In this document: in pieces, positions 1 to 64,000 of the stretch
How the letters are laid out: every line of letters begins with the position of its first letter
How positions within the stretch are numbered: position 1 is the stretch's first letter
The notes under the pieces: generated by a model
What the model saw: the letters and a program-made list of their open reading frames with translations, nothing else
Told to the model about the DNA's origin: nothing
The model's database searches: none
Program-made: the position numbers and the translations under genes
NCBI GenBank assembly: GCA_949295125.1
Contig: CASFJV010000063.1
Coordinates: forward strand, 1 to 64,000
Source of the DNA: an uncultured Spirochaetales bacterium
Lineage (GTDB): Bacteria > Spirochaetota > Spirochaetia > Sphaerochaetales > Sphaerochaetaceae
Reading direction: 5' to 3'
DNA: 64,000 nt

Positions 1-53
1 CTTGATGTTATTATTATAACAAATATAATATACCAGGCATCATTATTACATGC

Positions 54-59
54 TATGAT
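54..59 (+). promoter_or_regulatory. -10 hexamer of a probable leaderless promoter
   Basis: TATGAT preceded by TGC (extended -10, TGn) lies exactly six bases before the ATG at 66, and no Shine-Dalgarno is present. Transcription would start at or next to the A of the start codon. A second sigma70-like pair (TTGATG 2-7, TATAAT 24-29, 16-bp spacer) lies further upstream and could give a leadered transcript. Confidence 0.5.
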
Positions 60-65
60 GGAATT

Positions 66-959
66 ATGAAAAAAATCTTTTCCTTATTGCTTTTATGTAC
101 TGCCGGACTCAAAGCAGTGTTTGCTGCTGATCTTGCAGTCCTGGTTGCTTCTGTTTCTCCTCTTACTCTCTATCAGTGGAGCCTTGAGAAAGAGACTATT
201 GTTCCTGAATACAGGGAAGACTACAGCCTTCTGGCACTTCCTATCATCGTTGCTGATTCCGATCTTGAAACAATGGACCTGCTGTCAAAGAATCCAGTAA
301 AGCTTTTTCCTGCCCTCTTTGAAGCTGCCCTGATATATTCCGATCTGGAGGATTTCAGCCCTGTACTCTGTTCCGGTGAAATTACTGTCACTCCGAAAAT
401 CGAATACGGCAAGGCAGGAGCTGTCATAGGATATGATGATTTTGACCTGACGTATTCCGCAAATGACTGGACAAGCAGGGGAAGGATAGACGGGACCATC
501 GATATCGACCTGATTTACAAGACTGAGCATCTGGCAGAACTGAGCATCATATCAGATACCACGCTGGAAAAAGGGGAGATGCGGCTGCTTGTGGATTTTG
601 ACGAAGATGCTGCAAATAACTACCTGGAAGAATTTGGCGAGGATCTTGACAGCCTGATGATGTATGCATTCGCTTTTGCCTATCCGCATTTGGATGAGAT
701 ATCTGCAGAGCTTGGAATTGACTTAAGCAGCATAGTAAATTATGAAGATGCAGTCTCCATTCTGGAAGATATGGAGATAATGGATGTGCTTAATGCTGCT
801 GCATTCTTCATGTTTGCAAATGAGTATTATTACCTGTCCGGGCCTGAGGCGTTCTCCATGGTGCTGGATCTTACCCTGATCATGGATGGAGAGGAAATAG
901 ATCTCGGAAGGCTTTTGAAGAATTCAATAAAAATGGTTAACTTCATGGATTCATTCTGA
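66..959 (+). CDS. exported protein of unknown function
   Basis: The 297-residue product starts with a typical signal peptide (MKK, hydrophobic core, cleavage near AVFA-AD at about residue 21) and has no lipobox cysteine, so it should be periplasmic or surface-exposed. The rest is acidic, with alternating hydrophobic segments in the first half and a more helical second half rich in Glu, Asp and Leu. I recognise no domain. The start has no Shine-Dalgarno but has a -10 hexamer six bases upstream, suggesting a leaderless mRNA. It is followed by a good terminator and so is monocistronic. Its codon use resembles its neighbours, which argues for a resident gene. The reading frame is secure; the function is unknown. 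Confidence 0.8.
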   Translation: MKKIFSLLLLCTAGLKAVFAADLAVLVASVSPLTLYQWSLEKETIVPEYREDYSLLALPIIVADSDLETMDLLSKNPVKLFPALFEAALIYSDLEDFSPVLCSGEITVTPKIEYGKAGAVIGYDDFDLTYSANDWTSRGRIDGTIDIDLIYKTEHLAELSIISDTTLEKGEMRLLVDFDEDAANNYLEEFGEDLDSLMMYAFAFAYPHLDEISAELGIDLSSIVNYEDAVSILEDMEIMDVLNAAAFFMFANEYYYLSGPEAFSMVLDLTLIMDGEEIDLGRLLKNSIKMVNFMDSF

Positions 960-983
960 TTATCAGGATTTTAAACTCCGGTC

Positions 984-1023
984 TGGAAGCGTGACGCCGT
1001 TGGCTGAATGCTTCCATTTTTTT
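984..1023 (+). terminator. Rho-independent terminator
   Basis: A perfect 7-bp stem TGGAAGC (984-990) / GCTTCCA (1010-1016), with an inner GCC/GGC pairing in the loop, is followed by an uninterrupted run of seven T. It ends the transcript of the exported protein. Confidence 0.8.
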
Positions 1024-1221
1024 CCGTCCGGAAGAAATGCATTCCTGAATTTTTTTAATGCATTATTGGAACAGGTTTCTTTACTGATGGTTACTACAGT
1101 TCGGAAACTGAAGCAATCTATTGCTTAATGGAGGCTTTCTATATGTGTATCCTCAAAGCAAACAAATAGCAGCATTATTCTGTTCAAAGTGGTATGGTTT
1201 TTGCTGTTTGTATCACAAAAC
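1024..1221. other. gene-free stretch with small repeats
   Basis: This is part of the 458-base gap between genes 66-959 and 1418-2746. It holds two copies of the palindromic octamer AATGCATT (1036-1043 and 1057-1064), 21 bp apart, which is two helical turns. It also holds an eight-codon ORF (ATG 1143, TAG 1167-1169) with a TGGAGG eight bases upstream. No longer coding potential is visible. Confidence 0.4.
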
Positions 1222-1235
1222 TGGTAACGTTTACA
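1222..1235. promoter_or_regulatory. LacI-type operator O1 (distal)
   Basis: TGGTAACGTTTACA matches the LacI/GalR-family operator pattern centred on AACGTT, with a perfect right half (TTTACA) and two mismatches on the left. It also supplies a TTTACA that could act as a -35 for a TATAAT at 1255-1260 (19-bp spacer). The likely ligand is the LacI-family regulator encoded three genes downstream. Confidence 0.55.
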
Positions 1236-1348
1236 TTAAAATAATTTTATTTATTATAATTCATATAATTACTTTTCATATAAATATTTAATTAAATAAA
1301 AATGATATGTTTCAGAAATAATTATGAAACCTTTATGTAAAATTTTAT

Positions 1349-1360
1349 TAAAACGTTTGA
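1349..1360. promoter_or_regulatory. LacI-type operator O2 (promoter-proximal)
   Basis: TAAAACGTTTGA is a second AACGTT-centred palindrome. It overlaps the -35 hexamer (1357-1362), so bound repressor would block RNA polymerase. Its centre is 126 bp from that of O1, about twelve helical turns, a geometry compatible with a repression loop. Confidence 0.6.
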
Positions 1361-1386
1361 CAATTTTTGAATTGTGAACATATGAT
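1357..1386 (+). promoter_or_regulatory. sigma70-type promoter of the sugar-uptake operon
   Basis: TTGACA (1357-1362), an 18-bp spacer and TATGAT (1381-1386), followed by a GGAGG Shine-Dalgarno and the ATG at 1418. The -35 lies inside operator O2. Confidence 0.7.
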
Positions 1387-1417
1387 TTAATTAGATGCTT
1401 AAAAAACGGAGGTACAA

Positions 1418-2746
1418 ATGAAAAAGGTTTTAGCACTGCTTCTTGTTGCCTTAACAGCTTTTGCAGTATTTGCAAATGGTGCACAAGAAGAAACAACAGC
1501 TCAGGCTCCTGCAGTGAAAGCAGAAGTGAATCCTGAAATCGGAGATGCATTTGCATCAACAGTAAACATTACCCTTATGAACTCAAAACCTGAGATTACA
1601 GATGCTCTTGAAGAAGGGGCAAAGATCTTCGGTGATACTTACAATGTGAATATTGAAGTATTCGAGACAGATAATCCAGGCCTTACAATTTCACAGCGCT
1701 ATGCATCTGGTGATGCACCTACAATTGCAATTGTGGATTCAACACAGGTTAAGGAGCTTAGTTCCGGAAGGATTGCAGACCTGTCCAATGAACCATGGGT
1801 TGAGTGCGGTGGAGATGTAATGGGATATAAAGTCGATGGAAAAGTATATGGTATGCCGCTGACTATCGAAAGCATGAGCATCCTGTACAACAAGACAGCT
1901 ATCGAGGAGACTCTTGGAAGGGAATTTGTCAAGCAGGATTATACAACTCTTGATGAATTCAGGGGCCTTGTAGAGGAACTCGTCGCAGCTGGCATGGAGA
2001 CTCCTATAATCCTCAACAGTGAGGACTGGTCCCTTGGACATAAGTCAATACAGTATGCATATGACTACCAGGACGGCACAAAGGCCGGAGCAATCCAGTT
2101 CTTGAAGGATGTTCATGATGGAAAGACCTCATTTATTGAAGATGAGGAATTCAATGAGGCATATGACACTCTTGATCTTTTCATTGAATACAATATCAAC
2201 AGGGACGATCCTCTTGCAGCTGATTACGATCTGAATGCCAGCTATCTGGCAGATGGAGAGGCAGCATTCTGGGTAAACGGAACATGGGCATGGCCAGATT
2301 TTGCACCATATGCAGATGAGTCTTCAGAATATGGAATCCTTCCTTTCCCAATCAATGACAATGCCGGGGCAGGAAAGGTAGTCGTAGATTCAACTAAGTT
2401 CATTGTACTTGACATAATCAATGCATCAAGTGAACAGCAGGAAGCTGCAAAGATGTTCCTCAACTGGCTTGTCTTTGATCCAGCCGGACAGGATGTCCTT
2501 ATCAATAAATGCCAGATCGTAACTGCATTTTCTAATATAACGCTTCCTCCTACAAATCCGTTCAACCTGGATCTCCAGAGCTATATCAATGCAGGTCTCA
2601 CAGTTGAAGGTGCATCCTATATGCCATCAGACCACAGGTCAGTTCTTGCTCCTGTGATGCAGGCTTATGCGGATGGACAGCTGAATAGGGAGCAGCTTGC
2701 TTCCGCACTCGATGATTACTGGAGAACAAATCTCCCTCTTGAGTGA
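1418..2746 (+). CDS. extracellular sugar-binding protein of an ABC importer (family 1)
   Basis: Periplasmic solute-binding protein that captures the operon's sugar and delivers it to the two permeases that follow. The 442-residue protein has an N-terminal signal peptide with the junction FA-NG near residue 19, a form I associate with Treponema and Sphaerochaeta sugar-binding proteins. The body has the family-1 pattern: a segment with APTIAIVDS, an aromatic-rich MPLTIESMSILYNKTAI hinge region and a WVNGTWAW strand. A GGAGG lies seven bases before the ATG. It is the first gene of a LacI-controlled operon, and a stable hairpin directly after it probably protects its mRNA. No ATPase is encoded nearby, so the importer probably borrows an MsmK-type ATPase from elsewhere. 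The ligand is inferred to be a glucoside from the co-encoded phosphorylase, not from this sequence. Confidence 0.92.
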   Translation: MKKVLALLLVALTAFAVFANGAQEETTAQAPAVKAEVNPEIGDAFASTVNITLMNSKPEITDALEEGAKIFGDTYNVNIEVFETDNPGLTISQRYASGDAPTIAIVDSTQVKELSSGRIADLSNEPWVECGGDVMGYKVDGKVYGMPLTIESMSILYNKTAIEETLGREFVKQDYTTLDEFRGLVEELVAAGMETPIILNSEDWSLGHKSIQYAYDYQDGTKAGAIQFLKDVHDGKTSFIEDEEFNEAYDTLDLFIEYNINRDDPLAADYDLNASYLADGEAAFWVNGTWAWPDFAPYADESSEYGILPFPINDNAGAGKVVVDSTKFIVLDIINASSEQQEAAKMFLNWLVFDPAGQDVLINKCQIVTAFSNITLPPTNPFNLDLQSYINAGLTVEGASYMPSDHRSVLAPVMQAYADGQLNREQLASALDDYWRTNLPLE

Positions 2747-2759
2747 TTGATTTTCTATT

Positions 2760-2783
2760 GAGGATGCCTTCCTGGGCATCCTC
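2760..2783 (+). other. intercistronic stabilising hairpin
   Basis: Perfect 9-bp inverted repeat GAGGATGCC / GGCATCCTC with a six-base loop. No T-run follows (AATCAAAAAAGG), so it is not a terminator. Hairpins in this position after a binding-protein gene usually block 3' exonucleases and raise binding-protein yield over the permeases. Confidence 0.6.
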
Positions 2784-2802
2784 AATCAAAAAAGGAGGAA
2801 AT

Positions 2803-3687
2803 ATGTGGGGAAAACTCAGCAATAGGCAAAAGGCTTTATATTACCTTGGCTTTGCAGGTCCTGCAATGCTTTTCTTCATTCTGATTGTTATCCTTCCTCT
2901 GGTTTACGGAGTCTATCTTACTTTCACAGACTGGAATGGAATTTCCCTTGAGATGAATTTCATCGGATTCAGGAACTATGTGGATGTCTTTCATGATGCA
3001 CAGTTCTGGAAATCGCTGGGACTTACCATACTTTATTCTGCTGTATCAGTGGTGACTGTAAACCTTGGGGCTTTCGGTCTTGCCTATGTCCTTACCACAG
3101 GTATAAAGGGGCAGACATTCCTGAGAGCTGGATTCTTTACGCCGAACCTCATCGGTGGAATTATTCTGGGTTATATCTGGCAATTCCTGTTCAGCCGTGT
3201 CTTCACAACACTTTACAAGAGTTTTGGATGGGAGCTTTTCCAGAGATCATGGCTTTCATCTCCATCCCTGGCTTTTCTTGCACTGGTCATCGTAACCACA
3301 TGGCAGTATTCAGGCTATATGATGCTGATCTACATCTCTGGATTCCTTGGAATACCGCAGGATCTTATAGAGGCTGCAAGGATTGATGGGGCAAAAGAGA
3401 GCATGATAACAAGGAAGATCCGTCTTCCTCTGATGATGCCATCTGTTGTCATCTGTCTTTTCCTGTCGATCACAAGGACATTCAAGGTTTACGATCTCAA
3501 CCTCTCCCTTACCGAGGGTGGACCGTATGGCTCAACAAAGATGGCAGCCATGCATATCTTCTCGAAGGCTTTCGAGGAATACAGGTATGGTATTGGCCAG
3601 GCAGAGGCAATCATCTTCTTCATAATCATAGCTCTGATATCTTTGACTCAGACCTATATTGGAAAGAAAAGGGAAGTGGAGATGTAA
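2803..3687 (+). CDS. sugar ABC transporter permease (MalF/UgpA type)
   Basis: Inner-membrane permease that forms the translocation channel with the next gene product. About six hydrophobic segments are visible, starting with LGFAGPAMLFFILIVILPL. The EAA loop that docks the ATPase is present (DLIEAARIDGAKES near residue 210). I start it at the ATG at 2803 rather than upstream, because AAAGGAGG sits just before it and family members begin with a short charged segment such as MWGKLSNRQK. It follows the binding-protein gene across the hairpin and is two bases from the second permease. Length (294 aa) is typical. Confidence 0.9.
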   Translation: MWGKLSNRQKALYYLGFAGPAMLFFILIVILPLVYGVYLTFTDWNGISLEMNFIGFRNYVDVFHDAQFWKSLGLTILYSAVSVVTVNLGAFGLAYVLTTGIKGQTFLRAGFFTPNLIGGIILGYIWQFLFSRVFTTLYKSFGWELFQRSWLSSPSLAFLALVIVTTWQYSGYMMLIYISGFLGIPQDLIEAARIDGAKESMITRKIRLPLMMPSVVICLFLSITRTFKVYDLNLSLTEGGPYGSTKMAAMHIFSKAFEEYRYGIGQAEAIIFFIIIALISLTQTYIGKKREVEM

Positions 3688-3688
3688 T

Positions 3689-4540
3689 ATGGAAAGAGAG
3701 ATTATTAGAAAAAAGATATCCGGAATAATTAAGGCAGTATTTGTATATGCACTCCTGATCCTTTATATGGTGCCTTTCCTTCTGGTCCTGATCAATTCTA
3801 TAAAGAGCAAGGTCAATATCGTAAGATATCCCCTGGAGCTTATAGATCCCAACGGACCTCAGTGGCAGAATTATGCAACTGCATGGATTGATATGGCTTT
3901 TCCCAGATCATTTGCAAACAGCTTTGTTATTGTGGCATTCAGTGTCCTGCTTTTAATTGTGTTTTCAGCAATGGCGTCATACCTCTTTGTCCGCACTAAC
4001 TGGAAAATATGCAAAGTCAGTTTTTCTGTAATGGTCGCATCGATGGTCATACCTTTCCAGGTTGTCATGATTCCTCTTGTTTCCATATATGGAGCCAAGC
4101 TGGGTGTGCTCAATTCAAGGACTACCCTTATTCTGATGAATTTCGGTTTTGGAACTGCTATGTGCACGTTCATGTGCCATGGCTTCATAAAAAGCAGCAT
4201 ACCAATATCTATTGAAGAAGCGGCAAGAATTGATGGAAGCTCTCCTATAGGAGTGTTTTTCAGGATAGTTTTCCCTCTGATGAAGCCAATACTTTCAACG
4301 ATTGCGATCCTTGAAATCCTTGGCTTATGGAATGACTACCTTCTTCCATCCCTGATCCTGACGCATAAAGAGCTGTATACGCTCCCGATTGCAATAAGGA
4401 CATTCTATGGAAGCTTCTCGAATGATTATGGAAACATTATGGCAGGACTCGTTATGTCTGTTTTTCCTATCATTATGATTTATATCTTCTTCCAGAAACA
4501 CATTACCGCAGGTATAATGTCAGGAGCTGTTAAATCATAA
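3689..4540 (+). CDS. sugar ABC transporter permease (MalG/UgpE type)
   Basis: Second inner-membrane permease of the importer. It has about six membrane segments and a conserved EAA loop (SIEEAARIDGSSPIG near residue 175) followed by the PLMKPILSTIAI helix typical of MalG-like subunits. The ATG at 3689 has a GGAG eight bases upstream and lies two bases after the previous stop, so the two permeases are probably translationally coupled. 283 residues, normal for the family. The operon continues with the LacI regulator 14 bases downstream. Confidence 0.9.
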   Translation: MEREIIRKKISGIIKAVFVYALLILYMVPFLLVLINSIKSKVNIVRYPLELIDPNGPQWQNYATAWIDMAFPRSFANSFVIVAFSVLLLIVFSAMASYLFVRTNWKICKVSFSVMVASMVIPFQVVMIPLVSIYGAKLGVLNSRTTLILMNFGFGTAMCTFMCHGFIKSSIPISIEEAARIDGSSPIGVFFRIVFPLMKPILSTIAILEILGLWNDYLLPSLILTHKELYTLPIAIRTFYGSFSNDYGNIMAGLVMSVFPIIMIYIFFQKHITAGIMSGAVKS

Positions 4541-4554
4541 AAAAGGGTACAGAT

Positions 4555-5526
4555 ATGGTTACAATCAAAGATGTTGCAAAGAAAGCAGGCGTGTCCACTG
4601 CTACGATATCAAGGGTGATAAACAATAAAGGCCCATTGAGTGTTAAGACTGCTGCGAAGGTCAACAAGGCAATGGAAGAGCTTGGATACAGTCCAAACAG
4701 TATCGCCCGATCCCTTGTAAAAGGCCTTTCAACATGCATTGGAGTCATCCTGCCTTCAATCAGGCAGCCGTATTGGGCTTTAGTTGCAAACGAGCTTGAG
4801 CGTGCTGCTGCATCTTATGGGTATTCTGTAATTATTACGGTGTCTGAAGACGATCCCGAAATATATAAGGAAAAATACTCATCCCTTGAGGCAAGCAGGC
4901 CTTTCGGGATTGTAACCTCATACTTTAACGATACTGAAGATTTTGTTAAGAAATCGTCCGTTCCTACGATTTTCTGGGCCAACACGAATTATATCCCTTC
5001 TGTTTCTTCCGATGACTATCAGGGGGGAGTTCTTGCAACAAGGCATTTGATCTCAAAAGGATGCAGGAACCTTATACATGTCGGAGGAAACTTAAAGGGA
5101 AGAAGCAGCGGAAATGCAAGGTCATTTGCATTCATTGAGGAATGCAAGAAGGCTGGCATAAGCTATAAGGTTTATGAAGTCAGTGAGAAGGAAAACATAA
5201 ACCTGGACTTTTCGCAGATCGTAAGCAAGGTTTTTTATGAGAATATCGGCATGGATGGCATTTTCGCAAGTAATGACAGCCTTGCTGCCAACTGCATTCA
5301 TATGGCTTACTCGATGGGATACAGGATCCCGGAGGATATAAAGATCGTTGGATATGATGATGTGGATTTCTGTACTCTTGTCTATCCTCAGATGACGACA
5401 ATCCATCAGCACATAGATAAGATGGCAGAGATCGTTCTTGACTCGCTTATTAATCTTGCAGATGGGAAAGAGGTTCCTGATAAGCAGGTTATCCCCGTTT
5501 CCCTTGTAGAAAGAAAGACGACTTAG
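4555..5526 (+). CDS. LacI-family transcriptional regulator
   Basis: Probable local repressor of this operon. Residues 2-50 form the LacI helix-turn-helix (TIKDVAKKAGVSTATISRVI) and hinge helix (NSIARSLVKG). Residues 60-323 form a periplasmic-binding-protein-like effector domain, including FASNDSLA and IVGYDDVDF strands typical of GalR/LacI proteins. It sits inside the operon, between the permeases and the phosphorylase, so it is probably autoregulated through operators O1 and O2, both centred on AACGTT as expected for this family. The effector is presumably the imported sugar or a product of it. Confidence 0.92.
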   Translation: MVTIKDVAKKAGVSTATISRVINNKGPLSVKTAAKVNKAMEELGYSPNSIARSLVKGLSTCIGVILPSIRQPYWALVANELERAAASYGYSVIITVSEDDPEIYKEKYSSLEASRPFGIVTSYFNDTEDFVKKSSVPTIFWANTNYIPSVSSDDYQGGVLATRHLISKGCRNLIHVGGNLKGRSSGNARSFAFIEECKKAGISYKVYEVSEKENINLDFSQIVSKVFYENIGMDGIFASNDSLAANCIHMAYSMGYRIPEDIKIVGYDDVDFCTLVYPQMTTIHQHIDKMAEIVLDSLINLADGKEVPDKQVIPVSLVERKTT

Positions 5527-5535
5527 GAGGATGAA

Positions 5536-6996
5536 ATGCAACAGAAAGTTGCAAATAAGATAATGCTTATCACCTATGGCGACAGCCTGGGCGATAATTT
5601 CAGGGATTTGGATTACGTTCTCTCAAAATACTATGACGGTGCTATCGGAGGACTTCATATCCTTCCGTTTTTCCCATCAAGTGCTGACCGTGGCTTCTCA
5701 CCAATTACCTATAAGGAAGTCGATCCTGCATTTGGCAATTGGGATGATATCATGCACTTTGCCCAGAAGTATTACCTGATGTATGACTACATGATCAACC
5801 ATATTTCTGATGAAAGTGATGTTTTCAAGGACTTTGTCAAAAACAAGGACAAGTCAAAATACTGGGATTTCTTCATCAAGTACAGGGATTTCTGGAAAAA
5901 CGGGAATCCAACGGAAGAAGAGGATTCAATCCTTTACAAGAGGAAAGAGCATCCATATGTCGATGTCAAGTTCGCTGATGGTTCTGTTGAGCGCATTTGG
6001 AGCACCTTCAGTGATCACCAGATGGATATCAATATACAGAGAAGCCAAACAGCTAAGGATTTCATGAAAGAAAACCTGAGTTTCCTGGGAAATCATGGGG
6101 CAGCCCTGATCCGTCTTGATGCGTTTGCCTATGCCACAAAGAAAGCTGGCACGGACTGTTTCTTTGTTGAGCCGGATGTATGGGAATTGATGGACAGCTG
6201 CAGGAGATTCCTCTCTCCGTTTGGCGTGGAAGTCCTGCCTGAGATACATGAAAACTACTTTATACAGAAAAAGCTGGAAGAGAAGGGATACTACACTTAT
6301 GATTTCCAGCTGCCGATGCTAATCCTGAATGCATTCTTCACAGGAAGGACCCTTTATCTGAAGAACTGGATGAAGCTGTGTCCAAGAAAGCAGTTCACGA
6401 CACTCGACACCCATGATGGAATCGGAGTGGTTGATGTCCGCTACCTTATGCCGGATGAGGAAGTCCTGAAGACAAAGCAGCATGTGTTTGAACTCAATCC
6501 AAATATCACTGAAGTGTATGCAAAGACGAACAGGAAGATAAACTTCACATCTTTCGACACATACCAGATAAACTGCACGTACTTCTCAGCCCTGGGGGAG
6601 GATGAGAAAAAATACATGCTTTCAAGGGCTGTCCAGTTTTTTGCACCTGGAATACCGCAAGTCTATTACTGCGGACTTTTTGCCAGCAAGAATGATTTTG
6701 ACCTCTTCCACAGAACCGGTGAGCCAAGAAACGTGAACAGGCATTACTACAGCCTTGATGAAATTGAAAGGGAAATGGAAAGGCCTCTGGTGAAATCATT
6801 CAGGACTCTGATGCTGTTCAGGAACAGTCATCCTTCGTTCAATGGTTCATTCTCTCTTCTTGGCAGTGATGAGCATTCTGTGCACATCCGCTGGGAAAAT
6901 GGTGTTGAGTATTCTGAGCTTTATGCAGATTTTGAGAAGGCTGAGTTTGAGATAAAGTATTCCGAGAACTCACTGGAGAAGGTTTTGGAGGTATGA
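5536..6996 (+). CDS. gtfA: GH13 subfamily 18 sucrose-phosphorylase-like glucosyl phosphorylase
   Basis: Cytoplasmic enzyme that would split an imported alpha-glucoside with phosphate to alpha-glucose-1-phosphate, saving ATP. The 486-residue protein has the GH13_18 signatures: nucleophile in RLDAFAYATKK (Asp195), acid/base in EVLPEIHENY (Glu236), and TLDTHDGIGVVD (Asp291/Asp294). AGG AGG lies just before the ATG. Subfamily 18 contains sucrose, sucrose-6F-phosphate, glucosylglycerol and glucosylglycerate phosphorylases. Sequence reading alone cannot decide between them, and no fructokinase accompanies it. It overlaps the next gene by a TGATG or ATGA junction, so the two are probably coupled. 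The symbol gtfA is used in the broad family sense. Confidence 0.85.
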   Translation: MQQKVANKIMLITYGDSLGDNFRDLDYVLSKYYDGAIGGLHILPFFPSSADRGFSPITYKEVDPAFGNWDDIMHFAQKYYLMYDYMINHISDESDVFKDFVKNKDKSKYWDFFIKYRDFWKNGNPTEEEDSILYKRKEHPYVDVKFADGSVERIWSTFSDHQMDINIQRSQTAKDFMKENLSFLGNHGAALIRLDAFAYATKKAGTDCFFVEPDVWELMDSCRRFLSPFGVEVLPEIHENYFIQKKLEEKGYYTYDFQLPMLILNAFFTGRTLYLKNWMKLCPRKQFTTLDTHDGIGVVDVRYLMPDEEVLKTKQHVFELNPNITEVYAKTNRKINFTSFDTYQINCTYFSALGEDEKKYMLSRAVQFFAPGIPQVYYCGLFASKNDFDLFHRTGEPRNVNRHYYSLDEIEREMERPLVKSFRTLMLFRNSHPSFNGSFSLLGSDEHSVHIRWENGVEYSELYADFEKAEFEIKYSENSLEKVLEV

Positions 6997-8276
6997 TGAA
7001 TAAGATTGTTGTCATATCTTCAGATGCAATGGTTGATGAGGATGTCGAAATCTATAAGGAGATGCCAAGTTTCAAAAGGTATTTTGAGCATGGAGCAAGG
7101 ATAAGGAACGTCTCGTCAATTTATCCTACTGTGACATTTCCTGCTCATGCCACTATGATCACCGGCTGCTATCCAGATAAGACGGGCATTTTTTCGAATA
7201 TGCAGCTTATCCCTGGATCAGATCCTACTCCGTGGCAGTGGAACAGCTCATTCCTCCATACTACTGATATCTTCAGGGAAGCAAAGAAGCATGGATATTC
7301 CACGGCTTCTGTCCTGTGGCCGGTTACGGCTTTTAATGATGCAATTGATTACCATATTGCTGACTATTGGGCTCAGGGGGATGAAGGGACTCTGCAGGCT
7401 TTCATTGATTCTGGCGCAAATGAGATTGTTGCTGAGATCATAAAACGCCATATGCCCATTATCAGCGGGAGGGAGAGGATGCATCCGTACCGTGATGAAT
7501 TTGGTGCACTTTGTGCTGCTGATATCATAAGGGAGGTCCAGCCTGATATCCTGTTCTTCCATCCGGCAAACATAGATGATGCCCGTCATAAGGCAGGGGT
7601 GTTCGGGCCTCACATACATGATGCCCTGAAGGATTTTGACCATTATGTGTCGCTTATTGGGCAAGCCCTTGAGGAAAAGGGACTTCTTGAGGATACGGAT
7701 TTCTTCATCGTAAGCGATCATGGTCAGATGGATATAAAGAGGAACATAGCCCTCAATGTCATTCTCCGCGAGCATGGCCTGATAGAAACAGGGGAAGATG
7801 GGCGCATAAAGGACTGGAAAGCATGGTGCCTTTCCAATGGAATGTCCGCACTTGTGTTCGTAAAAGATAAGGCTGATGAAGGAAAGGTCAGGAAGATTCT
7901 TGATGGCCTCATTTCTGAAGGCGTATATGGCTTTTCCAGGATCTTCACGGAAAAAGAGAGCAGGAGAGAGTATCACTATGGCGGAGATTTCTCTTTTGTC
8001 CTGGAAACGGATGGCTATACAGCTTTTGCTGATGACTATGAGAGGCCTCTTGTAAAGGCACTGGACAATAAGGATTACAGGTTTGGCGCTGCAAGCCATG
8101 GCTATCTTCCGGAAAAAGGTGCTCAGCCGATCCTCCTGGCAAGAGGTCCGCATATAAGAAAGGATGCGGTTGTCAGGAAAAGCCATATAGTGAATGAAGC
8201 TCCAACCTATGCAGATATCCTGGGCTTCAGCATTCCTTCTGCAGACGGGTCTCCAATAAAAGAGATACTGCTCTGA
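6996..8276 (+). CDS. ENPP-type phosphodiesterase/nucleotide pyrophosphatase (alkaline phosphatase superfamily)
   Basis: Metal-dependent hydrolase of phosphodiester or pyrophosphate bonds. It shows the superfamily metal sites: Asp in VISSDAM, the nucleophile Thr in YPTVTFPAHATMITG, the DDARHKAGVFGP segment, SDHGQMDI, and the late His in AASHGYLP. There is no signal peptide, so unlike most ENPP enzymes it should be cytoplasmic. I place the start at the second ATG (6996), four bases after GGAGG; the ATG at 6993 is only one base from it. It ends the operon before a strong terminator. Its pairing with a GH13_18 phosphorylase and a sugar importer suggests the imported compound, or a derivative, carries a phosphodiester. 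That is inference. Confidence 0.85.
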   Translation: MNKIVVISSDAMVDEDVEIYKEMPSFKRYFEHGARIRNVSSIYPTVTFPAHATMITGCYPDKTGIFSNMQLIPGSDPTPWQWNSSFLHTTDIFREAKKHGYSTASVLWPVTAFNDAIDYHIADYWAQGDEGTLQAFIDSGANEIVAEIIKRHMPIISGRERMHPYRDEFGALCAADIIREVQPDILFFHPANIDDARHKAGVFGPHIHDALKDFDHYVSLIGQALEEKGLLEDTDFFIVSDHGQMDIKRNIALNVILREHGLIETGEDGRIKDWKAWCLSNGMSALVFVKDKADEGKVRKILDGLISEGVYGFSRIFTEKESRREYHYGGDFSFVLETDGYTAFADDYERPLVKALDNKDYRFGAASHGYLPEKGAQPILLARGPHIRKDAVVRKSHIVNEAPTYADILGFSIPSADGSPIKEILL

Positions 8277-8283
8277 CATCCTG

Positions 8284-8327
8284 AAAGGAACTGGCTTCTG
8301 CTTTTTGAGCCGGTTCCTTTTTCTTTT
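8284..8327 (+). terminator. Rho-independent terminator of the sugar operon
   Basis: Stem GGAACTGGCT (8287-8296) / AGCCGGTTCC (8308-8317), ten pairs with one G-T, followed by TTTTTCTTTTT. Confidence 0.85.
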
Positions 8328-8341
8328 TATTTAATATTTCT

Positions 8342-8371
8342 TTGACACAGGGTTTAAATATTCTTCATAAT
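8342..8371 (+). promoter_or_regulatory. sigma70-type promoter of the nucleoside importer operon
   Basis: TTGACA (8342-8347), 18-bp spacer, CATAAT (8366-8371). The transcript would carry an approximately 75-base leader before the ATG at 8451. Confidence 0.65.
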
Positions 8372-8405
8372 GAGGGTAGGCCTGTAAAGGTTTATATCCC
8401 ATATT

Positions 8406-8454
8406 AGGAGGAAGCGGGGAAGACATCATGTTTTCCTTGCCAAAGAGTTTATGA
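8406..8454 (+). promoter_or_regulatory. hairpin-bridged ribosome binding site
   Basis: A strong Shine-Dalgarno AGGAGG (8406-8411) lies 39 bases before the ATG at 8451, too far to work directly. Between them is a perfect 12-bp hairpin with a three-base loop (arms 8414-8425 and 8429-8440, four G-U pairs). Folding it leaves an effective spacing of about 12 bases. An eight-codon reading frame (ATG 8428) lies within the hairpin and its TGA overlaps the ATG at 8451. Either a split ribosome binding site or coupling to this mini-ORF is possible. Confidence 0.5.
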
Positions 8455-9470
8455 AGAAAATTGTTCTAGCTCTCGTTGTCCTGCTCCTTGCAAGCTCAAT
8501 GGTTTTCGCTCAGCCAAGTGCAGAAACATCATCAGCAGGTGAGGAAGGACAGTACAAGGTTGCTCTTATCATTGAAAATACAATCGATGACAGGGGCTGG
8601 TGCCAGTCAATGCATGAAGGTATTCTCGGAGCTATGGAGGCTCTTCCTGGAAAGATTCAATATGAATACTCTGAAAGGATGACTACCGTTGACTCAGAAT
8701 CAATTGCAAGGCAGTACATCGCTGATGGCTTTGACCTCATCATTGCACATGGAGCACAGTACAGGAACATGGTTACAGACCTTGCTTCTGAATTCCCAGA
8801 TGTATCATTTGCATTCGGAACATCCAGTGATATCGTAGGAGACAACGTATTCACATACATGCCGGAATCTGAAGAGACAGGCTATCTCTCTGGCCTGATT
8901 GCAGGCATGCTTACAAAGACAAACAACATCGGTCTTGTCGGACCGGTTGACAGCGGAGATGCCGCACGCTACAACAGAGGATTCATCCTTGGCGTTCAGG
9001 AAGTCAATCCTGAGGCAACAGTCAATGTTGCATATACAGGCAGTTTCTCTGATTACGTAAGGTCTGGAGAGCTTGCTACAACCCAGATCCTTGCAGGTGC
9101 AGATGTCCTTACAGGTTCTTCCCAGCAGGCTATTGGTGCCCTGAGGGCTTGCGCAGAGTATCCAGACGTATTATGGCTCGGACAGGATCTTGCCCAGCTT
9201 GATACCCCAGAAGGGCAGGCTAAGTGCGTTGCTGCTTCTGCTTATAACTATACAGCTGTTGTCATTGGGCTTATTGAAAGCCTGGATGAAGGAGTAAAGG
9301 GCGGCGTATGCATCCCGATGAATTTCAACAACGATGGTTTCCTCTTTGATTACAACCCGGCTTTGGAGAGCGTTGTAACAGATGAGATCAGGGCTAAAGT
9401 TGATGAGGCGCTGTCAGCATTCAGGGCAAGTTCAGGTGTCCTGGCTAACTGGGCAGATGTTCAGATCTAA
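8451..9470 (+). CDS. BMP-family nucleoside-binding protein
   Basis: Periplasmic binding protein of the BMP (basic membrane protein, PnrA/TmpC/Med) family, whose studied members bind purine or other nucleosides. The 339-residue protein has a signal peptide cleaved near VFA-Q (residue 20) with no lipobox Cys, so unlike treponemal PnrA it is probably soluble in the periplasm. Family features include ALIIENTIDDRGWCQSMHEG at the start of the mature protein, DLIIAHGAQY, and VSFAFGTSSD. It heads an operon with a dual ATPase and two permeases, the standard Bmp/Nup layout. A terminator directly after it probably lets it outnumber the membrane subunits. The start has no close Shine-Dalgarno; see the hairpin-bridged site. 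Confidence 0.92.
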   Translation: MKKIVLALVVLLLASSMVFAQPSAETSSAGEEGQYKVALIIENTIDDRGWCQSMHEGILGAMEALPGKIQYEYSERMTTVDSESIARQYIADGFDLIIAHGAQYRNMVTDLASEFPDVSFAFGTSSDIVGDNVFTYMPESEETGYLSGLIAGMLTKTNNIGLVGPVDSGDAARYNRGFILGVQEVNPEATVNVAYTGSFSDYVRSGELATTQILAGADVLTGSSQQAIGALRACAEYPDVLWLGQDLAQLDTPEGQAKCVAASAYNYTAVVIGLIESLDEGVKGGVCIPMNFNNDGFLFDYNPALESVVTDEIRAKVDEALSAFRASSGVLANWADVQI

Positions 9471-9485
9471 TTCATAAAATATGCA

Positions 9486-9523
9486 AAGGGGCATCACATC
9501 AAGCGATATGGTGCCCTTTTTTT
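9486..9523 (+). terminator. intercistronic terminator/attenuator after the BMP gene
   Basis: Stem GGGCATC (9489-9495 region) / GGTGCCC (9510-9516), seven pairs with one G-U, followed by seven T. The ATPase gene starts only about ten bases later with no visible new promoter, so partial read-through probably sets the ratio of binding protein to transporter. Confidence 0.8.
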
Positions 9524-9532
9524 GGTAGAAGT

Positions 9533-11065
9533 ATGGAAGATAAAATCAAATCATTAAGGATGGAACATATTACAAAACGCTTTCCGGGTGTTTTGGCATC
9601 TGATGATATCTCCCTGTCTGTTGATGAAGGGGAAATCCTTGCTCTTGTCGGAGAAAACGGTGCGGGAAAGACCACATTGATGAACATCCTGATGGGTATT
9701 TACCAGCAGGATGAGGGAAAGATTTTCATTAACGGCAGCGAAGTGAGGTTCCGTGGGCCTGAAGATGCTTTTGAGGCAGGGCTTGGCATGGTTCACCAGC
9801 AATACATGCTGGTTCCAAACATGACAGTCACTGAAAATGTTGCATTAGGCTATAAGAAGGCATGGAAAAAGTTCAAGATTGACTTAAAAATGGTAAAAGA
9901 CAGGGTTAATGAGGTAAGCGCACGCTATGGGCTTGCTGTTAATCCTGATGCATATATATGGCAGCTGTCTGTTGGAGAGCAGCAGAGGGTGGAGCTTGTT
10001 AAGACACTCTGCCTCGGGGCAAGGTTCCTTATCCTGGATGAGCCTACCAGCGCGCTCACTCCGCAGGAGACTGATGAGCTGATTGAGCTTCTGAAGAAGA
10101 TGAAGAATGAGCTTTCCATCATATTCATTTCACATAAGCTCAATGAAGTGAAGGCACTGAGTGACAAAGTCTCGATCCTGAGGCATGGCAAAGTGGTGTT
10201 TTCTGGAAACACTGAAGATTATTCTCCATCCGAAATTGCGGCTTTAATGACCGGTCATGAGATCATCCTTCCAGAAAACAGGGAAAAGGATATGCATGGA
10301 AAAACCGTGCTCTCAATCAAGAACCTCAGAGTGAAGTCTGACAGGGGAAATGACGCCCTGAACGGATTGAATCTCGAAGTGCGGGAAGGTGAGATTGTAG
10401 GGCTTGCCGGTGTTTCTGGCAATGGGCAGAAGGAACTTGCAGAGGCTATAAACGGCCTGAGAAGCGTTGAGAGCGGAAGCATTGAGTTCTTCGGAGAGCA
10501 CATTGAGAATAAGAGCCCGAATTATGTCATCTCGAAAGGCATGGGATACATTCCTGAGGAGAGGAACATAGAGGGAATTGTCCCTTCTTTCCAGATAAAG
10601 GAGAACTTCATCTTAAAAGACAGCGATAAAGAGAAATTCTCACGTCACCGTTTCCTGAAAAAGAAGGATATCAATGAAAATGCAGAACTCCTGCGCAATA
10701 ATTTTGATATCAGATGTCCGGGAACGAATACGGCAGCAGGGGCCCTTTCTGGAGGAAATATACAGAAAGTCATCCTGGCAAGAGAGATTACAAGGGCTCC
10801 TAAATTCCTGATTGCAGTCTATCCGACCAGAGGTCTTGATATGGGTGCAATTGAGTTCATCCATCAGGAGCTGCTGAAAAAGAGAAGGGAAGGCATTGGA
10901 ATCCTCCTGGTAAGTGAGGAGCTTGATGAGATAATGAACCTTTCAGACAGGATTGCCGTAATCTACAAGGGAAATATCCAGAAAGTCCTGAAACACGGAG
11001 AGGCAAACAAGAAAAATCTCGGTATATACATGGCAGGACTGAGTGAGGAGGGAGATGGTGAGTAA
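9533..11065 (+). CDS. nucleoside ABC importer, duplicated ATPase subunit (NupO/YufO type)
   Basis: Cytoplasmic ATPase with two nucleotide-binding domains in one 510-residue chain. The first has a full Walker A (GENGAGKTT), signature LSVGEQQRVEL and Walker B LILDEPTSAL. The second has a degenerate P-loop (GVSGNGQKE), signature LSGGNIQKVIL, and LIAVYPTRGLD in place of a canonical Walker B, as is usual in the carbohydrate/nucleoside class of importers (RbsA, YufO). It is followed by two permeases with overlapping junctions. Function follows from the BMP neighbour. Confidence 0.93.
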   Translation: MEDKIKSLRMEHITKRFPGVLASDDISLSVDEGEILALVGENGAGKTTLMNILMGIYQQDEGKIFINGSEVRFRGPEDAFEAGLGMVHQQYMLVPNMTVTENVALGYKKAWKKFKIDLKMVKDRVNEVSARYGLAVNPDAYIWQLSVGEQQRVELVKTLCLGARFLILDEPTSALTPQETDELIELLKKMKNELSIIFISHKLNEVKALSDKVSILRHGKVVFSGNTEDYSPSEIAALMTGHEIILPENREKDMHGKTVLSIKNLRVKSDRGNDALNGLNLEVREGEIVGLAGVSGNGQKELAEAINGLRSVESGSIEFFGEHIENKSPNYVISKGMGYIPEERNIEGIVPSFQIKENFILKDSDKEKFSRHRFLKKKDINENAELLRNNFDIRCPGTNTAAGALSGGNIQKVILAREITRAPKFLIAVYPTRGLDMGAIEFIHQELLKKRREGIGILLVSEELDEIMNLSDRIAVIYKGNIQKVLKHGEANKKNLGIYMAGLSEEGDGE

Positions 11066-12149
11066 GAATTTTAAAATCATGTATAAGGTGGCAATAATAC
11101 TTCTTGCCGTTCTTGCCACGCTTCTGCTGTCTTCTGTGATACTCCTGATACTTGGTGCCGATGTCTTCAGGACATTCTATACAATCGTTATCACTCCGCT
11201 GACGAGGGTAGGCCACTTAACGGAAGTGTTTGTGCGTGCTGTTCCCCTCTGCATTATCGCACTCGGTGTTGCCATTGCATACCGTTCTGGAATAGTGAAC
11301 ATCGGGGCTGAGGGGCAGATGGCAATGGGAATCTTAGGTTTTACTTCAGTTGCCCTGGCCCTGCCGGATCTTCCGAAACCCGTTCTTCTTCCGTTTGCAC
11401 TTCTTGCAGGTGTGGTTACAGGAGGATTCTGGGGTTTCATACCAGGTATACTGAAAGCCAAGCTGCAGGTATCTGAGCTACTGTCAACTGTTATGCTCAA
11501 TTATATTGCCGCACAGTTCTATTCATTCTGCCTCCGCGTTCCTATGCTCGATCCGAACGAGGCATTATCCGGAGCAGGAACACCTCAGTCTGCAAGGCTT
11601 ACTGCAAATGTGGAAATTGGAAGGATTACAGGACGCCTTCACTACGGAATATTCATTGCCCTTGTCCTCGCTGTCATAGTGTACCTGTTTTTATGGAAAA
11701 CGAGTTTTGGCTATAAGATGAGGGCTAGTGGGGCTGAGCGCCGTGCTGCAAGATATGGCGGAATAAACGTTCCATCATACCTGACGCTTGCCATGGTTAT
11801 TTCCGGTGCTTTTGCCGGACTTGCCGGTGGAGTTGAGATTGCCGCAGTGCACAGGAGGGCTATTGAAGGCGTGACAAACAACTATGGCTTCAGCGCAGTT
11901 GTTGTTGCACTGTTTGGAATGCTGCATCCGTTTGGAATCGTTCCTGCCTCATTCTTCTTTGCGCTTTTGATCTATGGATCCACGCTTACTCCACGTGCGG
12001 TCGGCGTTCCTGCAAATATCGTTGATGTCATGCAGGGACTCATCATCATCGTGATCGTGACAGCCCAGATGATACTGCAGAACTCATACCTTGAAGACAG
12101 GGTATGGCACTGGTATCAGAAGAAGTTCAGGAAGGAGGAAGAGAGATGA
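11055..12149 (+). CDS. nucleoside ABC importer permease (NupP/YufP type)
   Basis: Multi-pass inner-membrane permease of the BPD_transp_2 class, with about eight to ten hydrophobic segments. It includes the NIGAEGQMAMG motif near residue 85 and the GMLHPFG-containing late loop seen in BMP-linked permeases. The start is uncertain between ATG 11055 and GTG 11058; AGGAGGG lies immediately upstream, and the GTG has the better spacing (about five bases). It overlaps the ATPase gene by about ten bases and the next permease by ATGA, indicating a tightly coupled operon. Confidence 0.9.
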   Translation: MVSKNFKIMYKVAIILLAVLATLLLSSVILLILGADVFRTFYTIVITPLTRVGHLTEVFVRAVPLCIIALGVAIAYRSGIVNIGAEGQMAMGILGFTSVALALPDLPKPVLLPFALLAGVVTGGFWGFIPGILKAKLQVSELLSTVMLNYIAAQFYSFCLRVPMLDPNEALSGAGTPQSARLTANVEIGRITGRLHYGIFIALVLAVIVYLFLWKTSFGYKMRASGAERRAARYGGINVPSYLTLAMVISGAFAGLAGGVEIAAVHRRAIEGVTNNYGFSAVVVALFGMLHPFGIVPASFFFALLIYGSTLTPRAVGVPANIVDVMQGLIIIVIVTAQMILQNSYLEDRVWHWYQKKFRKEEER

Positions 12150-13090
12150 ATATTATTGTGAATATACTGGCAATGACAGTTCCCTTCTCCGTAGCGCTGC
12201 TGCTTGCATCAATTGGAGAGATGTTCAACCAGAGGAGCGGAGTCTTCAATCTTGGATGTGAAGGCATAATGTCAATGGGTGCATTTGTAGGCATGCTTGT
12301 CCCATTCCTTGCCGGGCATGGTGGAGCTGTTGCCAATGGCTATAATTATCTGGGACTTCTCCTTGCTGCTGCCGTAGGAGCCTTGATGGGACTCTTTTTC
12401 GGCGTGATCGTAGTAACGTTCCGCGCACCACAGGGAATAGCAGGCATAGGTCTGCAGATGTTCGGAGTGGGAACTGCTGGAACGCTTTTCAGGCACTTTG
12501 TCGGAGGAACTCAGTCAATTCCTGGAATGCCATCCACTCCGATTCCGCTCCTTTCAGATATTCCTGTCATTGGAAGGATCTTCTTTTCCCATAATATCAT
12601 CGTATATCTTGCATTCATTTTCGTTCCTGTTGCATGGTATATCCTGATGAAGACCAGCTGGGGCCTGAAGGTCAGGGCTGTGGGAACACATCCCAGGGCA
12701 GCAGACTCAATGGGCATAAACGTTAACAGGACACGTTATGAAGCACTTGCCCTTGGCGGAGCGCTTGCAGGTCTTGCCGGAGCATACTTATCTGTATGCC
12801 AGATAAAGATGTTCTCTGATGATCTGATTGCAGGAAGGGGCTTTATAGCAGTAGCCCTTGTTTACTTTGGCCATTGGAAACCTGTACGGATCATGCTTGG
12901 AGCACTTCTGTTCTCCTTTGCACAGACTATCCAGTACAATGTGCAGGGGCTTGGAATCAATATTCCATATGAGTTCTTTGTCATGCTTCCATATGTTGTT
13001 GTAGTTGTTGTTCTTGCATTCACATCACGCAATCAGACAACAAGCCCTGCAGCACTGGGCAAGCCATTCAACAGGGAAATCAGGACCTGA
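12146..13090 (+). CDS. nucleoside ABC importer permease (NupQ/YufQ type)
   Basis: Second membrane subunit of the BMP-linked importer, pairing with the preceding permease. About nine hydrophobic segments and the family motif FNLGCEGIMSMGAFVG near residue 35 are visible, plus the GTHPRAADSMGINV cytoplasmic loop that contacts the ATPase. I start it at the ATG at 12146 because GGAGG precedes it by seven bases and it overlaps the previous stop by ATGA. 314 residues, as expected. No clear terminator follows; the next reading frames are on the opposite strand. Confidence 0.9.
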   Translation: MNIIVNILAMTVPFSVALLLASIGEMFNQRSGVFNLGCEGIMSMGAFVGMLVPFLAGHGGAVANGYNYLGLLLAAAVGALMGLFFGVIVVTFRAPQGIAGIGLQMFGVGTAGTLFRHFVGGTQSIPGMPSTPIPLLSDIPVIGRIFFSHNIIVYLAFIFVPVAWYILMKTSWGLKVRAVGTHPRAADSMGINVNRTRYEALALGGALAGLAGAYLSVCQIKMFSDDLIAGRGFIAVALVYFGHWKPVRIMLGALLFSFAQTIQYNVQGLGINIPYEFFVMLPYVVVVVVLAFTSRNQTTSPAALGKPFNREIRT

Positions 13091-13097
13091 TAAGCAA

Positions 13098-13346
13098 TCA
13101 GTAAATCTCTTTGATATCTTCTTCTCTTACGCAAAAGGAGGAGAAGATTTCTTTTTTTGATCTGACCATCATAAGGCCAACAAAATGGCCATTCTCATCA
13201 AGGTATCCAAAAGTCTCTTCCCCTGTACAGATGCTTTTAAGTATTGCAGGAGTTGCCTTTTCTGGAAGGCTTTTCCTTTTTCTGTCTTTTCTCAGCAGCA
13301 TGTAATAAGAATAGCATGGAAAGATGAAAAGTGTATTGAGGTTCAT
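13098..13346 (-). CDS. small hypothetical protein, possibly a gene remnant
   Basis: A reading frame of 82 codons lies downstream of, and in the same direction as, the DUF4143 ATPase gene. It has a hydrophobic start, a basic middle (LLRKDRKRKSLPEK) and a better-looking C-terminal half with GYLDENGHFVGLMMV, which has a strand-turn-strand look. I choose the ATG at 13346 because GGAAGA precedes it; an ATG at 13358 is also in frame, and a stop lies further upstream. I recognise no family. It could be a real small protein or the tail of a decayed gene. Confidence 0.35.
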   Translation of the reverse strand: MNLNTLFIFPCYSYYMLLRKDRKRKSLPEKATPAILKSICTGEETFGYLDENGHFVGLMMVRSKKEIFSSFCVREEDIKEIY

Positions 13347-13410
13347 CTTTTCTTCCATAATGGACTGCTGGCGTGTGCCTTCAATCTGCAAAGAGGACTT
13401 TCAATAGCAG

Positions 13411-14745
13411 TCAATCTTTTGTTTCAAGGAAGCGGGGAAGGAGGAACGTTATAAAATGGGGAAAAGTATAGATTGCTCCATTAAATCCTATATTGCCATT
13501 TATCAGCTTTATGCCAAACTCTATTTCGGGGTAACTGTCACTCTTAATTAAAGTCTGAAGTGCCTTTGAATTTCCATTGGTAGCTTTTACTTCGACAGGA
13601 ACGACGTGCGATCTTGTTCTCAAAAAGAAATCTTCTTCTAGTGTGGAATTGTCTTTTTTGAAATAATACAGCTCTTTTCCTGCTTTATTCAGCCCCTCTG
13701 CTATGATATTTTCATAAAGGCCACCTTTATAGATCCTGAAGTTTTTAGTTGTTCTGAAATCTTCCTGGCTTTCTTTTTCCAGCATTGATAAAAATAAACC
13801 TGTATCAAAGAAATAAAGCTTGAATGCTGCTGGATCATAATTTCCTCTTAAAGGAATTTCAGGTAGGTTCAGATTATATGAAAGCAGGGCAATCCCTGCA
13901 TCTTCAAGCCATTTGATGGCTGGCATAAACTCATTTAGCGTTCCCTTCTTCCTTATTTTTGACACCATAAATTTTTTATTCTCTTTAGAAAGAAATACAG
14001 GTATGGCATCAAAAACTGCCTGAATACGCGCCTGATCAACCTCCTCATGATATTTAAGGATGTCATTTTTATAGTCGTTTATCAGATTTTGCTGAAGTCT
14101 TAATACTCCTTCGAATGTTCCTTTTTCAATGTAAGATGCAACAACATTGGGTAATCCTCCCGTAATGCAGAAATCGAAAAAAAGGTCCATATAAGTTTTC
14201 ATTTCCTGTTCAGAAAATGGTACTGCATCCAGCATATGGGAAAGCAGGTTTTCTACAGTGTCATCTTTGTAACCTTTAGCCCAGAGGAATTCTTCAAAAT
14301 CGAGGGCATGCATTACAAGTCTGTCTGTAAATCCGACGCTGATACTTGAAACAAGCTTATAATGTACCCCTAACAGTGAGCCACTGCATATTACATCATA
14401 TCTTCCATCAATCTTAAAAAATTTCAGGCTTGTAGCTATATCGGGAAATTCCTGTATTTCATCGAAGAAAAATAATGTATTGTGTTCCGGGAAACTGGCA
14501 AAAGGAAGATGAAGCGTGATCAGTTTCATTATTGCATCTGGTGAATAGCCATTTTCTGTTATATTTTTAAATTCAGGATGATCTATAAAGTTTATTTCTA
14601 TAACACTTTTATAGTTTTTCTTCGCAAAATTTAGAACTGATGAAGATTTTCCTACCTGCCTTGCACCTGTTAATATGAGAGGCAGTCTGTCTGGATTGTT
14701 TTTCCATTTGCTGAGTTCTGTATCAATTTTGCGTTTTAAATACAT
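13411..14745 (-). CDS. AAA ATPase with DUF4143 C-terminal domain
   Basis: 444-residue cytoplasmic ATPase of the large AAA_14/DUF4143 family, common in gut anaerobes and of unproven function. Visible motifs are Walker A LTGARQVGKSS near residue 30, Walker B LFFFDEIQEF near residue 93, and the sensor-like ICSGSLLG near residue 120. The C-terminal domain ends with VVPVEVKATNG, resembling the E-x-K core of PD-(D/E)xK folds. The gene is visibly richer in A and T than its neighbours, consistent with horizontal acquisition. An AGGA lies seven bases before the ATG. Such genes often behave as stand-alone cargo; no clear partner is visible. Confidence 0.85.
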   Translation of the reverse strand: MYLKRKIDTELSKWKNNPDRLPLILTGARQVGKSSSVLNFAKKNYKSVIEINFIDHPEFKNITENGYSPDAIMKLITLHLPFASFPEHNTLFFFDEIQEFPDIATSLKFFKIDGRYDVICSGSLLGVHYKLVSSISVGFTDRLVMHALDFEEFLWAKGYKDDTVENLLSHMLDAVPFSEQEMKTYMDLFFDFCITGGLPNVVASYIEKGTFEGVLRLQQNLINDYKNDILKYHEEVDQARIQAVFDAIPVFLSKENKKFMVSKIRKKGTLNEFMPAIKWLEDAGIALLSYNLNLPEIPLRGNYDPAAFKLYFFDTGLFLSMLEKESQEDFRTTKNFRIYKGGLYENIIAEGLNKAGKELYYFKKDNSTLEEDFFLRTRSHVVPVEVKATNGNSKALQTLIKSDSYPEIEFGIKLINGNIGFNGAIYTFPHFITFLLPRFLETKD

Positions 14746-15047
14746 TATTTTTCCTATCTAATTGCATTTTAACCAATTAGTTGTAGCTTGGCAATAAAAA
14801 TGAGCGAGTTTTAAGCCATTTTACGGAATTTTATGAGCGACTTTCATTAGTTGAATATTTTCAAAAGTAGACAGAGGCTCATCTACAGAAGGAGGAATAT
14901 CCTCTCTTCTCCATGCCAGTTTCTTCATGATGCTCAATCTTTCCATCCAGGAATGCTTTGCAGAACATCCTCGGAGTCATGTATCCCAGAAATAGGCAGG
15001 ACGTTTGCGGGTATCGGATGCGAGGATCTGAAAAGGCCTGCCAGCTT
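14746..15047. other. 302-base gap without a recognisable gene
   Basis: An A+T-rich stretch upstream of the DUF4143 gene holds its promoter. The right half has a short minus-strand frame containing LGYMTPRMFCKAF, which recalls the LGYxTP motif near the end of IS3/IS30 transposases. It has no start or upstream part, so it is at most a remnant. Confidence 0.25.
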
Positions 15048-16409
15048 TCAGAGCGGCAGCAGCCTTTTCTTCCATGATCTGAAGAATACTGTATAGCATA
15101 TGATATGGGCTGTAAATGTGATCAGCCACGATACTGGATAAGAGAGGTACAGGGTGAAAAGACTTCTGTCTATGCGGAATACTGTAAATATCCAGAGAAT
15201 CCTGAGGCCGCATGCACCGGTAAGGGAAACAAGTGTTGGTGCTATTGAATAGCCAAGGCCGCGGATAGAGCCGCAGGCAGTATCCATAAGGCCGCACAGG
15301 AAGTAGGTAAGGCATACAACGTTGATCCTTCCAATACCATACTGGATAACCTCTGGATCTGATGAGTATATGCCAAGAAGTTCCCTGGAAAAAACTACTG
15401 CAAATCCTCCCAGGAGCAGACCTACGATAGTCACTATCAGCAGGCATGAAAGAAGTACTGGAGTGACCCTTTCTTTCTTATGGGCTCCTACATTCTGGCT
15501 TGTAAAGTTGGTTGATGCCTGGTAGATCGAGTTCATGGCGGTATATACGAAGCCCTCAATATTCGATGCAGCTGTGTTTCCTGCTACAGCTATGGATCCA
15601 AATGAATTTATTGAAGACTGAATGAGGACATTGGATATGCTGAATACAGCTCCCTGTATTCCTGCAGGGAGTCCGATTCTCACAATCTGGATAAGCTTGT
15701 CCTTCCTGATCTTCAGTTCCCTTAAATTCAGGTGATAAACACTGTCAGATTTTATCATGCACCTGATGACAAGCAGTGCTGAGATGTACTGTGAGACAAT
15801 GGTTGCTATTGCAACACCGGCTACTCCCATATGGAATACGATGACAAAGAAAAGATTCAGGCAGACATTTATGATTCCAGATATGAAAAGGTAAGCCAGT
15901 GGCCTTCTTGTGTCTCCGACTGCCCTTAATATTCCAGCTCCAAAGTCATAGGCAAGCATGGCTGGCATCCCGAGAAATACTATCCTCATATAAAGCACTG
16001 CCTGGCCTATTACATCATACGGCGTTCCCATAAGTGTCAGAATGGGATTTGCCAGCAGCAATCCAAGTACTACAAGAACTATGCCGCAGAGTACTGAAAG
16101 AAGGATGGATGTATGGACAAGATCATGTATATTATCTTTGCTATGGGCTCCATAGTACCTTGCCATCAGGACGCTTGATCCTATTGAAAGGCCAAGGAAT
16201 ATGTTTACGATCAGATTGTTTAGGGATCCTGTGGATCCTACAGCAGCCATAGCCTGCGAACTTGTGAACTGACCAACTACTATGATATCTGCAGCATTGA
16301 ACAGAAGCTGCAGAATTCCCGAAAGCATCAAGGGAATGGAGAAGGCGAGGATCTTTGAGATGAGAGGTCCCGTCGTCATGTCGATTTCGTGTGACTTTGT
16401 ACTACTCAT
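15048..16409 (-). CDS. MATE-family efflux transporter
   Basis: 453-residue inner-membrane antiporter with about twelve hydrophobic segments in two similar halves, opening with the MATE pattern LSGILQLLFNAADIIVVGQF and carrying GAGILRAVGDTRRP between segments. Family members export cationic drugs or metabolites in exchange for sodium ions or protons. No Shine-Dalgarno precedes the ATG; instead TATCGT ends six bases upstream, so the mRNA may be leaderless. A perfect 16-bp palindrome just upstream could be an operator. No regulator is adjacent. This is one of three MATE genes in the window and is not closely similar to the others. Confidence 0.93.
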   Translation of the reverse strand: MSSTKSHEIDMTTGPLISKILAFSIPLMLSGILQLLFNAADIIVVGQFTSSQAMAAVGSTGSLNNLIVNIFLGLSIGSSVLMARYYGAHSKDNIHDLVHTSILLSVLCGIVLVVLGLLLANPILTLMGTPYDVIGQAVLYMRIVFLGMPAMLAYDFGAGILRAVGDTRRPLAYLFISGIINVCLNLFFVIVFHMGVAGVAIATIVSQYISALLVIRCMIKSDSVYHLNLRELKIRKDKLIQIVRIGLPAGIQGAVFSISNVLIQSSINSFGSIAVAGNTAASNIEGFVYTAMNSIYQASTNFTSQNVGAHKKERVTPVLLSCLLIVTIVGLLLGGFAVVFSRELLGIYSSDPEVIQYGIGRINVVCLTYFLCGLMDTACGSIRGLGYSIAPTLVSLTGACGLRILWIFTVFRIDRSLFTLYLSYPVSWLITFTAHIICYTVFFRSWKKRLLPL

Positions 16410-16415
16410 AACGGA

Positions 16416-16421
16416 ACGATA
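16416..16421 (-). promoter_or_regulatory. -10 hexamer, candidate leaderless promoter
   Basis: TATCGT on the minus strand ends exactly six bases before the ATG at 16409. No convincing -35 is seen, so this is one of the weaker members of the set. Confidence 0.35.
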
Positions 16422-16442
16422 TGATATTGCTAAGCCTCAATT

Positions 16443-16458
16443 ATTTCCATATGGAAAT
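16443..16458. promoter_or_regulatory. 16-bp perfect palindrome upstream of the MATE gene
   Basis: ATTTCCATATGGAAAT is perfectly self-complementary and lies 34-49 bases before the start codon, at about the -35 region of the putative promoter. This is the expected location for a repressor or activator site. Confidence 0.45.
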
Positions 16459-16472
16459 TTGCATTTTCCAGA

Positions 16473-16502
16473 CCAAAAATAAAAGGCCCCGTATGGAGCC
16501 TT
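16473..16502 (-). terminator. Rho-independent terminator of the reductase gene
   Basis: On the minus strand AAGGCTCC, loop ATAC, GGGGCCTT (eight pairs, one G-T) is followed by TTATTTTT. Confidence 0.8.
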
Positions 16503-16509
16503 GTGTTTG

Positions 16510-17640
16510 TCACTTCCTTGGACTTTCAAGCTTATCTACAGCTTCTTCAAGAAGTTCAGTGATCCTGAGGTGCTGAGGGCATGCATCTTCGCACTGCCTG
16601 CACTTTATGCATTCGCTTGCTTTTCCTGATCCGCGGTCAACCAGTGATGAGTAGAACATCCTTGGCCGGTTGTCGTTAGGATAGAGCCTTGCCATATTCA
16701 GGGCACGGAATATATCTGGTATGCTGATGTTCATTGGACAGCCTGGAGTGCAGTAGCGGCATGACGTGCACTCAACAAGCTCTTTGTCCTGCAGAATGGC
16801 GACGACTTTCTTTACTGTGTCCTTTTCACTTTCGCTTAGCGGAGTGAAGTCCTTCATTGTCCTTATGTTGTCTTTCATCTGTTCGATGGTGGACATGCCG
16901 CTTAGTATTGTCATGACTCCATCAAGAGACCCAACAAATCTCAGTGCCCATGAAGCAGGGGAGGCATCCTTATCTGCATCATGCAGGATTTTCCCAGCTT
17001 CTTCCGGAAGCCGGGCAAGCGTCCCTCCTTTTACCGGTTCCATCACAATTATAGGGATATTCCTTTCTGTAAGTATTTCATATAGCCGCCCTGACTGGAC
17101 CAGCTGGTTATTCCAGTCTGCATAATTCAGCTGGATCTGAACGAAATCCACATCAGGATGCCTATCCAGCACATTCTCAAGCAGCTCAGGAGATCCATGG
17201 AATGAAAATCCGAAGTTCCTGATCCTGCCTTCCTTCTTCTTTTCTGCTCCCCATTCAAAGCAATGGTATTTTTCATATTTTTCTATCCTGGGGCCTTCTT
17301 CTATGCTGTGAAGGAGATAGAAGTCAAAGTAACTGACACCTGTCTTTTCAAGCTGTTCGCTAAAGATTCTTTCAACATCATCCTCTTTTTCCAGGACCCA
17401 TCCAGGGAGTTTTGTGGCAAGCCTGAAAGACTCTCTTGGATAACGTTCTGTAAGAACTTCCTTCACTACGTTTTCTGATTTCCCGTTGTGGTAGACATAG
17501 GCGGTATCGAAATAGTTCATTCCAGAAGACATGTAAAGATCCACCATCTCCTTTACTGTCTCAATATCTACGTTTCCATTAACTTCCGGGAGTCTCATCA
17601 GCCCGAATCCAAGGCGTGGCATATTTGATCTGTCCAGCAT
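16510..17640 (-). CDS. aldo/keto reductase with C-terminal 4Fe-4S ferredoxin domain
   Basis: 376-residue cytoplasmic oxidoreductase. Residues 1-280 form an AKR barrel with RLGFGLMRLPE at the start, the catalytic Asp/Tyr segment NYFDTAYVYHNGKSE, and LHSIEEG. Residues 285-376 carry two CxxCxxCxxxCP clusters (CTSCRYCTPGCP and CIKCRQCEDACP), so it should hold two 4Fe-4S clusters and may pass electrons to ferredoxin. I start it at the ATG at 17640, preceded by TTGGAGG. It lies 35 bases after brnQ on the same strand and may be cotranscribed. The substrate is unknown. Confidence 0.9.
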   Translation of the reverse strand: MLDRSNMPRLGFGLMRLPEVNGNVDIETVKEMVDLYMSSGMNYFDTAYVYHNGKSENVVKEVLTERYPRESFRLATKLPGWVLEKEDDVERIFSEQLEKTGVSYFDFYLLHSIEEGPRIEKYEKYHCFEWGAEKKKEGRIRNFGFSFHGSPELLENVLDRHPDVDFVQIQLNYADWNNQLVQSGRLYEILTERNIPIIVMEPVKGGTLARLPEEAGKILHDADKDASPASWALRFVGSLDGVMTILSGMSTIEQMKDNIRTMKDFTPLSESEKDTVKKVVAILQDKELVECTSCRYCTPGCPMNISIPDIFRALNMARLYPNDNRPRMFYSSLVDRGSGKASECIKCRQCEDACPQHLRITELLEEAVDKLESPRK

Positions 17641-17675
17641 CTGCTTCCTCCAATACAAAATAAAAAAGTTCTGTT

Positions 17676-18920
17676 CTATCCTTGTTTCAAACTCTTTTTC
17701 CTGTCAAGCAAATAGCCTGCGATTCCCCCAATAATTGCAGGTGGCAGCCATATGAACGGTGATGAGAACAGCTTCAGTATCGTCAGCAGGGAAAAGAGGA
17801 GGGCAAGAGTTACACTGAACACATATGTGCAGTGCAGCTTGTCCGTGTCCTTGATAAACGACAGGCCTATCAGTGTTATGGCTGCAGGGTAGAGCAATGT
17901 AAGTATGGGGCTTGAGACTCTGATAATGGCATCGAGCCCTATGTTGGATATCAGGAAGGAGAAGAAAGCGAAGATGAATATCCATGCTGTCCTGCTGATT
18001 CTGCTGTATAGCCTGTTGAAGAATTCCCCACAAGAAGAAAGCAGTCCTACTGAGGTGTTAAAGCATGCGATGATGAAGATCAGGGCCAGTATCGGGCGGC
18101 CAAAGCTGCCGGAGACATGGTAAGCCATCTCAGACAGGACTTCAGCACCATTTGATGCATCAGAGGAAAAGCTTCTTGCAGAAAGGCCGACGGACACTAT
18201 CATGAGATAGATTGCCAGAAGCAGTATTCCTCCGCCGATTGCTGCGATTGCTTCCTCTCTTCTCTCTTTCCCTTTCTCCGTCCCGATAGCCTTTACATTG
18301 ATTGAAAGTATTATTCCGAATACCAGTCCGGCTAAGGCATCCATTGTCTGATAGCCATCAGTAAAACCAGTCTGGAATGCGCTTTCTGAATAGGCATCCT
18401 TTGCTGGCATGTTTGAATCATATGGAACAGAGAGCGAAAAAACAAAGAGAATGACTATCAGCAGCACGAGTGCTGGAGAGAGTATTCTCCCAAGCCTTCT
18501 TGTCAGTTTTTCCGGGCGCAGTGCAATGAGTGAACTCAGGAAAAAGAAGATGGCGGAATAGATAAGCCTTGAAGCCATGCTGTCAAAAGGATATGCCTTC
18601 ACAAGCATTTCATAACTTGTGCTTGCAGTCCTTGGAATCGCAAGGCAAGGGCCAATTGCGAGATAGATGGCAACTGTGAATATTATGCCGAATGCAGGAT
18701 GCACCCTGCCTGCAAGCTTTTCCGCAGACCCTGCCCGGCTTATTGCGATAAGGGATAATACCGGAAGCCCTATGGCAGTTATGACAAATCCCAGGAATGC
18801 AATGCCTGCGTTTTCGCCGGCTTTATATGCAAGAAATGGGGGGAATATGAGGTTCCCTGCACCAAAAAACATGGCAAAAATGGTAAATGATAAGATAACT
18901 CTCTTCTTTAAGCCGGTCAT
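17676..18920 (-). CDS. brnQ: branched-chain amino acid:cation symporter (BrnQ/LIVCS family)
   Basis: About twelve membrane segments over 414 residues. The N-terminal signature ILSFTIFAMFFGAGNLIFPPFLAYKAG is diagnostic of the LIVCS family, which imports leucine, isoleucine and valine with sodium ions or protons. GPCLAIPRTASTSYE near residue 95 is also typical. I start it at the internal ATG (18920), where family members begin; the longer frame adds an unrelated 26-residue stretch. The start lacks a Shine-Dalgarno and has GATAAT six bases upstream, so the mRNA may be leaderless. The ferredoxin-type reductase follows. Confidence 0.92.
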   Translation of the reverse strand: MTGLKKRVILSFTIFAMFFGAGNLIFPPFLAYKAGENAGIAFLGFVITAIGLPVLSLIAISRAGSAEKLAGRVHPAFGIIFTVAIYLAIGPCLAIPRTASTSYEMLVKAYPFDSMASRLIYSAIFFFLSSLIALRPEKLTRRLGRILSPALVLLIVILFVFSLSVPYDSNMPAKDAYSESAFQTGFTDGYQTMDALAGLVFGIILSINVKAIGTEKGKERREEAIAAIGGGILLLAIYLMIVSVGLSARSFSSDASNGAEVLSEMAYHVSGSFGRPILALIFIIACFNTSVGLLSSCGEFFNRLYSRISRTAWIFIFAFFSFLISNIGLDAIIRVSSPILTLLYPAAITLIGLSFIKDTDKLHCTYVFSVTLALLFSLLTILKLFSSPFIWLPPAIIGGIAGYLLDRKKSLKQG

Positions 18921-18926
18921 ATCAGT

Positions 18927-18932
18927 ATTATC
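18927..18932 (-). promoter_or_regulatory. -10 hexamer, candidate leaderless promoter
   Basis: GATAAT on the minus strand ends six bases before the ATG at 18920. It matches TATAAT at five of six positions but has no clear -35. Confidence 0.35.
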
Positions 18933-19042
18933 TTCGCAGAAAGAATACCAGAAGGCAAGAACGTTAATGATAGCGGTGGCCCTCCTGATCCGATCCATGC
19001 CGGCAGACCTTTCTCCATTTTATCCATTTCCCTGTGGACACC

Positions 19043-19072
19043 TTGTGCCAATCAGTCTTTTTCTGTTACCCT
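19043..19072 (+). promoter_or_regulatory. candidate promoter of the MFS exporter
   Basis: TTGTGC (19043-19048), 18-bp spacer, TACCCT (19067-19072). It would start a transcript just upstream of the leader ORF at 19103. Confidence 0.35.
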
Positions 19073-19102
19073 TCAGACAGATTAATAAGGAGAACTTTTC
19101 CT

Positions 19103-19138
19103 ATGCTTTGTATTGCAGCAGCTCCCTGCGAAGCCTGA
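19103..19138 (+). CDS. 11-codon leader peptide of the MFS exporter
   Basis: The frame MLCIAAAPCEA has an AAGGAG Shine-Dalgarno (19087-19092) ten bases upstream, better placed than for many genes here. Its last codons and stop form the 5' arm of a 16-bp stem reaching towards the exporter gene. By analogy with erm, mef and similar drug-inducible genes, ribosome stalling on this peptide could open the stem. Coding status is inferred from the signals, not from similarity. Confidence 0.45.
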   Translation: MLCIAAAPCEA

Positions 19139-19210
19139 AGCGGACGGCCGCATGGAGCATAGATAAACAGGTCCGCCAGGCTTTGCTTCAGAAAAAAATC
19201 ATAAAGGAGC
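19128..19210 (+). promoter_or_regulatory. candidate translational attenuator with alternative hairpins
   Basis: Bases 19128-19145 pair with 19171-19186 in a 16-bp stem interrupted by a two-base bulge (138-139) and one G-U pair, closing a 25-base loop. GCTCC (19121-19125), inside the leader ORF, can pair either with GGAGC in that loop (19154-19158) or with GGAGC (19206-19210), which contains the exporter's Shine-Dalgarno. A GCGG/CCGC hairpin (19140-19151) competes with the long stem. Mutually exclusive folds of this kind are typical of ribosome-controlled attenuators. Confidence 0.5.
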
Positions 19211-19216
19211 AAAGCA

Positions 19217-20488
19217 ATGAAAGATAAAAAGAATTTCAACAATTTCCTGCTACTATGGGCAACCCAGACACTTTCACGTCTTGGATCGTCATTGACGCCA
19301 TTTGCGCTTATTTTATGGGCTTATGGTGAGACTGGATCTGCACTGAGCACTGCACTTCTTACAGTATCTTCTTATGTGCCTTATATTCTTCTCTCGCTTC
19401 CTGTAGGAACTCTGACTGACAGGATGAATAAGAAACGCCTGATGCTTCTTTCCGATACGGCAGCAGCATTATGCACATTCACGATACTTTTAATATGGCT
19501 TTCGGGAAATCTTGAACTATGGCATATCTATTTAGTGAACTGCATCACTGGAACAGCGCAGGCATTCCAGCAGCCTGCAAGCGAGGTTGCAATTACACTG
19601 GTTACGCCCGAGGATAAGTACCAGAAAGCAGGGAGCCTCAATGCTCTTGCATACAGTGTAATCAATATGGCATCTCCACTGATTGCAACAGCCCTGTATT
19701 CTGCCGGAGGCCTTAGCCTTGTGATTGCCGCAGATCTATTGACATTCACGGTGGCATTCCTTTCTCTCCTGCTCTTTGTCAGGATACCGGAGCCTGGCAG
19801 CATAAAAGGGAAGGACAGCCATATCCTGATGGATCTGAAGGAAGCACTGGGGTTCTTCAGGATAAATGCCGGAATACTCCAGGTAATATTATTCCTTGCT
19901 GCGATCAATTTCATAGCTTCGATCTATAATGCTGCACTTCCTGCCATGATCCTAAGTTTGGAAGATGAGAGTGTGCTTGCTGCCGTACAGTCAGCGGCAG
20001 GCATAGCCATGATTGCCGGAAGTGCAATTGCCACCATGATGCCATCTCCAAAGAGCAGGGTGAGGGTAATCATAAGTTCGCTGTTTATCGCAATGAGTAC
20101 GGAGAACTTCATGCTTGCTTTCTTTAAAAGCCCTGTAATGTGGTGTATAGGGGCATTCCTCGGATGGCTCTTCATCCCTGTAATGAACACAAATCTGGAT
20201 GCACTGATGAGAAGCCAGATTCCGCCTCTCATGCAGGGAAGGGTGTATTCTGCAAGAAATATGCTTCAGTTCTTCACCATTCCTCTTGGATACCTTGCTG
20301 GTGGATTCCTTGTTGACAGCGTATTTGAACCGTTCATGGCTGGGAGTTCCAGCATTATCCTAAGGAACCTGTTTGGAACAGGAAAAGGGTCTGGCTCTGC
20401 ATTCCTTTTTTCCGTAATCGGCGTAATGGGGGTGCTTACCTGTGTGATTTTCTCAAGGCTTAAGGCTATGAGACAGCTGGAGAGATGA
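19217..20488 (+). CDS. MFS transporter (MefA/EntS-like, probable drug exporter)
   Basis: 423-residue inner-membrane protein with about twelve hydrophobic segments. Its start (FLLLWATQTLSRLGSSLTPFALILWAY) and the loop LPVGTLTDRMNKKRLM match the MFS_3 group that includes macrolide exporter MefA and enterobactin exporter EntS. FQQPASEVAITLVTPEDKYQKAGSLN is also characteristic of that group. AAAGGAG lies seven bases before the ATG. The leader ORF and alternative hairpins upstream suggest control by ribosome-targeting compounds, which would fit an antibiotic exporter, but the substrate is not readable from sequence. Confidence 0.85.
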   Translation: MKDKKNFNNFLLLWATQTLSRLGSSLTPFALILWAYGETGSALSTALLTVSSYVPYILLSLPVGTLTDRMNKKRLMLLSDTAAALCTFTILLIWLSGNLELWHIYLVNCITGTAQAFQQPASEVAITLVTPEDKYQKAGSLNALAYSVINMASPLIATALYSAGGLSLVIAADLLTFTVAFLSLLLFVRIPEPGSIKGKDSHILMDLKEALGFFRINAGILQVILFLAAINFIASIYNAALPAMILSLEDESVLAAVQSAAGIAMIAGSAIATMMPSPKSRVRVIISSLFIAMSTENFMLAFFKSPVMWCIGAFLGWLFIPVMNTNLDALMRSQIPPLMQGRVYSARNMLQFFTIPLGYLAGGFLVDSVFEPFMAGSSSIILRNLFGTGKGSGSAFLFSVIGVMGVLTCVIFSRLKAMRQLER

Positions 20489-20499
20489 TAACTGCGTTT

Positions 20500-20533
20500 T
20501 GCCATCCTTTCATGGGTGGCAGAGGTTTTGTTT
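20500..20533 (+). terminator. probable terminator of the MFS gene
   Basis: GCCATCC / GGGTGGC with a short TTTCAT loop, followed after a few bases by GGTTTTGTTTTT. The T-run is displaced, so termination may be partial. Confidence 0.5.
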
Positions 20534-20541
20534 TTACCGGT

Positions 20542-21309
20542 TTATGCCTGCCAGAATTCCGTTGTATCCATATCCATGACAGTCAGAGGCCCGTCTTTTC
20601 CTGCACCCGTGTCAATGGCACATAGATGATAGGACTCAGAGTGAAATGGCTTTCCTGATCTCATGGGCGAATGGCCTATCCATATGTTCCTGCTGGTCCT
20701 GAGTGGAGGCATCACGTCCTTATCTCCGTATTCACTTGTAATGGCTGAGATCAGATAGTCTCTATCCCAGTACAGCTCTTCAAGCGTTTCATATTCCCTC
20801 ATGTCGATGCCCATCCTTATAAGGTTCATGAACTCGATTTCTGTCATGAAGATCGGAGTGGGGCGCTTTGTCCTGGCGATGCTGATGAGTTTTTCCTCAT
20901 TCACTCCCTTAGGAAGACCTGCATGCATGATGATGTCCGTCTCAGTGATCCTTAAAAGAGGAATTTCCTCAATCCATTTTCTAAGCTTCTCAAGCCACTT
21001 TGCAGGCTTAGCAGACAGCTTTTCGACTGTGATATCTCCTCCGTTCCTTTCTATCCAGAGTGGATCGGCAGTTCCTGTATGAAGCCAGTATTCAAGCCAG
21101 GAATCATGGTTGCCAAGTACAGGGCAGAACGATTTTCCAAACCCCATCAGGCAGTCAAGCACTTCTACAGGCTTATCTCCCCGGTCGCAGAGGTCACCGG
21201 TAGAGTAGAGGATATCGGCATCAGGATTGAAGCATGCTTTTTTGAGTACGTTCATAAGCTTTCCGTATCTGCTATGAATGTCGCCTATTATAAGATTCCG
21301 TCCCATCAT
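20542..21309 (-). CDS. calcineurin-like metallophosphatase (Ser/Thr phosphatase or Ap4A hydrolase type)
   Basis: Cytoplasmic two-metal phosphoesterase of the PPP group. All metal motifs are present: GDIHSRY (residue 10 region), GDLCDRG, GNHD, MHAGLP and GHSP. Members act on phosphoserine/threonine or on bis(5'-nucleosyl)-tetraphosphates, and sequence alone does not decide. The first glycine motif ends in Ser rather than the usual Gly (GDIHG). I prefer the ATG at 21309, next to conserved sequence and preceded by GGGACGG; an ATG at 21348 would add 13 unconserved residues. It is convergent with the MFS gene. Confidence 0.85.
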   Translation of the reverse strand: MMGRNLIIGDIHSRYGKLMNVLKKACFNPDADILYSTGDLCDRGDKPVEVLDCLMGFGKSFCPVLGNHDSWLEYWLHTGTADPLWIERNGGDITVEKLSAKPAKWLEKLRKWIEEIPLLRITETDIIMHAGLPKGVNEEKLISIARTKRPTPIFMTEIEFMNLIRMGIDMREYETLEELYWDRDYLISAITSEYGDKDVMPPLRTSRNIWIGHSPMRSGKPFHSESYHLCAIDTGAGKDGPLTVMDMDTTEFWQA

Positions 21310-21348
21310 TTTCCGTCCCTTAGGAGTTTTTTCCTCATCGCCATACAT

Positions 21349-21575
21349 GCCGCTTTATTCTCATATGAATAGTTTATGCAAACTTTTATGATCAAGCAAA
21401 GGTTATAGTGATTTTAAGCCACTGTTGCCTGGAAAAGTAAAAGCAATCATTCTAAACAATATAAAAAGATGCAATGGTTTCTCTGCTTATGAATTTGCTT
21501 TCAGCGTGATGGGGTAGGTAACTATCGGATCTGGCAAAATACTTGTTTTACGGTGATTCTCTATTCCCGGAAGCT
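21349..21575. other. gene-free A+T-rich stretch
   Basis: Together with the tRNA region this makes a 560-base gap between protein genes. It presumably holds the phosphatase promoter. I see no ORF with a ribosome binding site, no strong repeat and no recognised RNA. Confidence 0.3.
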
Positions 21576-21616
21576 CTGAAAAACGAAACAGCTCCCTGAC
21601 TTTGAGGGAGCTGTTT
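21576..21616 (-). terminator. Rho-independent terminator of tRNA-Ala
   Basis: On the minus strand AAACAGCTCCCT / AGGGAGCTGTTT, twelve pairs with a six-base loop, followed by CGTTTTT. It begins a few bases after the tRNA 3' end. Confidence 0.9.
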
Positions 21617-21620
21617 TAAG

Positions 21621-21694
21621 TGGAGCTGATCGGACTTGAACCGACTACCTATTGAATGCCATTCAATCGCTCTAGCCAGATGAGCTACAGCCCC
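21621..21694 (-). tRNA. tRNA-Ala (anticodon GGC)
   Basis: 74-base cloverleaf: acceptor GGGGCTG / CAGCTCC (one G-U), D stem GCTC / GAGC, anticodon stem ATTGA / TCAAT with loop ATGGCAT (GGC at 34-36), T arm with GGTTCAAGTCC. Discriminator base is A. CCA is not encoded. It reads codons GCC and GCU. Confidence 0.95.
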
Positions 21695-21870
21695 GAAATG
21701 ATAACTAAAGGTAAAATAGCGTATTTTCAAGGAAATGGCAAGAAGTATATTATGTTTTAATAATAACAAAATGTGAGATTTTTAACAATTACAGACGAAA
21801 GTAATTGACCAACAGGAATAAAAGAATTAATCTTGCCTTACATTTCATTATAAGGATGATTACAGCGGTA

Positions 21871-22893
21871 ATGGAAAGAGAGAAAATCAAAGTCGCCGTT
21901 ATTGGCGCTACTGGTGCAGTTGGCCAGGTTTTCATGTGGATGTTATCAGAACACCCATGGTTTGAGTTGAGTTACGTAACCGCATCCGCAGCACGTGTCG
22001 GACAGAAATATGCGGCAACCGTACATTGGGTCATGCCATTCGAGATGCCTGAGTGCATCAAGGACATGGATGTCAGGGAATTCAATTATGTGCAGATGAA
22101 GGAAGCTGGGGTCAAAATCGTATTCTCCGCACTTCCGGCTGCAGTTGCATCAGAAGCAGAGCCACAGCTGAGAGCAAACGGTTTCTATGTCTTTTCCAAT
22201 GCTGCAGCAATGAGATATGATTCGAATGTTCCAATTCTTATTCCTGATACAAATGTGGACCAGCTTGAGCTGATCAGGAAACAGGGCTATCCTCAGACAG
22301 GATTCTGCGTAACAAACGCAAACTGTGTCACAACCGGACTTGCAATGGCTCTTGCTCCACTGAGGAAGTATGGTATCAAGACCATTACCATAAACAGCTA
22401 CCAGAGTGTATCAGGTGCCGGCTATCCTGGACTTTCTTCATTCGACATCACAGATAACTGTATCCCTTTCATCAAGGGAGAAGAGGAGAAGATTGAAAAG
22501 GAAATCAAGAAGATCCTTTCCATCGATCCTGAAGTCTATGCATATACTGTAAGGGTTCCTGTCATGTTTGGCCATCTGGAGACGGTATGGCTTGAGACGG
22601 AAGAGGATCCGACAGAAGAGATGATTATTGACGACTGGAAGAATTTCAATACAGTTCCAGAGCTTCCTTCCACACCGGCTCAGCCAATCCAGTATTCCGC
22701 AGAGCCTACATTCCCTCAGCCGAAGTATGCTTTCTGGGGCAATCCGAAAGGCATGGTTGTATATACTGGAAGGCTGAAGAAAAAGAATGGAAAGATCGGT
22801 TTCTGCCTGCTTGTGAACAACATCGTAAAGGGTGCAGCCGGCGGGTCAATACAGAACGCAGAAGCATTCGTTCAGAAATATGCATTGATATAA
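21871..22893 (+). CDS. asd: aspartate-semialdehyde dehydrogenase (yeast/archaeal type)
   Basis: NADP-dependent reduction of aspartyl-4-phosphate to aspartate-4-semialdehyde, the branch point to lysine/diaminopimelate, threonine and methionine. The 340-residue protein has the dinucleotide motif VAVIGATGAVGQ (residue 10 region), the catalytic cysteine in TNANCVTTGL (Cys152) and the substrate loop SYQSVSGAGYPG. Length and the SGAGYPGLSS segment fit the yeast/archaeal subclass rather than E. coli Asd. I choose the ATG at 21871 by similarity; no clear Shine-Dalgarno is present, and an ATG at 21856 is possible. It is monocistronic with its own terminator. Confidence 0.93.
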   Translation: MEREKIKVAVIGATGAVGQVFMWMLSEHPWFELSYVTASAARVGQKYAATVHWVMPFEMPECIKDMDVREFNYVQMKEAGVKIVFSALPAAVASEAEPQLRANGFYVFSNAAAMRYDSNVPILIPDTNVDQLELIRKQGYPQTGFCVTNANCVTTGLAMALAPLRKYGIKTITINSYQSVSGAGYPGLSSFDITDNCIPFIKGEEEKIEKEIKKILSIDPEVYAYTVRVPVMFGHLETVWLETEEDPTEEMIIDDWKNFNTVPELPSTPAQPIQYSAEPTFPQPKYAFWGNPKGMVVYTGRLKKKNGKIGFCLLVNNIVKGAAGGSIQNAEAFVQKYALI

Positions 22894-22899
22894 GCATAC

Positions 22900-22927
22900 G
22901 GGCCCTTAGCGTGAGGGCTCTTCTTTT
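22900..22927 (+). terminator. Rho-independent terminator of asd
   Basis: GGGCCCT (22900-22906) / AGGGCTC (22914-22920), seven pairs with one G-U, followed by TTCTTTT. It overlaps the stop of the convergent U32 gene. Confidence 0.75.
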
Positions 22928-24900
22928 ACAACCGTATTGCACTTATCAACAATTACGTTAAGGCGTTTCCCATTCTGTTCAATTGCATATTCATGATGTC
23001 TTGAACAGCCCTGGCAGTCTTCTTTCAGGCTGTCATGCCTGAAACAGCTCCTGGATATGAAAATGGGAAGGCGGTATCCGTTCAGTTTTGTGACTTTTAC
23101 AGGATAGCCTGTTTTCCCTTCATCAAAATCAGCAGGTGCGTATGCACCGGCTAAGCTTTCTTTCAGAAGATCTTTTATCAAGGCAACAGACTCAATATTC
23201 GATGCGTAAAGGTATATGTCCATAAAATACTTATACTGGGGATGGTGCATTGCAAAATAGACATCCGCAATATTGTTCAGCCCGATAAGCAGCGGGGTAG
23301 TGATGCTTTCTGCCTTTTTCAGGAGATTGCTGTATTTCCTTTCTTCCTCATATGTGACTGCAGGAAGTGTTATGTATGTAACTCCATCTATCAGCACGCC
23401 TTCCTCATTCCATGGATATATTTCTCCTGAGAGGAGAGACCTCTCTGGAAGTGCTATGCCCTCATCTGTTCCTGAAGGCATTATGTATGTCTTCTCAGGC
23501 CTTGGACTGCTGATCAGTTCAGAGATGAATTCCCTTCTCCTTTCTTTCAGCTCCTTTGCCGGGATGAACAGCTTCTCACTGTTTTGAAGGACAATTCCAA
23601 GTCCGACGTCCTCCTGACTCTGTTCAAGGGCTTTTATCATATTCTGATCCTGATTCTTCTCGGCCTTCATGGTTGTCACATCATACCGCCTTTCAAGGTT
23701 TTCCGTTTTTACCGTGAGAATACCATCAGAAATAATCACTTCCGCTCTTATGATTTCCTTCTCTTCCTTCAGGGAATCAGTATTTATCTTCTTCAGGTTC
23801 ATTGAAGCATCACTGATCTTATAAAGCGGAGTTCCATAGCTGAGCTTTATCTCCTCGCTGAGGATGAGCTCATCATTCTTAGCCAGCCTTGCTGAGAACT
23901 TATAGGCATCAGTTCCCCTGAGAAACATAAGGCCGTCGCGGTCCTTTATTTCCTCATTAAGCCGCACTTTTACCCTTTTTCCGTTCTGGGAGATGACAGA
24001 TCCGATGACCTTTCCCGCGTGTGCTGTGTAGTTATCTGTTATGAGATCCTTATGGTTTGCTCCAGAATACTCAAAGTAGCCATCTGAGTGTTCCCTGAGG
24101 AATGTGTAGGCATGCTTGTCCTCCTCATGGGTGCCATCAAGCAGTGACCGGTAGTACTTTGCAGTGAAGTAATCATATTCATCTCCTTTCATCCTGCCTT
24201 CGACTTTCACGCTGTCTATGCCGATTCTCTCAAGCTCCCTTATCCTTTCTCCCGCATCCATATCGCGCATGCTGAATGGGTAAAGTTTCTCATTCCCATA
24301 ATTGAACCATGTCCTGCAGATCTGGGCACATTCTCCGCGGTTTGCACTGCGCCCAGTCTTGTAAAGGGAAGCCATGCAAAGCCCTGAAAAGCCATAGCAC
24401 ATGGCACCATGGATGAATACCTTGAGTTCTATGTCCCTGTTTTTTCTCCTTATGCCTTCTATCTCCTTCAGGCTCAGTTCCCTGGACAGCACAACCCGCT
24501 CAGCTCCAAGATCCTTCATCATCCTGACCCCACAGTCTGTATGTACTGCCAGCTGTGTGGACGCATGGATCCTGAGGTCAGGGAAATAGTTTCTCAGGAT
24601 TCTTATCACCCCCAGATCCTGCACAATGATGCCATCACATCCATACTTTTCAATCTCTTTCAAAAGGGAAAATACGTTTTCAAGCTCACTGTCTTTTATG
24701 AGCGTGTTGATTGTTATGTATATCTTCTTATTCCTTTCTTTTGCATAGCGCCTTATTTTCCTGAAATCGCTGATGCTGAAATTTCCTGCACCTTTACGTG
24801 CAGAGAATTCTTTCAGTCCAAAATAAACGGAATCGGCACCGCCAAGGAATGCATAAATGGCATTTTCAAGTTTTCCTGCTGGAAGTGATAGTTCTATCAT
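22906..24900 (-). CDS. U32-family peptidase-like protein (RlhA/UbiU-related)
   Basis: 664 residues with an N-terminal U32 barrel: LPAGKLENAIYAFLGGADSVYFGL at the start, HASTQLAVHTDCGVRMMKDLGAERVVLSRELS, and the Cys-rich FIHGAMCYGFSGLCMASLYKTGRSANRGECAQICR (several Cys that can ligate an Fe-S cluster), then VKVEGRMK. The C-terminal half resembles the accessory domain of the longer RlhA-like members, several of which modify tRNA or rRNA by hydroxylation rather than act as peptidases. I start it at the ATG at 24900, where the family begins. There is no Shine-Dalgarno; TACACT lies six bases upstream, so the mRNA is probably leaderless. Confidence 0.9.
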   Translation of the reverse strand: MIELSLPAGKLENAIYAFLGGADSVYFGLKEFSARKGAGNFSISDFRKIRRYAKERNKKIYITINTLIKDSELENVFSLLKEIEKYGCDGIIVQDLGVIRILRNYFPDLRIHASTQLAVHTDCGVRMMKDLGAERVVLSRELSLKEIEGIRRKNRDIELKVFIHGAMCYGFSGLCMASLYKTGRSANRGECAQICRTWFNYGNEKLYPFSMRDMDAGERIRELERIGIDSVKVEGRMKGDEYDYFTAKYYRSLLDGTHEEDKHAYTFLREHSDGYFEYSGANHKDLITDNYTAHAGKVIGSVISQNGKRVKVRLNEEIKDRDGLMFLRGTDAYKFSARLAKNDELILSEEIKLSYGTPLYKISDASMNLKKINTDSLKEEKEIIRAEVIISDGILTVKTENLERRYDVTTMKAEKNQDQNMIKALEQSQEDVGLGIVLQNSEKLFIPAKELKERRREFISELISSPRPEKTYIMPSGTDEGIALPERSLLSGEIYPWNEEGVLIDGVTYITLPAVTYEEERKYSNLLKKAESITTPLLIGLNNIADVYFAMHHPQYKYFMDIYLYASNIESVALIKDLLKESLAGAYAPADFDEGKTGYPVKVTKLNGYRLPIFISRSCFRHDSLKEDCQGCSRHHEYAIEQNGKRLNVIVDKCNTVVKEEPSR

Positions 24901-24906
24901 AGCCAA

Positions 24907-24912
24907 AGTGTA
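24907..24912 (-). promoter_or_regulatory. -10 hexamer, probable leaderless promoter
   Basis: TACACT on the minus strand, with TGG before it (extended -10), ends exactly six bases before the ATG at 24900. No Shine-Dalgarno can lie in so short a leader. Confidence 0.5.
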
Positions 24913-24964
24913 CCAAAATGGAGGCAAAGAGAATATAATATTTGAAAACTTAGAGGAGGCGCTT

Positions 24965-25507
24965 ATGGAATATGATGCTGGAAATAAAGTCATCAATCTG
25001 GAAAAGGGGCATGTGCTTTACAGGCAGGGGGATGAGTGCAATACGATGTTTGTCCTGATAAGCGGAGCAGTTGCACTCTATCTGAATTACGGGACTAAAG
25101 ACCAGTTTGCGCTGATTGTCCTGAATGAAAAGGGCTCAAGCCTTGGGGAAATGGGACTTCTTGAGGGGGAGCCAAGGAACAGTACGGCTGTGGCTGTAGA
25201 GGATTCAGTGCTGATTGAGATAGAGGAGGAACACTTTCAGGAGTTTCTGGAAAAGCATCCGAATTTTGGAACGAAAATGCTTAAGGACCTGGCTGGAAGA
25301 TTCAAAGTCGTTACTGAAGAACTGCTGAATGCCCAGGATGTCGTACGTGATCTTGTCAAGGAGATTGAGGATGACAAATCAAAGGGTAAAAAGAGCATAA
25401 GGGACCGTTTGAAAGGAATTGCAGATGTCCTGCTCGATGTTCCAAAGGATGTTCCACCTGATTTGTATGTTACATGCTACACGCGAACTCATGGAAATCT
25501 GCACTGA
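24965..25507 (+). CDS. cyclic-nucleotide-binding domain protein
   Basis: 180-residue cytoplasmic protein. Residues 8-125 form a cNMP-binding beta-barrel with the phosphate-binding cassette LGEMGLLEGEPRNSTAVAVEDS; the Arg that contacts the cyclic phosphate is present. No DNA-binding domain follows. Instead there is a charged helical tail (DLVKEIEDDKSKGKKSIRDRLKG), so it is a sensor or adaptor rather than a CRP-type regulator. GAGGAGG precedes the ATG at 24965. It diverges from the U32 gene. Similar stand-alone cNMP proteins occur in spirochaetes, but the partner is unknown. Confidence 0.88.
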   Translation: MEYDAGNKVINLEKGHVLYRQGDECNTMFVLISGAVALYLNYGTKDQFALIVLNEKGSSLGEMGLLEGEPRNSTAVAVEDSVLIEIEEEHFQEFLEKHPNFGTKMLKDLAGRFKVVTEELLNAQDVVRDLVKEIEDDKSKGKKSIRDRLKGIADVLLDVPKDVPPDLYVTCYTRTHGNLH

Positions 25508-25581
25508 AAGCCGAAATAGATAATTAAATATCTTATTGCAAAAAGAGGTGTATTCCGCTACTCTTAAGAGGAGAAAAATAT

Positions 25582-25603
25582 TCTGGACCTATCCAGATTT
25601 TTT
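25582..25603 (+). promoter_or_regulatory. small terminator-like hairpin in the pckG leader
   Basis: TCTGG (25582-25586) / CCAGA (25593-25597) with a six-base loop and TTTTTT directly after, ending 15 bases before the pckG ATG. It is a weak stem but shaped like an attenuator, and an AGAGGAG lies just upstream. It could also merely mark the end of upstream read-through. Confidence 0.35.
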
Positions 25604-25618
25604 ATAAGGAGAATTCTG

Positions 25619-27442
25619 ATGACGGTAAATGATCTTAAGCATGCTAAACTCGTCAGCTGGATTGAAGAGATCAAAGCACTCTGCGAACCAGATGATGTCG
25701 TAATCGCTGACGGATCGAAGGCTCAGTATGATGAGTTGATCGATGGATGTGTAAATTCAGGGTTGGCAACCCGTCTTAATGAAGAGAAGAAGCCAGGATG
25801 CGTACTGTTCCGCTCTGATCCTTCAGACGTAGCACGTGTTGAGAAAAGGACATTCATTGCTGCAGAGAAGCAGGAAGATGCTGGTCCTACAAATAACTGG
25901 ATTGATCCAAAAGAACTGAAGGCTACAATGACAGAGCTCTACAAGGGCTGTATGCATGGCCGCACAATGTACGTTATCCCATTCTCAATGGGTCCTCTTG
26001 GTTCTCCAATTTCCAAGATCGGTGTTGAGATCACAGATAGCGCATATGTTGTTTGCAACATGATGATCATGACACGTGTTGGAGTAAAGGTTCTTGACCT
26101 CCTCGGAACAGATGGATATTTCGTACCATGCCTGCATTCTGTTGGTAAGCCACTTGCAAAGGGCGAGAGCGACAATGGTCAGTGGCCATGTGCCCCAATG
26201 GAGCATAAGTATATCAGCCAGTTCCCAGAGACAAGGGAAATCTGGTCATATGGTTCTGGATACGGTGGAAACGCACTGCTTGGAAAGAAGTGTCTTGCTC
26301 TCAGAATTGCCAGCGTTCTTGCACGCGATGAGGGATGGCTTGCAGAGCACATGCTCATCCTCAAGATTACAAACCCAGAAGGAAAGAGCAAGTACGTAAC
26401 TGGTGCTTTCCCATCAGCTTGCGGAAAGACAAACCTTGCTATGCTTATCCCAACAATCCCAGGATGGAAAGTTGAGACAATCGGAGATGACATTGCATGG
26501 ATGAAGCCAGGAAAGGATGGAAGGCTTTATGCTATTAACCCAGAAGCTGGATTCTTCGGTGTTGCTCCTGGAACAAGCGCAAGCAGCAACTATAACGCTC
26601 TTATGGCTGCAAGCAAGAACACAATCTTTACAAACGTAGCACTTACAGAAGATAAGGATATCTGGTGGGAAGGAATCGGATACGATGCTCCTGGCAAGCT
26701 TATTGACTGGCACGGAAATGAATGGATTCAGGACAAGGGCAACAAGGAGCAGACTCCTGCTGCACATCCAAATTCACGTTTCACAGCACCAGCTTCACAG
26801 TGCCCATGCATCGCACCAGAGTGGGAAGATCCTGCAGGAGTTCCAATTTCTGCTATCCTCTTCGGTGGAAGAAGGCCTTCAACAATTCCTCTGGTTCACA
26901 TGGCAAGGAACTGGAACCATGGTGTATTCCTTGGATCAATCGTTGGATCTGAAGTTACAGCAGCAACACTCGATGTAAAGGCTGGAACAATCAGGAGAGA
27001 CCCATTTGCAATGCTCCCATTCTGCGGATATAACATGGGTGACTATTTCCAGCACTGGATTGACGTAGGCAAGGCAGCTCCAAGCCAGGACGTCCTTCCA
27101 AAGATCTTCTATGTTAACTGGTTCAGGAAGACAAGCGATGGCAAGTGGCTCTGGCCAGGATACGGTGACAACAGCCGTGTTCTCAAGTGGATTTTCGAGT
27201 GCTGCGACGGAGTAGCTAAGACAGTTGATACTGAAATTGGCATCATGCCAACAGTTGATGCTATTGACCGCCCAGAGGGTGTAAGTGAAGAAGATATGAA
27301 AGCTCTTCTCACAGTTGACAAGGCTGGATGGCTCAAGGAAGTTGAGGATATCAGGACTAACCACTATCCAAAGTTCGGTTCTCACCTGCCAAAGGAACTA
27401 TCAGACATGCTCGACACTCTAGAGGCAGCTCTAAAGAAATAA
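25619..27442 (+). CDS. pckG: phosphoenolpyruvate carboxykinase (GTP-dependent)
   Basis: Interconverts oxaloacetate and PEP with GTP/GDP. 607 residues, full family length. Signatures include the P-loop [15 protein letters not shown] (about residue 260-275), the active-site [22 protein letters not shown] and [20 protein letters not shown] lies seven bases before the ATG. Codon choice is strikingly biased (CCA for Pro, ACA for Thr, GGA for Gly, AAG for Lys) compared with neighbours, the mark of a very highly expressed gene. In an anaerobe it probably runs towards oxaloacetate for C4 metabolism or anaplerosis, linking to oadGAB and malic enzyme in this window. Monocistronic with a strong terminator. 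Confidence 0.97.
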
Positions 27443-27464
27443 GGGATAATCTCCTTATTCTGGT

Positions 27465-27490
27465 CCCCAGGTCAAAGCCTGGGGATTTTT
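27465..27490 (+). terminator. Rho-independent terminator of pckG
   Basis: CCCCAGG (27465-27471) / CCTGGGG (27478-27484), perfect seven pairs with a six-base loop, followed by ATTTTT. Confidence 0.9.
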
Positions 27491-27547
27491 ACGAAGAATT
27501 AACGCAATCTTTATCATTCCTTCTTATAAGGATGCTATATTGATCTC

Positions 27548-27676
27548 AGATAAAAGAAGAAAGCTAGTTCTGCGTTAAGGAGATCAAAGCTCACGAGCAC
27601 TATGGAGATCCCATAAGGAACGCAGATCTTCTCTCTCTAAGAGACTCAGCCACCAAAAGGGTGGCTTAATTTTTTT
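27548..27676 (+). ncRNA. candidate structured RNA of unknown family
   Basis: The 348-base gap between pckG and the alpha-galactosidase contains a unit with its own signals. A -10-like TATATT (27536-27541) is followed by a paired domain closed by TCTGCGTT (27569-27576) and AACGCAGA (27619-27626), eight perfect pairs extended by AG/CT beyond a T-T mismatch, with GGAGATC/GATCC and GCTC/GAGC pairings inside. It ends in a strong terminator hairpin GCCACC-AAAA-GGGTGGC followed by T7 (27649-27673). I find no signature of 6S, SRP, tmRNA or common riboswitches. It could be a free small RNA or a 5' leader controlling the GH36 gene. Confidence 0.45.
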
Positions 27677-27790
27677 CTGAAGATACAGCAGGAAAAACTG
27701 GCAGTCTTGTTCTGAATGCTGTTGTCCGTGAGATGTATTTCCTTGACTATCTCATCCTCTGTCATATACTTTTTCCAGAAGGAGATTGCA

Positions 27791-30049
27791 GTGATAAGGA
27801 AGGAAAACAATTATTTCATCATTTGCACCAAGAGCAGTTCTTATATCATGAGGATCCTGGAAATCGGGGTAGTGGATCATGTCTACTATGGGAAAAGGAT
27901 AGGCAATATTCAAGGCCTTGAGCATATCTCGGAGTCATTTGATATCAACATAGGGACTGTGCCTTACTTTGATGAGGCTCATCAGAGGTATTTCCATGAC
28001 CGTATCCTTTATGAATATTCAACAGAAGGTGCAGGGGATAGTAGGGAAGCATCGCTTTCCGTAACATACCTTAATGGACTTAAGACGCTTTCATTCCTTT
28101 TCAGTGACTACAGGATTTTCAGGGGAAAGGACAACTCATTTATTGCCCATGCCCTCTCTGATGAAAATACCGAGACTCTTGAGCTTATTCTGAAGGATGA
28201 GAGCCTGGATATATACATTCATCTGTTCTATACGGTTTATGAAGAGGAGGATGTGATCCTTCGCTCTGCAGTAATTGAGAACCAGGAAGGCTTTGAGCTG
28301 ACGCTCAACAGGGCTTCATCCCTCTCTATTGATTTCCCATATGATGATTTCAGCCTCCTCAGCTATGACGGGGCCTGGGCAAGGGAGAGGAATGAGAATG
28401 AGAGGAAGCTTCTTCCCGGAATTGTCAAGATAGACAGCAAGCTTGGAACGAGTTCGAACGAACATAGCCCTCTAGTATTTCTAAAGCGGCAAAACAGCGT
28501 ATATGGCTTCAACCTGATCTATTCAGGGAACCACGCAGAGATCATAGATGTCTCACCATTTGGCAAGACACGCATCGTGACAGGCATCAATGATTTTGCA
28601 TTCTCATGGGTTCTGAGGAAAGGTGAGCGTTTTGCAACCCCTGAGGCAGCCGTAACATTTGGAGAGGATAAGGAGAGCGTATCCATAAACTTCCAGAACT
28701 TTGTTTCGAAGTTCATCAGCCGCGGAAGCTGGAAGGAAAAGGAAAGGCCTATTCTCATTAACAGCTGGGAAGCATCTTATTTCAACTTTACAGAGGAAAG
28801 CCTGCTTAAGCTTGCCGCTACAGCCTCAGAGCTTGGCTTTGAGCTTTTTGTGCTGGATGATGGATGGTTCGGCTCAAGGCGTGATGATACTAAAGGGCTG
28901 GGGGACTGGATAGTGAACAAGGATCTTTTCCCTAATGGCCTTGGTGAATTTGCAGGAAAGATAAATGATATGGGACTCTCGTTCGGACTGTGGGTGGAGC
29001 CGGAGATGGTGAACGAGGATTCAGATCTCTACAGGGATCATCCGGACTGGGTGATAAGAATTCCTGGACGGAGAGCCGGAATATGCCGGCATCAGCTGGT
29101 TCTCGATATCTCCCGCAAGGATGTAAGGGATTATATTTTCAACGCTTTGGAAAGGGTATTCAGCAGTGCAAATATCGAGTACGTGAAGTGGGATATGAAC
29201 CGCACTATTACAGACTACTATACAGAAAACGGGGACGCAGGAAGCTCTGGGGAACTCATGCACAGATACATGCTTGGGCTTTATGATCTCTATGAGAGAA
29301 TCACAAGGAGGTTCCCGTACATACTGTTTGAAGGCTGTGCTTCTGGCGGCAACAGGTATGATCTTGGACAGCTGTGCTTTCTAAGCCAGATATGGACCAG
29401 CGACAATACAGATCTCTTTCACAGGCTGAAGATACAGGAAGGGACACTTATGGGATTCCCTCTCTCAACGATGGCCGCTCATGTTTCAGCATCCCCTGCA
29501 CATCAGAGCCTCAGGCAGAGCCTCATAGACAGCCGCTTCGCAGTCTCTGCATTCGGCCTACTTGGCTATGAGCTTGACCTTAATAAGCTTACAGCATCCG
29601 AAAAGGAAGCTGTAAGGAGGCAGATAACGTTCTATAAGAAATACAGGCATGTATTCCAGAGGGGGATATTCCGCAAGCTGGAAAGCCTTTCTGAAGAGAC
29701 AGTATTCTGGACTGTGACCTATGGAAAGACTACCATACTGATGGAGTATGTTATACATAATATGCCGAATACAGGGCGTGCAGACAGGATCAGGCTTCCA
29801 TTCCTGGATGAATGTAAGATTTACCGCATATGGGAACGGGAAGTAATGATCCCCCCTGATTTCTTTGGCTCGCTTTATCAGGATTATGAGAGATCTGGAA
29901 AGGTCCCTTACGATGCCGTGATATCTGGAGATATATTGAAGAATGCGGGGATTGCCCTTCCTCCACAGTTTACGGGAAACGGATTTTTCCCTGCATCCAG
30001 GACTATTGGGGATAACGGTGCAAGGCTGTATGTGATAGAAGAAGCCTGA
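27791..30049 (+). CDS. alpha-galactosidase, GH36
   Basis: Cytoplasmic retaining alpha-galactosidase acting on raffinose-family oligosaccharides or melibiose. About 752 residues with the GH36 layout: beta-sandwich N-terminus, (beta/alpha)8 barrel, small C-terminal domain. Catalytic motifs are canonical: LDDGWFGSRRDD, GLWVEPEMVNEDSDLY, the nucleophile Asp in YVKWDMNR, EGCASGGNRYDLG, and the acid/base Asp in WTSDNTD. I start it at GTG 27791, with AAGGAG six bases upstream; the frame is open further up but family members begin near this point. There is no signal peptide. It is followed at 40 bases by a WYL regulator. A divergent paralogue lies at 50134-52377. Confidence 0.93.
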   Translation: MIRKENNYFIICTKSSSYIMRILEIGVVDHVYYGKRIGNIQGLEHISESFDINIGTVPYFDEAHQRYFHDRILYEYSTEGAGDSREASLSVTYLNGLKTLSFLFSDYRIFRGKDNSFIAHALSDENTETLELILKDESLDIYIHLFYTVYEEEDVILRSAVIENQEGFELTLNRASSLSIDFPYDDFSLLSYDGAWARERNENERKLLPGIVKIDSKLGTSSNEHSPLVFLKRQNSVYGFNLIYSGNHAEIIDVSPFGKTRIVTGINDFAFSWVLRKGERFATPEAAVTFGEDKESVSINFQNFVSKFISRGSWKEKERPILINSWEASYFNFTEESLLKLAATASELGFELFVLDDGWFGSRRDDTKGLGDWIVNKDLFPNGLGEFAGKINDMGLSFGLWVEPEMVNEDSDLYRDHPDWVIRIPGRRAGICRHQLVLDISRKDVRDYIFNALERVFSSANIEYVKWDMNRTITDYYTENGDAGSSGELMHRYMLGLYDLYERITRRFPYILFEGCASGGNRYDLGQLCFLSQIWTSDNTDLFHRLKIQEGTLMGFPLSTMAAHVSASPAHQSLRQSLIDSRFAVSAFGLLGYELDLNKLTASEKEAVRRQITFYKKYRHVFQRGIFRKLESLSEETVFWTVTYGKTTILMEYVIHNMPNTGRADRIRLPFLDECKIYRIWEREVMIPPDFFGSLYQDYERSGKVPYDAVISGDILKNAGIALPPQFTGNGFFPASRTIGDNGARLYVIEEA

Positions 30050-30077
30050 TATCCTTCATAAGGCATTCCTTTTGGGC

Positions 30078-30083
30078 TATAAT
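30078..30083 (+). promoter_or_regulatory. -10 hexamer, leaderless promoter
   Basis: TATAAT exactly six bases before the ATG at 30090, with TTCATA (30055-30060) as -35 at a 17-bp spacing. There is no Shine-Dalgarno. One of the clearest members of the class. Confidence 0.6.
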
Positions 30084-30089
30084 CGTCGT

Positions 30090-30989
30090 ATGAGCCAGAC
30101 AGAGAGGATATTCTACATAATAGATGAGCTTGCAGAGAAAGGCTATTTCAAAAGATCAGAAGTTGCCAGGCACTTTGAAGTTTCACTTAAACAGATCCAG
30201 AGGGACAAGGAATACCTGACAACCAGATGTCCTCTCTCCTGCGGCAACCTCGATATCATATTCGACAGGTCAATTCCCGCATACCGCCTAACAGAGGAAT
30301 CCAGGCAGAGGCTGGATAAATGGCGTACCAATGAAACGCTTACTCTTGCAAAAGGAAAGGAAGGAGGGGACCGGTTCAGGTCTTCTTCTTCCCTTGTGAA
30401 CAGGGATGCTGAGTATATCAGCTATAAAAGCTATGCAAAGGAAAACTACTCTCCATCAATATATGCCATGATCCTTAAGGCAATGAAGCAAAACAGGCGC
30501 ATCAGGATCTCTTATAAAAGCAGCAAAGGGGAGAGTGATAGGGTGCTTGAGCCATTGAAGCTTGTGAACTATACGGAAATATGGTATATGCTTGCAGCAT
30601 TCAATGGAAAGATCCAGACATTCAGCCTCTCCAGGATTACAGGAGCCGCAATTACGGATGAGGATATTTCATTCAATGATCCAGATGAACTTGAGAAAGT
30701 CCTCTCTGGATATGGCATCTACCATGACAGCTCTGAGCCGAGGATATACAGGATAAGGTTCTATGGCTGGGCTGCACACATAGTTTCTGCCCAGGTATGG
30801 CAGAAAGACCAGAAAATAAAGCATATTGACAGTGATACTATAGAACTGAGCATTCCGATCACGAATGATACTGAGCTTCTTTCGCGCATACTTTTCTATG
30901 GGGATGCAGCAGACCCGCTGGAACCTGAGGATTTCGTTTTACAATACAGGGAAAAATGCAGTAATATGGCAAAACGCTATGAACATTGA
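30090..30989 (+). CDS. WYL-domain transcriptional regulator
   Basis: 299-residue DNA-binding protein. Residues 1-60 form a DeoR-like winged helix (ERIFYIIDELAEKGYFKRSEVARHFEVSLKQIQRD). Residues 120-200 form the WYL domain with the characteristic pattern in LKLVNYTEIWYMLAAFNGKIQTFSLSRI, followed by a WCX-like C-terminal extension. Such proteins bind a small ligand or nucleic acid through the WYL domain. It lies 40 bases after the alpha-galactosidase gene but has its own promoter with a -10 six bases before the ATG. It overlaps the RNase D-like gene by 11 bases. Its target is not evident. Confidence 0.88.
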   Translation: MSQTERIFYIIDELAEKGYFKRSEVARHFEVSLKQIQRDKEYLTTRCPLSCGNLDIIFDRSIPAYRLTEESRQRLDKWRTNETLTLAKGKEGGDRFRSSSSLVNRDAEYISYKSYAKENYSPSIYAMILKAMKQNRRIRISYKSSKGESDRVLEPLKLVNYTEIWYMLAAFNGKIQTFSLSRITGAAITDEDISFNDPDELEKVLSGYGIYHDSSEPRIYRIRFYGWAAHIVSAQVWQKDQKIKHIDSDTIELSIPITNDTELLSRILFYGDAADPLEPEDFVLQYREKCSNMAKRYEH

Positions 30990-31857
30990 ATTTGAATATG
31001 TAACAACGGATGAAAGGCTTTTTGAATTAATTGAGTATTTTGAGACCCTTGATGCCATTGCTGTGGATTTTGAGGAAGAGTGCAACCTGCATATATATGG
31101 CGAGCATATATCCATAATCCAGATATATGACAGGAATGCTTTCTATATCGTGGATGTGCTTTCAAATGATATAACAGACAGGAGCCTGGCTTCATTATTT
31201 GCAATAAAGACGGAGAAAATCTGGTTTGAGTGCCATTCAGACCTGTCAATACTTTATAAGAAGCATAAGGTGAAAGCCGTGAACGTATTTGACTTAAGGG
31301 TCCTTTCCAGGGCCTTGGGTGATGTCCATGGCCTTGATGAGGTAGTTTCCCGGTTCCTTGGTGTGGAGAGGAAAGAAAACAAGAAAACAAGACAGCAGGA
31401 AAACTGGATGAAGCGTCCTCTTTCTCCAGATATGCTGAACTATGCGCTTCTGGATGTCGCATACCTTTTTGACCTTAAGGATGCACTGATGAAGGAAGCT
31501 GAGGAGAAAAAGAAACTTAAGATGGCTTTATCTGCCATGAAAGATGTTGCAGATGTGAAGGAATCAAAACCAGGCTGGATGAAGATATGCAACACTAAAA
31601 GCCTTTCCATTCAAGAGAGGATATACCTCAGGCACATCTTCAATGCAAGGGAACGCATTGCAGAGCGCTTCAATACTCCCTCGGTGAATGTCCTTCAGAA
31701 GAAAGATGTCGTGGCTCTGGCAAAACGCTGTCCCCTTAAGAATCAGGAGATCGAGGAATTCCTTTCACGTGCACCGAAGAGGTACCAGAAACTGATTACA
31801 GAAGCTGTGATAAAAGCAGTGGAAAGTGCAGAGCGGGAAATAGCAGGATTAAAATAG
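30979..31857 (+). CDS. rnd: RNase D-like 3'-5' exonuclease
   Basis: 292-residue DEDDy-family exonuclease. Visible sites: motif I Asp/Glu in AIAVDFEEE (residue 28 region), motif II HSDL, and motif III Tyr-x3-Asp in LNYALLDVAYLFDL (residue 155 region). The C-terminal 120 residues have the helical look of HRDC domains. RNase D trims tRNA and other stable RNA 3' ends. The start overlaps the end of the WYL gene by 11 bases with no separate Shine-Dalgarno, so translation is probably coupled. The symbol denotes family membership only. Confidence 0.85.
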   Translation: MNIEFEYVTTDERLFELIEYFETLDAIAVDFEEECNLHIYGEHISIIQIYDRNAFYIVDVLSNDITDRSLASLFAIKTEKIWFECHSDLSILYKKHKVKAVNVFDLRVLSRALGDVHGLDEVVSRFLGVERKENKKTRQQENWMKRPLSPDMLNYALLDVAYLFDLKDALMKEAEEKKKLKMALSAMKDVADVKESKPGWMKICNTKSLSIQERIYLRHIFNARERIAERFNTPSVNVLQKKDVVALAKRCPLKNQEIEEFLSRAPKRYQKLITEAVIKAVESAEREIAGLK

Positions 31858-31927
31858 CGAAAAATCTTTCTACCCACTTTAAATGCATGCAGTATAGAAT
31901 ATATGATGTTCCTTTAGGAGGCATCTA

Positions 31928-33220
31928 ATGAAAGACGATGTAAAGAGAGTCCAGTATGGACCATCTGACCGTCCGCCAGTAAAGGAATGGATTCCGCTTT
32001 CCATTCAGCATGTTTTTGCCATGTTCGGTTCTACGATCCTCGTACCGATTCTAGTCGGGCTTGATCCGGGAACTGCTTTGTTTACTGCGGGAACAGGAAC
32101 TTTAATCTACATTCTGATCACAAAGGCAAAGGTGCCGGCATTCATCGGCTCATCCTTTGCATTCATCTCTCCTCTTATTGCGATAAGCAGCCAGTATGGA
32201 TGGGCTTATGCAATGGGAGGTGCGTTTGCATCCGGTATCATGTACTCAATTGTGGCACTGATCATCAAGTTTGCAGGTTCTAACTGGATTCACAGGGCAC
32301 TGCCACCAGTAGTCATCGGATCTGTAATCATTGTAATAGGCCTCAATCTTGCGCCAACTGCAATGAATATGGCAATGCTTGTGGATACGTCTAATCCAGA
32401 TACATACAGCCTTGTCTATCTGTCAATTGCTGTAGTGACACTTGCTGTCACCGTAATAATGAATGTGTTCTTCAAGGGTTTTTTCAGTATCATCCCAATA
32501 CTCTTCGGGCTTGCAGCCGGATACCTGTTCACATTGATTATGGGCATATTCTTCCCTGCTTACGATCTTATAGACTTCTCTGGCGTTGCCAATGCTGCCT
32601 GGGTTGGATTCCCTCACTTTGCACTGCCAAAGTTTGCATTTGTTCCGGTAATCACATTCATGATCGTTTCTTTTGCAACAATCTGCGAACATCTTGGTGA
32701 TACCCTGGTAATTTCACGTGTTGTAGGAAAGGATTTCTATGAGGATCCGGGGCTTAAGAGAACTCTTCTTGGCGATGGCCTTGCAACAAGCTGGGCTTCT
32801 TTCTGGGGAGGTCCACCAAACACGACCTATGGAGAGAATGTCGGCGTTCTTGCAATTACAGGAGTATACAGTGTATGGGTTACAGGAGGAGCTGCCGTTA
32901 TTGCAGTGCTGCTTTCACTGTTCCCTAAATTCAGTGCACTTATCCAGACCATACCAAATCCGGTGCTCGGAGGAATTTCAATGCTCCTCTTCGGTGTTAT
33001 AGCATCGTCAGGACTGAGGACACTTGTAGAGTCCGGGGTAGACTATGAAGATAAGAGGAACCTTACAATTTCCTCAATTATCCTTGTAATCGGAATTGGC
33101 GGAGGACTTCTGCAGTTCACAGTTGGCCAGTCCATTACATTCTCCCTTGGCTCTGTTGCTCTTGCAACACTTGTTGGAATCCTTCTGAACCTCATAATCC
33201 CTCTCAAGAAGAAAAACTGA
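31928..33220 (+). CDS. uraA: uracil permease (NCS2/UraA family)
   Basis: 430-residue inner-membrane nucleobase:cation symporter with about fourteen hydrophobic segments. The NCS2 signature ATICEHLGDTLVISRVVG and the TTYGENVGVLAITGV segment near residues 300-315 match UraA-type uracil carriers more closely than the xanthine/urate branch. The N-terminal IQHVFAMFGSTILVPILVGLDPGTALFTAG is also typical. AGGAGG precedes the ATG. It has its own promoter region (TATAGAAT at about 31895) and a strong terminator. With dCMP deaminase nearby it suggests pyrimidine salvage. Confidence 0.92.
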   Translation: MKDDVKRVQYGPSDRPPVKEWIPLSIQHVFAMFGSTILVPILVGLDPGTALFTAGTGTLIYILITKAKVPAFIGSSFAFISPLIAISSQYGWAYAMGGAFASGIMYSIVALIIKFAGSNWIHRALPPVVIGSVIIVIGLNLAPTAMNMAMLVDTSNPDTYSLVYLSIAVVTLAVTVIMNVFFKGFFSIIPILFGLAAGYLFTLIMGIFFPAYDLIDFSGVANAAWVGFPHFALPKFAFVPVITFMIVSFATICEHLGDTLVISRVVGKDFYEDPGLKRTLLGDGLATSWASFWGGPPNTTYGENVGVLAITGVYSVWVTGGAAVIAVLLSLFPKFSALIQTIPNPVLGGISMLLFGVIASSGLRTLVESGVDYEDKRNLTISSIILVIGIGGGLLQFTVGQSITFSLGSVALATLVGILLNLIIPLKKKN

Positions 33221-33240
33221 GGAAATATGGTAAATGCATG

Positions 33241-33275
33241 GCACTCCCGTTTTCTGTTGGGAGTGCTTTTATTTT
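33241..33275 (+). terminator. Rho-independent terminator of uraA
   Basis: GCACTCCC (33241-33248) / GGGAGTGC (33259-33266), eight perfect pairs, followed by TTTTATTTT. Its 3' half contains the -35 element of the next gene. Confidence 0.85.
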
Positions 33276-33279
33276 GTGC

Positions 33280-33285
33280 TACTAT
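33280..33285 (+). promoter_or_regulatory. -10 hexamer, leaderless promoter overlapping a terminator
   Basis: TACTAT preceded by TGC (extended -10), six bases before the ATG at 33292. The -35-like TTGGGA (33257-33262, 17-bp spacer) is inside the 3' arm of the uraA terminator. Confidence 0.55.
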
Positions 33286-33291
33286 TGAGCC

Positions 33292-34248
33292 ATGGAATAT
33301 AGATCAGTTGGAAATTCAGGATTGAAAATCTCTGCGCTTTCTCTGGGATTCTGGCATAATTTCGGTCAGGCTGCAGACTACAGTGAAATGAAAGGCATGG
33401 TATATTCTGCTTTTGATGGCGGGATCAACTCGTTCGATCTTGCCAATAACTACGGACCTCCTGTAGGGGAGGCTGAGAGGAATTTTGCGCGTATCATGGC
33501 TGATGGCTTTTCATCGCACCGGGATGAGATCGTGATAAGCACGAAAGCCGGTCATGATTCATGGCAGGGACCTTTTGGCACGGGAGGGACAAAAAAGCAT
33601 CTGCTCTCTTCCCTGGATCAGAGCCTGAAGAGGCTCAAACTCAGCTATGTAGATATCTTCTACCATCATGTGCCGGATCCATCAACGCCTATGGAAGCAA
33701 CAGCAGAAGCGCTTGCTTATATCGTGAACAGCGGCAGGGCCCTTTATGTCGGCCTATCAAAATACAGCGCAAAGCAGGCTGATGAGATGGTAAGGCTGCT
33801 TGCGGCTTATAATATCCATCCTGTAATGGATCAGGTCAGGTACAGCCTGCTGAACAGGACAGCCAATGATGATAATCTCTTCATAAAGCTGGAGCAGCTT
33901 AAAATGGGAGCAGCTGTCTTCTCTCCTCTTGCCCAGGGACTGTTGACAGATAAGTACCTTTCTGGAGATTTCCCCATTAATTCCAGGGCCCATGAGAATC
34001 ATTTCCTGAAAGAAAAGGATATAACTCAGGGCCTTATTGCACGCCTTGAAGAACTGAGGAAGATAGCAAATGCCAGGGGGCAGAAACTCTCTGAAATGGC
34101 TCTCTCTTTCGTTCTTAATGAAAGATCTGTATCTACTGTGATAATAGGCGCAAGGAATAAGGAGCAGGTTGAAGAGAACATTAGGGTGTTTGAAACCGAT
34201 ATCTCATTCACTAAGGCTGAAATTGATGAGATCCTGTCCTTTGCCTGA
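33292..34248 (+). CDS. aldo/keto reductase (GprA/YghZ, AKR14-like)
   Basis: 318-residue cytoplasmic NADPH-dependent carbonyl reductase. The barrel opens with MEYRSVGNSGLKISALSLGFW. It has the catalytic Asp/Tyr segment SFDLANNYGPPVGEAE, the Lys in ISTKAGH, YHHVPDPSTP, and a C-terminal NADP-binding segment STVIIGARNKEQVEEN. The NYGPP-x-G-AE motif and TKAGHDSWQGPFG resemble the L-glyceraldehyde-3-phosphate reductase group, which detoxifies methylglyoxal and short aldehydes. No Shine-Dalgarno; the -10 lies six bases upstream, so a leaderless mRNA is likely. Confidence 0.9.
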   Translation: MEYRSVGNSGLKISALSLGFWHNFGQAADYSEMKGMVYSAFDGGINSFDLANNYGPPVGEAERNFARIMADGFSSHRDEIVISTKAGHDSWQGPFGTGGTKKHLLSSLDQSLKRLKLSYVDIFYHHVPDPSTPMEATAEALAYIVNSGRALYVGLSKYSAKQADEMVRLLAAYNIHPVMDQVRYSLLNRTANDDNLFIKLEQLKMGAAVFSPLAQGLLTDKYLSGDFPINSRAHENHFLKEKDITQGLIARLEELRKIANARGQKLSEMALSFVLNERSVSTVIIGARNKEQVEENIRVFETDISFTKAEIDEILSFA

Positions 34249-34261
34249 TGGTAAAGAATGA

Positions 34262-34296
34262 CTCCTCCAATGGAGGAGCCATCCGTTTCTTTTTTC
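34262..34296. terminator. probable terminator between convergent genes
   Basis: CTCCTCC / GGAGGAG with a three-base loop, followed after eight bases by TTTCTTTTTT on the plus strand; on the minus strand CATTCTTT follows. It may serve both genes. Confidence 0.5.
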
Positions 34297-34308
34297 AAAG
34301 GATCACTT

Positions 34309-36867
34309 TTATTTTTTCCCTTTCCTGTATGGAGTACCGTCAAGGGGAAGTGAATATCTGGGAATGCCATCATAGTCATAATAGGCGTTCCTGATTGCAG
34401 GTGCAGTCGGTATTGCCGAGAGCTCTCCAATGCCTTTGGCTCCAAATGGCCCTCCGCTTTTTCCTTCTGCATGTACGAATATTGTCTCTATTTCTGGAAC
34501 TTCCGTGCTCCTAAGGAGCCCTAGAGTGCCATATCTGCTCTTCACAAAGCCTTCTTCGGTAATGAAATTCTCCCTTACAGCATAACCCATTCCGGTAACG
34601 ACGCCGCCTTCAACCTGGCCTTCAATCATTGTGAGGTTTATGACAGTTCCCGCATCTGATGAAGCGATGATTTTCTCTATTTTCCCATCATCACCGAGTA
34701 TTGCAAGCTGTGCGGCGTAAGAGTAGGCTAGATGGCTGACTGGATTCTTTTTCTTTGAACCAAGAGGATCTGTTGGTGGAGAGAATTCCCTCTGGCATTC
34801 ATAGCCCTCAAGATCTTCCAGCGTCTTTCCTTCCATTGCTTTTTTCAGTTCTGATGCTGCAAGCCTTACAGCTTCCCCTGTAAAAGATGTCTGTCTTGAG
34901 GCCGTTGATGTTCCGCTGTCCGGAGTGCGTTCAGTATCGGGCTCTTCCACTATGAAGATATCCGGGCCTAGTCCTGTCTCTTCCACTGCAACCTGCAGGG
35001 CCATTGTCTTTAGTCCCTGTCCCATGCAGGCAGCGCTTGTCCTGATATGAACATGGCCATTCTCAATGCTCATCCTGCAGCGCCCCACATCCTTTATTCC
35101 CATGCCAACGCCGGCATTCTTAAGTCCTAATGCAAGGCCTTTATGCTTTGCTGCATAGTAAGCATCTTTTACGGACATCAGCGCCTCATAAGCTGCAGTG
35201 TCCTCTCCTGCTATCTGTCCGTTTGGAAGCTCTTCTCCTGGCTTGATGACATTGATCTCCCTTATCCTGAATGGATCAATTCCAATAAGGTGTGCCATCT
35301 CATCCAAAGCTGATTCAATTGAAAAGCATGTCTGGGTAACGCCGAAGCCACGGAATGCTCCGCTTGGGACATTATTCGTATACAGTGCCCTTCCCCTGAC
35401 TTTAAGGTTCTGGAAATTGTATGGACCTCCTGCATGCGTGCATGCCCTCTGCAGGACAGGCCCTCCAAGTGATGCGTAGGCTCCGGTGTCTGCAAGGATA
35501 TCTTCCTTGAGTGCCATGATTTTCCCATCCTTATTGCAGGCAAGTGTCAGATCCATGCTCATTGGATGCCTCTTTGGATGGACAATAAGGCTTTCCTGCC
35601 TTGAGAATACCAGCTTCACTGGTTTCTTCAGAAGATAGCATGCAAGGGCCGCATGATGCTGCAGCGACATATCTTCCTTACCGCCAAATCCGCCGCCTAC
35701 AAGACATGCCGTAACGTGTACCAGGTCTTCACTTATCCTGAGCATCCTTGCACATTCCCTGCGGTCATCATATACGCTCTGGCTTGATGTGAATAAGTGG
35801 ATTCCTTCTCCCTCCGGAATTGCTAGAGCAGCTTCCGGTTCCATGAATGCATGCTCTGTATGCGGGGTAGTGTAGTGCCGTCTTATAACATAGTCCGCGT
35901 TCTCTATTGCCTTATCTGCATCACCGCGGATTATGTTCTCTTCCTTATACAGGTTCGTCTTTTCCCAGAAGTGAACGATCTTTTCATCTTTCAGGGCATC
36001 TTCCGCTGAATATACTCCATCCAGCTTTTCTGCATCTATCTTGACCTTTCCTTTCAGCTCTTTCAGTGCTTCCTGATCATCAGATGCGATGATCAGGAGG
36101 GCATCCCCGATATATGATGTTATATCTCCCTCTCCATATAGGACAGGCCAGTCCGGTGTTATATGGCCATGCCTGTTGAATGGTACATCATCACGCCTGA
36201 TTATTCCCTTGCATCTATGATCATTCTCAAGCTCAGAGGCATCTATCCTTATTATCCTGCATTTTGGATATGGACTCCTGATAACTGCCAGATATAGGAA
36301 ATCATCACGCCTGATATCAGCTGCGAAAATGCCAGTTCCAAGTGTTTTCCCTTCTGCGTCTATCCTTATATAGCGTTCTCCTATCCCTGCTTTTGAACTG
36401 CCTGATGCAATAGGGGAGTTCTCCCTGAATATCCTGGCTGCGAGCAATATGGCTTCTTCAATTTTCTTGTATCCTGTGCACCTGCAGATATTCCCCCTTA
36501 TGGCTTTCCTGACATCATCAATGCCAGGATTGCTGTTACTGTCGATCAGTGCTTTCGCTGAGAGCACCATGCCTGGCGTGCAGTAGCCGCATTGTACGGC
36601 TCCTGCTTGAGAGAAGGCATAAGAATACACTTCCTTCTCCCTCTCACTGAGCCCTTCAATGGTAATGACACTCCTGCCATCTATCTGGGAGAGCTTTTTT
36701 ACGCATGCCCTTTCAGCCTTGCCATCTATTATGACAGTGCATGCACCGCATGCGCCTTCAGAGCATCCGTCCTTTGTTCCCATAAGCCCTAAGCAGTCCC
36801 TGAGAAACCTTAAAAGGGTAGTGTCTTTATCTGTAATATAGCTTTTGCCGTTAATTTTAAATTCCAT
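34309..36867 (-). CDS. fused molybdenum hydroxylase, selenium-dependent xanthine dehydrogenase type
   Basis: 852 residues. Residues 1-160 form the two-[2Fe-2S] subunit: GCSEGACGACTV supplies plant-type ligands, then QCGYCTPGMV and ICRCTGYKKIEEAI bind the second cluster. Residues 165-852 form the molybdopterin subunit with GGGFGGKEDMS, AFRGFGVTQ, the glutamine segment MGQGLKT and the catalytic Glu in GAKGIGELS. Fusion of the Fe-S and Mo parts without an FAD domain is typical of the selenium-dependent molybdenum hydroxylases, which carry labile selenium, not selenocysteine. No FAD subunit or selenium-insertion gene is in the window. The start lacks a Shine-Dalgarno; TGCTAAAAT lies nine bases upstream, inside the end of the dCMP deaminase gene. 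Confidence 0.88.
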   Translation of the reverse strand: MEFKINGKSYITDKDTTLLRFLRDCLGLMGTKDGCSEGACGACTVIIDGKAERACVKKLSQIDGRSVITIEGLSEREKEVYSYAFSQAGAVQCGYCTPGMVLSAKALIDSNSNPGIDDVRKAIRGNICRCTGYKKIEEAILLAARIFRENSPIASGSSKAGIGERYIRIDAEGKTLGTGIFAADIRRDDFLYLAVIRSPYPKCRIIRIDASELENDHRCKGIIRRDDVPFNRHGHITPDWPVLYGEGDITSYIGDALLIIASDDQEALKELKGKVKIDAEKLDGVYSAEDALKDEKIVHFWEKTNLYKEENIIRGDADKAIENADYVIRRHYTTPHTEHAFMEPEAALAIPEGEGIHLFTSSQSVYDDRRECARMLRISEDLVHVTACLVGGGFGGKEDMSLQHHAALACYLLKKPVKLVFSRQESLIVHPKRHPMSMDLTLACNKDGKIMALKEDILADTGAYASLGGPVLQRACTHAGGPYNFQNLKVRGRALYTNNVPSGAFRGFGVTQTCFSIESALDEMAHLIGIDPFRIREINVIKPGEELPNGQIAGEDTAAYEALMSVKDAYYAAKHKGLALGLKNAGVGMGIKDVGRCRMSIENGHVHIRTSAACMGQGLKTMALQVAVEETGLGPDIFIVEEPDTERTPDSGTSTASRQTSFTGEAVRLAASELKKAMEGKTLEDLEGYECQREFSPPTDPLGSKKKNPVSHLAYSYAAQLAILGDDGKIEKIIASSDAGTVINLTMIEGQVEGGVVTGMGYAVRENFITEEGFVKSRYGTLGLLRSTEVPEIETIFVHAEGKSGGPFGAKGIGELSAIPTAPAIRNAYYDYDGIPRYSLPLDGTPYRKGKK

Positions 36868-36871
36868 ATAT

Positions 36872-37357
36872 CTAGAATTTTAGCACAATCTCGCTCTTTG
36901 TTGGCTTTAATTCGACAAGTTCTACTCCAGCAGATTCAAGCATCCGTACCGATGCCTTTGTCGCATCTGTATCTTTGTATTTATTTGACAGGTACACAAC
37001 TTTCTTTATTCCAACCTGGATTATGGCTTTCGCACACTCATTGCATGGGAAAAGTGCGACATAGAGTGTTGCCCCCTTTAGTGATGCAATGCTTGAATTG
37101 AGTATTGCGTTCAGTTCTGCATGGCAGACATACGGATATTTAGTCTCTATCCATTCTCCATCCCTTTCCCACGGAAGCTCATCATCACTGCATCCGATTG
37201 GAAAGCCGTTATAGCCTACTCCGATGATCTTTTTATCCGGACTCACTATGCATGCTCCGACCTGAGTGTTCGGGTCCTTGCTCCTCATGCTTGATAGAAC
37301 CGCAACTCCCATGAAATACTCATCCCATGAGATATAACCTTCTCTTTTTGATCCCAT
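36872..37357 (-). CDS. deoxycytidylate (dCMP) deaminase
   Basis: 161-residue cytoplasmic zinc enzyme converting dCMP to dUMP for thymidylate synthesis. The zinc motifs are HAELNAIL (HAE, residue 80 region) and PCNECAKAII (PCxxC, residue 104 region). The N-terminal EYFMGVAVLSSMRSKDPNTQVGACIV and GYNGFPIGCSDDELPW are typical of the dCMP deaminase/ComEB group. GGAGG lies just before the ATG. It is one base from the hydrolase gene upstream and four bases from xdh downstream, so the three minus-strand genes are closely packed. Confidence 0.93.
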   Translation of the reverse strand: MGSKREGYISWDEYFMGVAVLSSMRSKDPNTQVGACIVSPDKKIIGVGYNGFPIGCSDDELPWERDGEWIETKYPYVCHAELNAILNSSIASLKGATLYVALFPCNECAKAIIQVGIKKVVYLSNKYKDTDATKASVRMLESAGVELVELKPTKSEIVLKF

Positions 37358-37358
37358 T

Positions 37359-38279
37359 CTAAACCTCCGCGAAAAACTTCAAGATCTCTTCTGTGTATTT
37401 TGCTCTTGTAGAATTATACATTAGAAGTGAATGGTGTGTATGGTTAAAGTTAGGCATTTTGTCAGATATGACCTTCACTTTCCTGCTGCTGACATTGCCT
37501 GTTATGATCTTCTGGTTTCCAAACGGCACTGTTTTATCTCCTTTATCATGGATGCTGATAAGAGGGACACGTATGCTGCCTAGGTTTTTCCTGATGCTCT
37601 TGAGGTTGTACACAAGTGAGATTCCCTGTCTTGGAAATGTTCCGCTGTATCCTACCCATGCATCATTGCCATCTTCAGCTCCGGGCTTTCCATCCACATA
37701 GCCGGCTCCTATCTCCTTGGCAAACATGGCTACAATACGGCCGATATAGAAACTCCAGCTTGTAACGAATCCATCGCGGATCAGGCTGTTATATGCAACA
37801 GGTGCCGCCAGTACGGCAATGGCTTTTGGCGAGGACTCTGAATCCCTGTGCAGTTCTGCAATTTTAAGCGTCATCGCACCTCCCATGGAAACACCAATGA
37901 CATAGACATCCTTATACCGCTTTTTCAGGGAAAGGTAGTACCTGTCAATGAAGCCAAACCATTCAGGGAATATTGATTGCTCAAATTCCTTATAGTCAGT
38001 GCCGAATGTTGGAAGAAGGGGAGAGAATACATCATAGCCATTCCTGCTGAACTCTCTTGCAGGATAGGCGTACATATAAGGCGTAGTAGGGAAGCCGTGA
38101 ATGAAGAGGACCGCTTTTTCATTGCCATTTTCATATATTATTGACCTGCACCTTGGAGAAAAGCATTTGCTCTCATCACTTGTAAGCTCCCTGCTTTCCC
38201 TCTCCTTATGGAATAGCAGGGATGAGTTCCAGTAGAAGAACAGGATTAAAGCCAGGAATATTATCAGTAAAATAAGCAT
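37359..38279 (-). CDS. membrane-anchored alpha/beta hydrolase
   Basis: 306 residues. An N-terminal hydrophobic helix (MLILLIIFLALILFFYW) should anchor it in the inner membrane. The hydrolase domain has the oxyanion-hole segment LFIHGFPTTPYMY, the nucleophile elbow GVSMGG (residue 140 region), an Asp in ISIHDKGDKTVP and a late His in NFNHTHHSLL, which completes a Ser-Asp-His triad. It resembles carboxylesterase or monoacylglycerol-lipase types. I start it at the ATG at 38279, six bases after TATAAT; the longer frame would run into the upstream terminator. The mRNA is therefore probably leaderless. Confidence 0.87.
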   Translation of the reverse strand: MLILLIIFLALILFFYWNSSLLFHKERESRELTSDESKCFSPRCRSIIYENGNEKAVLFIHGFPTTPYMYAYPAREFSRNGYDVFSPLLPTFGTDYKEFEQSIFPEWFGFIDRYYLSLKKRYKDVYVIGVSMGGAMTLKIAELHRDSESSPKAIAVLAAPVAYNSLIRDGFVTSWSFYIGRIVAMFAKEIGAGYVDGKPGAEDGNDAWVGYSGTFPRQGISLVYNLKSIRKNLGSIRVPLISIHDKGDKTVPFGNQKIITGNVSSRKVKVISDKMPNFNHTHHSLLMYNSTRAKYTEEILKFFAEV

Positions 38280-38285
38280 GATTGG

Positions 38286-38291
38286 ATTATA
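38286..38291 (-). promoter_or_regulatory. -10 hexamer, leaderless promoter overlapping a terminator
   Basis: TATAAT on the minus strand with a preceding TGC (extended -10), exactly six bases before the ATG at 38279. The T-run of the oadB terminator lies directly upstream, so the spacer and any -35 (TTCGGG at 38309-38314) are inside the terminator hairpin. Confidence 0.6.
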
Positions 38292-38294
38292 GCA

Positions 38295-38322
38295 CAAAAA
38301 AAGTGCACCCCGAAGGATGCAC
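38295..38322 (-). terminator. Rho-independent terminator of oadGAB
   Basis: On the minus strand GTGCATCC, UUCG-type tetraloop, GGGTGCAC (eight pairs, one G-U), followed by TTTTTTT. Very stable. Confidence 0.9.
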
Positions 38323-38343
38323 CTTTTATGATGTAATGCAGGA

Positions 38344-39531
38344 CTAAGCAAGCATTGATGGGATAACTGAGATCAGAACACCTGCAGCTACGGCACTTCC
38401 AATAACGCCGGATACGTTTGGTCCCATAGCGTGCATCAGAAGGAAGTTCTGAGGATCTGCTTCCTGTCCGACCTTGCTTGATACTCGTGCAGCCATTGGA
38501 ACGGCTGATACTCCTGCAGATCCGATAAGAGGATTTGTAGGATGCTTTGGATCAAGCTTGTTCATAAGCTTTCCAAGCAGTACTCCACCTGCTGTACCAA
38601 CTCCGAATGCGATCATTCCAAGAAGGAGGATGCCAAGAGTTTCAAGGTTGAGGAACCTCTCTGCAGCCATCTTTGATCCAACAGAAAGTCCAAGGAAGAT
38701 TGTGACAGTGTTCATAAGTGCATTCTGCATTGTGTCAGAAAGCCTTCCGATAACTCCACACTCTTTTGCGAGGTTACCGAACATAAGGGCACCGATCAGT
38801 GAACATGCTGAAGGAAGAAGGATTGCACAGAGTGTGATTACTGTGATTGGGAATACGATCTTCTCGACCTTTCCAACCGGCCTCAGCTGCTGCATCTTGA
38901 TCTTCCTCTCATTTTCAGTTGTAAGTGCCTTCATGATTGGTGGCTGGATGATTGGAACGAGAGCCATGTATGAATATGCGGCAACGGCAATGGATCCTAG
39001 ATAATCCGGTGCCAGGCGGCTTGTTACATAGATGGCTGTAGGTCCATCAGCTCCTCCAATGATACCAATTGAACCTGCAACTGCAAGGTTGAAGTTGATT
39101 CCTGGAATGAAGGAAAGAAGGAGAGCTCCAATGAGTGCTGTGAAGATACCGAGCTGTGCAGCTGCTCCAAGAAGGAGTGTCTTCGGGTTTGCAATAAGCG
39201 GACCGAAGTCTGTCATAGCTCCAACACCCATGAAGATCAGGACTGGGAAGAGTCCAGACTCGATTCCTGCGTCGTACAGGATCTTGATGAATCCTGCATC
39301 GCCGCTTGTTGGATCAATACCTGCGATATATGCAAATGGGATATTTGAAAGGATACATCCCATTCCGATTGGAATAAGCAGCAGAGGCTCGAAACCCTTC
39401 TTAATTGCAAGGTAGAGCAGTAGGAACCCTACCAGGATCATAAGAGCGTTTCCCCAGCCGCCACTCTGCATGAACCCAACGATACCTGTTGAGGCCCATA
39501 GTTGTTTTAAACCTGTAAGAATAGCTTCCAT
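38344..39531 (-). CDS. oadB: oxaloacetate decarboxylase, sodium-pumping beta subunit
   Basis: 395-residue inner-membrane subunit that decarboxylates the carboxybiotin made by the alpha subunit and exports sodium ions. About nine to eleven hydrophobic segments are visible. The family motif [18 protein letters not shown] (about residue 160) includes the Asp essential for sodium coupling, and the C-terminal half contains [47 protein letters not shown] precedes the ATG. It is 15 bases from oadA, third gene of a gamma-alpha-beta operon. It could equally serve a methylmalonyl-CoA or glutaconyl-CoA decarboxylase, but the alpha subunit points to oxaloacetate. Confidence 0.95.
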
Positions 39532-39546
39532 TGATAAAGCTCCTTA

Positions 39547-41709
39547 TTAACCGATAGTCATCAGGAGGTCGCCTGCCTGAAGCTGGTCGCCCTGGTTGAC
39601 ATCAATACTCATGATAGTTCCAGCTGCTGGAGCATAGATTTCATTCTCCATCTTCATAGCTTCCATAACCATCAAGATATCATTTTCCTTAACTACATCT
39701 CCAACCTTAACTTCGAATCGGAGTGCAAGTCCTGGCATCGGTGCAGTTACTTCTGTAGCTCCCTTTGCTCCTGTCTGAACAGGTGCTGCAACTGGTTCTG
39801 GAGCTGCTGCGACTGGCTCTGGAGCCGGTGCTGGAGCTGCCTGAGCAGCTGGTGCTGCTACAACTGTTCCTCCAATCTGCATCAGCAGATCTCCTGCCTG
39901 AAGCTGGTCACCCTGCTTTACGCAGATCTTGGAAATAACGCCATCGCATGGAGCATAGATTTCATTCTCCATCTTCATAGCTTCCATGACCATTACCAGA
40001 TCATTCTTCTTTACTGTGTCTCCTTCCTTCACTTCGAAGCGGAGTACAAGTCCTGGCATTGGTGCAAGAACATCTTCACTTCCTGTAACAACTGTTGCGG
40101 CTGCAGGTGCGGCTGCTGGAGCTGCCTGAGCAGCTGGTGCGGCCTTGATTCCCTCTGCAATTGAGAGTGGGTACTTCACGCCGTTAACTGTTGCGCTGTC
40201 CTTATCAAGCTTGACTGCATAAGCTGCGCCGTTAACTGTAACAGTATATTCACCGTTTGAAGCCTTCTTAGCAGCTGCTGGAGCTTCTTTCTTTGCTTCT
40301 TCGCTGATCTTCCTGACACCGTTGACGTGTGCCTTTCCTGTGAGGTAGAGGATACCCTTATCCTTACATGCTGCAGCGATGAATACGTTCTCATCTGTGA
40401 TTGGAAGTCCTGCATCCTTGAGCATTGCTTCTGCTGCTGCCCTGCCTTTCTTTGGATCCCTGTCGTTGATGTCAACGCACTTCTCTGTTGTAGGCTCAAG
40501 CTTCATCTGTGCAGCTGCAAGCTTTACAACCTCTGGATCTGGTGCAACTGGAGTCTTTCCGAAATATCCGAGAACCATCTTGCCATAGCCTTCTGCGAAC
40601 TTCTTCCAAGGTCCGAACATAACGTTGTTGAATGCCTGCTGGAAATAGAACTGGCTCACTGGTGTAACAGATGTTCCGAATCCGCCTTTTGCAACTGTTT
40701 CACCCATTGCCTCAACGATCTGCGGATACTTGTCCATAAGTCCGTTGTCCCTGAGCATCTGAGTGTTAGCTGTAAGTGCTCCGCCTGGCAGTGGGAAGAA
40801 TGGGATTTCTGGGTTTACCATTGTTGCTTCTGGTGGGAGGAAGTAATCTTTCATGCAGTTTTCGAATACTTTCTCTGCTTCCCTTACCTTGTTGATGTCG
40901 ATATCCAGTGTGTAGTCTGTTCCTCGGAGTGCGTGCCACATTGTGATGATGTCCGGTTGGCATGTTCCGCCTGAGCATGGGCTCATTGAGAGGTCAACCT
41001 GATCTGCTCCTGCTTCAATAGCAGACATGTACTGCTGGATTGATACTCCTGCTGTCTCATGTGAGTGGAATACGATCTTTACATTTGGTCCGAGCATTTT
41101 GCGTGCTCTCTTGATTGTCTCATAGACGTTATGAGGAGTGCTTGTTCCAGAAGCGTCCTTGAAACATACGCTGTCATATGGAATGCCTGCATCAAGGATC
41201 TGGCGGAGGATCTTCTCATAGAAATCTGGATCATGTGCGCCTGTAACACCCTCTGGAAGGCTCATCATTGTTACTGTAACTTCGTGCTTGAGTCCTGCTT
41301 CATGGATGTATTTTCCACTGTCGATGAGGTTGTTCACGTCATTGAGTGCATCGAAGTTCCTGATTGTTGTCATTCCATGCTTCTTGAAAAGCTCAGCATG
41401 GAGCTTGATCATATCCCTTGGCTGGCTGTCAAGACCTACGACGTTGACGCCTCTTGCGAGTGTCTGGAGGTTTGCGTCAGGTCCTGCAACTCTCCTGAAC
41501 TCATCCATCATCTCGAATGCGTCTTCGTTTGTATAGAAGTAGAGTGACTGGAACCTTGCGCCGCCACCTGCCTCAAAGTGTGTGATTCCTGCTTCCTTTG
41601 CAGCTGCTACTGCCGGCATGAAATCTTTTGTGAATACTCGAGCTCCGTACACTGACTGGAAGCCATCACGGAAAGCTGTACACATGAAATTAATTTTTTT
41701 CTTGCTCAT
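39547..41709 (-). CDS. oadA: oxaloacetate decarboxylase alpha subunit with two biotinyl domains
   Basis: Cytoplasmic carboxyltransferase that moves CO2 from oxaloacetate to biotin. 720 residues, well above the usual ~600. Order: HMGL-like TIM barrel from residue 5, PYC_OADA domain to about 470, an Ala/Lys-rich linker, biotinyl domain 1 (about 537-608, MEAMKMENE with Lys579), a Pro/Ala linker of about 38 residues, and biotinyl domain 2 (about 648-720, Lys686). The two biotinyl domains are nearly identical in their central part (EAMKMENEIYAP and GDQLQAGDLLM), so they arose by recent duplication. GGGGAG precedes the ATG. Part of oadGAB. Confidence 0.95.
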   Translation of the reverse strand: MSKKKINFMCTAFRDGFQSVYGARVFTKDFMPAVAAAKEAGITHFEAGGGARFQSLYFYTNEDAFEMMDEFRRVAGPDANLQTLARGVNVVGLDSQPRDMIKLHAELFKKHGMTTIRNFDALNDVNNLIDSGKYIHEAGLKHEVTVTMMSLPEGVTGAHDPDFYEKILRQILDAGIPYDSVCFKDASGTSTPHNVYETIKRARKMLGPNVKIVFHSHETAGVSIQQYMSAIEAGADQVDLSMSPCSGGTCQPDIITMWHALRGTDYTLDIDINKVREAEKVFENCMKDYFLPPEATMVNPEIPFFPLPGGALTANTQMLRDNGLMDKYPQIVEAMGETVAKGGFGTSVTPVSQFYFQQAFNNVMFGPWKKFAEGYGKMVLGYFGKTPVAPDPEVVKLAAAQMKLEPTTEKCVDINDRDPKKGRAAAEAMLKDAGLPITDENVFIAAACKDKGILYLTGKAHVNGVRKISEEAKKEAPAAAKKASNGEYTVTVNGAAYAVKLDKDSATVNGVKYPLSIAEGIKAAPAAQAAPAAAPAAATVVTGSEDVLAPMPGLVLRFEVKEGDTVKKNDLVMVMEAMKMENEIYAPCDGVISKICVKQGDQLQAGDLLMQIGGTVVAAPAAQAAPAPAPEPVAAAPEPVAAPVQTGAKGATEVTAPMPGLALRFEVKVGDVVKENDILMVMEAMKMENEIYAPAAGTIMSIDVNQGDQLQAGDLLMTIG

Positions 41710-41720
41710 TTGTTCTCCCC

Positions 41721-42008
41721 TTATCTGTCTTTGTCGTATGCTGCTGCAATAGCTGCTGCGATTGCTGCGTCATTGCTCCTTGCACTTACTGCAGGCTTTG
41801 CAGATGGTGCACTCTGGCTTGTTTTCTTAACTGGCTGAGCAGCAGGCTTATCGAACTTCATGCAAATCTTGCTCATCAGTTTTGTTGCATAGATAAGAAT
41901 TACCAGAAATACGAATACTGTGCCCATACCGAGAACTAAGAGGACTAAGCCATCATAGATCTGCTGGATTAGAACTTCACGAGGCAAATTTGTTAATAGC
42001 GATAACAT
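41721..42008 (-). CDS. oadG: oxaloacetate decarboxylase gamma subunit
   Basis: 95-residue membrane protein that holds the alpha and beta subunits together and, in characterised enzymes, binds zinc. One transmembrane helix (DGLVLLVLGMGTVFVFLVILIYATKLMSKI; GMGTVFVFL is typical) is followed by a Pro/Ala/Lys linker and an Ala-rich tail AIAAAIAAAYDKDR. AGAGGAG lies before the ATG. First gene of the operon, eleven bases from oadA. Confidence 0.9.
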   Translation of the reverse strand: MLSLLTNLPREVLIQQIYDGLVLLVLGMGTVFVFLVILIYATKLMSKICMKFDKPAAQPVKKTSQSAPSAKPAVSARSNDAAIAAAIAAAYDKDR

Positions 42009-42051
42009 ATTTATCTCCTCTAAATACTAAATAAAAGTCATTCAAGTTAGG

Positions 42052-42080
42052 ATATTACCTTAAAGGGTAGGTTAGTTCAA
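42052..42080 (-). promoter_or_regulatory. promoter of the oadGAB operon
   Basis: On the minus strand TTGAAC (42080-42075), 17-bp spacer, TAATAT (42057-42052). Predicted leader is about 37 bases with an AGAGGAG Shine-Dalgarno. A+T-rich sequence lies upstream. Confidence 0.6.
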
Positions 42081-42200
42081 GTAATCATGTAAACTTTGCT
42101 TTTTATTTTTGCCTCGTGTAATTCATTGTTAATAAAAGAAAAAGAAAAAATTGCAATTAATTTTTAAAAGCAGTGTCTTAATGTGAAAAACAGGTAATAA

Positions 42201-42234
42201 TTGAGAGGGGAAAAGCAGGCTGTTTACCCTCTCA
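42201..42234 (-). terminator. possible terminator of the PHP phosphatase gene
   Basis: On the minus strand GAGAGGG / CCCCTCTC stem with a long loop, followed only by AATTATT. A further CCCTCTC copy lies at 42247-42253. Weak. Confidence 0.35.
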
Positions 42235-42259
42235 GGCAAGCACATGCCCTCTCTTTGCT

Positions 42260-43051
42260 TCACACCATTTCCCGCTTCCTGAAAGAAGGGAAAATGAACT
42301 TATGTTTTTCCATCAGCGCTTCTGCTGCTTCAAAGCCTTTGGAGATATCTTTTGCACTATGTGCATCTGAACCAACGGTAACAATTCTGCCCCCAAGATC
42401 ATGATACCACGAAAGAATTGTTTCTGAAGGAAACTGTTCTTTCACTTCCTGCCTGAGTCCTGAAGTGTTTATCTCTATTGCCTTTCCCCTTTCTATGACA
42501 GCTTTCAGTATCTCCTTGACTATGATTTCCTCTTGCTCGCATTCAAGCCTGATGGAGTGCCGTGCTGCATACCGTTTTATGAGATCCAGATGTGCAAGGC
42601 TGTCGTAATCTGAATTTCGGGCAATATCATAAAGGCCCTCAAGATATGTCCTTAGCAGTGCTTTTCTGTTTATGTTCGGGTAGTCATAGCGCATCAGGTC
42701 AAGGTTGCTTATCTTATGGTAGGATGCAAGAACAAAATCGAAAGGGAATCCTGAGAGAATCTCTTTTACCCTTTCTACTGCGAACTGGCTCTGCCCAATC
42801 TCTATTCCAAGGCCTATTGTTATCTTTTTTCCATATTTTTCCTTAAGCCTGAGGCATTCAGATGCATATTTGCCGATATACTCAGGATCTGAGAAAGATT
42901 TTGTAGGAATACCGTCATCCCTGAACTCAAAGTGTTCTGTGAATACTATCTCTTCAAGTCCCTTAGCAATTGCGCTTTCCACCATTGCTTCCATGCTGGA
43001 GCCTGCATCTGGTGAGAATGATGAATGAGTGTGGTAATCCTTTTTAATCAT
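42260..43051 (-). CDS. PHP-family phosphatase (histidinol-phosphatase HisJ/HisK type)
   Basis: 263-residue cytoplasmic trinuclear-metal phosphoesterase. Metal-binding motifs are DYHTHSSFSPD at the start, FTEHFEF (residue 38 region), SYHKI, AHLDLIKRY and the final GSDAHSAKDI. This set is typical of HisJ-type histidinol-phosphate phosphatases, the eighth step of histidine synthesis. No other his gene is nearby, so a different phosphoester is possible. GGAAG lies about ten bases before the ATG. Transcribed towards oadG but with an apparent terminator between. Confidence 0.88.
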   Translation of the reverse strand: MIKKDYHTHSSFSPDAGSSMEAMVESAIAKGLEEIVFTEHFEFRDDGIPTKSFSDPEYIGKYASECLRLKEKYGKKITIGLGIEIGQSQFAVERVKEILSGFPFDFVLASYHKISNLDLMRYDYPNINRKALLRTYLEGLYDIARNSDYDSLAHLDLIKRYAARHSIRLECEQEEIIVKEILKAVIERGKAIEINTSGLRQEVKEQFPSETILSWYHDLGGRIVTVGSDAHSAKDISKGFEAAEALMEKHKFIFPSFRKREMV

Positions 43052-43152
43052 GTGCGATATTCTTCCATTATTTGGTTAAAAGCTCAAGCGTCCCTTTTCA
43101 ATAAAGGAATCTAGCATTATTATATTTGAAGTTTGAACTTAGGGAGAAAGCT

Positions 43153-44073
43153 ATGGCTGACGAAGTGAAAGATGAATATGAGCTTACGAATGAGAGAATC
43201 CGTGAGCGTATGGATAAAATCGGAAGGAAAATCATGGTCATGAGCGGCAAGGGAGGCGTTGGAAAAACGACTGTGACTGTAAACCTTGCCAATGAGCTTG
43301 CAGAGATGGGATGCAGGGTCGGCGTTCTTGATGTTGACCTGCACGGACCTAATGTCGCTAAGATGTTCGGAGTGGAGGGCGAGAGCCTTGCAAGTGCAGA
43401 CGGTGTATCATTCCTGCCTGTAAAGGTTAGGGACAATCTCTCTGTAATATCCCTCAGCTTTGCCCTTGAGGATCCTGATGCTCCTGTTATCTGGAGGGGA
43501 AGCATGAAGATGGGTGCAATCAGGCAGTTCCTGGCTGATGTGGAGTGGGGCGAACTTGATTACCTGCTTATCGATACTCCTCCAGGAACCGGTGATGAGC
43601 AGCTTACAGTATGCCAGTCAATTCCAGAGCTTACAGGAACCATAATCGTAACGACGCCGCAGGATGTCGCAATCCTGGATGCAAGGAGAAGCGTTAATTT
43701 CTCAAGGAAGCTTGGTGTTGCCATTCTTGGAGTCATCGAGAATATGAGTGGACTTATCTGCCCTCACTGCCAGCATGAGATTCCAATTTTTGGAAAAGGC
43801 GGCGGAAAGAAAATGTGCCTCGATATGCATGTGCCATTCTTGGGGGAAGTTCCAATGGAAATGGACCTGCGTGTTGCAGAGGATGAGGGAAAGGACTGGA
43901 TGGAGGAAGGTGCAAGCCATCCATCGCGTAAAGCCCTTGCCGAGATCGCAAACATCATAAACCAGGGAACTGCCTGTTCTAGCAGCAGGGATACATCATA
44001 TCTTGGAACACCTCAGTGCAAGCCAAGCGCATGTGCAACATGCAGTGCAAACTGCCCATCAAGGAAGAAGTGA
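43153..44073 (+). CDS. Mrp/NBP35-type Fe-S carrier ATPase
   Basis: 306-residue P-loop ATPase that delivers Fe-S clusters. The deviant Walker A is VMSGKGGVGKTTVTVNLA, followed by GVLDVDLHGPNV and LIDTPPGTGDEQL. An internal CPHC, the cluster-binding motif of the Mrp family, is present (residue 205 region). The last 35 residues form an extra Cys-rich tail with single Cys, then CATCSANC, which may hold another metal site. AGGGAG lies six bases before the ATG at 43153. One base separates it from the Nudix gene, so they are cotranscribed. Confidence 0.92.
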   Translation: MADEVKDEYELTNERIRERMDKIGRKIMVMSGKGGVGKTTVTVNLANELAEMGCRVGVLDVDLHGPNVAKMFGVEGESLASADGVSFLPVKVRDNLSVISLSFALEDPDAPVIWRGSMKMGAIRQFLADVEWGELDYLLIDTPPGTGDEQLTVCQSIPELTGTIIVTTPQDVAILDARRSVNFSRKLGVAILGVIENMSGLICPHCQHEIPIFGKGGGKKMCLDMHVPFLGEVPMEMDLRVAEDEGKDWMEEGASHPSRKALAEIANIINQGTACSSSRDTSYLGTPQCKPSACATCSANCPSRKK

Positions 44074-44074
44074 T

Positions 44075-44686
44075 ATGGATAAGGGTATCTTCAAGTCTCC
44101 ACGTGATCCGAAAGAGCTTTTATGGGTATCTGGAGAGAAAAAGAAGGAATTCCATACTCCTATTTTTGATGTTGTGAGTGTCCCTCGCCACAGTCAGGAT
44201 GGAAGGAAGAAGGGGAATTTTGTCCAGCTTGATACTACCGACTGGATTGTTGTGATCCCATGGTTCGTTGATGAGGATGGGGTTCCTAGATTCATTATGG
44301 AGCAGCAGTACAGGCATGGCACAGATTCTGTCACATGGGAATTCCCAGGCGGCCTTGTAGATGAAGGGGAAGAGAGCATGCATGCTGCAGAGCGCGAACT
44401 GCTTGAAGAGACAGGACTGAAAGGGAAACTCACTCTTTTAGGTAATGTCTCTCCTAATGCTGCATTCATGTCCAACAGGCAGAATTTCTATTTGGCTGAG
44501 GATCTTGTTAAGGTTTCTGGACAGGATCTGGATGAGAATGAAGAAATTGATGTGTTCACTGTTCCTGTGGAGGAAGCCCTGGCTGATATGGGGACCGGAA
44601 TTTACGATAACGGTACGATGATGATGGCAATTGCGTATTTCATGCGCTATGCAGAATCCCATCCATACCTCAGGAAAAGGAAATAG
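44075..44686 (+). CDS. Nudix hydrolase
   Basis: 203-residue cytoplasmic pyrophosphohydrolase. The Nudix box reads G(x5)E(x7)REUxEExGU in GLVDEGEESMHAAERELLEETGL (residue 92 region), preceded by the strand SVTWEFPGG typical of ADP-ribose pyrophosphatase-like members. AGGAAG precedes the ATG at 44075. Second gene of the mrp operon. Substrate unassigned; ADP-ribose or another NDP-sugar would fit the ADPRase look. Confidence 0.9.
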   Translation: MDKGIFKSPRDPKELLWVSGEKKKEFHTPIFDVVSVPRHSQDGRKKGNFVQLDTTDWIVVIPWFVDEDGVPRFIMEQQYRHGTDSVTWEFPGGLVDEGEESMHAAERELLEETGLKGKLTLLGNVSPNAAFMSNRQNFYLAEDLVKVSGQDLDENEEIDVFTVPVEEALADMGTGIYDNGTMMMAIAYFMRYAESHPYLRKRK

Positions 44687-44692
44687 CAGAAG

Positions 44693-44720
44693 GGGCAGAG
44701 CAATCTGCCTCATTTTTATT
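44693..44720 (+). terminator. Rho-independent terminator after the Nudix gene
   Basis: GGCAGA (44694-44699), loop GCAA, TCTGCC (44704-44709), then TCATTTTTATT. Confidence 0.75.
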
Positions 44721-44742
44721 CAGAAACAGAAGTATTTTTCCC

Positions 44743-44771
44743 TTGACTCTGGCGCTGGGGAGGGGTAGTGT
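44743..44771 (+). promoter_or_regulatory. leaderless promoter with clear -35 and -10
   Basis: TTGACT (44743-44748), 17-bp spacer, TAGTGT (44766-44771), then six bases and the ATG at 44778. No Shine-Dalgarno is possible in the transcript. This is the best exemplar of the class. Confidence 0.65.
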
Positions 44772-44777
44772 TTCTGT

Positions 44778-46256
44778 ATGAAAAAAAGGATTCAGGCAAT
44801 TATTTCAATTCTTTTTGTATTTTTGCTCTCAGCGTGTCTTCCACCCAATGAGGAAGTCAAGCCGTCATTTGAATACATAGTAATCGAAGACGGACTGGAT
44901 CACGGTATTACAATTCTGACAGGAGAAAGCTATCAGCTGAAGTATGACTACGGGCCAAAGGATGTTGATGACGAGATTATCTGGAGCAGTCATTACTCAG
45001 AATATTTTACAGTAGATCAGAACGGAGTGATTACGGGAGTAAAGGATACCGGGATTTATTCCTATAATGTTGTGGCAGAAAGCAGGAATAATCCGAAAGT
45101 AAATGCTGTTTATTTTGTGAGAGTTAAGGATGAGCCGCAGCATCTTGAATGGATTCTGTTTAAAGGTCCTCATCCAGTGCTTGTAAGGGGAGATGTTTTC
45201 AAGCTTGAATATGATTCTTTTCCATACCCGATGCCTGATCAGCTTATATGGTCCAGCACAAATGAAGATGTTGCGGTTGTTGACCAGTCTGGAGTAGTGA
45301 GGATAAAGGAAGATGCTCCAGTAGAAGAGTGCAGAATAGTGCTTAAAGATAAATATTCAGATACTGAAGCATCATATTCTATCAATGTGCAGATCCCGAT
45401 TACGGGCTTCGTGTTTGAAAAAGACAGAATAGACTGCACTAATGGAATGACTGTTTATAACAATATTAAAGTAAGTCCAGAAGATACCACATATACTGGT
45501 TTCAAGTTTTCTACAGACCTGCCGGAAGGCTCTTATCAAATTAATGAATCAAATGGTGAGATTACTATAAATAGAGCTGTATTCGATATTGGGGAATACC
45601 ATGTTTGGGCATATCCGTACGGCTTTGAGGACATGGTGCGCTCATATGTCCTTAATGTAACAGAGATGTTCTATGAAGAATTCAGGATTCCCAGCGATAA
45701 GATCTATGTAAAGCTTGGAGATGATCAGGTTAAGGTGGATCTGCAGAGAACTTTTGATATGAAAGGTCAGGAAGTGATCTGGAAAAGCACAAATGAGGAT
45801 GTTGCCACAGTGGAAAATGGTTATATCATTCCACGGTCAGAAGGAGAAACAAAAATAACTGCTCAGTGCCTTGGGAAGGAAGCATCATGCACTGTATCTG
45901 TTTATGGCAGCAAGCTGACTAAGGTTCCAGAATGGCTTAAAAACAAGAATTTCAGTACCAGTGAAGAGATTTATTTCAATGGGACATCAACAAGGCTTTA
46001 TCCTGAGTTTACGGAAGACAATCTCATTGTATACACTAAAAAGAATGAGGATAGTACAGCACTGAATTTTGAGAAAATGCTGGCTAATGGGTATATAAGC
46101 AATCTTGAAGAGGATGTTACTGACTCCTCGTATTCGATATCGTTCTATGATGTTTATTATGGACTTCCGTACACTATTGAAATACTGAATGAAGAGGGAA
46201 AGTATTCTCTTAGAATTACAACTGGTGAAACGGTGCAAGAAAGCGAATTAGTATGA
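44778..46256 (+). CDS. lipoprotein with bacterial Ig-like (BIG2) repeats
   Basis: 492-residue envelope lipoprotein. The signal peptide ends in the lipobox LLSAC (Cys20), so it is lipid-anchored on a membrane surface. At least three Ig-like repeats are recognisable by the recurring I/VIWSS-x-NEDVA-VV pattern: W-S-S at about residues 73 and 158 and WKSTNEDVATVENG near 335. They are followed by a distinct C-terminal domain with many Tyr and Ser. BIG2 domains occur in adhesins and surface-layer proteins. Its function here is not known. Leaderless promoter; own weak terminator. Confidence 0.85.
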   Translation: MKKRIQAIISILFVFLLSACLPPNEEVKPSFEYIVIEDGLDHGITILTGESYQLKYDYGPKDVDDEIIWSSHYSEYFTVDQNGVITGVKDTGIYSYNVVAESRNNPKVNAVYFVRVKDEPQHLEWILFKGPHPVLVRGDVFKLEYDSFPYPMPDQLIWSSTNEDVAVVDQSGVVRIKEDAPVEECRIVLKDKYSDTEASYSINVQIPITGFVFEKDRIDCTNGMTVYNNIKVSPEDTTYTGFKFSTDLPEGSYQINESNGEITINRAVFDIGEYHVWAYPYGFEDMVRSYVLNVTEMFYEEFRIPSDKIYVKLGDDQVKVDLQRTFDMKGQEVIWKSTNEDVATVENGYIIPRSEGETKITAQCLGKEASCTVSVYGSKLTKVPEWLKNKNFSTSEEIYFNGTSTRLYPEFTEDNLIVYTKKNEDSTALNFEKMLANGYISNLEEDVTDSSYSISFYDVYYGLPYTIEILNEEGKYSLRITTGETVQESELV

Positions 46257-46264
46257 ATAATCCA

Positions 46265-46298
46265 GGCTCCAGGCGGATGAAGTGTGTTTGGAGCCTTT
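46265..46298 (+). terminator. possible terminator after the BIG2 lipoprotein gene
   Basis: GGCTCCA (46265-46271) / TGGAGCC (46289-46295), seven perfect pairs with a long loop. Only TTT follows, so efficiency is doubtful. Confidence 0.45.
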
Positions 46299-46411
46299 CT
46301 GCGCTCTTTCTGTTAACTGAATCTTTTAAGGCAAAATCCATAAATAGTACATCCAAAAGCTATGCTCATGGGCTATCATAAAAAAAGATTCAAGTCTAAG
46401 GAGTAGTTTTT

Positions 46412-47125
46412 ATGAAAAAGATTTTGATCTCAATTCTTCTGGCATCAGTGCTGTTAGCCTCATGTGAGACCTTTGATAGCAGCAATAATGCAGGAACTAT
46501 AAGTGTCAGCGGATCTTCAACAGTATACATGGAAGCGGATATGGCATCATTTACAGTATCTGCAGAAGCTACCAGGGAAACAAGTGAAGAGGCAAGGATT
46601 GAGACTGACAGGATAATTACAGAAGCAGTTAATGTCCTTCTGGAAAAATATGGAGTGGAAAAGGAGGATATCAAGACCAATTATCTTTCTTTGAATCCCG
46701 AATATTCGTATGTGGATAACCAGAGGGTTCTTGTCGGGCAGCATGGCTATCAGAGTATTGATGTAGCCCTTCATAACATCTCAGTAATTGGCAGTATTGT
46801 TGAGGATCTTTCCAAGATAAACGGAATTTCCGTTTCCTCGATCATCCTGGATAAAAGCAATAAGGAATCAGAGATTGATGAGGCAAGGAGGCTTGCTGTT
46901 GAAGATGCCATGAACAAGGCAAATACATATGCTGAGGCACTTGGCAGGAAGGTTGTATCAGTCGTTTCCCTTACAAGCGGAAGTTCTCCAAGCTATATGA
47001 ACTCAACACTTCGCTTAGAGGCTGCCGCAATGCCGGTTGCAAAGGATGAATCCTATTCAACTGAATTCTACAGCTATGAGCTGAGTGTTTCAGATTCCGT
47101 TTCCCTTGTATTCAGAATTGAATAG
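46412..47125 (+). CDS. SIMPL-domain (DUF541) lipoprotein
   Basis: 237 residues with a lipoprotein signal peptide (LLASC, Cys18). The mature part matches the SIMPL/DUF541 fold: ISVSGSSTVYMEADMASFTVSAEATRETSEEA, then IKTNYLSLNPEYSY and ARRLAVEDAMNKANTYAEALGRKVVSVVSLTSG. These periplasmic or outer-membrane proteins (for example BP26) assemble into rings, and their role is poorly defined. AAGGAG lies eight bases before the ATG, in contrast to the leaderless lipoprotein genes on either side. Confidence 0.9.
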   Translation: MKKILISILLASVLLASCETFDSSNNAGTISVSGSSTVYMEADMASFTVSAEATRETSEEARIETDRIITEAVNVLLEKYGVEKEDIKTNYLSLNPEYSYVDNQRVLVGQHGYQSIDVALHNISVIGSIVEDLSKINGISVSSIILDKSNKESEIDEARRLAVEDAMNKANTYAEALGRKVVSVVSLTSGSSPSYMNSTLRLEAAAMPVAKDESYSTEFYSYELSVSDSVSLVFRIE

Positions 47126-47155
47126 CAGATATTGTGGGCATCTTTCTTGAGATGC

Positions 47156-47725
47156 CTACTTAACCAAATACCATTCAAGGCCATTCAGTTCAGGCCGGCA
47201 TTCTTTTTCGTTAAAAATATTTATCGCAGTCAGCTTAATAGGGCTGCCAGGCTTTGCGGAAAGCCTTTCGCTATAGCTGTATTCTGATCCATCTGAGCTG
47301 GCTGTAAGCCTGTCATATTCAATTCTGTATCTTCCATTGAAGTCTGATGCTTTAAAACCATGCTGGTTATCCCCTTGCAGAATTAGTTCATCCGCATGGT
47401 AGCTGTTGAACCGGGATTTATAAGTTCCTTCCGGAAAGAATATTTCAACATGCCTGTATTCCCCTTCAAATGTTGCAATCTGGACCGTTTCTTCATGTAT
47501 GTTGCTTTTTGTATATACATTCATGACAGCAACAGCACCAGCTGTATGGTCTCCTTCTATTATGAGTTCATAGATAACGTTGTCCTTTTCTGCTTCATAG
47601 GTGCCTTCTATCAGTCCTTCGTGCCTGATCTCCCCATATAGAAGTGCTTCAGAATCGTAATGGAAGTCTCCACAGGAAGATAGAATGAAGAGAGCTGCCA
47701 TACAGGTGATAAGTAGTTTTTTCAT
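47156..47725 (-). CDS. small lipoprotein of unknown function
   Basis: 189 residues; signal peptide with lipobox LSSC (Cys18). The mature region is acidic and beta-rich (EGTYEAEKDNVIYELIIEGDH, YRHVEIFFPEGTYKSRF), suggesting a small beta-sandwich or lipocalin-like shape, with no recognised domain. It is convergent with the SIMPL gene, separated by a 7-bp hairpin GGCATCT/AGATGCC (47137-47156) without T-runs. No Shine-Dalgarno; TAATCT lies six bases before the ATG, so probably leaderless. Confidence 0.75.
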   Translation of the reverse strand: MKKLLITCMAALFILSSCGDFHYDSEALLYGEIRHEGLIEGTYEAEKDNVIYELIIEGDHTAGAVAVMNVYTKSNIHEETVQIATFEGEYRHVEIFFPEGTYKSRFNSYHADELILQGDNQHGFKASDFNGRYRIEYDRLTASSDGSEYSYSERLSAKPGSPIKLTAINIFNEKECRPELNGLEWYLVK

Positions 47726-47731
47726 GTTTTC

Positions 47732-47737
47732 AGATTA
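47732..47737 (-). promoter_or_regulatory. -10 hexamer, leaderless promoter
   Basis: TAATCT on the minus strand exactly six bases before the ATG at 47725, with a weak TTTCAT -35 at 17-bp spacing (47755-47760). Confidence 0.5.
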
Positions 47738-47857
47738 TTGCAATAGTTCAGGAAATGAAAGATTTTTTTCAGAAATCTGATGAATATGGAAAAATGTGTA
47801 TCTTAATTTTCCTTTGATGGACATTATGGCCGGATTTAATTTAAGTTGGGTGATGAT

Positions 47858-49204
47858 ATGGGCATTAATTCAGATTTCACAACAGGAAACATATTCAGGA
47901 AACTTACCTTATTCATGTTTCCGATACTCGGGGCTTTGATACTCCAGGCAATGTATGGAGCAGTTGATGTCATGATGGTGGGATGGTTCGGAACGACAGA
48001 AGGGCTTTCCGGAGTATCTACAGGATCAAGCATCATCAATCTTGTAACTTTTGTCCTTTCCGGGCTGGCTATGGCCATAACAGTTATCATAGGGCGTTAC
48101 CTTGGTGAAAAGAATGAGGACAGGATAGGTCCGGTAATCGGCACTTCAATTGCATTCTTTGCACTGATTGGAATCATATTGACGGTTGCCCTGATTGTCT
48201 TTGCACGTCCGATTGCGGTTTTGATGCAGGCACCAAAAGAGGCAATAGATTCAACCGTGAATTATGTGAGGATATGTGGCGCAGGCCTGCTGTTCATCAT
48301 TGCATACAATGTCATAAGCTGCATATTCCGCGGGCTTGGAAACTCAACACTGCCGCTTATTTTTGTGCTTATTGCATGCATTTTGAATATTGTAGGTGAT
48401 TATACGCTGATAGCCATCTTCCATATGGATGAAGCTGGAGCGGCTATTGCAACTGTCCTTGCTCAGGCTGTAAGCGTAATACTTTCCCTTGTTATCCTGA
48501 AAAAGCAGAAACTGCCTTTCAAGGTTAGGAGGGAGGATGTAAAGCTGAGGGGAGGGGAGCTTGGCGGGATTATAAGGATTGGAACTCCCGCAGCGCTTCA
48601 GGAACTCCTGACGCAGATATCTTTCCTTGCGCTTGTTGCTTTCATAAACAGGATTGGCCTGGAAGCCTCATCCGGCTATGGAGTGGCAAACAAGATCGTG
48701 AGCTTTGTAATGCTGATTCCGTCTTCCCTGATGCAGTCAATGAGCTCTTTTGTTGCCCAGAATGTCGGAGCGGAAAGGGAAGACCGGGCTAAGAAGGCAA
48801 TGCTTACAGGCATGGGAATCGGGGTGGCTATAGGGATTGTAGTTTTCTATTTCACATTCTTCCATGGAGATTTGGTAAGTGCAGTCTTTACGCGTGACGG
48901 AAATGTGATAATGAGAAGCTTTGAATACCTCAGGGGGTTTGCATTCGAAGCAATCGTTACCAGCATCCTGTTCTCTTTCATAGGCTATTTCAACGGGCAT
49001 CAGCAGACATTCTTCGTAATGCTGCAGGCAATGCTGCAGACACTCATTGTAAGGCTTCCTGTTGCATACATAATGAGTCTTGGAGAGAATCCAAGCCTCA
49101 CAAGGATCGGACTTGCAGCTCCGGCGGCAACAGTATTTGGAATCCTGATAAACGTCATCTACTATATTTTCTTCTCAAGGCGTCTCAGCTCAAGGCATCT
49201 GTGA
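47858..49204 (+). CDS. MATE-family efflux transporter
   Basis: 448-residue inner-membrane antiporter with about twelve hydrophobic segments in two repeats. It opens with FMFPILGALILQAMYGAVDVMMVGWF and has CIFRGLGNSTLPL between segments 4 and 5, as expected for MATE proteins. I use the ATG at 47858; a TTG 12 bases upstream is in frame, and a GGGTGAT is the only Shine-Dalgarno-like sequence. Its last 20 bases overlap the end of the convergent gpsA gene. Substrate unknown. Confidence 0.9.
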   Translation: MGINSDFTTGNIFRKLTLFMFPILGALILQAMYGAVDVMMVGWFGTTEGLSGVSTGSSIINLVTFVLSGLAMAITVIIGRYLGEKNEDRIGPVIGTSIAFFALIGIILTVALIVFARPIAVLMQAPKEAIDSTVNYVRICGAGLLFIIAYNVISCIFRGLGNSTLPLIFVLIACILNIVGDYTLIAIFHMDEAGAAIATVLAQAVSVILSLVILKKQKLPFKVRREDVKLRGGELGGIIRIGTPAALQELLTQISFLALVAFINRIGLEASSGYGVANKIVSFVMLIPSSLMQSMSSFVAQNVGAEREDRAKKAMLTGMGIGVAIGIVVFYFTFFHGDLVSAVFTRDGNVIMRSFEYLRGFAFEAIVTSILFSFIGYFNGHQQTFFVMLQAMLQTLIVRLPVAYIMSLGENPSLTRIGLAAPAATVFGILINVIYYIFFSRRLSSRHL

Positions 49205-50141
49205 TGTAGTCGTTCAGGCTGCTGTTGCAGTAAATAAGCTTATAAAGCGCAGTTACAAGAGGGAATTCATCTGCCTTGCCCTCTTTTTTCACGAACTCTC
49301 CAATAAGCCTTATTGTCCTTTTGCCTTCAACTACAGTAGCCCCGGACTTCTCATCATATGAGAATCCTTTTCCGATAAGCATTCCGAATGTCCTGTTCCG
49401 GGACAGGTCATTCAGGCTTGTAAGCCCAAGGTCTCCTATACCGCAGTAGCGGAATATGGTCTCTTCATCGCAGTTGAACAGATGCAGAAGCCCCCTCATC
49501 TCATTGACAGCCTTTGTATATACAAGGAAGTCTACATTCGGGCTGTTGTAGCGCCCGGATACAAGGCCAATTGCGATTGCATACATGTTCTTCAGGATGC
49601 TTGCCAGCTCTACAGCCCTTACATCCTTGCTGTAGTCAAGAGAAAACCCTGTATTTGAGATTATGCATTTCTTGAAATACTCGTAGTCCTTCCTTTTCCC
49701 TCCGAATGTGAATGCAGTGGGAAATCCATTCAGTGTCTCAATGGCAAATGATGGCCCTTTCATGCTTGCAGTCCTTTCAAATGGAATCTTTTCCGTAATG
49801 AATGCGCCATCATCACTCATTCCCTTTGCAAGGTTCACGACAAGGGGATCCTTCCTTGTGTGCTTTTTCATCTCAAGGGAAAAGCTTACGATGGCTTTTG
49901 AAGGGATAACAAGCATGATGACATCTGCATTTTCAAATACGGTGTATGAAGTGCTTGCCTTGATTCTCCTGTTAAGGAAACGGGTAGGGAAATACTTGGA
50001 GTTCTTATGCTCCCTGTTTATTTCAGCTGCTACATCCTCTTCTATCGTGTGTAGCGTTATGTCGTTATCTAGATTCCAAGCCAGTCGCTCTGCGACGCTT
50101 GTTCCGAATGTTCCTGCTCCTGCAATTACGATATTATTCAT
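49185..50141 (-). CDS. gpsA: NAD(P)-dependent glycerol-3-phosphate dehydrogenase
   Basis: 318-residue cytoplasmic enzyme that makes sn-glycerol-3-phosphate from dihydroxyacetone phosphate for phospholipids. The NAD-binding motif is IVIAGAGTFGTSVAERL at the N-terminus, followed by NLAKGM, KGPSFAIE (residue 130 region), the catalytic Lys in SILKNMYAIAIG and GDLGLTSLNDLSRNRTFG. It overlaps the upstream alpha-galactosidase paralogue by eight bases, so it is cotranscribed and coupled. This is an odd partner for a glycosidase. It is somewhat shorter than usual but with all core motifs. Confidence 0.92.
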   Translation of the reverse strand: MNNIVIAGAGTFGTSVAERLAWNLDNDITLHTIEEDVAAEINREHKNSKYFPTRFLNRRIKASTSYTVFENADVIMLVIPSKAIVSFSLEMKKHTRKDPLVVNLAKGMSDDGAFITEKIPFERTASMKGPSFAIETLNGFPTAFTFGGKRKDYEYFKKCIISNTGFSLDYSKDVRAVELASILKNMYAIAIGLVSGRYNSPNVDFLVYTKAVNEMRGLLHLFNCDEETIFRYCGIGDLGLTSLNDLSRNRTFGMLIGKGFSYDEKSGATVVEGKRTIRLIGEFVKKEGKADEFPLVTALYKLIYCNSSLNDYITDALS

Positions 50142-52377
50142 TCACTTTCCTTATGACATACAGCCTGGAACTGAAGTCTGTAATTTTTCTCATATCCTCA
50201 GAATAGACACCTGAACCCGTTTTCTCAGATAGTGCTATTCCTGCCCATTTTATTGCATCACCATAGGCCTCATAGCACTCTATCTCACCTGGATAATCAA
50301 GCTCTTCATCTTCCTTCCTGATATGGCTTCTTGTATATATCCTGTATTTTGCCTTTTCATCGGCATCTTCTATGTAAATGCGTTCCTTTGCATGATTGAC
50401 TTCTGCATTCTTTGCCAGATAGAGTACAATGATCGTGGACTTGTCTGGGCTTGATGCACTCCAGAGTGTCCTGTTTCCGCTTTCAATCGCCGTGATGCTG
50501 CCAAACTGCAGTGTTTCCCTGTACATTTTATAGAATTCTATCTGACTTCTGAGCACAGCCTCTTCCTCTTTCGAAAGCTTGTCCAGGTCGATTGAATATT
50601 CAAAGCCCGTGAATATGGAAGCATCGAATTTCGTTTCCAGGCCAGTATTCCTGAATGTATATTTATCCGGATTTCCAGATACCGTTACAAGTGTTGCATA
50701 CTCAGGGTAGAACAGACGGAGGCCTTCAATGGTTTTCAGCCGCTCAAACGGATCAGTATTCTCTGTTGCCCGCATCAGTGATGAGTAGCTCAGCATTCCA
50801 AGGTCAAAGCGTGCACCGCCTGAAAAACCTGTTTCAAGCAGGAGGGATGGAAATTTCCTTGTGACCGTATTGAGGACATTGTACACGCCCATGATGTACC
50901 TCAGGGACAGCGAGCCGTCATTTTCTGAGAGTATTTCAGATGGAAGGCGTGATTTATCATAGCGCAGGTAGTCAAGCCTTGCTGTTTCGATGATCCTTGA
51001 CAGTGTCTCTATTGCCCACTCCTGGACTTCCTCCTTTGAGAAATCCAGGAGGAATTCCTCATTTGATGATGAGAAATTCTTCCTGCTTTCATCATGGATT
51101 ACCCAGTCCTTATGCTCTTCAAAAAGATTGCTTCTGCAGCTTACGCTTTCGATATCGAAATAGAGTCCAAAAAGCAGCTCAGATCGGTGAATGCGCGTGG
51201 CAAGCATCTTGAGTCCCTCTGGAAACTTTACGGGATTCACATACCAGTCGCCCAGGGAGGATTCCCTGTCCCTTCTTACGGAGAACCAGCCATCATCAAG
51301 TATGAATGCCTCAAATCCAAGTTTCTTTGCCTTTTCTGCTTGCCTGATCACCTTGTCCTCATTCACATCAAGGCTGAATATATCTTTTGTGGACAGGATT
51401 ACAGGCCTCATCCTTTTCTTCCAGCTTGAACGCATTACAATGCTCTTTACGGCATTCTTGAATCTCTCTGATGCCCCGGAAAGCCCTTTCTCTGAATAGC
51501 ATATGATAGCCTCTGGGCTTTCAAACATCCCGTCTTTTTCGAGTATCCAGGAAAAATTCTCATCAGATATACCGCTTACGATATGGACTTTCCCGTTTGC
51601 TCCCTTTTCAATTGTTGAAGAGAAGTCGGAAGAATAGATGAGCCCCACGATAATGCTTTCGTTTCTCCTGTTTGTTATGGCGAAAGTGCTGTTGTGCTCA
51701 AATCCCGTTGCCATTACATTTGAAGAGATCTCTGCCTTCAGGTTTGTAAGCTTATATTCATGTATTTCATTTTCCCTCAGCCATGCACCGCTTAAAGCCG
51801 TCAGCGTGTAGTCTGATTGTGGAAGATCGAGCTGCAGGGATGCACATTTTGTTATTTCGATCTCTTTGCCGCTGTTGTTTATTATGAACGTCTTGCGTGT
51901 TATGACATCTTCAAGCCTGAAGAGCGTATAGCATAGGATTATCTTTATATCCTCATGCCTTTCTGTAAGCTCAATTTCAACAGTCTCTGCATCGCGTTCA
52001 TCCTTTACGGCAAGGGGAAGAGTGAAGTTCTTATAGCGTTTTATGCCGGCATATGTCTTTGCGCCCGAGAATCTGAAATCGAGTATGCGCTTCCCCTTTA
52101 TCCTTACAAGAGGTGTCTTGAAATCTCCCTTTCCCTCGAAAGAAGCCTCTAAGGAGAGGTCATTGAGATCAGTTGTCTGGTATTTTTCTGAGTATTCTAT
52201 TGATACTGGATTCCTTTCAAAGTTCTTTTCTACGATAGCTTTTTCGCTTTCCTGTACTTTTTCAAGCCTTTTTCCATAGTATATGTGCTCTATCTGTCCT
52301 GATTGCAATGCTCTCATCACATAGCTTGTCTCAGTACCTTTCAAATGGATAATTCTGCTATCATATATTTCTATCAT
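50134..52377 (-). CDS. GH36-family protein with altered catalytic motifs
   Basis: 747 residues, aligning over its whole length with the canonical GH36 enzyme at 27791-30049 and sharing its start (SYVMRALQSGQIEHIYYGKRL). The nucleophile segment is YLRYDKSRLP instead of YVKWDMNR: Asp is kept but Lys and Trp are replaced. The acid/base segment is MRATENTDP instead of IWTSDNTD: Asp becomes Glu. EGCASGG becomes ETGFSGG, losing Cys, and GLWVEPEM becomes GLYFDIES. DDGWF is kept. It is therefore either a hydrolase with changed specificity or a non-catalytic sugar-binding paralogue. Its start codon lies in a hairpin. gpsA follows with an eight-base overlap. Confidence 0.88.
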   Translation of the reverse strand: MIEIYDSRIIHLKGTETSYVMRALQSGQIEHIYYGKRLEKVQESEKAIVEKNFERNPVSIEYSEKYQTTDLNDLSLEASFEGKGDFKTPLVRIKGKRILDFRFSGAKTYAGIKRYKNFTLPLAVKDERDAETVEIELTERHEDIKIILCYTLFRLEDVITRKTFIINNSGKEIEITKCASLQLDLPQSDYTLTALSGAWLRENEIHEYKLTNLKAEISSNVMATGFEHNSTFAITNRRNESIIVGLIYSSDFSSTIEKGANGKVHIVSGISDENFSWILEKDGMFESPEAIICYSEKGLSGASERFKNAVKSIVMRSSWKKRMRPVILSTKDIFSLDVNEDKVIRQAEKAKKLGFEAFILDDGWFSVRRDRESSLGDWYVNPVKFPEGLKMLATRIHRSELLFGLYFDIESVSCRSNLFEEHKDWVIHDESRKNFSSSNEEFLLDFSKEEVQEWAIETLSRIIETARLDYLRYDKSRLPSEILSENDGSLSLRYIMGVYNVLNTVTRKFPSLLLETGFSGGARFDLGMLSYSSLMRATENTDPFERLKTIEGLRLFYPEYATLVTVSGNPDKYTFRNTGLETKFDASIFTGFEYSIDLDKLSKEEEAVLRSQIEFYKMYRETLQFGSITAIESGNRTLWSASSPDKSTIIVLYLAKNAEVNHAKERIYIEDADEKAKYRIYTRSHIRKEDEELDYPGEIECYEAYGDAIKWAGIALSEKTGSGVYSEDMRKITDFSSRLYVIRKVNE

Positions 52378-52399
52378 GAAAGTCCTCTTTCCATGATAG
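52371..52399. promoter_or_regulatory. inverted repeat between divergent genes, covering a start codon
   Basis: CTATCATGAAAG (52371-52382) and CTTTCCATGATAG (52387-52399) are complementary over 12 pairs with one bulged C and a four-base loop. In the minus-strand transcript the loop is AGGA, the Shine-Dalgarno core, and the stem contains the ATG at 52377. On DNA it sits between the divergent starts and could be an operator. TATAAT (52400-52405) abuts it on the plus strand. Confidence 0.6.
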
Positions 52400-52425
52400 T
52401 ATAATATAGAGGAGACGAATTTTCT

Positions 52426-53595
52426 ATGGATATACGCCGTTTGCCGCTTTGGGAAGGCAGGAATGCCACATACATGAGTAATGATATCGTAAATGTCCTG
52501 ATTGAGGACCAGGGGGAAGTCTGCCTGGAAATATCAAACACATGTTCATTCGGGGCGCGCGTAAATCCGTTAAGCCTGCCTTATTTCAGGGGCATAGGGA
52601 GCGGAGTTCTTTCCGATCCTAATGGCGAATGGTACCAGATGAAACAGGGGCTTTACCAGGCTGGAGGAAGCTATTTCACATTCCCGTTTTCAAGCGAAGA
52701 CCACATAACGAGCAACAATACTTACTGGACACTGAGGAAATACGGCACAGAAGAGCATTATGGGGGAGTGTGGAAGCTTTCTGAGATGAAGAGCAGGGAG
52801 GAGGGAAACAGATACCGCCTTGAGAAGGTGGACCTTGTGATTCCCGGACATCCTGTAGTCTACACGGCAGTGAAGATGACAAATCTTTCCGATGACATAC
52901 TGTATTCATCACCGTCCACATCCGTTATGCTTGGCTCCCCGTTTTTTGAATCTGGATGTTTCATAGATACCAATGCACGCCAGTTCTCCGCATACCAGAA
53001 AGCTCAGAGGGAACTTGCAACAAACAGGTATGAATCAGGGCCTGTCTTTGATGACCTTAAGAAAGCGCCATTGAGCAGAGGGGGCTTTACTGATGCATCC
53101 CTTGTTCCGCCTCCGACCGGCACTTATGATTACCTTATCGGGAAGCTCCCTGAGAGGGGAAAGGCTGGATGGGTAAGCGTCATAAATCCACGCCTGCAGC
53201 AGCTGTTCATAGTTTTCACGCCACTTGAGCTGCTTGACAGCTACCCCAATGTATTCATTGTCCAGAATTATTTAGGGCGTATGGACAGTCCATGGGCTCT
53301 CTATGATGGAGCGACAAGCCAGGTGTACAGCCTGTCCCTTGGATTCAATTACGGCCCAAAGCATACGAAGAACTTCATTATTGAAAAGGGTAAGAGCAAG
53401 ATCATTTACTATGCTATGGCATTCCTGAGCTATGACAACCCAAGAATGAACCTTGGCATATATTCCCTCGATTTCGTAGATGGCGGAATGCTTTTGAAAA
53501 GGACGAAGAGTTCAATCTTCGTCCCATCTGATTATAAGTTTGATGCTGTCAAGAGAGTAGCTGGCAACCTGTTTCAGAATGGCCAGGAATCCTGA
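52426..53595 (+). CDS. protein of unknown function, possibly carbohydrate-related
   Basis: 389-residue soluble protein without signal peptide. It is rich in aromatic residues and predicted beta strands (FGARVNPLSLPYFRGIGSG, YWTLRKYGTEEHYGGVWKLSEM, NPRLQQLFIVFTPLELL), which suggests a beta-sandwich like those of galactose-mutarotase or glycoside-hydrolase accessory domains. I do not recognise a family. GAGGAG lies about eleven bases before the ATG. It diverges from the altered GH36 gene across a shared 48-base promoter region with an inverted repeat, so a shared role in handling a glycan is plausible. Its end overlaps the convergent Ldh gene by 22 bases. Confidence 0.75.
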   Translation: MDIRRLPLWEGRNATYMSNDIVNVLIEDQGEVCLEISNTCSFGARVNPLSLPYFRGIGSGVLSDPNGEWYQMKQGLYQAGGSYFTFPFSSEDHITSNNTYWTLRKYGTEEHYGGVWKLSEMKSREEGNRYRLEKVDLVIPGHPVVYTAVKMTNLSDDILYSSPSTSVMLGSPFFESGCFIDTNARQFSAYQKAQRELATNRYESGPVFDDLKKAPLSRGGFTDASLVPPPTGTYDYLIGKLPERGKAGWVSVINPRLQQLFIVFTPLELLDSYPNVFIVQNYLGRMDSPWALYDGATSQVYSLSLGFNYGPKHTKNFIIEKGKSKIIYYAMAFLSYDNPRMNLGIYSLDFVDGGMLLKRTKSSIFVPSDYKFDAVKRVAGNLFQNGQES

Positions 53596-54710
53596 AGTCC
53601 ATAGCGCTCAGAAAGCTCTCTTATCACTTTCTGCAGTGATGGCGGAACCGGACAGCCGTATTCTTTCCTGATGTTCCATGCCTCCCATTCCTTTTCGCCT
53701 GCTGTGTAGATCCTCTCATGGCCAGGGGCTTTCCTGCTTTTTCTCAGGTCATTGAGTATGGCAGTTGCTATTGCCTTGAATGTCTTTCTTCCCATGAAGA
53801 AATCCGGATCGATTGCGATGAAAAAGTGGCCAAGCGGGTATGGAATTGCTTTCCCGTTCTCATCCTTTCCGTTCAGGGCTTTCATGAATGCTCCGTCCTG
53901 AAGGGCAGCAGATAGTATTTCAACAACTGTCGCATAGCCATAGCCCTTGTATCCTGCGGTCTCTTCCCCAAGCCCTCCAAGCGGGGTCAATGCGGCTTTC
54001 CCGCTCGTAAGATCCTTCAGTATCTGATCAGTATCTGTTCGTGTATTCCCGTTTTCATCTATTACCCAGCCAGGAGGAAGATCCTTTCCTGCCCTTCCAT
54101 AGACTTCGATTTTCCCCCTCTGGCTTACGCTGGTTGCACAGTCGAGTACAAACGGGAATGGATCGTCTGTAGGAAGCCCGATAGTAAGCGGGTTTGTGCC
54201 AAGCATGTTCTCAACGCCGAATGTAGGGGCAATGGACGGGCGTGCATTCGTTCCTGTTATTCCGATCAGGTCTTCACTTGTTGCCATGGTTGCATAGTAG
54301 CCGGCAATGCCGTAGTGAGTGCTGTTCCTTACGGCAGTCATCGCAATTCCCGTCTTCTTTGCTTTCTCAATAGCCATAGCCATAGCCTTATGTGAGATGA
54401 CATGGCCCATTCCGTTGTGTCCGTCAAGTACAGCAGTGGATTTATCTTCCTTTATGATCTCGATGTTGGTGACAGGATTCAGTATGCCCTTGTCTATCCT
54501 GTCTATATAGATTGGCTTGAGCCTTCCGATTCCATGGCTGTCTATGCCGCGCTTGTCGCTTTCAATCAGGACATCCGCAATGATTTCTGCATCTGCCTTT
54601 GGAACGCCAGAGCCCATCAGTGCCTCCTTCATGAATTTCTCAAGCTTGTCAAACGGGACAAAGACACAGTCACTGTAACGGTCAAGGTATTCCTGCACTT
54701 CTTTTTTCAT
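53574..54710 (-). CDS. Ldh-family (type 2 malate/lactate) NAD(P)-dependent dehydrogenase
   Basis: 378-residue cytoplasmic oxidoreductase of the MDH2/AllD/YlbC family, which is unrelated to Rossmann-fold lactate dehydrogenases. Visible motifs: ESDKRGIDSHGIGRLKPIYIDRI (residue 50 region), VRNSTHYGIAGYYATMA with the catalytic His, TNARPSIAPTFG, MLGTNPLTIGLPT and GLGEETAGYKGYGYA. Members reduce oxaloacetate, pyruvate, ureidoglycolate-type or sulfolactate substrates with NAD(P)H. AGGAGG precedes the ATG. The exported beta protein gene lies eight bases upstream on the same strand. Substrate not assigned. Confidence 0.9.
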   Translation of the reverse strand: MKKEVQEYLDRYSDCVFVPFDKLEKFMKEALMGSGVPKADAEIIADVLIESDKRGIDSHGIGRLKPIYIDRIDKGILNPVTNIEIIKEDKSTAVLDGHNGMGHVISHKAMAMAIEKAKKTGIAMTAVRNSTHYGIAGYYATMATSEDLIGITGTNARPSIAPTFGVENMLGTNPLTIGLPTDDPFPFVLDCATSVSQRGKIEVYGRAGKDLPPGWVIDENGNTRTDTDQILKDLTSGKAALTPLGGLGEETAGYKGYGYATVVEILSAALQDGAFMKALNGKDENGKAIPYPLGHFFIAIDPDFFMGRKTFKAIATAILNDLRKSRKAPGHERIYTAGEKEWEAWNIRKEYGCPVPPSLQKVIRELSERYGLQDSWPF

Positions 54711-54718
54711 CCGTCCTC

Positions 54719-55306
54719 CTAGTTGAGCATGGCATCCACCATGTCTATGTAGTCATATCCCAGCGGAAGTGGAAGAAGGGGTGGAGCTGAGAATCTCACA
54801 GTAAGCCCCAGATATCCTCCTCCATAATAGGTGAACTTATACCCCTGGTAGGAATCCATGGCTCCAGCATTGAAATAGTTTATGCTTCCAATTGTCATTC
54901 CGATACTCTTATCTGAGTTGAGGTAGTAGGTGAAGCTAAGGTCAAATGCTCCTCCAAAGCCTATCAGGGAATCCGCATCTCCTGATGAGACTATGATATC
55001 CGGTCCTATGAGCAGGTTCAGATCCCATCTGGATGTCAGGTTTGCATTAACCGTGAAGCCTGTGATGAATCCGATGGAGAGCGTATCGAGAGGAATGCTG
55101 AATGACAGGTCCAGCCTTTCTCCAAAACCAATATTGACGGGTGTATCTTCTATTGGATAGGCAACGCTGAGGTTTTCATAGAATCCCAATTCTCCATAAT
55201 TGAATCCCTGGTTATACAGGCCGGACATTCCAATGCTTGAGAATGTCACAGCAAACAGCGATAGGGCAATAAATGGAAGAATCAATATTAAAATTGCTTT
55301 TTTCAT
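54719..55306 (-). CDS. exported beta-rich protein, probable outer-membrane barrel
   Basis: 195 residues with a signal peptide (MKKAILILILPFIALSLFA-V). The mature part alternates glycine-rich amphipathic strands (LYNQGFNYGELGFYENLSVAYPI, IGFITGFTVNANLTSRWDLNLLIG, FGGAFDLSFTYYLNSDKSIGMTIG) and ends in a strand-rich tail, consistent with a small outer-membrane beta-barrel. Aromatic girdles (YYGGGYLGLTVRF) support this. No family recognised. GGAG lies about seven bases before the ATG. Upstream of and possibly cotranscribed with the Ldh gene. Confidence 0.75.
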   Translation of the reverse strand: MKKAILILILPFIALSLFAVTFSSIGMSGLYNQGFNYGELGFYENLSVAYPIEDTPVNIGFGERLDLSFSIPLDTLSIGFITGFTVNANLTSRWDLNLLIGPDIIVSSGDADSLIGFGGAFDLSFTYYLNSDKSIGMTIGSINYFNAGAMDSYQGYKFTYYGGGYLGLTVRFSAPPLLPLPLGYDYIDMVDAMLN

Positions 55307-55465
55307 TAGTTTCTCCGTTGAAATAATTATAAAAGCTAAAATTTATACTGTAAATTACGAAAATTCTTTCTTTGTCAAATGGCTATCTGCTGTCTGCATC
55401 AGAAAAAATGTTTTGAAATATCTTGATCAATATAAACTTTCTCTGATAAACTCAATAACGCTTTT

Positions 55466-55539
55466 GGTGTCGTACCCAAGCGGCCTAAGGGAACGGTCTG
55501 CAAAACCGTCTTTCAGCGGTTCGAATCCGCTCGACACCT
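55466..55539 (+). tRNA. tRNA-Cys (anticodon GCA)
   Basis: Cloverleaf: acceptor GGTGTCG / CGACACC, anticodon stem ACGGT / ACCGT with loop CTGCAAA (GCA), T arm AGCGG-TTCGAAT-CCGCT. Discriminator U73, as expected for tRNA-Cys. CCA is not encoded. Confidence 0.95.
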
Positions 55540-55541
55540 TG

Positions 55542-55580
55542 AAAACCCTGTCCGTAAAATCTGGCAGGGTTTTTATTTTT
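55542..55580 (+). terminator. Rho-independent terminator of tRNA-Cys
   Basis: AAAACCCTG (55542-55550) / CAGGGTTTT (55565-55573), nine pairs, then TATTTTT. It also lies just beyond the end of the convergent yolD-like gene. Confidence 0.85.
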
Positions 55581-55581
55581 C

Positions 55582-55983
55582 TCATTCCATCTCAATTTTT
55601 ACAGAAATGATATCCTCTGTTTTCAGTTTGAATGAATTGTCCAGCACTATCACAGATAACAGATTGTCATATTTGCAGATTGAGCCTTCTATGGTTTTAA
55701 AGCATCCGCCATCCTTAATCCTGTCTTTTGCGAAGTATGTGAATTCTGCCTTCCTGTTTTTGTGCTGGATAAGGAAAACAAGCTTTCCATTTATTTCCTC
55801 TTTCTCATTCTCTTCAAGGACAGGGCAGGGGAGAGTCAGCCTTTCCTCTTCACCTATTGCATCTTCATATCCGCTCAATGCTGAGAACGGTGCAAACTGG
55901 GCAGCCCGTTCTCCATTGCTCATATGGCGCCTCTTCTTTGAGCCCCTGTATTCATAGCAGATGATTTCTTCCGGATCTTTCAT
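55582..55983 (-). CDS. YolD-like protein
   Basis: 133-residue cytoplasmic protein. HMSNGERAAQFAPFSALSGYEDAIGEEERL is the diagnostic N-terminal region of the YolD-like family (a helix with R-A-A-x-F-x-PF-x-AL-x-GY), followed by a beta-rich domain. YolD-like genes almost always accompany a Y-family polymerase of the UvrX/YqjW type. Here the two overlap by four bases (ATGA), so they are coupled. The molecular role is unclear; it may modulate the polymerase or bind DNA. Confidence 0.88.
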   Translation of the reverse strand: MKDPEEIICYEYRGSKKRRHMSNGERAAQFAPFSALSGYEDAIGEEERLTLPCPVLEENEKEEINGKLVFLIQHKNRKAEFTYFAKDRIKDGGCFKTIEGSICKYDNLLSVIVLDNSFKLKTEDIISVKIEME

Positions 55984-57491
55984 GCCCTGTGCCCTCCTAT
56001 CTGCAGGTTCCGCTCCCTTTGTGTAGATCCATCCATGTAACTTATCCCCCTCAGGATCGCATTCTTTCCAAATCTTCCTTTCAGCCCTATTGCCGTTTCA
56101 AGAAGGCTCTTTTCCTTCTCTTCCCTAATTCTTTCTTCCTCCTTTTCTTCCCTAAGCTTTTCATAATCCACAAAAAGGTCAAGTTGCAGATCCTCTTCTT
56201 TCCATGCTGTGCGTACATCGCATGCTGCTATGTTTATCCTCTTTATCAGGAGTGCTGGATTTACTGTTATGCGGAACAGGCATGCAAACGCTTCCCTTAT
56301 GGGCTTTGACAGGCATGTCGGTTCTTTCAGCCTTATTGTTCCTCCATCATGCTTTGGAAGCTCTCTCCCATAGAAATCCACTCTTGTCCCGTTCATTATC
56401 GCTTTTGCCCGCTTTTCATCTTTCATGTTCTCCACATCATAACCGATATAGAGTGCGAGCTGTGCGGTGTAAAGCCCTTGAGAAACCAGGTCGAGCGAAA
56501 GGCTGTCTGCCATTTCCTTCAGGACTGTCAGAGCCTCTTCATTCTCATAAGGGCGCTGCAGGACCTGTCCAGCAGATATGCTTCTTGCTTTAGCCTTGTA
56601 GCCCTTTATATCTTTCATGGTACAGTTTTCCTGCCCCCATGCATGGTCAATCAGGAGTTCCGCATTTTTCCCGAATGTCCTGTAGAGAAGATCCTCATTA
56701 TGGTATTCCGAGTCACTTCCTATGGAACATGCTGCTATATCTGCCATGGTATAGAGCCTTAAGCTTCTTAATCTTCGCTCATATCCATGGCCCACCCTCC
56801 AGAAATCTGTTATCGGGGTATGCTTCCAAAGCTCTTTCCTGTATTCAGATTCATCAAGGCTTGCAATCCTCACACCATCCTTATCCGGTTCTGTATGCTT
56901 TGCCATTATATCCATCGCAACCTTTGCCAGGTAAAGGTTTGTCCCAATGCCCGCTGTTGCCGTGATGCCTGTTTCTCCAAGGACATCCTTGATGAGAGTC
57001 ATTGCAAAGGACCGGGCATCCATCTTATAAAGCTTCAGGTAGTCCGTTGCATCTATGAATACCTCATCTATCGAGTAGACGTGGATATCATCTGGGGCAC
57101 AGTGCCTGAGATAGATTCCATAGATCTTCCTGCTGTATTCAATGTATAGTCCCATCCTTGGCATTGCAGTCTCAAAATCAAGTGCAAGGGATGGATTGCC
57201 TTCAAGCTCTTTCAGTGATCTTGTTTTTCCCCACAGCCGCCTCTGCGGGGCCCTCTCTTTTCTTCTTGCGTTCACTTCCCTCACTATTTCCTTCACTTCA
57301 AAGAGCCTTGGCCGGCCTGGGATGCCGATGCTTTTCATCGGGGCGGAGACAGCAAGGCAGATTGTCTTGTCTGTGCGGCTTTCATCTGCAACGGCAAGAA
57401 GATAATCCAATGGATCCTTGTTCCTTTCCCTGCATTCAACTGATGCATAGAATGACTTTAGGTCGATCGCAATATATGTCCTGTTGCTCAT
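55980..57491 (-). CDS. Y-family DNA polymerase (UmuC/UvrX type)
   Basis: 503-residue translesion polymerase. Catalytic motifs: IAIDLKSFYASVECRER at the N-terminus (first metal Asp) and VYSIDEVFIDATDYL (Asp-Glu pair, residue 150 region), followed by the thumb GITATAGIGTNLYLAKVAMD. The C-terminal segment GSTQRERNLQIGGHRA is characteristic of the Firmicutes/mobile-element UvrX group rather than E. coli UmuC. It is coupled to the yolD-like gene and diverges from an S24 repressor gene, with shared operator-like sites between them, the layout of a damage-inducible mutagenesis cassette. Confidence 0.93.
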   Translation of the reverse strand: MSNRTYIAIDLKSFYASVECRERNKDPLDYLLAVADESRTDKTICLAVSAPMKSIGIPGRPRLFEVKEIVREVNARRKERAPQRRLWGKTRSLKELEGNPSLALDFETAMPRMGLYIEYSRKIYGIYLRHCAPDDIHVYSIDEVFIDATDYLKLYKMDARSFAMTLIKDVLGETGITATAGIGTNLYLAKVAMDIMAKHTEPDKDGVRIASLDESEYRKELWKHTPITDFWRVGHGYERRLRSLRLYTMADIAACSIGSDSEYHNEDLLYRTFGKNAELLIDHAWGQENCTMKDIKGYKAKARSISAGQVLQRPYENEEALTVLKEMADSLSLDLVSQGLYTAQLALYIGYDVENMKDEKRAKAIMNGTRVDFYGRELPKHDGGTIRLKEPTCLSKPIREAFACLFRITVNPALLIKRINIAACDVRTAWKEEDLQLDLFVDYEKLREEKEEERIREEKEKSLLETAIGLKGRFGKNAILRGISYMDGSTQRERNLQIGGHRA

Positions 57492-57548
57492 CTTTTTCAG
57501 CTTTCTTAAATTTTTACAGCTTTATAATAGCATATTTATTATAGAAAT

Positions 57549-57564
57549 CTGAAAAAATTTTCAG
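57549..57564. promoter_or_regulatory. candidate SOS-type operator
   Basis: CTGAAAA-AA-TTTTCAG is a palindrome with seven-base arms, midway between the divergent polymerase and repressor genes. A further TTTTCAG half-site lies at 57494-57500, directly before the polymerase start. Confidence 0.5.
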
Positions 57565-57572
57565 TTTTTTAT

Positions 57573-57601
57573 TTGCATTGCATTGCAATTTCTTTTACTA
57601 T
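57573..57601 (+). promoter_or_regulatory. leaderless promoter of the S24 repressor gene, with TTGCA repeats
   Basis: TTGCAT (57573-57578), 17-bp spacer, TACTAT (57596-57601), then six bases and the ATG at 57608. The -35 is the first of three tandem TTGCA units (57573-57588), the last two forming the palindrome TTGCATTGCAA. This is a plausible autoregulatory site. Confidence 0.55.
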
Positions 57602-57607
57602 AATGAC

Positions 57608-58258
57608 ATGAATGAATTGACCATATCGCGAATCAGGGAAGCAATGTATTTAAGGGGAATGAACCAGATAACGCTGGCTGCTAAATCCGGGATAAGAGTA
57701 TCATCATTAAGTTCATACCTGAGTGGAAAGTATGAGCCGAAGATCAGGGCAATAAGCCAGATAGCAGAAGCCCTGGAAGTCTCTCCCGCATGGCTCTTGG
57801 GCTTTGATGTCAGCATGGAGGAAGAGGGCAGCAGGGAAGACACGAATATCACCATTCCGTTTGTTGAGCAGAAGATATCTGCAGGATTCCTGCAGGAATT
57901 CCTTTCCCCGGAGAACAGCATATTCCCCCTGAAATCCATATCTGTGACAAAGAAGATGGCGGCACTTTACCCGGTAGAAAGCCTTGTAGCTGCAGAGGTT
58001 GACGGAGACAGCATGCAGGATGTGGGAATAAGTGACGGGGACTATGTTGTTTTCTCCAAAGGCACCGTGAAAGGGAATGGAATATATGTGCTTGTCCTGG
58101 ATGGTGTTGTCATGGTCAAAAGGCTATGCTTCAACCCAATCGACAGGACGATAGACATAATAAGTGAGAACAAGGCATATGAGCCGATTAAGGTGAGTGC
58201 AGACAGGGATGGCCTTGTCATACTCGGAAAGGTTGCTGGGTGCATCCATGCAATCTAG
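57608..58258 (+). CDS. XRE-S24 repressor (LexA/CI-like, autocleaving)
   Basis: 216-residue regulator. Residues 1-65 form an XRE-type helix-turn-helix (MNQITLAAKSGIRVSSLSSYLSGKYEPKIRAISQIAEAL). The C-terminal S24 domain has the nucleophile Ser in VDGDSMQDVGISDGD and the general-base Lys in GVVMVKRL. The linker contains Ala-Gly in KISAGFL, the bond cut in LexA and CI. It is therefore expected to self-cleave with RecA filaments and derepress the divergent polymerase-yolD genes. The start lacks a Shine-Dalgarno and has a -10 six bases upstream. It overlaps the convergent hydrolase gene by four bases. Confidence 0.92.
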   Translation: MNELTISRIREAMYLRGMNQITLAAKSGIRVSSLSSYLSGKYEPKIRAISQIAEALEVSPAWLLGFDVSMEEEGSREDTNITIPFVEQKISAGFLQEFLSPENSIFPLKSISVTKKMAALYPVESLVAAEVDGDSMQDVGISDGDYVVFSKGTVKGNGIYVLVLDGVVMVKRLCFNPIDRTIDIISENKAYEPIKVSADRDGLVILGKVAGCIHAI

Positions 58259-59079
58259 CTGTCACACCTGTACCAGAGTTCAGCTGATTTAAACCTTGCA
58301 ACATCACCTTTCCTGAATCCTGATTCCTCATATTTACCTTTTATTCTTCCATCAAGGATCTTTGCACTCAGTTCATAGTAGTCCGCAATGAGATCTTTAG
58401 GGGCAGTAGGGTCGCCATGCCCGATCATAAGCATGTCAAAGTCTTTTTCCCGTTCCATGATCTTTTTCAATGTGCTGTTGAATTCTGCTATCAGCTCATC
58501 TGTATTGTTTTCCGTTCTCATGAGTATGATGCTGTTATTCACGGTATCGCCGCTGAAAAGCACCCTTTCTTCCTTCAAAAGATAGGAAACGCTTCCTTTT
58601 GTGTGCGATGGTGTTCCGATTGCTTCCAGGCTGAGCCCTCCAAGATCTATTGAAATCCCATCTCCAATGTCAGAAAAAGGGAATTGAGATGGAGGTTCCG
58701 GCTCAGGAAGCAGGGCATAGAGATCTTCCAGATTCCCTTTATAGAGGTGGGGGCCGCGCGTTCTGATGTACATCTTCCTGAAAGCATTATCAAGTCCATA
58801 GCCCCAGAGCATCAGATCCCTGTCTTTCCTGCTCATGAATATAGGAAGATCCCTGAAGTGATAGCATCCTCCTGCATGGTCTGGATGCTTATGGGTTAAA
58901 AGGACAGAAAGAGGTTTTTGCGTTATCTCTTCTGCAGCTTCCCTGATATTCCCAAGTCCTGTGCCTGTGTCAATCAGGGCAGCTTTCTCCTCTCCAACGA
59001 CAAGAAATGCATTCACGAGGCCAAACTCGTCTATCCTGTATATGTTATCACTGATCTTTTCTGCTTTCTGCTTGATCAT
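58255..59079 (-). CDS. metallo-beta-lactamase-fold hydrolase
   Basis: 274-residue cytoplasmic zinc hydrolase. Metal motifs are THKHPDHAGG (HxHxDH), GTPSHTKGSVSYL (His), FSGDTVNNS (Asp) and MIGHGDPTAP (final His). The group includes glyoxalase II-like, lactonase and RNA-processing enzymes; nothing here fixes the substrate. ALIDTGTGLG is the usual N-terminal strand. No Shine-Dalgarno; TACACT lies six bases before the ATG, so the mRNA is probably leaderless. Ends by a four-base overlap with the S24 repressor gene. Confidence 0.9.
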   Translation of the reverse strand: MIKQKAEKISDNIYRIDEFGLVNAFLVVGEEKAALIDTGTGLGNIREAAEEITQKPLSVLLTHKHPDHAGGCYHFRDLPIFMSRKDRDLMLWGYGLDNAFRKMYIRTRGPHLYKGNLEDLYALLPEPEPPSQFPFSDIGDGISIDLGGLSLEAIGTPSHTKGSVSYLLKEERVLFSGDTVNNSIILMRTENNTDELIAEFNSTLKKIMEREKDFDMLMIGHGDPTAPKDLIADYYELSAKILDGRIKGKYEESGFRKGDVARFKSAELWYRCDS

Positions 59080-59081
59080 TG

Positions 59082-59603
59082 CTATAGTGTACCCCTCCTG
59101 GCTGAATATAGGAAATGGGGAATGCCGCCATTATAGTATTCTGCAATGAACTCATCCTCCTTTTCCATGCCGATGCTCCTTGCTACCTTGATTGATGCTG
59201 TATTATCTGTTTTGATGATGGAGCATACCTTATCCTGCCCCAAAACGTTAAATGCATAGTTCATGCATCCCTCTGCAGCTTCATGCGCGTAGCCAAGATG
59301 CCATCAGCCTTTTTTCAGCATGTATCCGATCTCAAGCACTTCTGTGCCTTCATAATTCTGTACCGTGAGGCCTGCCTGGCCTATCATGGCATGGTTTTCT
59401 TTCAGCTCGGCAGCCCAGAGGCCGAAGCCATATTTTACGTATCTTGCTTTCTGCCTGTCCAGCCAGGCCTGTACATCAGCATCTGAAAACTCATGTCCAT
59501 AGGCATACATCACATCAGGGTCCTTTAGCATTTGAGCAAGATCAGTGAAGTCTTCCTGTTCCATTTCCCTGAGGATTAAGCGTTCTGTTTCCAGCATTAC
59601 CAT
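59082..59603 (-). pseudogene. GNAT acetyltransferase gene interrupted by an in-frame TGA
   Basis: The N-terminal part (MLETERLILREMEQEDFTDLAQMLKDPDVMYAYG to EIGYMLKKG) and the C-terminal part (WHLGYAHEAAEGCMNYAF to SIGMEKEDEFIAEYY) are in the same frame and together make one RimJ-like GNAT acetyltransferase of about 173 residues. A single TGA (about 59307-59309) separates them, at the position just before the conserved W-x-x-GYA motif of the acetyl-CoA site, where relatives have Tyr or similar. The interruption removes the cofactor loop, so the product is probably inactive unless the stop is read through. Start is ATG 59603 or 59597. It ends two bases before the MBL gene start. Confidence 0.75.
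59086..59091 (-). promoter_or_regulatory. -10 hexamer, leaderless promoter
   Basis: TACACT on the minus strand exactly six bases before the ATG at 59079, the same hexamer as before the U32 gene. The -35 candidate TTCCTA (59109-59114) is weak. Confidence 0.45.
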
Positions 59604-59735
59604 ATTATTACATTTATAGCCAGAAGGGAAAAATATACAATACGTTTTCCTTCCTGCAGGCACTTCCTGATTTTTCTCTCCCGCTTTACCGGACTTTCTT
59701 TTTTTCATAAGATAGTTGAATGGAGCAAATTCCAG

Positions 59736-61118
59736 ATGTTAGATGATGATAAGATAAAACTATTTGAAAGTGTCAGCATTCCAAGGGCAATAGCATCGCT
59801 GTCGATACCTACAGTCCTTTCTTCCCTTGTAATGATACTTTACAGCCTGGCAGACACCTACTTTGTAGGAATGCTCAACAACAGTATCCAGAACTCGGCA
59901 GTAACGCTTGCTGCCCCTGTGCTTCTGGCATTCAATGCCATCAACAATCTCTTCGGAGTCGGATCTTCAAGCATGATGAGCCGTGCTCTTGGAAGGAAGG
60001 ATTATGATAGTGCAAGAAGAAGCAGTGCATTCGGATTTTACGCATCAATATTCTTTTCCCTGCTTTTTTCCCTTCTCTGCACGCTTTTCGCAGATCCTCT
60101 CCTGACTCTCATAGGTGCAGATGAGTATACGAGGGAAGCTACATGGCAGTACCTGTTCTGGACCGTAAACCTTGGTGCCTGTCCGGCAATTCTGAATGTT
60201 GTCATGGCCTATATGGTAAGGGCTGAAGGCTCGGCATTCCATGCAAGCATCGGAACGATGAGCGGGTGCATACTGAATATCATACTTGATCCGATATTTG
60301 TTCTTCCCTGGGGCTTCAATATGGGAGCTGAAGGGGCAGGGCTTGCAACTTTCATCTCCAACTGTGTTGCTGTCCTCTACTTCCTGGTGCTCATCATCTA
60401 TAAGAAGGGAAACACTTTTGTCACCATCAATCCGAAGTACTTCGGACTTAGCAAATATATAGTATTCGGGGTATGTGCTGTAGGTATTCCAGCCAGTATC
60501 CAGAATCTCCTCAATGTCACAGGAATGACCATACTGAACAATTTCACAAGTGAATACGGAGCAGATGCAATTGCTGCTATGGGTATCGCACAGCGTTTGA
60601 ACAATGTTCCCATGAACATAGCTTTGGGATTTTCCCAGGGCATTATGCCTCTTGTCAGCTATAACTGGGCAAGCGGCAACATAAAGAGGATGAAGGATGC
60701 TATCTTCTTTGCACTCAAGATCATCATTTTCAGCATGGTTCTTGTCGCAGTTGTTTTCTTCTTCTTCTCAGACGGCTTCATAAGGCTGTTTATGGATAAT
60801 CAGGTGATTGTCGATTATGGTTCAGCATTCCTTCGTGGATTCTGCCTTGCAGTACCTTTCCTGACTGTCGATTTCCTTGCAGTCGGCGTTTTCCAGGCTG
60901 TGGGGCTTGGATCAAGAAGCTTCATATTTGCAATAACGAGGAAGCTGATACTTGAAATCCCGCTTATCTTCATCCTCAATTACCTGTGGCCTCTGTATGG
61001 CCTTCCTTATTCACAGTTCGGAAGCGAGATCATAATGTCAGTCCTTGCCGTGATTTCCCTGAGGGCAGTCATCAGGAAAGGCAATGAGAGAATGCAAAAA
61101 ACTGCTGAAAATGCCTGA
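59736..61118 (+). CDS. MATE-family efflux transporter (MepA-like)
   Basis: 460-residue inner-membrane antiporter with about twelve hydrophobic segments. The start VSIPRAIASLSIPTVLSSLVMILYSLADTYFVGML and the NNLFGVGSSSMMSRALGRKD segment match the MepA-like branch of MATE multidrug exporters. NASGN-type loop SYNWASGNIKRMKDA is also typical. GGAG lies ten bases before the ATG. No MepR-type repressor is adjacent. Third MATE gene of the window, followed at 31 bases by malic enzyme. Confidence 0.93.
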   Translation: MLDDDKIKLFESVSIPRAIASLSIPTVLSSLVMILYSLADTYFVGMLNNSIQNSAVTLAAPVLLAFNAINNLFGVGSSSMMSRALGRKDYDSARRSSAFGFYASIFFSLLFSLLCTLFADPLLTLIGADEYTREATWQYLFWTVNLGACPAILNVVMAYMVRAEGSAFHASIGTMSGCILNIILDPIFVLPWGFNMGAEGAGLATFISNCVAVLYFLVLIIYKKGNTFVTINPKYFGLSKYIVFGVCAVGIPASIQNLLNVTGMTILNNFTSEYGADAIAAMGIAQRLNNVPMNIALGFSQGIMPLVSYNWASGNIKRMKDAIFFALKIIIFSMVLVAVVFFFFSDGFIRLFMDNQVIVDYGSAFLRGFCLAVPFLTVDFLAVGVFQAVGLGSRSFIFAITRKLILEIPLIFILNYLWPLYGLPYSQFGSEIIMSVLAVISLRAVIRKGNERMQKTAENA

Positions 61119-61149
61119 TTTGCCTATATAATTAGTTTTGGAGGAGAAA

Positions 61150-62433
61150 ATGGACGAATTAGAAAGAAAAGCGCTTGAGTACCATTCCCTGGACGGGATC
61201 CCTGGAAAGCTTTCTGTTATCCCCACAAAGCCATGCAAGAGTGCTGAGGATCTCTCACTTGCATATACTCCGGGAGTTGCAAAGCCGGTATTGAAGATTG
61301 AAGAGGATGCTGATAATGCATACCGCTATACAAATAAAGGAAACCTGGTAGCCGTAATATCGAACGGAACGGCTATCCTCGGCCTTGGCGACAGGGGTGC
61401 CTTAGCCAGCAAGCCTGTAATGGAGGGCAAGGGAGTCCTTTTCAAGAGGTTTGCAGATATTGACGTATTCGATATTGAAATCAATGAGAAAGATCCTGAT
61501 AAGCTCATCGGAATAATAAAGGCAATCTCTCCGACATTCGGCGGAATAAACCTTGAGGACATAAAAGGTCCTGAATGTTTCAGGATAGAAAAAGAACTCA
61601 TTAATGAATGTGATATCCCTGTATTCCATGATGATCAGCATGGTACGGCCATCATTGCATCTGCCGGACTTATGAACGCGGCAGAGATCGCAGGAAAGAA
61701 ACTTGATGATATGAAGGTCGTTGTGAGCGGGGCAGGGGCAGCTGGAATATCATGTGCAAGGATGTTCATTCTGATCGGTGTCAGGAAAGAGAATATCGTC
61801 ATGCTTGACAGCAAAGGTGTGATCTATAAGGGAAGAGCTGGATTGACAGCTGAGAAAGAGGAGTTTGCGTCAGAGACAGATGCAAGGACGCTTGAGGATG
61901 CGATGAATGGCGCAGATGTCTTTATGGGCCTGAGCAAGCCAAACGTGGTCTCAAGTGAGATGCTCAGGAGCATGAACCATGATCCGATAGTCTTTGCCAT
62001 GGCAAATCCAGATCCTGAGATCACATATGAAAAGGCAATGGAAAGCAGGAGCGATATCATAATGGCCACTGGAAGGTCTGATTATCCTAATCAGATCAAC
62101 AACGTGCTTGGATTCCCGTTCATTTTCCGCGGAGCTCTGGATGTCGGAGCCAAGAGGATTACGGAGAATATGAAGCTTGCTGCCGCTGATGCCCTTGCAA
62201 AGCTTGCTAAGGAACCTGTTCCAGAGATTGTCTCAAAGGCATATGGCGGAGAAAAATTCAGCTTTGGCAGACGCTATATCGTACCAAAGCCGTTTGATCC
62301 GCGTGTAATAGAGTATGAGGCTGTGGCAGTAGCAAGGCAGGCATGCCTCGATGGGGTTGCAACCCATCCGATTGAAGATTTTGAAGCATACCGCTTAAGC
62401 CTCAGCAAGAGAATGGCAAAATACTGGGCTTAG
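61150..62433 (+). CDS. malic enzyme (NAD(P)-dependent, oxaloacetate/malate decarboxylating)
   Basis: 427-residue cytoplasmic enzyme converting malate to pyruvate and CO2. It is the short bacterial form without the phosphotransacetylase domain. Motifs: [12 protein letters not shown] at the N-terminus with the catalytic Tyr, [17 protein letters not shown] (Lys general base), [16 protein letters not shown] (metal ligand Asp) and the NAD-binding [20 protein letters not shown] lies seven bases before the ATG at 61150. With oadGAB and pckG it gives three routes between C4 acids and PEP/pyruvate. It overlaps the convergent coiled-coil gene by four bases. Confidence 0.95.
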
Positions 62434-63008
62434 AAGAAGCTTTCAAGCTCTGCCCTGGCCTGGCTGAGGTTATCATTATATTGCTTATCAAGACGCTCGA
62501 GATTCTTTTCTATGATTTCGAGCGTTTCCTTATCATCCTCGACAGTCAGATGGACAGTGCGTCCAAGCTGCCTGCTCATCTCTTCGGATTTCTGGTCAAG
62601 CATTGGCTGAAGCTGTGCTTCCAGCTGCTCTAGAAGCTGTTTCCTGTGCACTGGATACTGTTTTACGAATCCTATTATCTGGCTGTAGAAGCTGACTTTC
62701 TCCGGATCGCTGTCCATAATGTGCGAAAAGAGTGATGTGAACCTGTCAAACCTGTCATCTGCAGCTTCGTAAGTCGGAAGGGATGCTGATGACATGATAA
62801 GGCTTTTCAATGCGCTTTTCTGGCTTTCCTTGCTGTAGTCATCAAGCTTTTCCAGGATACTGTCATCCTTTTCCTCTTTCCCCATGTATTCACCGGCAAT
62901 CCTCTTTATCTTATCTTCCTCAAGAGATGCCCTGATCTTATTTTCATCTACCGCAATGTTCTCTGTTTTCTCCATTGCAATTTCTAGTGCGCTTTTAATT
63001 TTTCCCAT
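62430..63008 (-). CDS. coiled-coil protein of unknown function
   Basis: 192 residues, highly charged and helical throughout, with Leu/Ile heptad-like spacing in [27 protein letters not shown] and [29 protein letters not shown]. No signal peptide, membrane segment or recognised domain. I start it at [14 protein letters not shown] (ATG 63008), where a TATATT lies six bases upstream and no Shine-Dalgarno exists; the longer open frame runs back into the neighbouring TRIC gene and is not credible. Divergent from that gene. Confidence 0.75.
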
Positions 63009-63014
63009 GAGATC

Positions 63015-63020
63015 AATATA
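63015..63020 (-). promoter_or_regulatory. -10 hexamer, leaderless promoter
   Basis: TATATT on the minus strand exactly six bases before the ATG at 63008; a second overlapping TATTAT lies three bases upstream. Confidence 0.45.
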
Positions 63021-63090
63021 ATAACAAGAGGGGAAAAAGAGAAGGTCAGTGTTGTATGACTTACCTCTTTTCATTATCCTTAAAGGCGCT

Positions 63091-63729
63091 ATGGACTTTA
63101 ACATCATTCTCTTTTTTGATCTATTTGGAACTATGGTATTTGCCATAACAGGTGCTGTTAAGGGAATAAGGAACCGCCTGGATCTTCTTGGAGTCCTCTT
63201 TTTTGCCGTAACGGTTGGCTGTGGCGGTGGAATGCTCAGGGATGCTCTTATCGGAAGCACTCCGGTTGCAGCATTCAATGATTACCGCTATTTCCTCATA
63301 TGCATAGTTACAGGGCTTGTCTGCTTCATCATCTCTCCTGTTGCAATCGGAAGATGGGCAATCATGGTCTATTCAGATGCCATAGGCCTTGGGGTTTTCA
63401 CAGCTCTCGGAGTTGCTAAGGCAGCAGGTCTTGGCGTAAGCGTGGTCGGACAGATAATGAGTGGAATGTTCACAGCTGTAGGCGGTGGTATCATAAGGGA
63501 TATATTCTCAAAAGAGATACCAATGGTTTTCACATCAGATTTCTATGCGACTGCATCAATCTGCGGAGCTGTCCTCTATGTTGTACTTAATCATTTCACT
63601 CCCTTGAGTGCAAATGCCCTCCTGTTCGTTACTGCGGTGTGCACAAGCGCATTGAGGATCATCGGGTACCGGTATAAGTTCAAGCTTCCAGTTGCCAGGA
63701 TGCATGGAGAGGAAAAGAGGAAGAAATGA
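63091..63729 (+). CDS. TRIC-family cation channel protein (UPF0126/YadS type)
   Basis: 212-residue inner-membrane protein with seven hydrophobic segments in two similar halves. Each half carries the family motif: GCGGGMLRDALIG (residue 45 region) and VGGGIIRDIFSKE (residue 130 region). Bacterial homologues of TRIC channels form trimers that conduct monovalent cations. I start it at ATG 63091 with AAGG upstream; the earlier in-frame ATG lies before a non-conserved stretch. It overlaps the AlaX-like gene by ATGA. Confidence 0.88.
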   Translation: MDFNIILFFDLFGTMVFAITGAVKGIRNRLDLLGVLFFAVTVGCGGGMLRDALIGSTPVAAFNDYRYFLICIVTGLVCFIISPVAIGRWAIMVYSDAIGLGVFTALGVAKAAGLGVSVVGQIMSGMFTAVGGGIIRDIFSKEIPMVFTSDFYATASICGAVLYVVLNHFTPLSANALLFVTAVCTSALRIIGYRYKFKLPVARMHGEEKRKK

Positions 63730-64000
63730 ACAGTCTGTATTACTCAATGCCATATGAAAGGGAGATAAGGGCAAAAGTCCTGAAAATTGAAGGCAGCAAT
63801 GTATTCCTTGACAATACGGTTTTCTACCCAGAAGGGGGAGGACAGCCAGGGGACAGGGGATATTTCGGATGCTATGAGATACTTGATACCCAGAAAGATG
63901 GCAATTCTGTCGTGCACGTCTTCAAGAGCACAGAAGGCCTGAATGCCGGGGATGAGGATACGCTATCTCTCAACTGGGAACACCGTTATGCATTTATGAA
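63726..64000 (+). CDS. alanyl-tRNA editing protein (AlaX-like), 5' part
   Basis: The frame runs off the end of the window after 91 codons. The N-terminus reads VFLDNTVFYPEGGGQPGDRGYF and later LNWEHRYAFM, the hallmark of the AlaX/threonyl-alanyl synthetase second additional domain family, which hydrolyses Ser- or Gly-tRNA-Ala. It overlaps the TRIC gene by four bases (ATGA), so the two are cotranscribed. The zinc-binding HxxxH that should follow lies outside the window. Confidence 0.8.
   Translation, partial: MNSLYYSMPYEREIRAKVLKIEGSNVFLDNTVFYPEGGGQPGDRGYFGCYEILDTQKDGNSVVHVFKSTEGLNAGDEDTLSLNWEHRYAFM

Follow-up and report, generated by a model that had tools for sequence, protein, structure and literature searches.

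The intergenic stretch between a divergent BrnQ-type gene and a gene for an MFS exporter in an uncultured Spirochaetales bacterium of the gut holds a short open reading frame (ORF), and the question raised by this locus is whether the position of a ribosome on that ORF decides if the exporter is translated and, if so, what would halt the ribosome. Throughout, the window denotes the whole stretch of DNA analyzed (64,000 nucleotides). We judge it quite likely that the region is a ribosome-controlled translational attenuator, built as a four-segment switch, in which an early halt of the ribosome is most likely imposed by an antibiotic acting on the peptidyl transferase centre. The elements to which we refer are the following.

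17676-18998, minus strand: divergent BrnQ-type gene
19087..19092, plus strand: AAGGAG, Shine-Dalgarno (SD) sequence of the leader ORF, read from the sequence; a purine-rich SD also lies upstream in the listed orthologues
19103..19138, plus strand: leader ORF, 11 codons (MLCIAAAPCEA) and TGA; ATG at 19103, TGA at 19136-19138
19112..19114, plus strand: Ile4 codon, predicted P-site codon of the inducing stall, inferred from constrained folding
19121..19130, plus strand: segment 1, GCUCCCUGCG, within leader codons 7-10
19128..19145, plus strand: segment 2, GCGAAGCCUGAAGCGGAC, 5' arm of the 2:3 stem
19149..19158, plus strand: partner of segment 1, CGCAUGGAGC, in the loop of the 2:3 stem (covarying helix 1:2)
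19171..19189, plus strand: segment 3, GUCCGCCAGGCUUUGCUUC, 3' arm of 2:3 and 5' arm of 3:4, covarying with segments 2 and 4
19206..19215, plus strand: segment 4, GGAGCAAAGC, which includes the exporter SD (helix 3:4)
19217..20488, plus strand: MFS exporter, the putatively regulated gene, 423 amino acids, TIGR00900/Mef-related

A sequence-only reading of this DNA had described a short leader ORF with an SD sequence, and each of its elements was found where that reading had placed it; likewise, the coordinates confirm that the ORF ends inside the 5' arm of a 16-bp stem (19128-19145 with 19171-19186). The GCTCC motif in the leader codons (19121-19125) had been proposed to pair either with the exporter SD (GGAGC, 19206-19210) or with a second GGAGC (19154-19158). 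Both pairings exist, in that segment 1 can engage 19149-19158 (1:2) or, via GCUCC, the exporter SD at 19206-19210 (1:4), but the main helix sequestering the SD is another one. The earlier set of hairpins, all of them present, lacked a fourth segment and its helix 3:4, in which GCUUUGCUUC (19180-19189) pairs with GGAGCAAAGC (19206-19215) at 10 of 10 positions and buries the exporter SD. The minimum free energy of the RNA is -49.6 kcal/mol (z = -2.5; 3 of 200 shuffled sequences were equally good), and the corresponding fold combines the 16-bp stem with pairing of GCUCC and AUUGC from the leader codons to the GGAGC and the start codon of the exporter. Fold energies amount to -36.4 kcal/mol for 2:3 plus 1:4, -27.4 kcal/mol for 1:2 plus 3:4, and -27.0 kcal/mol for 2:3 alone. 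By itself, the folding z-score is modest, and the decisive evidence is comparative. A mini-ORF in the loop (ATGGAGCATAGATAA, 19152-19166) was weighed as a possible second leader; we dismissed it because other leaders do not conserve its reading. A simple scan, which left other promoter types out of its scope, detected no sigma-70-like promoter. The exporter had been called MefA-like; it is indeed related to Mef proteins, but scores far below the curated NCBIfam cut-offs (108.8 against 675 bits for MefA and 98.9 against 870 for MefC). A search by sequence with the exporter profile retrieved no solved structures.

An exporter orthologue, or a fragment of one broken by a contig end, is carried by 23 of 48 genomes of Candidatus Ornithospirochaeta. 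These same-genus orthologues share 65-84% identity, and the leader together with the segments is kept, as far as readable, in all 18 of the 18 loci that reach upstream. Orthologous leaders without the ORF or with a broken stem had been named as what would refute an attenuator, and the outcome of this comparison favours one. In one of the genomes (G067), GCUUCUUGCG stands opposite CGCAAGGAGC and pairing is still complete, while leader codons L2 and C3 differ at synonymous positions within the genus. When the survey was widened to one genome per species, 67 loci were obtained, and the leader was also found ahead of homologous MFS exporters (45-55% identity) in Clostridia, Paenibacillus, Sporolactobacillus, and other spirochaetes. 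Among the carriers are Lacrimispora, Ruminococcus, Hungatella, Paenibacillus, Sporolactobacillus, and Fusibacter (homologues with 47-54% identity), in which the leader is present wherever upstream sequence exists; the sequence of one locus (L100) begins too late to show it. Judged from these genome sequences, the leader-switch system is not peculiar to spirochaetes. The leader peptide consensus across phyla reads MxLCIxxAPCKV and is followed by TGA, TAA or KVK-TAG; at a few loci (e.g., L098 and L108) the early stop is lost. Recoding of UGA in the leader was dropped as an idea since TAA and TAG stops occur as well.

Covariation was assessed on a MAFFT alignment of 47 leaders that was built without structure. 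For helices 1:2 and 3:4 taken together, 94.6% of the cells are paired, and 8 pairs with 49 cells are changed on both sides, compared with shuffled means of 3.6 pairs and 13.2 cells; none of 500 shuffles reached the observed values, and all of these measures collapse once one side is slid against the other. Taken singly, helix 1:2 has 93.9% of its cells paired and helix 3:4 has 95.5%, the latter with double changes at five pairs. Helix 2:3 is paired in 97.7% of cells, with 6 pairs and 27 cells changed on both sides, a result matched by 0-1 of 500 shuffles. The column triple 38/124/189 illustrates how the helices are coupled: an A in segment 3 faces U on both partners (T-A-T) in 19 sequences, and a G in segment 3 faces C on both (C-G-C) in 15. 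Since segment 3 covaries with segments 2 and 4, it is complementary to both at once, which is the signature of a switch. Kinship among the leaders inflates the covariation counts, but the outcome of the sliding control, together with the count of separate lineages, makes chance an unlikely cause of the pattern.

The leader is also constrained as a peptide. In column shuffles of 100 distinct leaders, the Leu at position -5 (84 Leu in six codons; shuffled mean 73.5) and the Cys at position -4 (78 Cys in two codons; shuffled mean 57.0) were each retained to an extent that none of 500 shuffles reached. These two residues, which lie ahead of the RNA segments, are hence held at the amino-acid level via synonymous codons. 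The A-P-C-K-V part coincides with segments 1 and 2, and peptide constraint cannot be separated there from RNA constraint. In the alignment, the Ile codon (counted from its first base) and segment 2 stand 16 nt apart with no indels between them, as they do in the window; this spacing fits the leading edge of a ribosome as known from toeprint distances. The Ile codon itself (window 19112-19115 and homologues) is ATT in 83 of the 85 leaders that have Ile, and the next codon nearly always starts with G, an ATT-G nucleotide constraint for which the helices tested do not account.

To locate the position at which a ribosome would open the exporter SD, we folded the leaders with a ribosome footprint held unpaired for each codon; the footprint reached 14 nt upstream of the first P-site base and 13 or 15 nt downstream of it. 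Helix probabilities were scored in place of a metric based on the SD bases, which was confounded in Firmicutes because the SD lies partly in a bulge. Without a ribosome, helices 2:3 and 1:4 coexist in the window (0.89 and 0.86). With codon 4 (Ile) in the P site and the 15-nt edge, the window gives 0.89 for 2:3, 0.11 for 3:4 and 0 for 1:4, and the means of 15 spirochaete leaders are 0.91, 0.09, and 0, respectively. From codon 6 onward, 3:4 averages about 0.90 or more in both leader groups; in the window it rises from 0.72 at codon 6 to about 1.00 from codon 7. The picture is less clear-cut for the window at codon 4 with the 13-nt edge (0.62 for 2:3 versus 0.38), some non-spirochaete leaders show a weak switch in these computations, and placing codon 2 in the P site, and hence Cys3 in the A site, opens the fold partially. 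In silico, the clearest open state is that of a ribosome halted after Met-Leu-Cys-Ile, residues that are conserved at the peptide level; the stall itself remains an inference. Conservation, covariation and footprint-constrained folding lend good support to the proposal of the earlier reading that ribosome position selects between folds. The stall at the leader stop codon that the same reading envisaged has to be given up as the ON state, since a ribosome there favours the closed fold with 3:4 formed; Ile4 is the codon predicted for that state. A ribosome that holds Pro8 in its P site, so that Ala7 is the penultimate residue, is attractive under the chloramphenicol rule but was rejected for the same reason: 3:4 closes.

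Conservation, covariation, the fixed spacing, and the association with resistance-type genes are observations. In the absence of expression, toeprint or drug data, we infer translation of the leader, the stall and its site, the drug and induction by it, and export of the drug by the MFS protein. In the mechanism that we propose, a leader free of ribosomes would hide the exporter SD through 2:3 plus 1:4 (or 1:2 plus 3:4). A ribosome reading through to the stop codon would cover segments 1 and 2, so that 3:4 could form and the exporter would stay off. A ribosome halted with Ile4 in the P site, in contrast, is predicted to shield segment 1 as far as the border of segment 2; 1:2 and 1:4 would be blocked, 2:3 would form, and segment 4 would be left free for translation of the exporter. 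Such a halt would most likely come from an antibiotic of the peptidyl transferase centre (a phenicol, streptogramin A, a lincosamide or a similar compound).

This arrangement has three features of the erm/cat-type attenuators of resistance genes: a leader ORF with its own ribosome-binding site (its translation being inferred), mutually exclusive helices with the SD inside 3:4, and a stall position that frees the SD, codon 4, which is established only in silico. With ermC/ermB-type attenuators, in which macrolides induce stalling on a leader peptide, it shares the short leader ORF, the four-segment logic of 1:2/3:4 versus 2:3, an SD hidden in 3:4, and, as predicted here, expression that is switched on by a ribosome stalled within segment 1. 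It differs from them in its extra 1:4 lock and in the genes behind it, which are those for an MFS exporter, CatA/Vat and Cfr instead of Erm. The peptide MxLCIxxAPCKV is unlike those of the macrolide leaders compared (MTASMRLR, MTHSMRLR and relatives), and an MRLR-type arrest motif is absent from about 100 leaders. The chloramphenicol-inducible leaders of catA86 and cmlA possess a single hairpin that sequesters the SD, and different peptides. They resemble the family in the window in the presumed class of inducer, an inferred early arrest while the nascent chain is still very short, and control at the level of translation, whereas the window family possesses competing segments and is common to unrelated gene families across phyla. 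The mef(E)/msr(D) leader (MTASMRLR) likewise controls a Mef-related MFS exporter, but mef(E) relies on a Rho-independent terminator and an RLR macrolide-arrest peptide (PMC4335068), neither of which is present in the window.

Transcription attenuation of the mef(E) kind (PMC4335068), in which the 2:3 or another stem would be a Rho-independent terminator that a stalled ribosome prevents, could draw on the 10 of 32 non-spirochaete leaders in which at least five of the eight bases after segment 3 are T. Such a T run can, however, pair with the A run ahead of the SD and lengthen 3:4; a U tract follows segment 3 in none of the 15 spirochaete leaders, the window included, and no terminator-like site was found in window 18980-19260. 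Since a terminator role would also leave the covariation of 3:4 and the inclusion of the SD in this helix unexplained, we consider it unlikely and retain translational attenuation.

A covariance model of the element was used to scan two sets of Lacrimispora-centred genomes (391 and 299), 250 genomes of Bacilli, 297 of Spirochaetia, and 325 of the Anaeromassilibacillus order; it found matches in 28, 44, 5, 18, and 33 genomes, respectively. The majority of matches precede an MFS exporter. Five lie ahead of genes for CatA-type acetyltransferases in which the catalytic HHxxxDG motif is present; the leaders are MKRGLDAAPCEA (L158), MKFCIAVFPCKA (L159), MKRGLDNAPCEA (L161), MKLCIAASPCKA (L255), and MKRGLDAAPCKA (L257). 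A Vat-type gene follows at L158 according to its HMM match, and a near-identical one follows at L161 by sequence. Since NCBIfam sets its cut-offs at 270 bits for CatA and 300 for Vat, and the proteins score about 200-214 and 245, respectively, we regard them as relatives and not as certified enzymes. Weaker matches precede three Cfr-family methyltransferases, two recognized by HMM (L166 and L264) and one by sequence likeness (L170). At the Cfr loci, as at loci encoding CD3324-family small proteins, the RNA segments are present and the LCI-APC leader is mostly absent or not recognisable. The CD3324-family genes lie behind like segments at L163, L167, L168, L169, L198, L199, L207, L210, L212, L213, and L267, with the pattern CTCCATGCAAAGCC..TTGCATGGAG..GGCTTTGC..AAGGAG. 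Directly in front of the attenuated cfr-like gene at L166 comes an Lsa-type ABC-F gene (L166:133-1461), and the two form a cluster of peptidyl-transferase-centre resistance genes. At seven other loci (L254, L262, L203, L260, L258, L263, and L265) the element precedes genes for uncharacterised hydrolases and methyltransferases or for radical SAM/SPASM proteins; the types are ceramidase-like (L262 and, similar by sequence, L254), PF00756 esterase, alpha/beta-hydrolase, radical SAM/SPASM, and class I methyltransferase. We regard these genes as candidates for drug inactivation or drug resistance. The element is missing from the plasmid-borne cfr, cfr(C), and catA records that served as controls, whereas it does accompany an MFS homologue located on a Monoglobus replicon.

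The genes behind the element also bear on the idea that the leader senses an amino acid, the ribosome pausing at the Cys codons when Cys-tRNA is short and the MFS protein moving a related metabolite. Cys is strongly conserved at leader codons 3 and 9, and the partial opening seen with codon 2 in the P site places Cys3 in the A site; yet Cys3 is swapped for Ala, Met, Glu, Gly, and others while the RNA stays intact, the predicted folding optimum is codon 4 and not codon 2, and the downstream genes include CatA, Vat, and Cfr types and not sulfur genes, which makes this explanation very improbable. A riboswitch-like RNA that binds a ligand or a protein and needs no leader translation would suit the very high nucleotide conservation of the segments and the related segments ahead of CD3324-family and Cfr genes without an LCI-APC peptide, but the mimicry of segments 2 and 4 explains that conservation, and with the leader SD and start, Leu-Cys conservation at the amino-acid level, and an indel-free spacing from Ile codon to segment 2 against it, we hold it to be highly doubtful.

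With a translated leader as the preferred reading, the question of the inducer can be approached from the genes that the leader accompanies. What phenicols, streptogramin A, and the drugs of the Cfr spectrum have in common is the A-site cleft of the peptidyl transferase centre. The company of CatA and Cfr probably points to inhibitors of this centre (phenicols or related compounds) as inducers, induction being inferred, and the downstream genes suggest such drugs rather than classical macrolides. Chloramphenicol and linezolid stall ribosomes depending on the nascent-chain context; Ala is the best penultimate residue, Ser or Thr being less effective (PMC8987054, PMC11832420). The residue before the leader Ile is Cys in 78 of 100 leaders, Ala in 9, and Met, Glu, Tyr or Asp in a few. 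Since it is mostly Cys and not Ala, Ser or Thr, the leader fits the chloramphenicol rule only partially, and the exact drug remains unresolved. We see about an even chance that the attenuator family, which Spirochaetota, Clostridia, and some Bacilli share, acts as a general, portable sensor of peptidyl-transferase-centre drugs that serves MFS exporters, CatA plus Vat, Cfr, esterase- and ceramidase-like hydrolases, and methyltransferases, that the unknown genes behind it are candidate resistance genes, and that the MFS protein of the window is a new kind of exporter.

Control of this class has long been known (erm, cat, mef); what appears to be new is the family of leaders, the range of phyla that it spans, and its use by unrelated resistance-type genes. 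Rfam searches at gathering and permissive thresholds returned only chance microRNA matches and no family at gathering score. We did not find a description of the leader in the open-access literature; since most subscription papers and preprints were outside the scope of that search, a prior description is possible. If our interpretation is correct, many gut commensals carry a large family of leader-peptide attenuators, Leu-Cys-Ile is an arrest sequence that offers a new nascent-chain context for a ribosome drug, an upstream element of this type flags intrinsic resistance genes that homology alone misses, and Mef-related exporters of unknown function gain a directly testable class of substrates. 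Leader fragments comprising the ORF and segments 1-2 also occur without an adjacent MFS gene at L014:1501-1583 (G018) and L017:1501-1559 (G008); they break off after the partner of segment 1 or earlier, and are probably what is left of a lost exporter, or else artefacts of the contigs.
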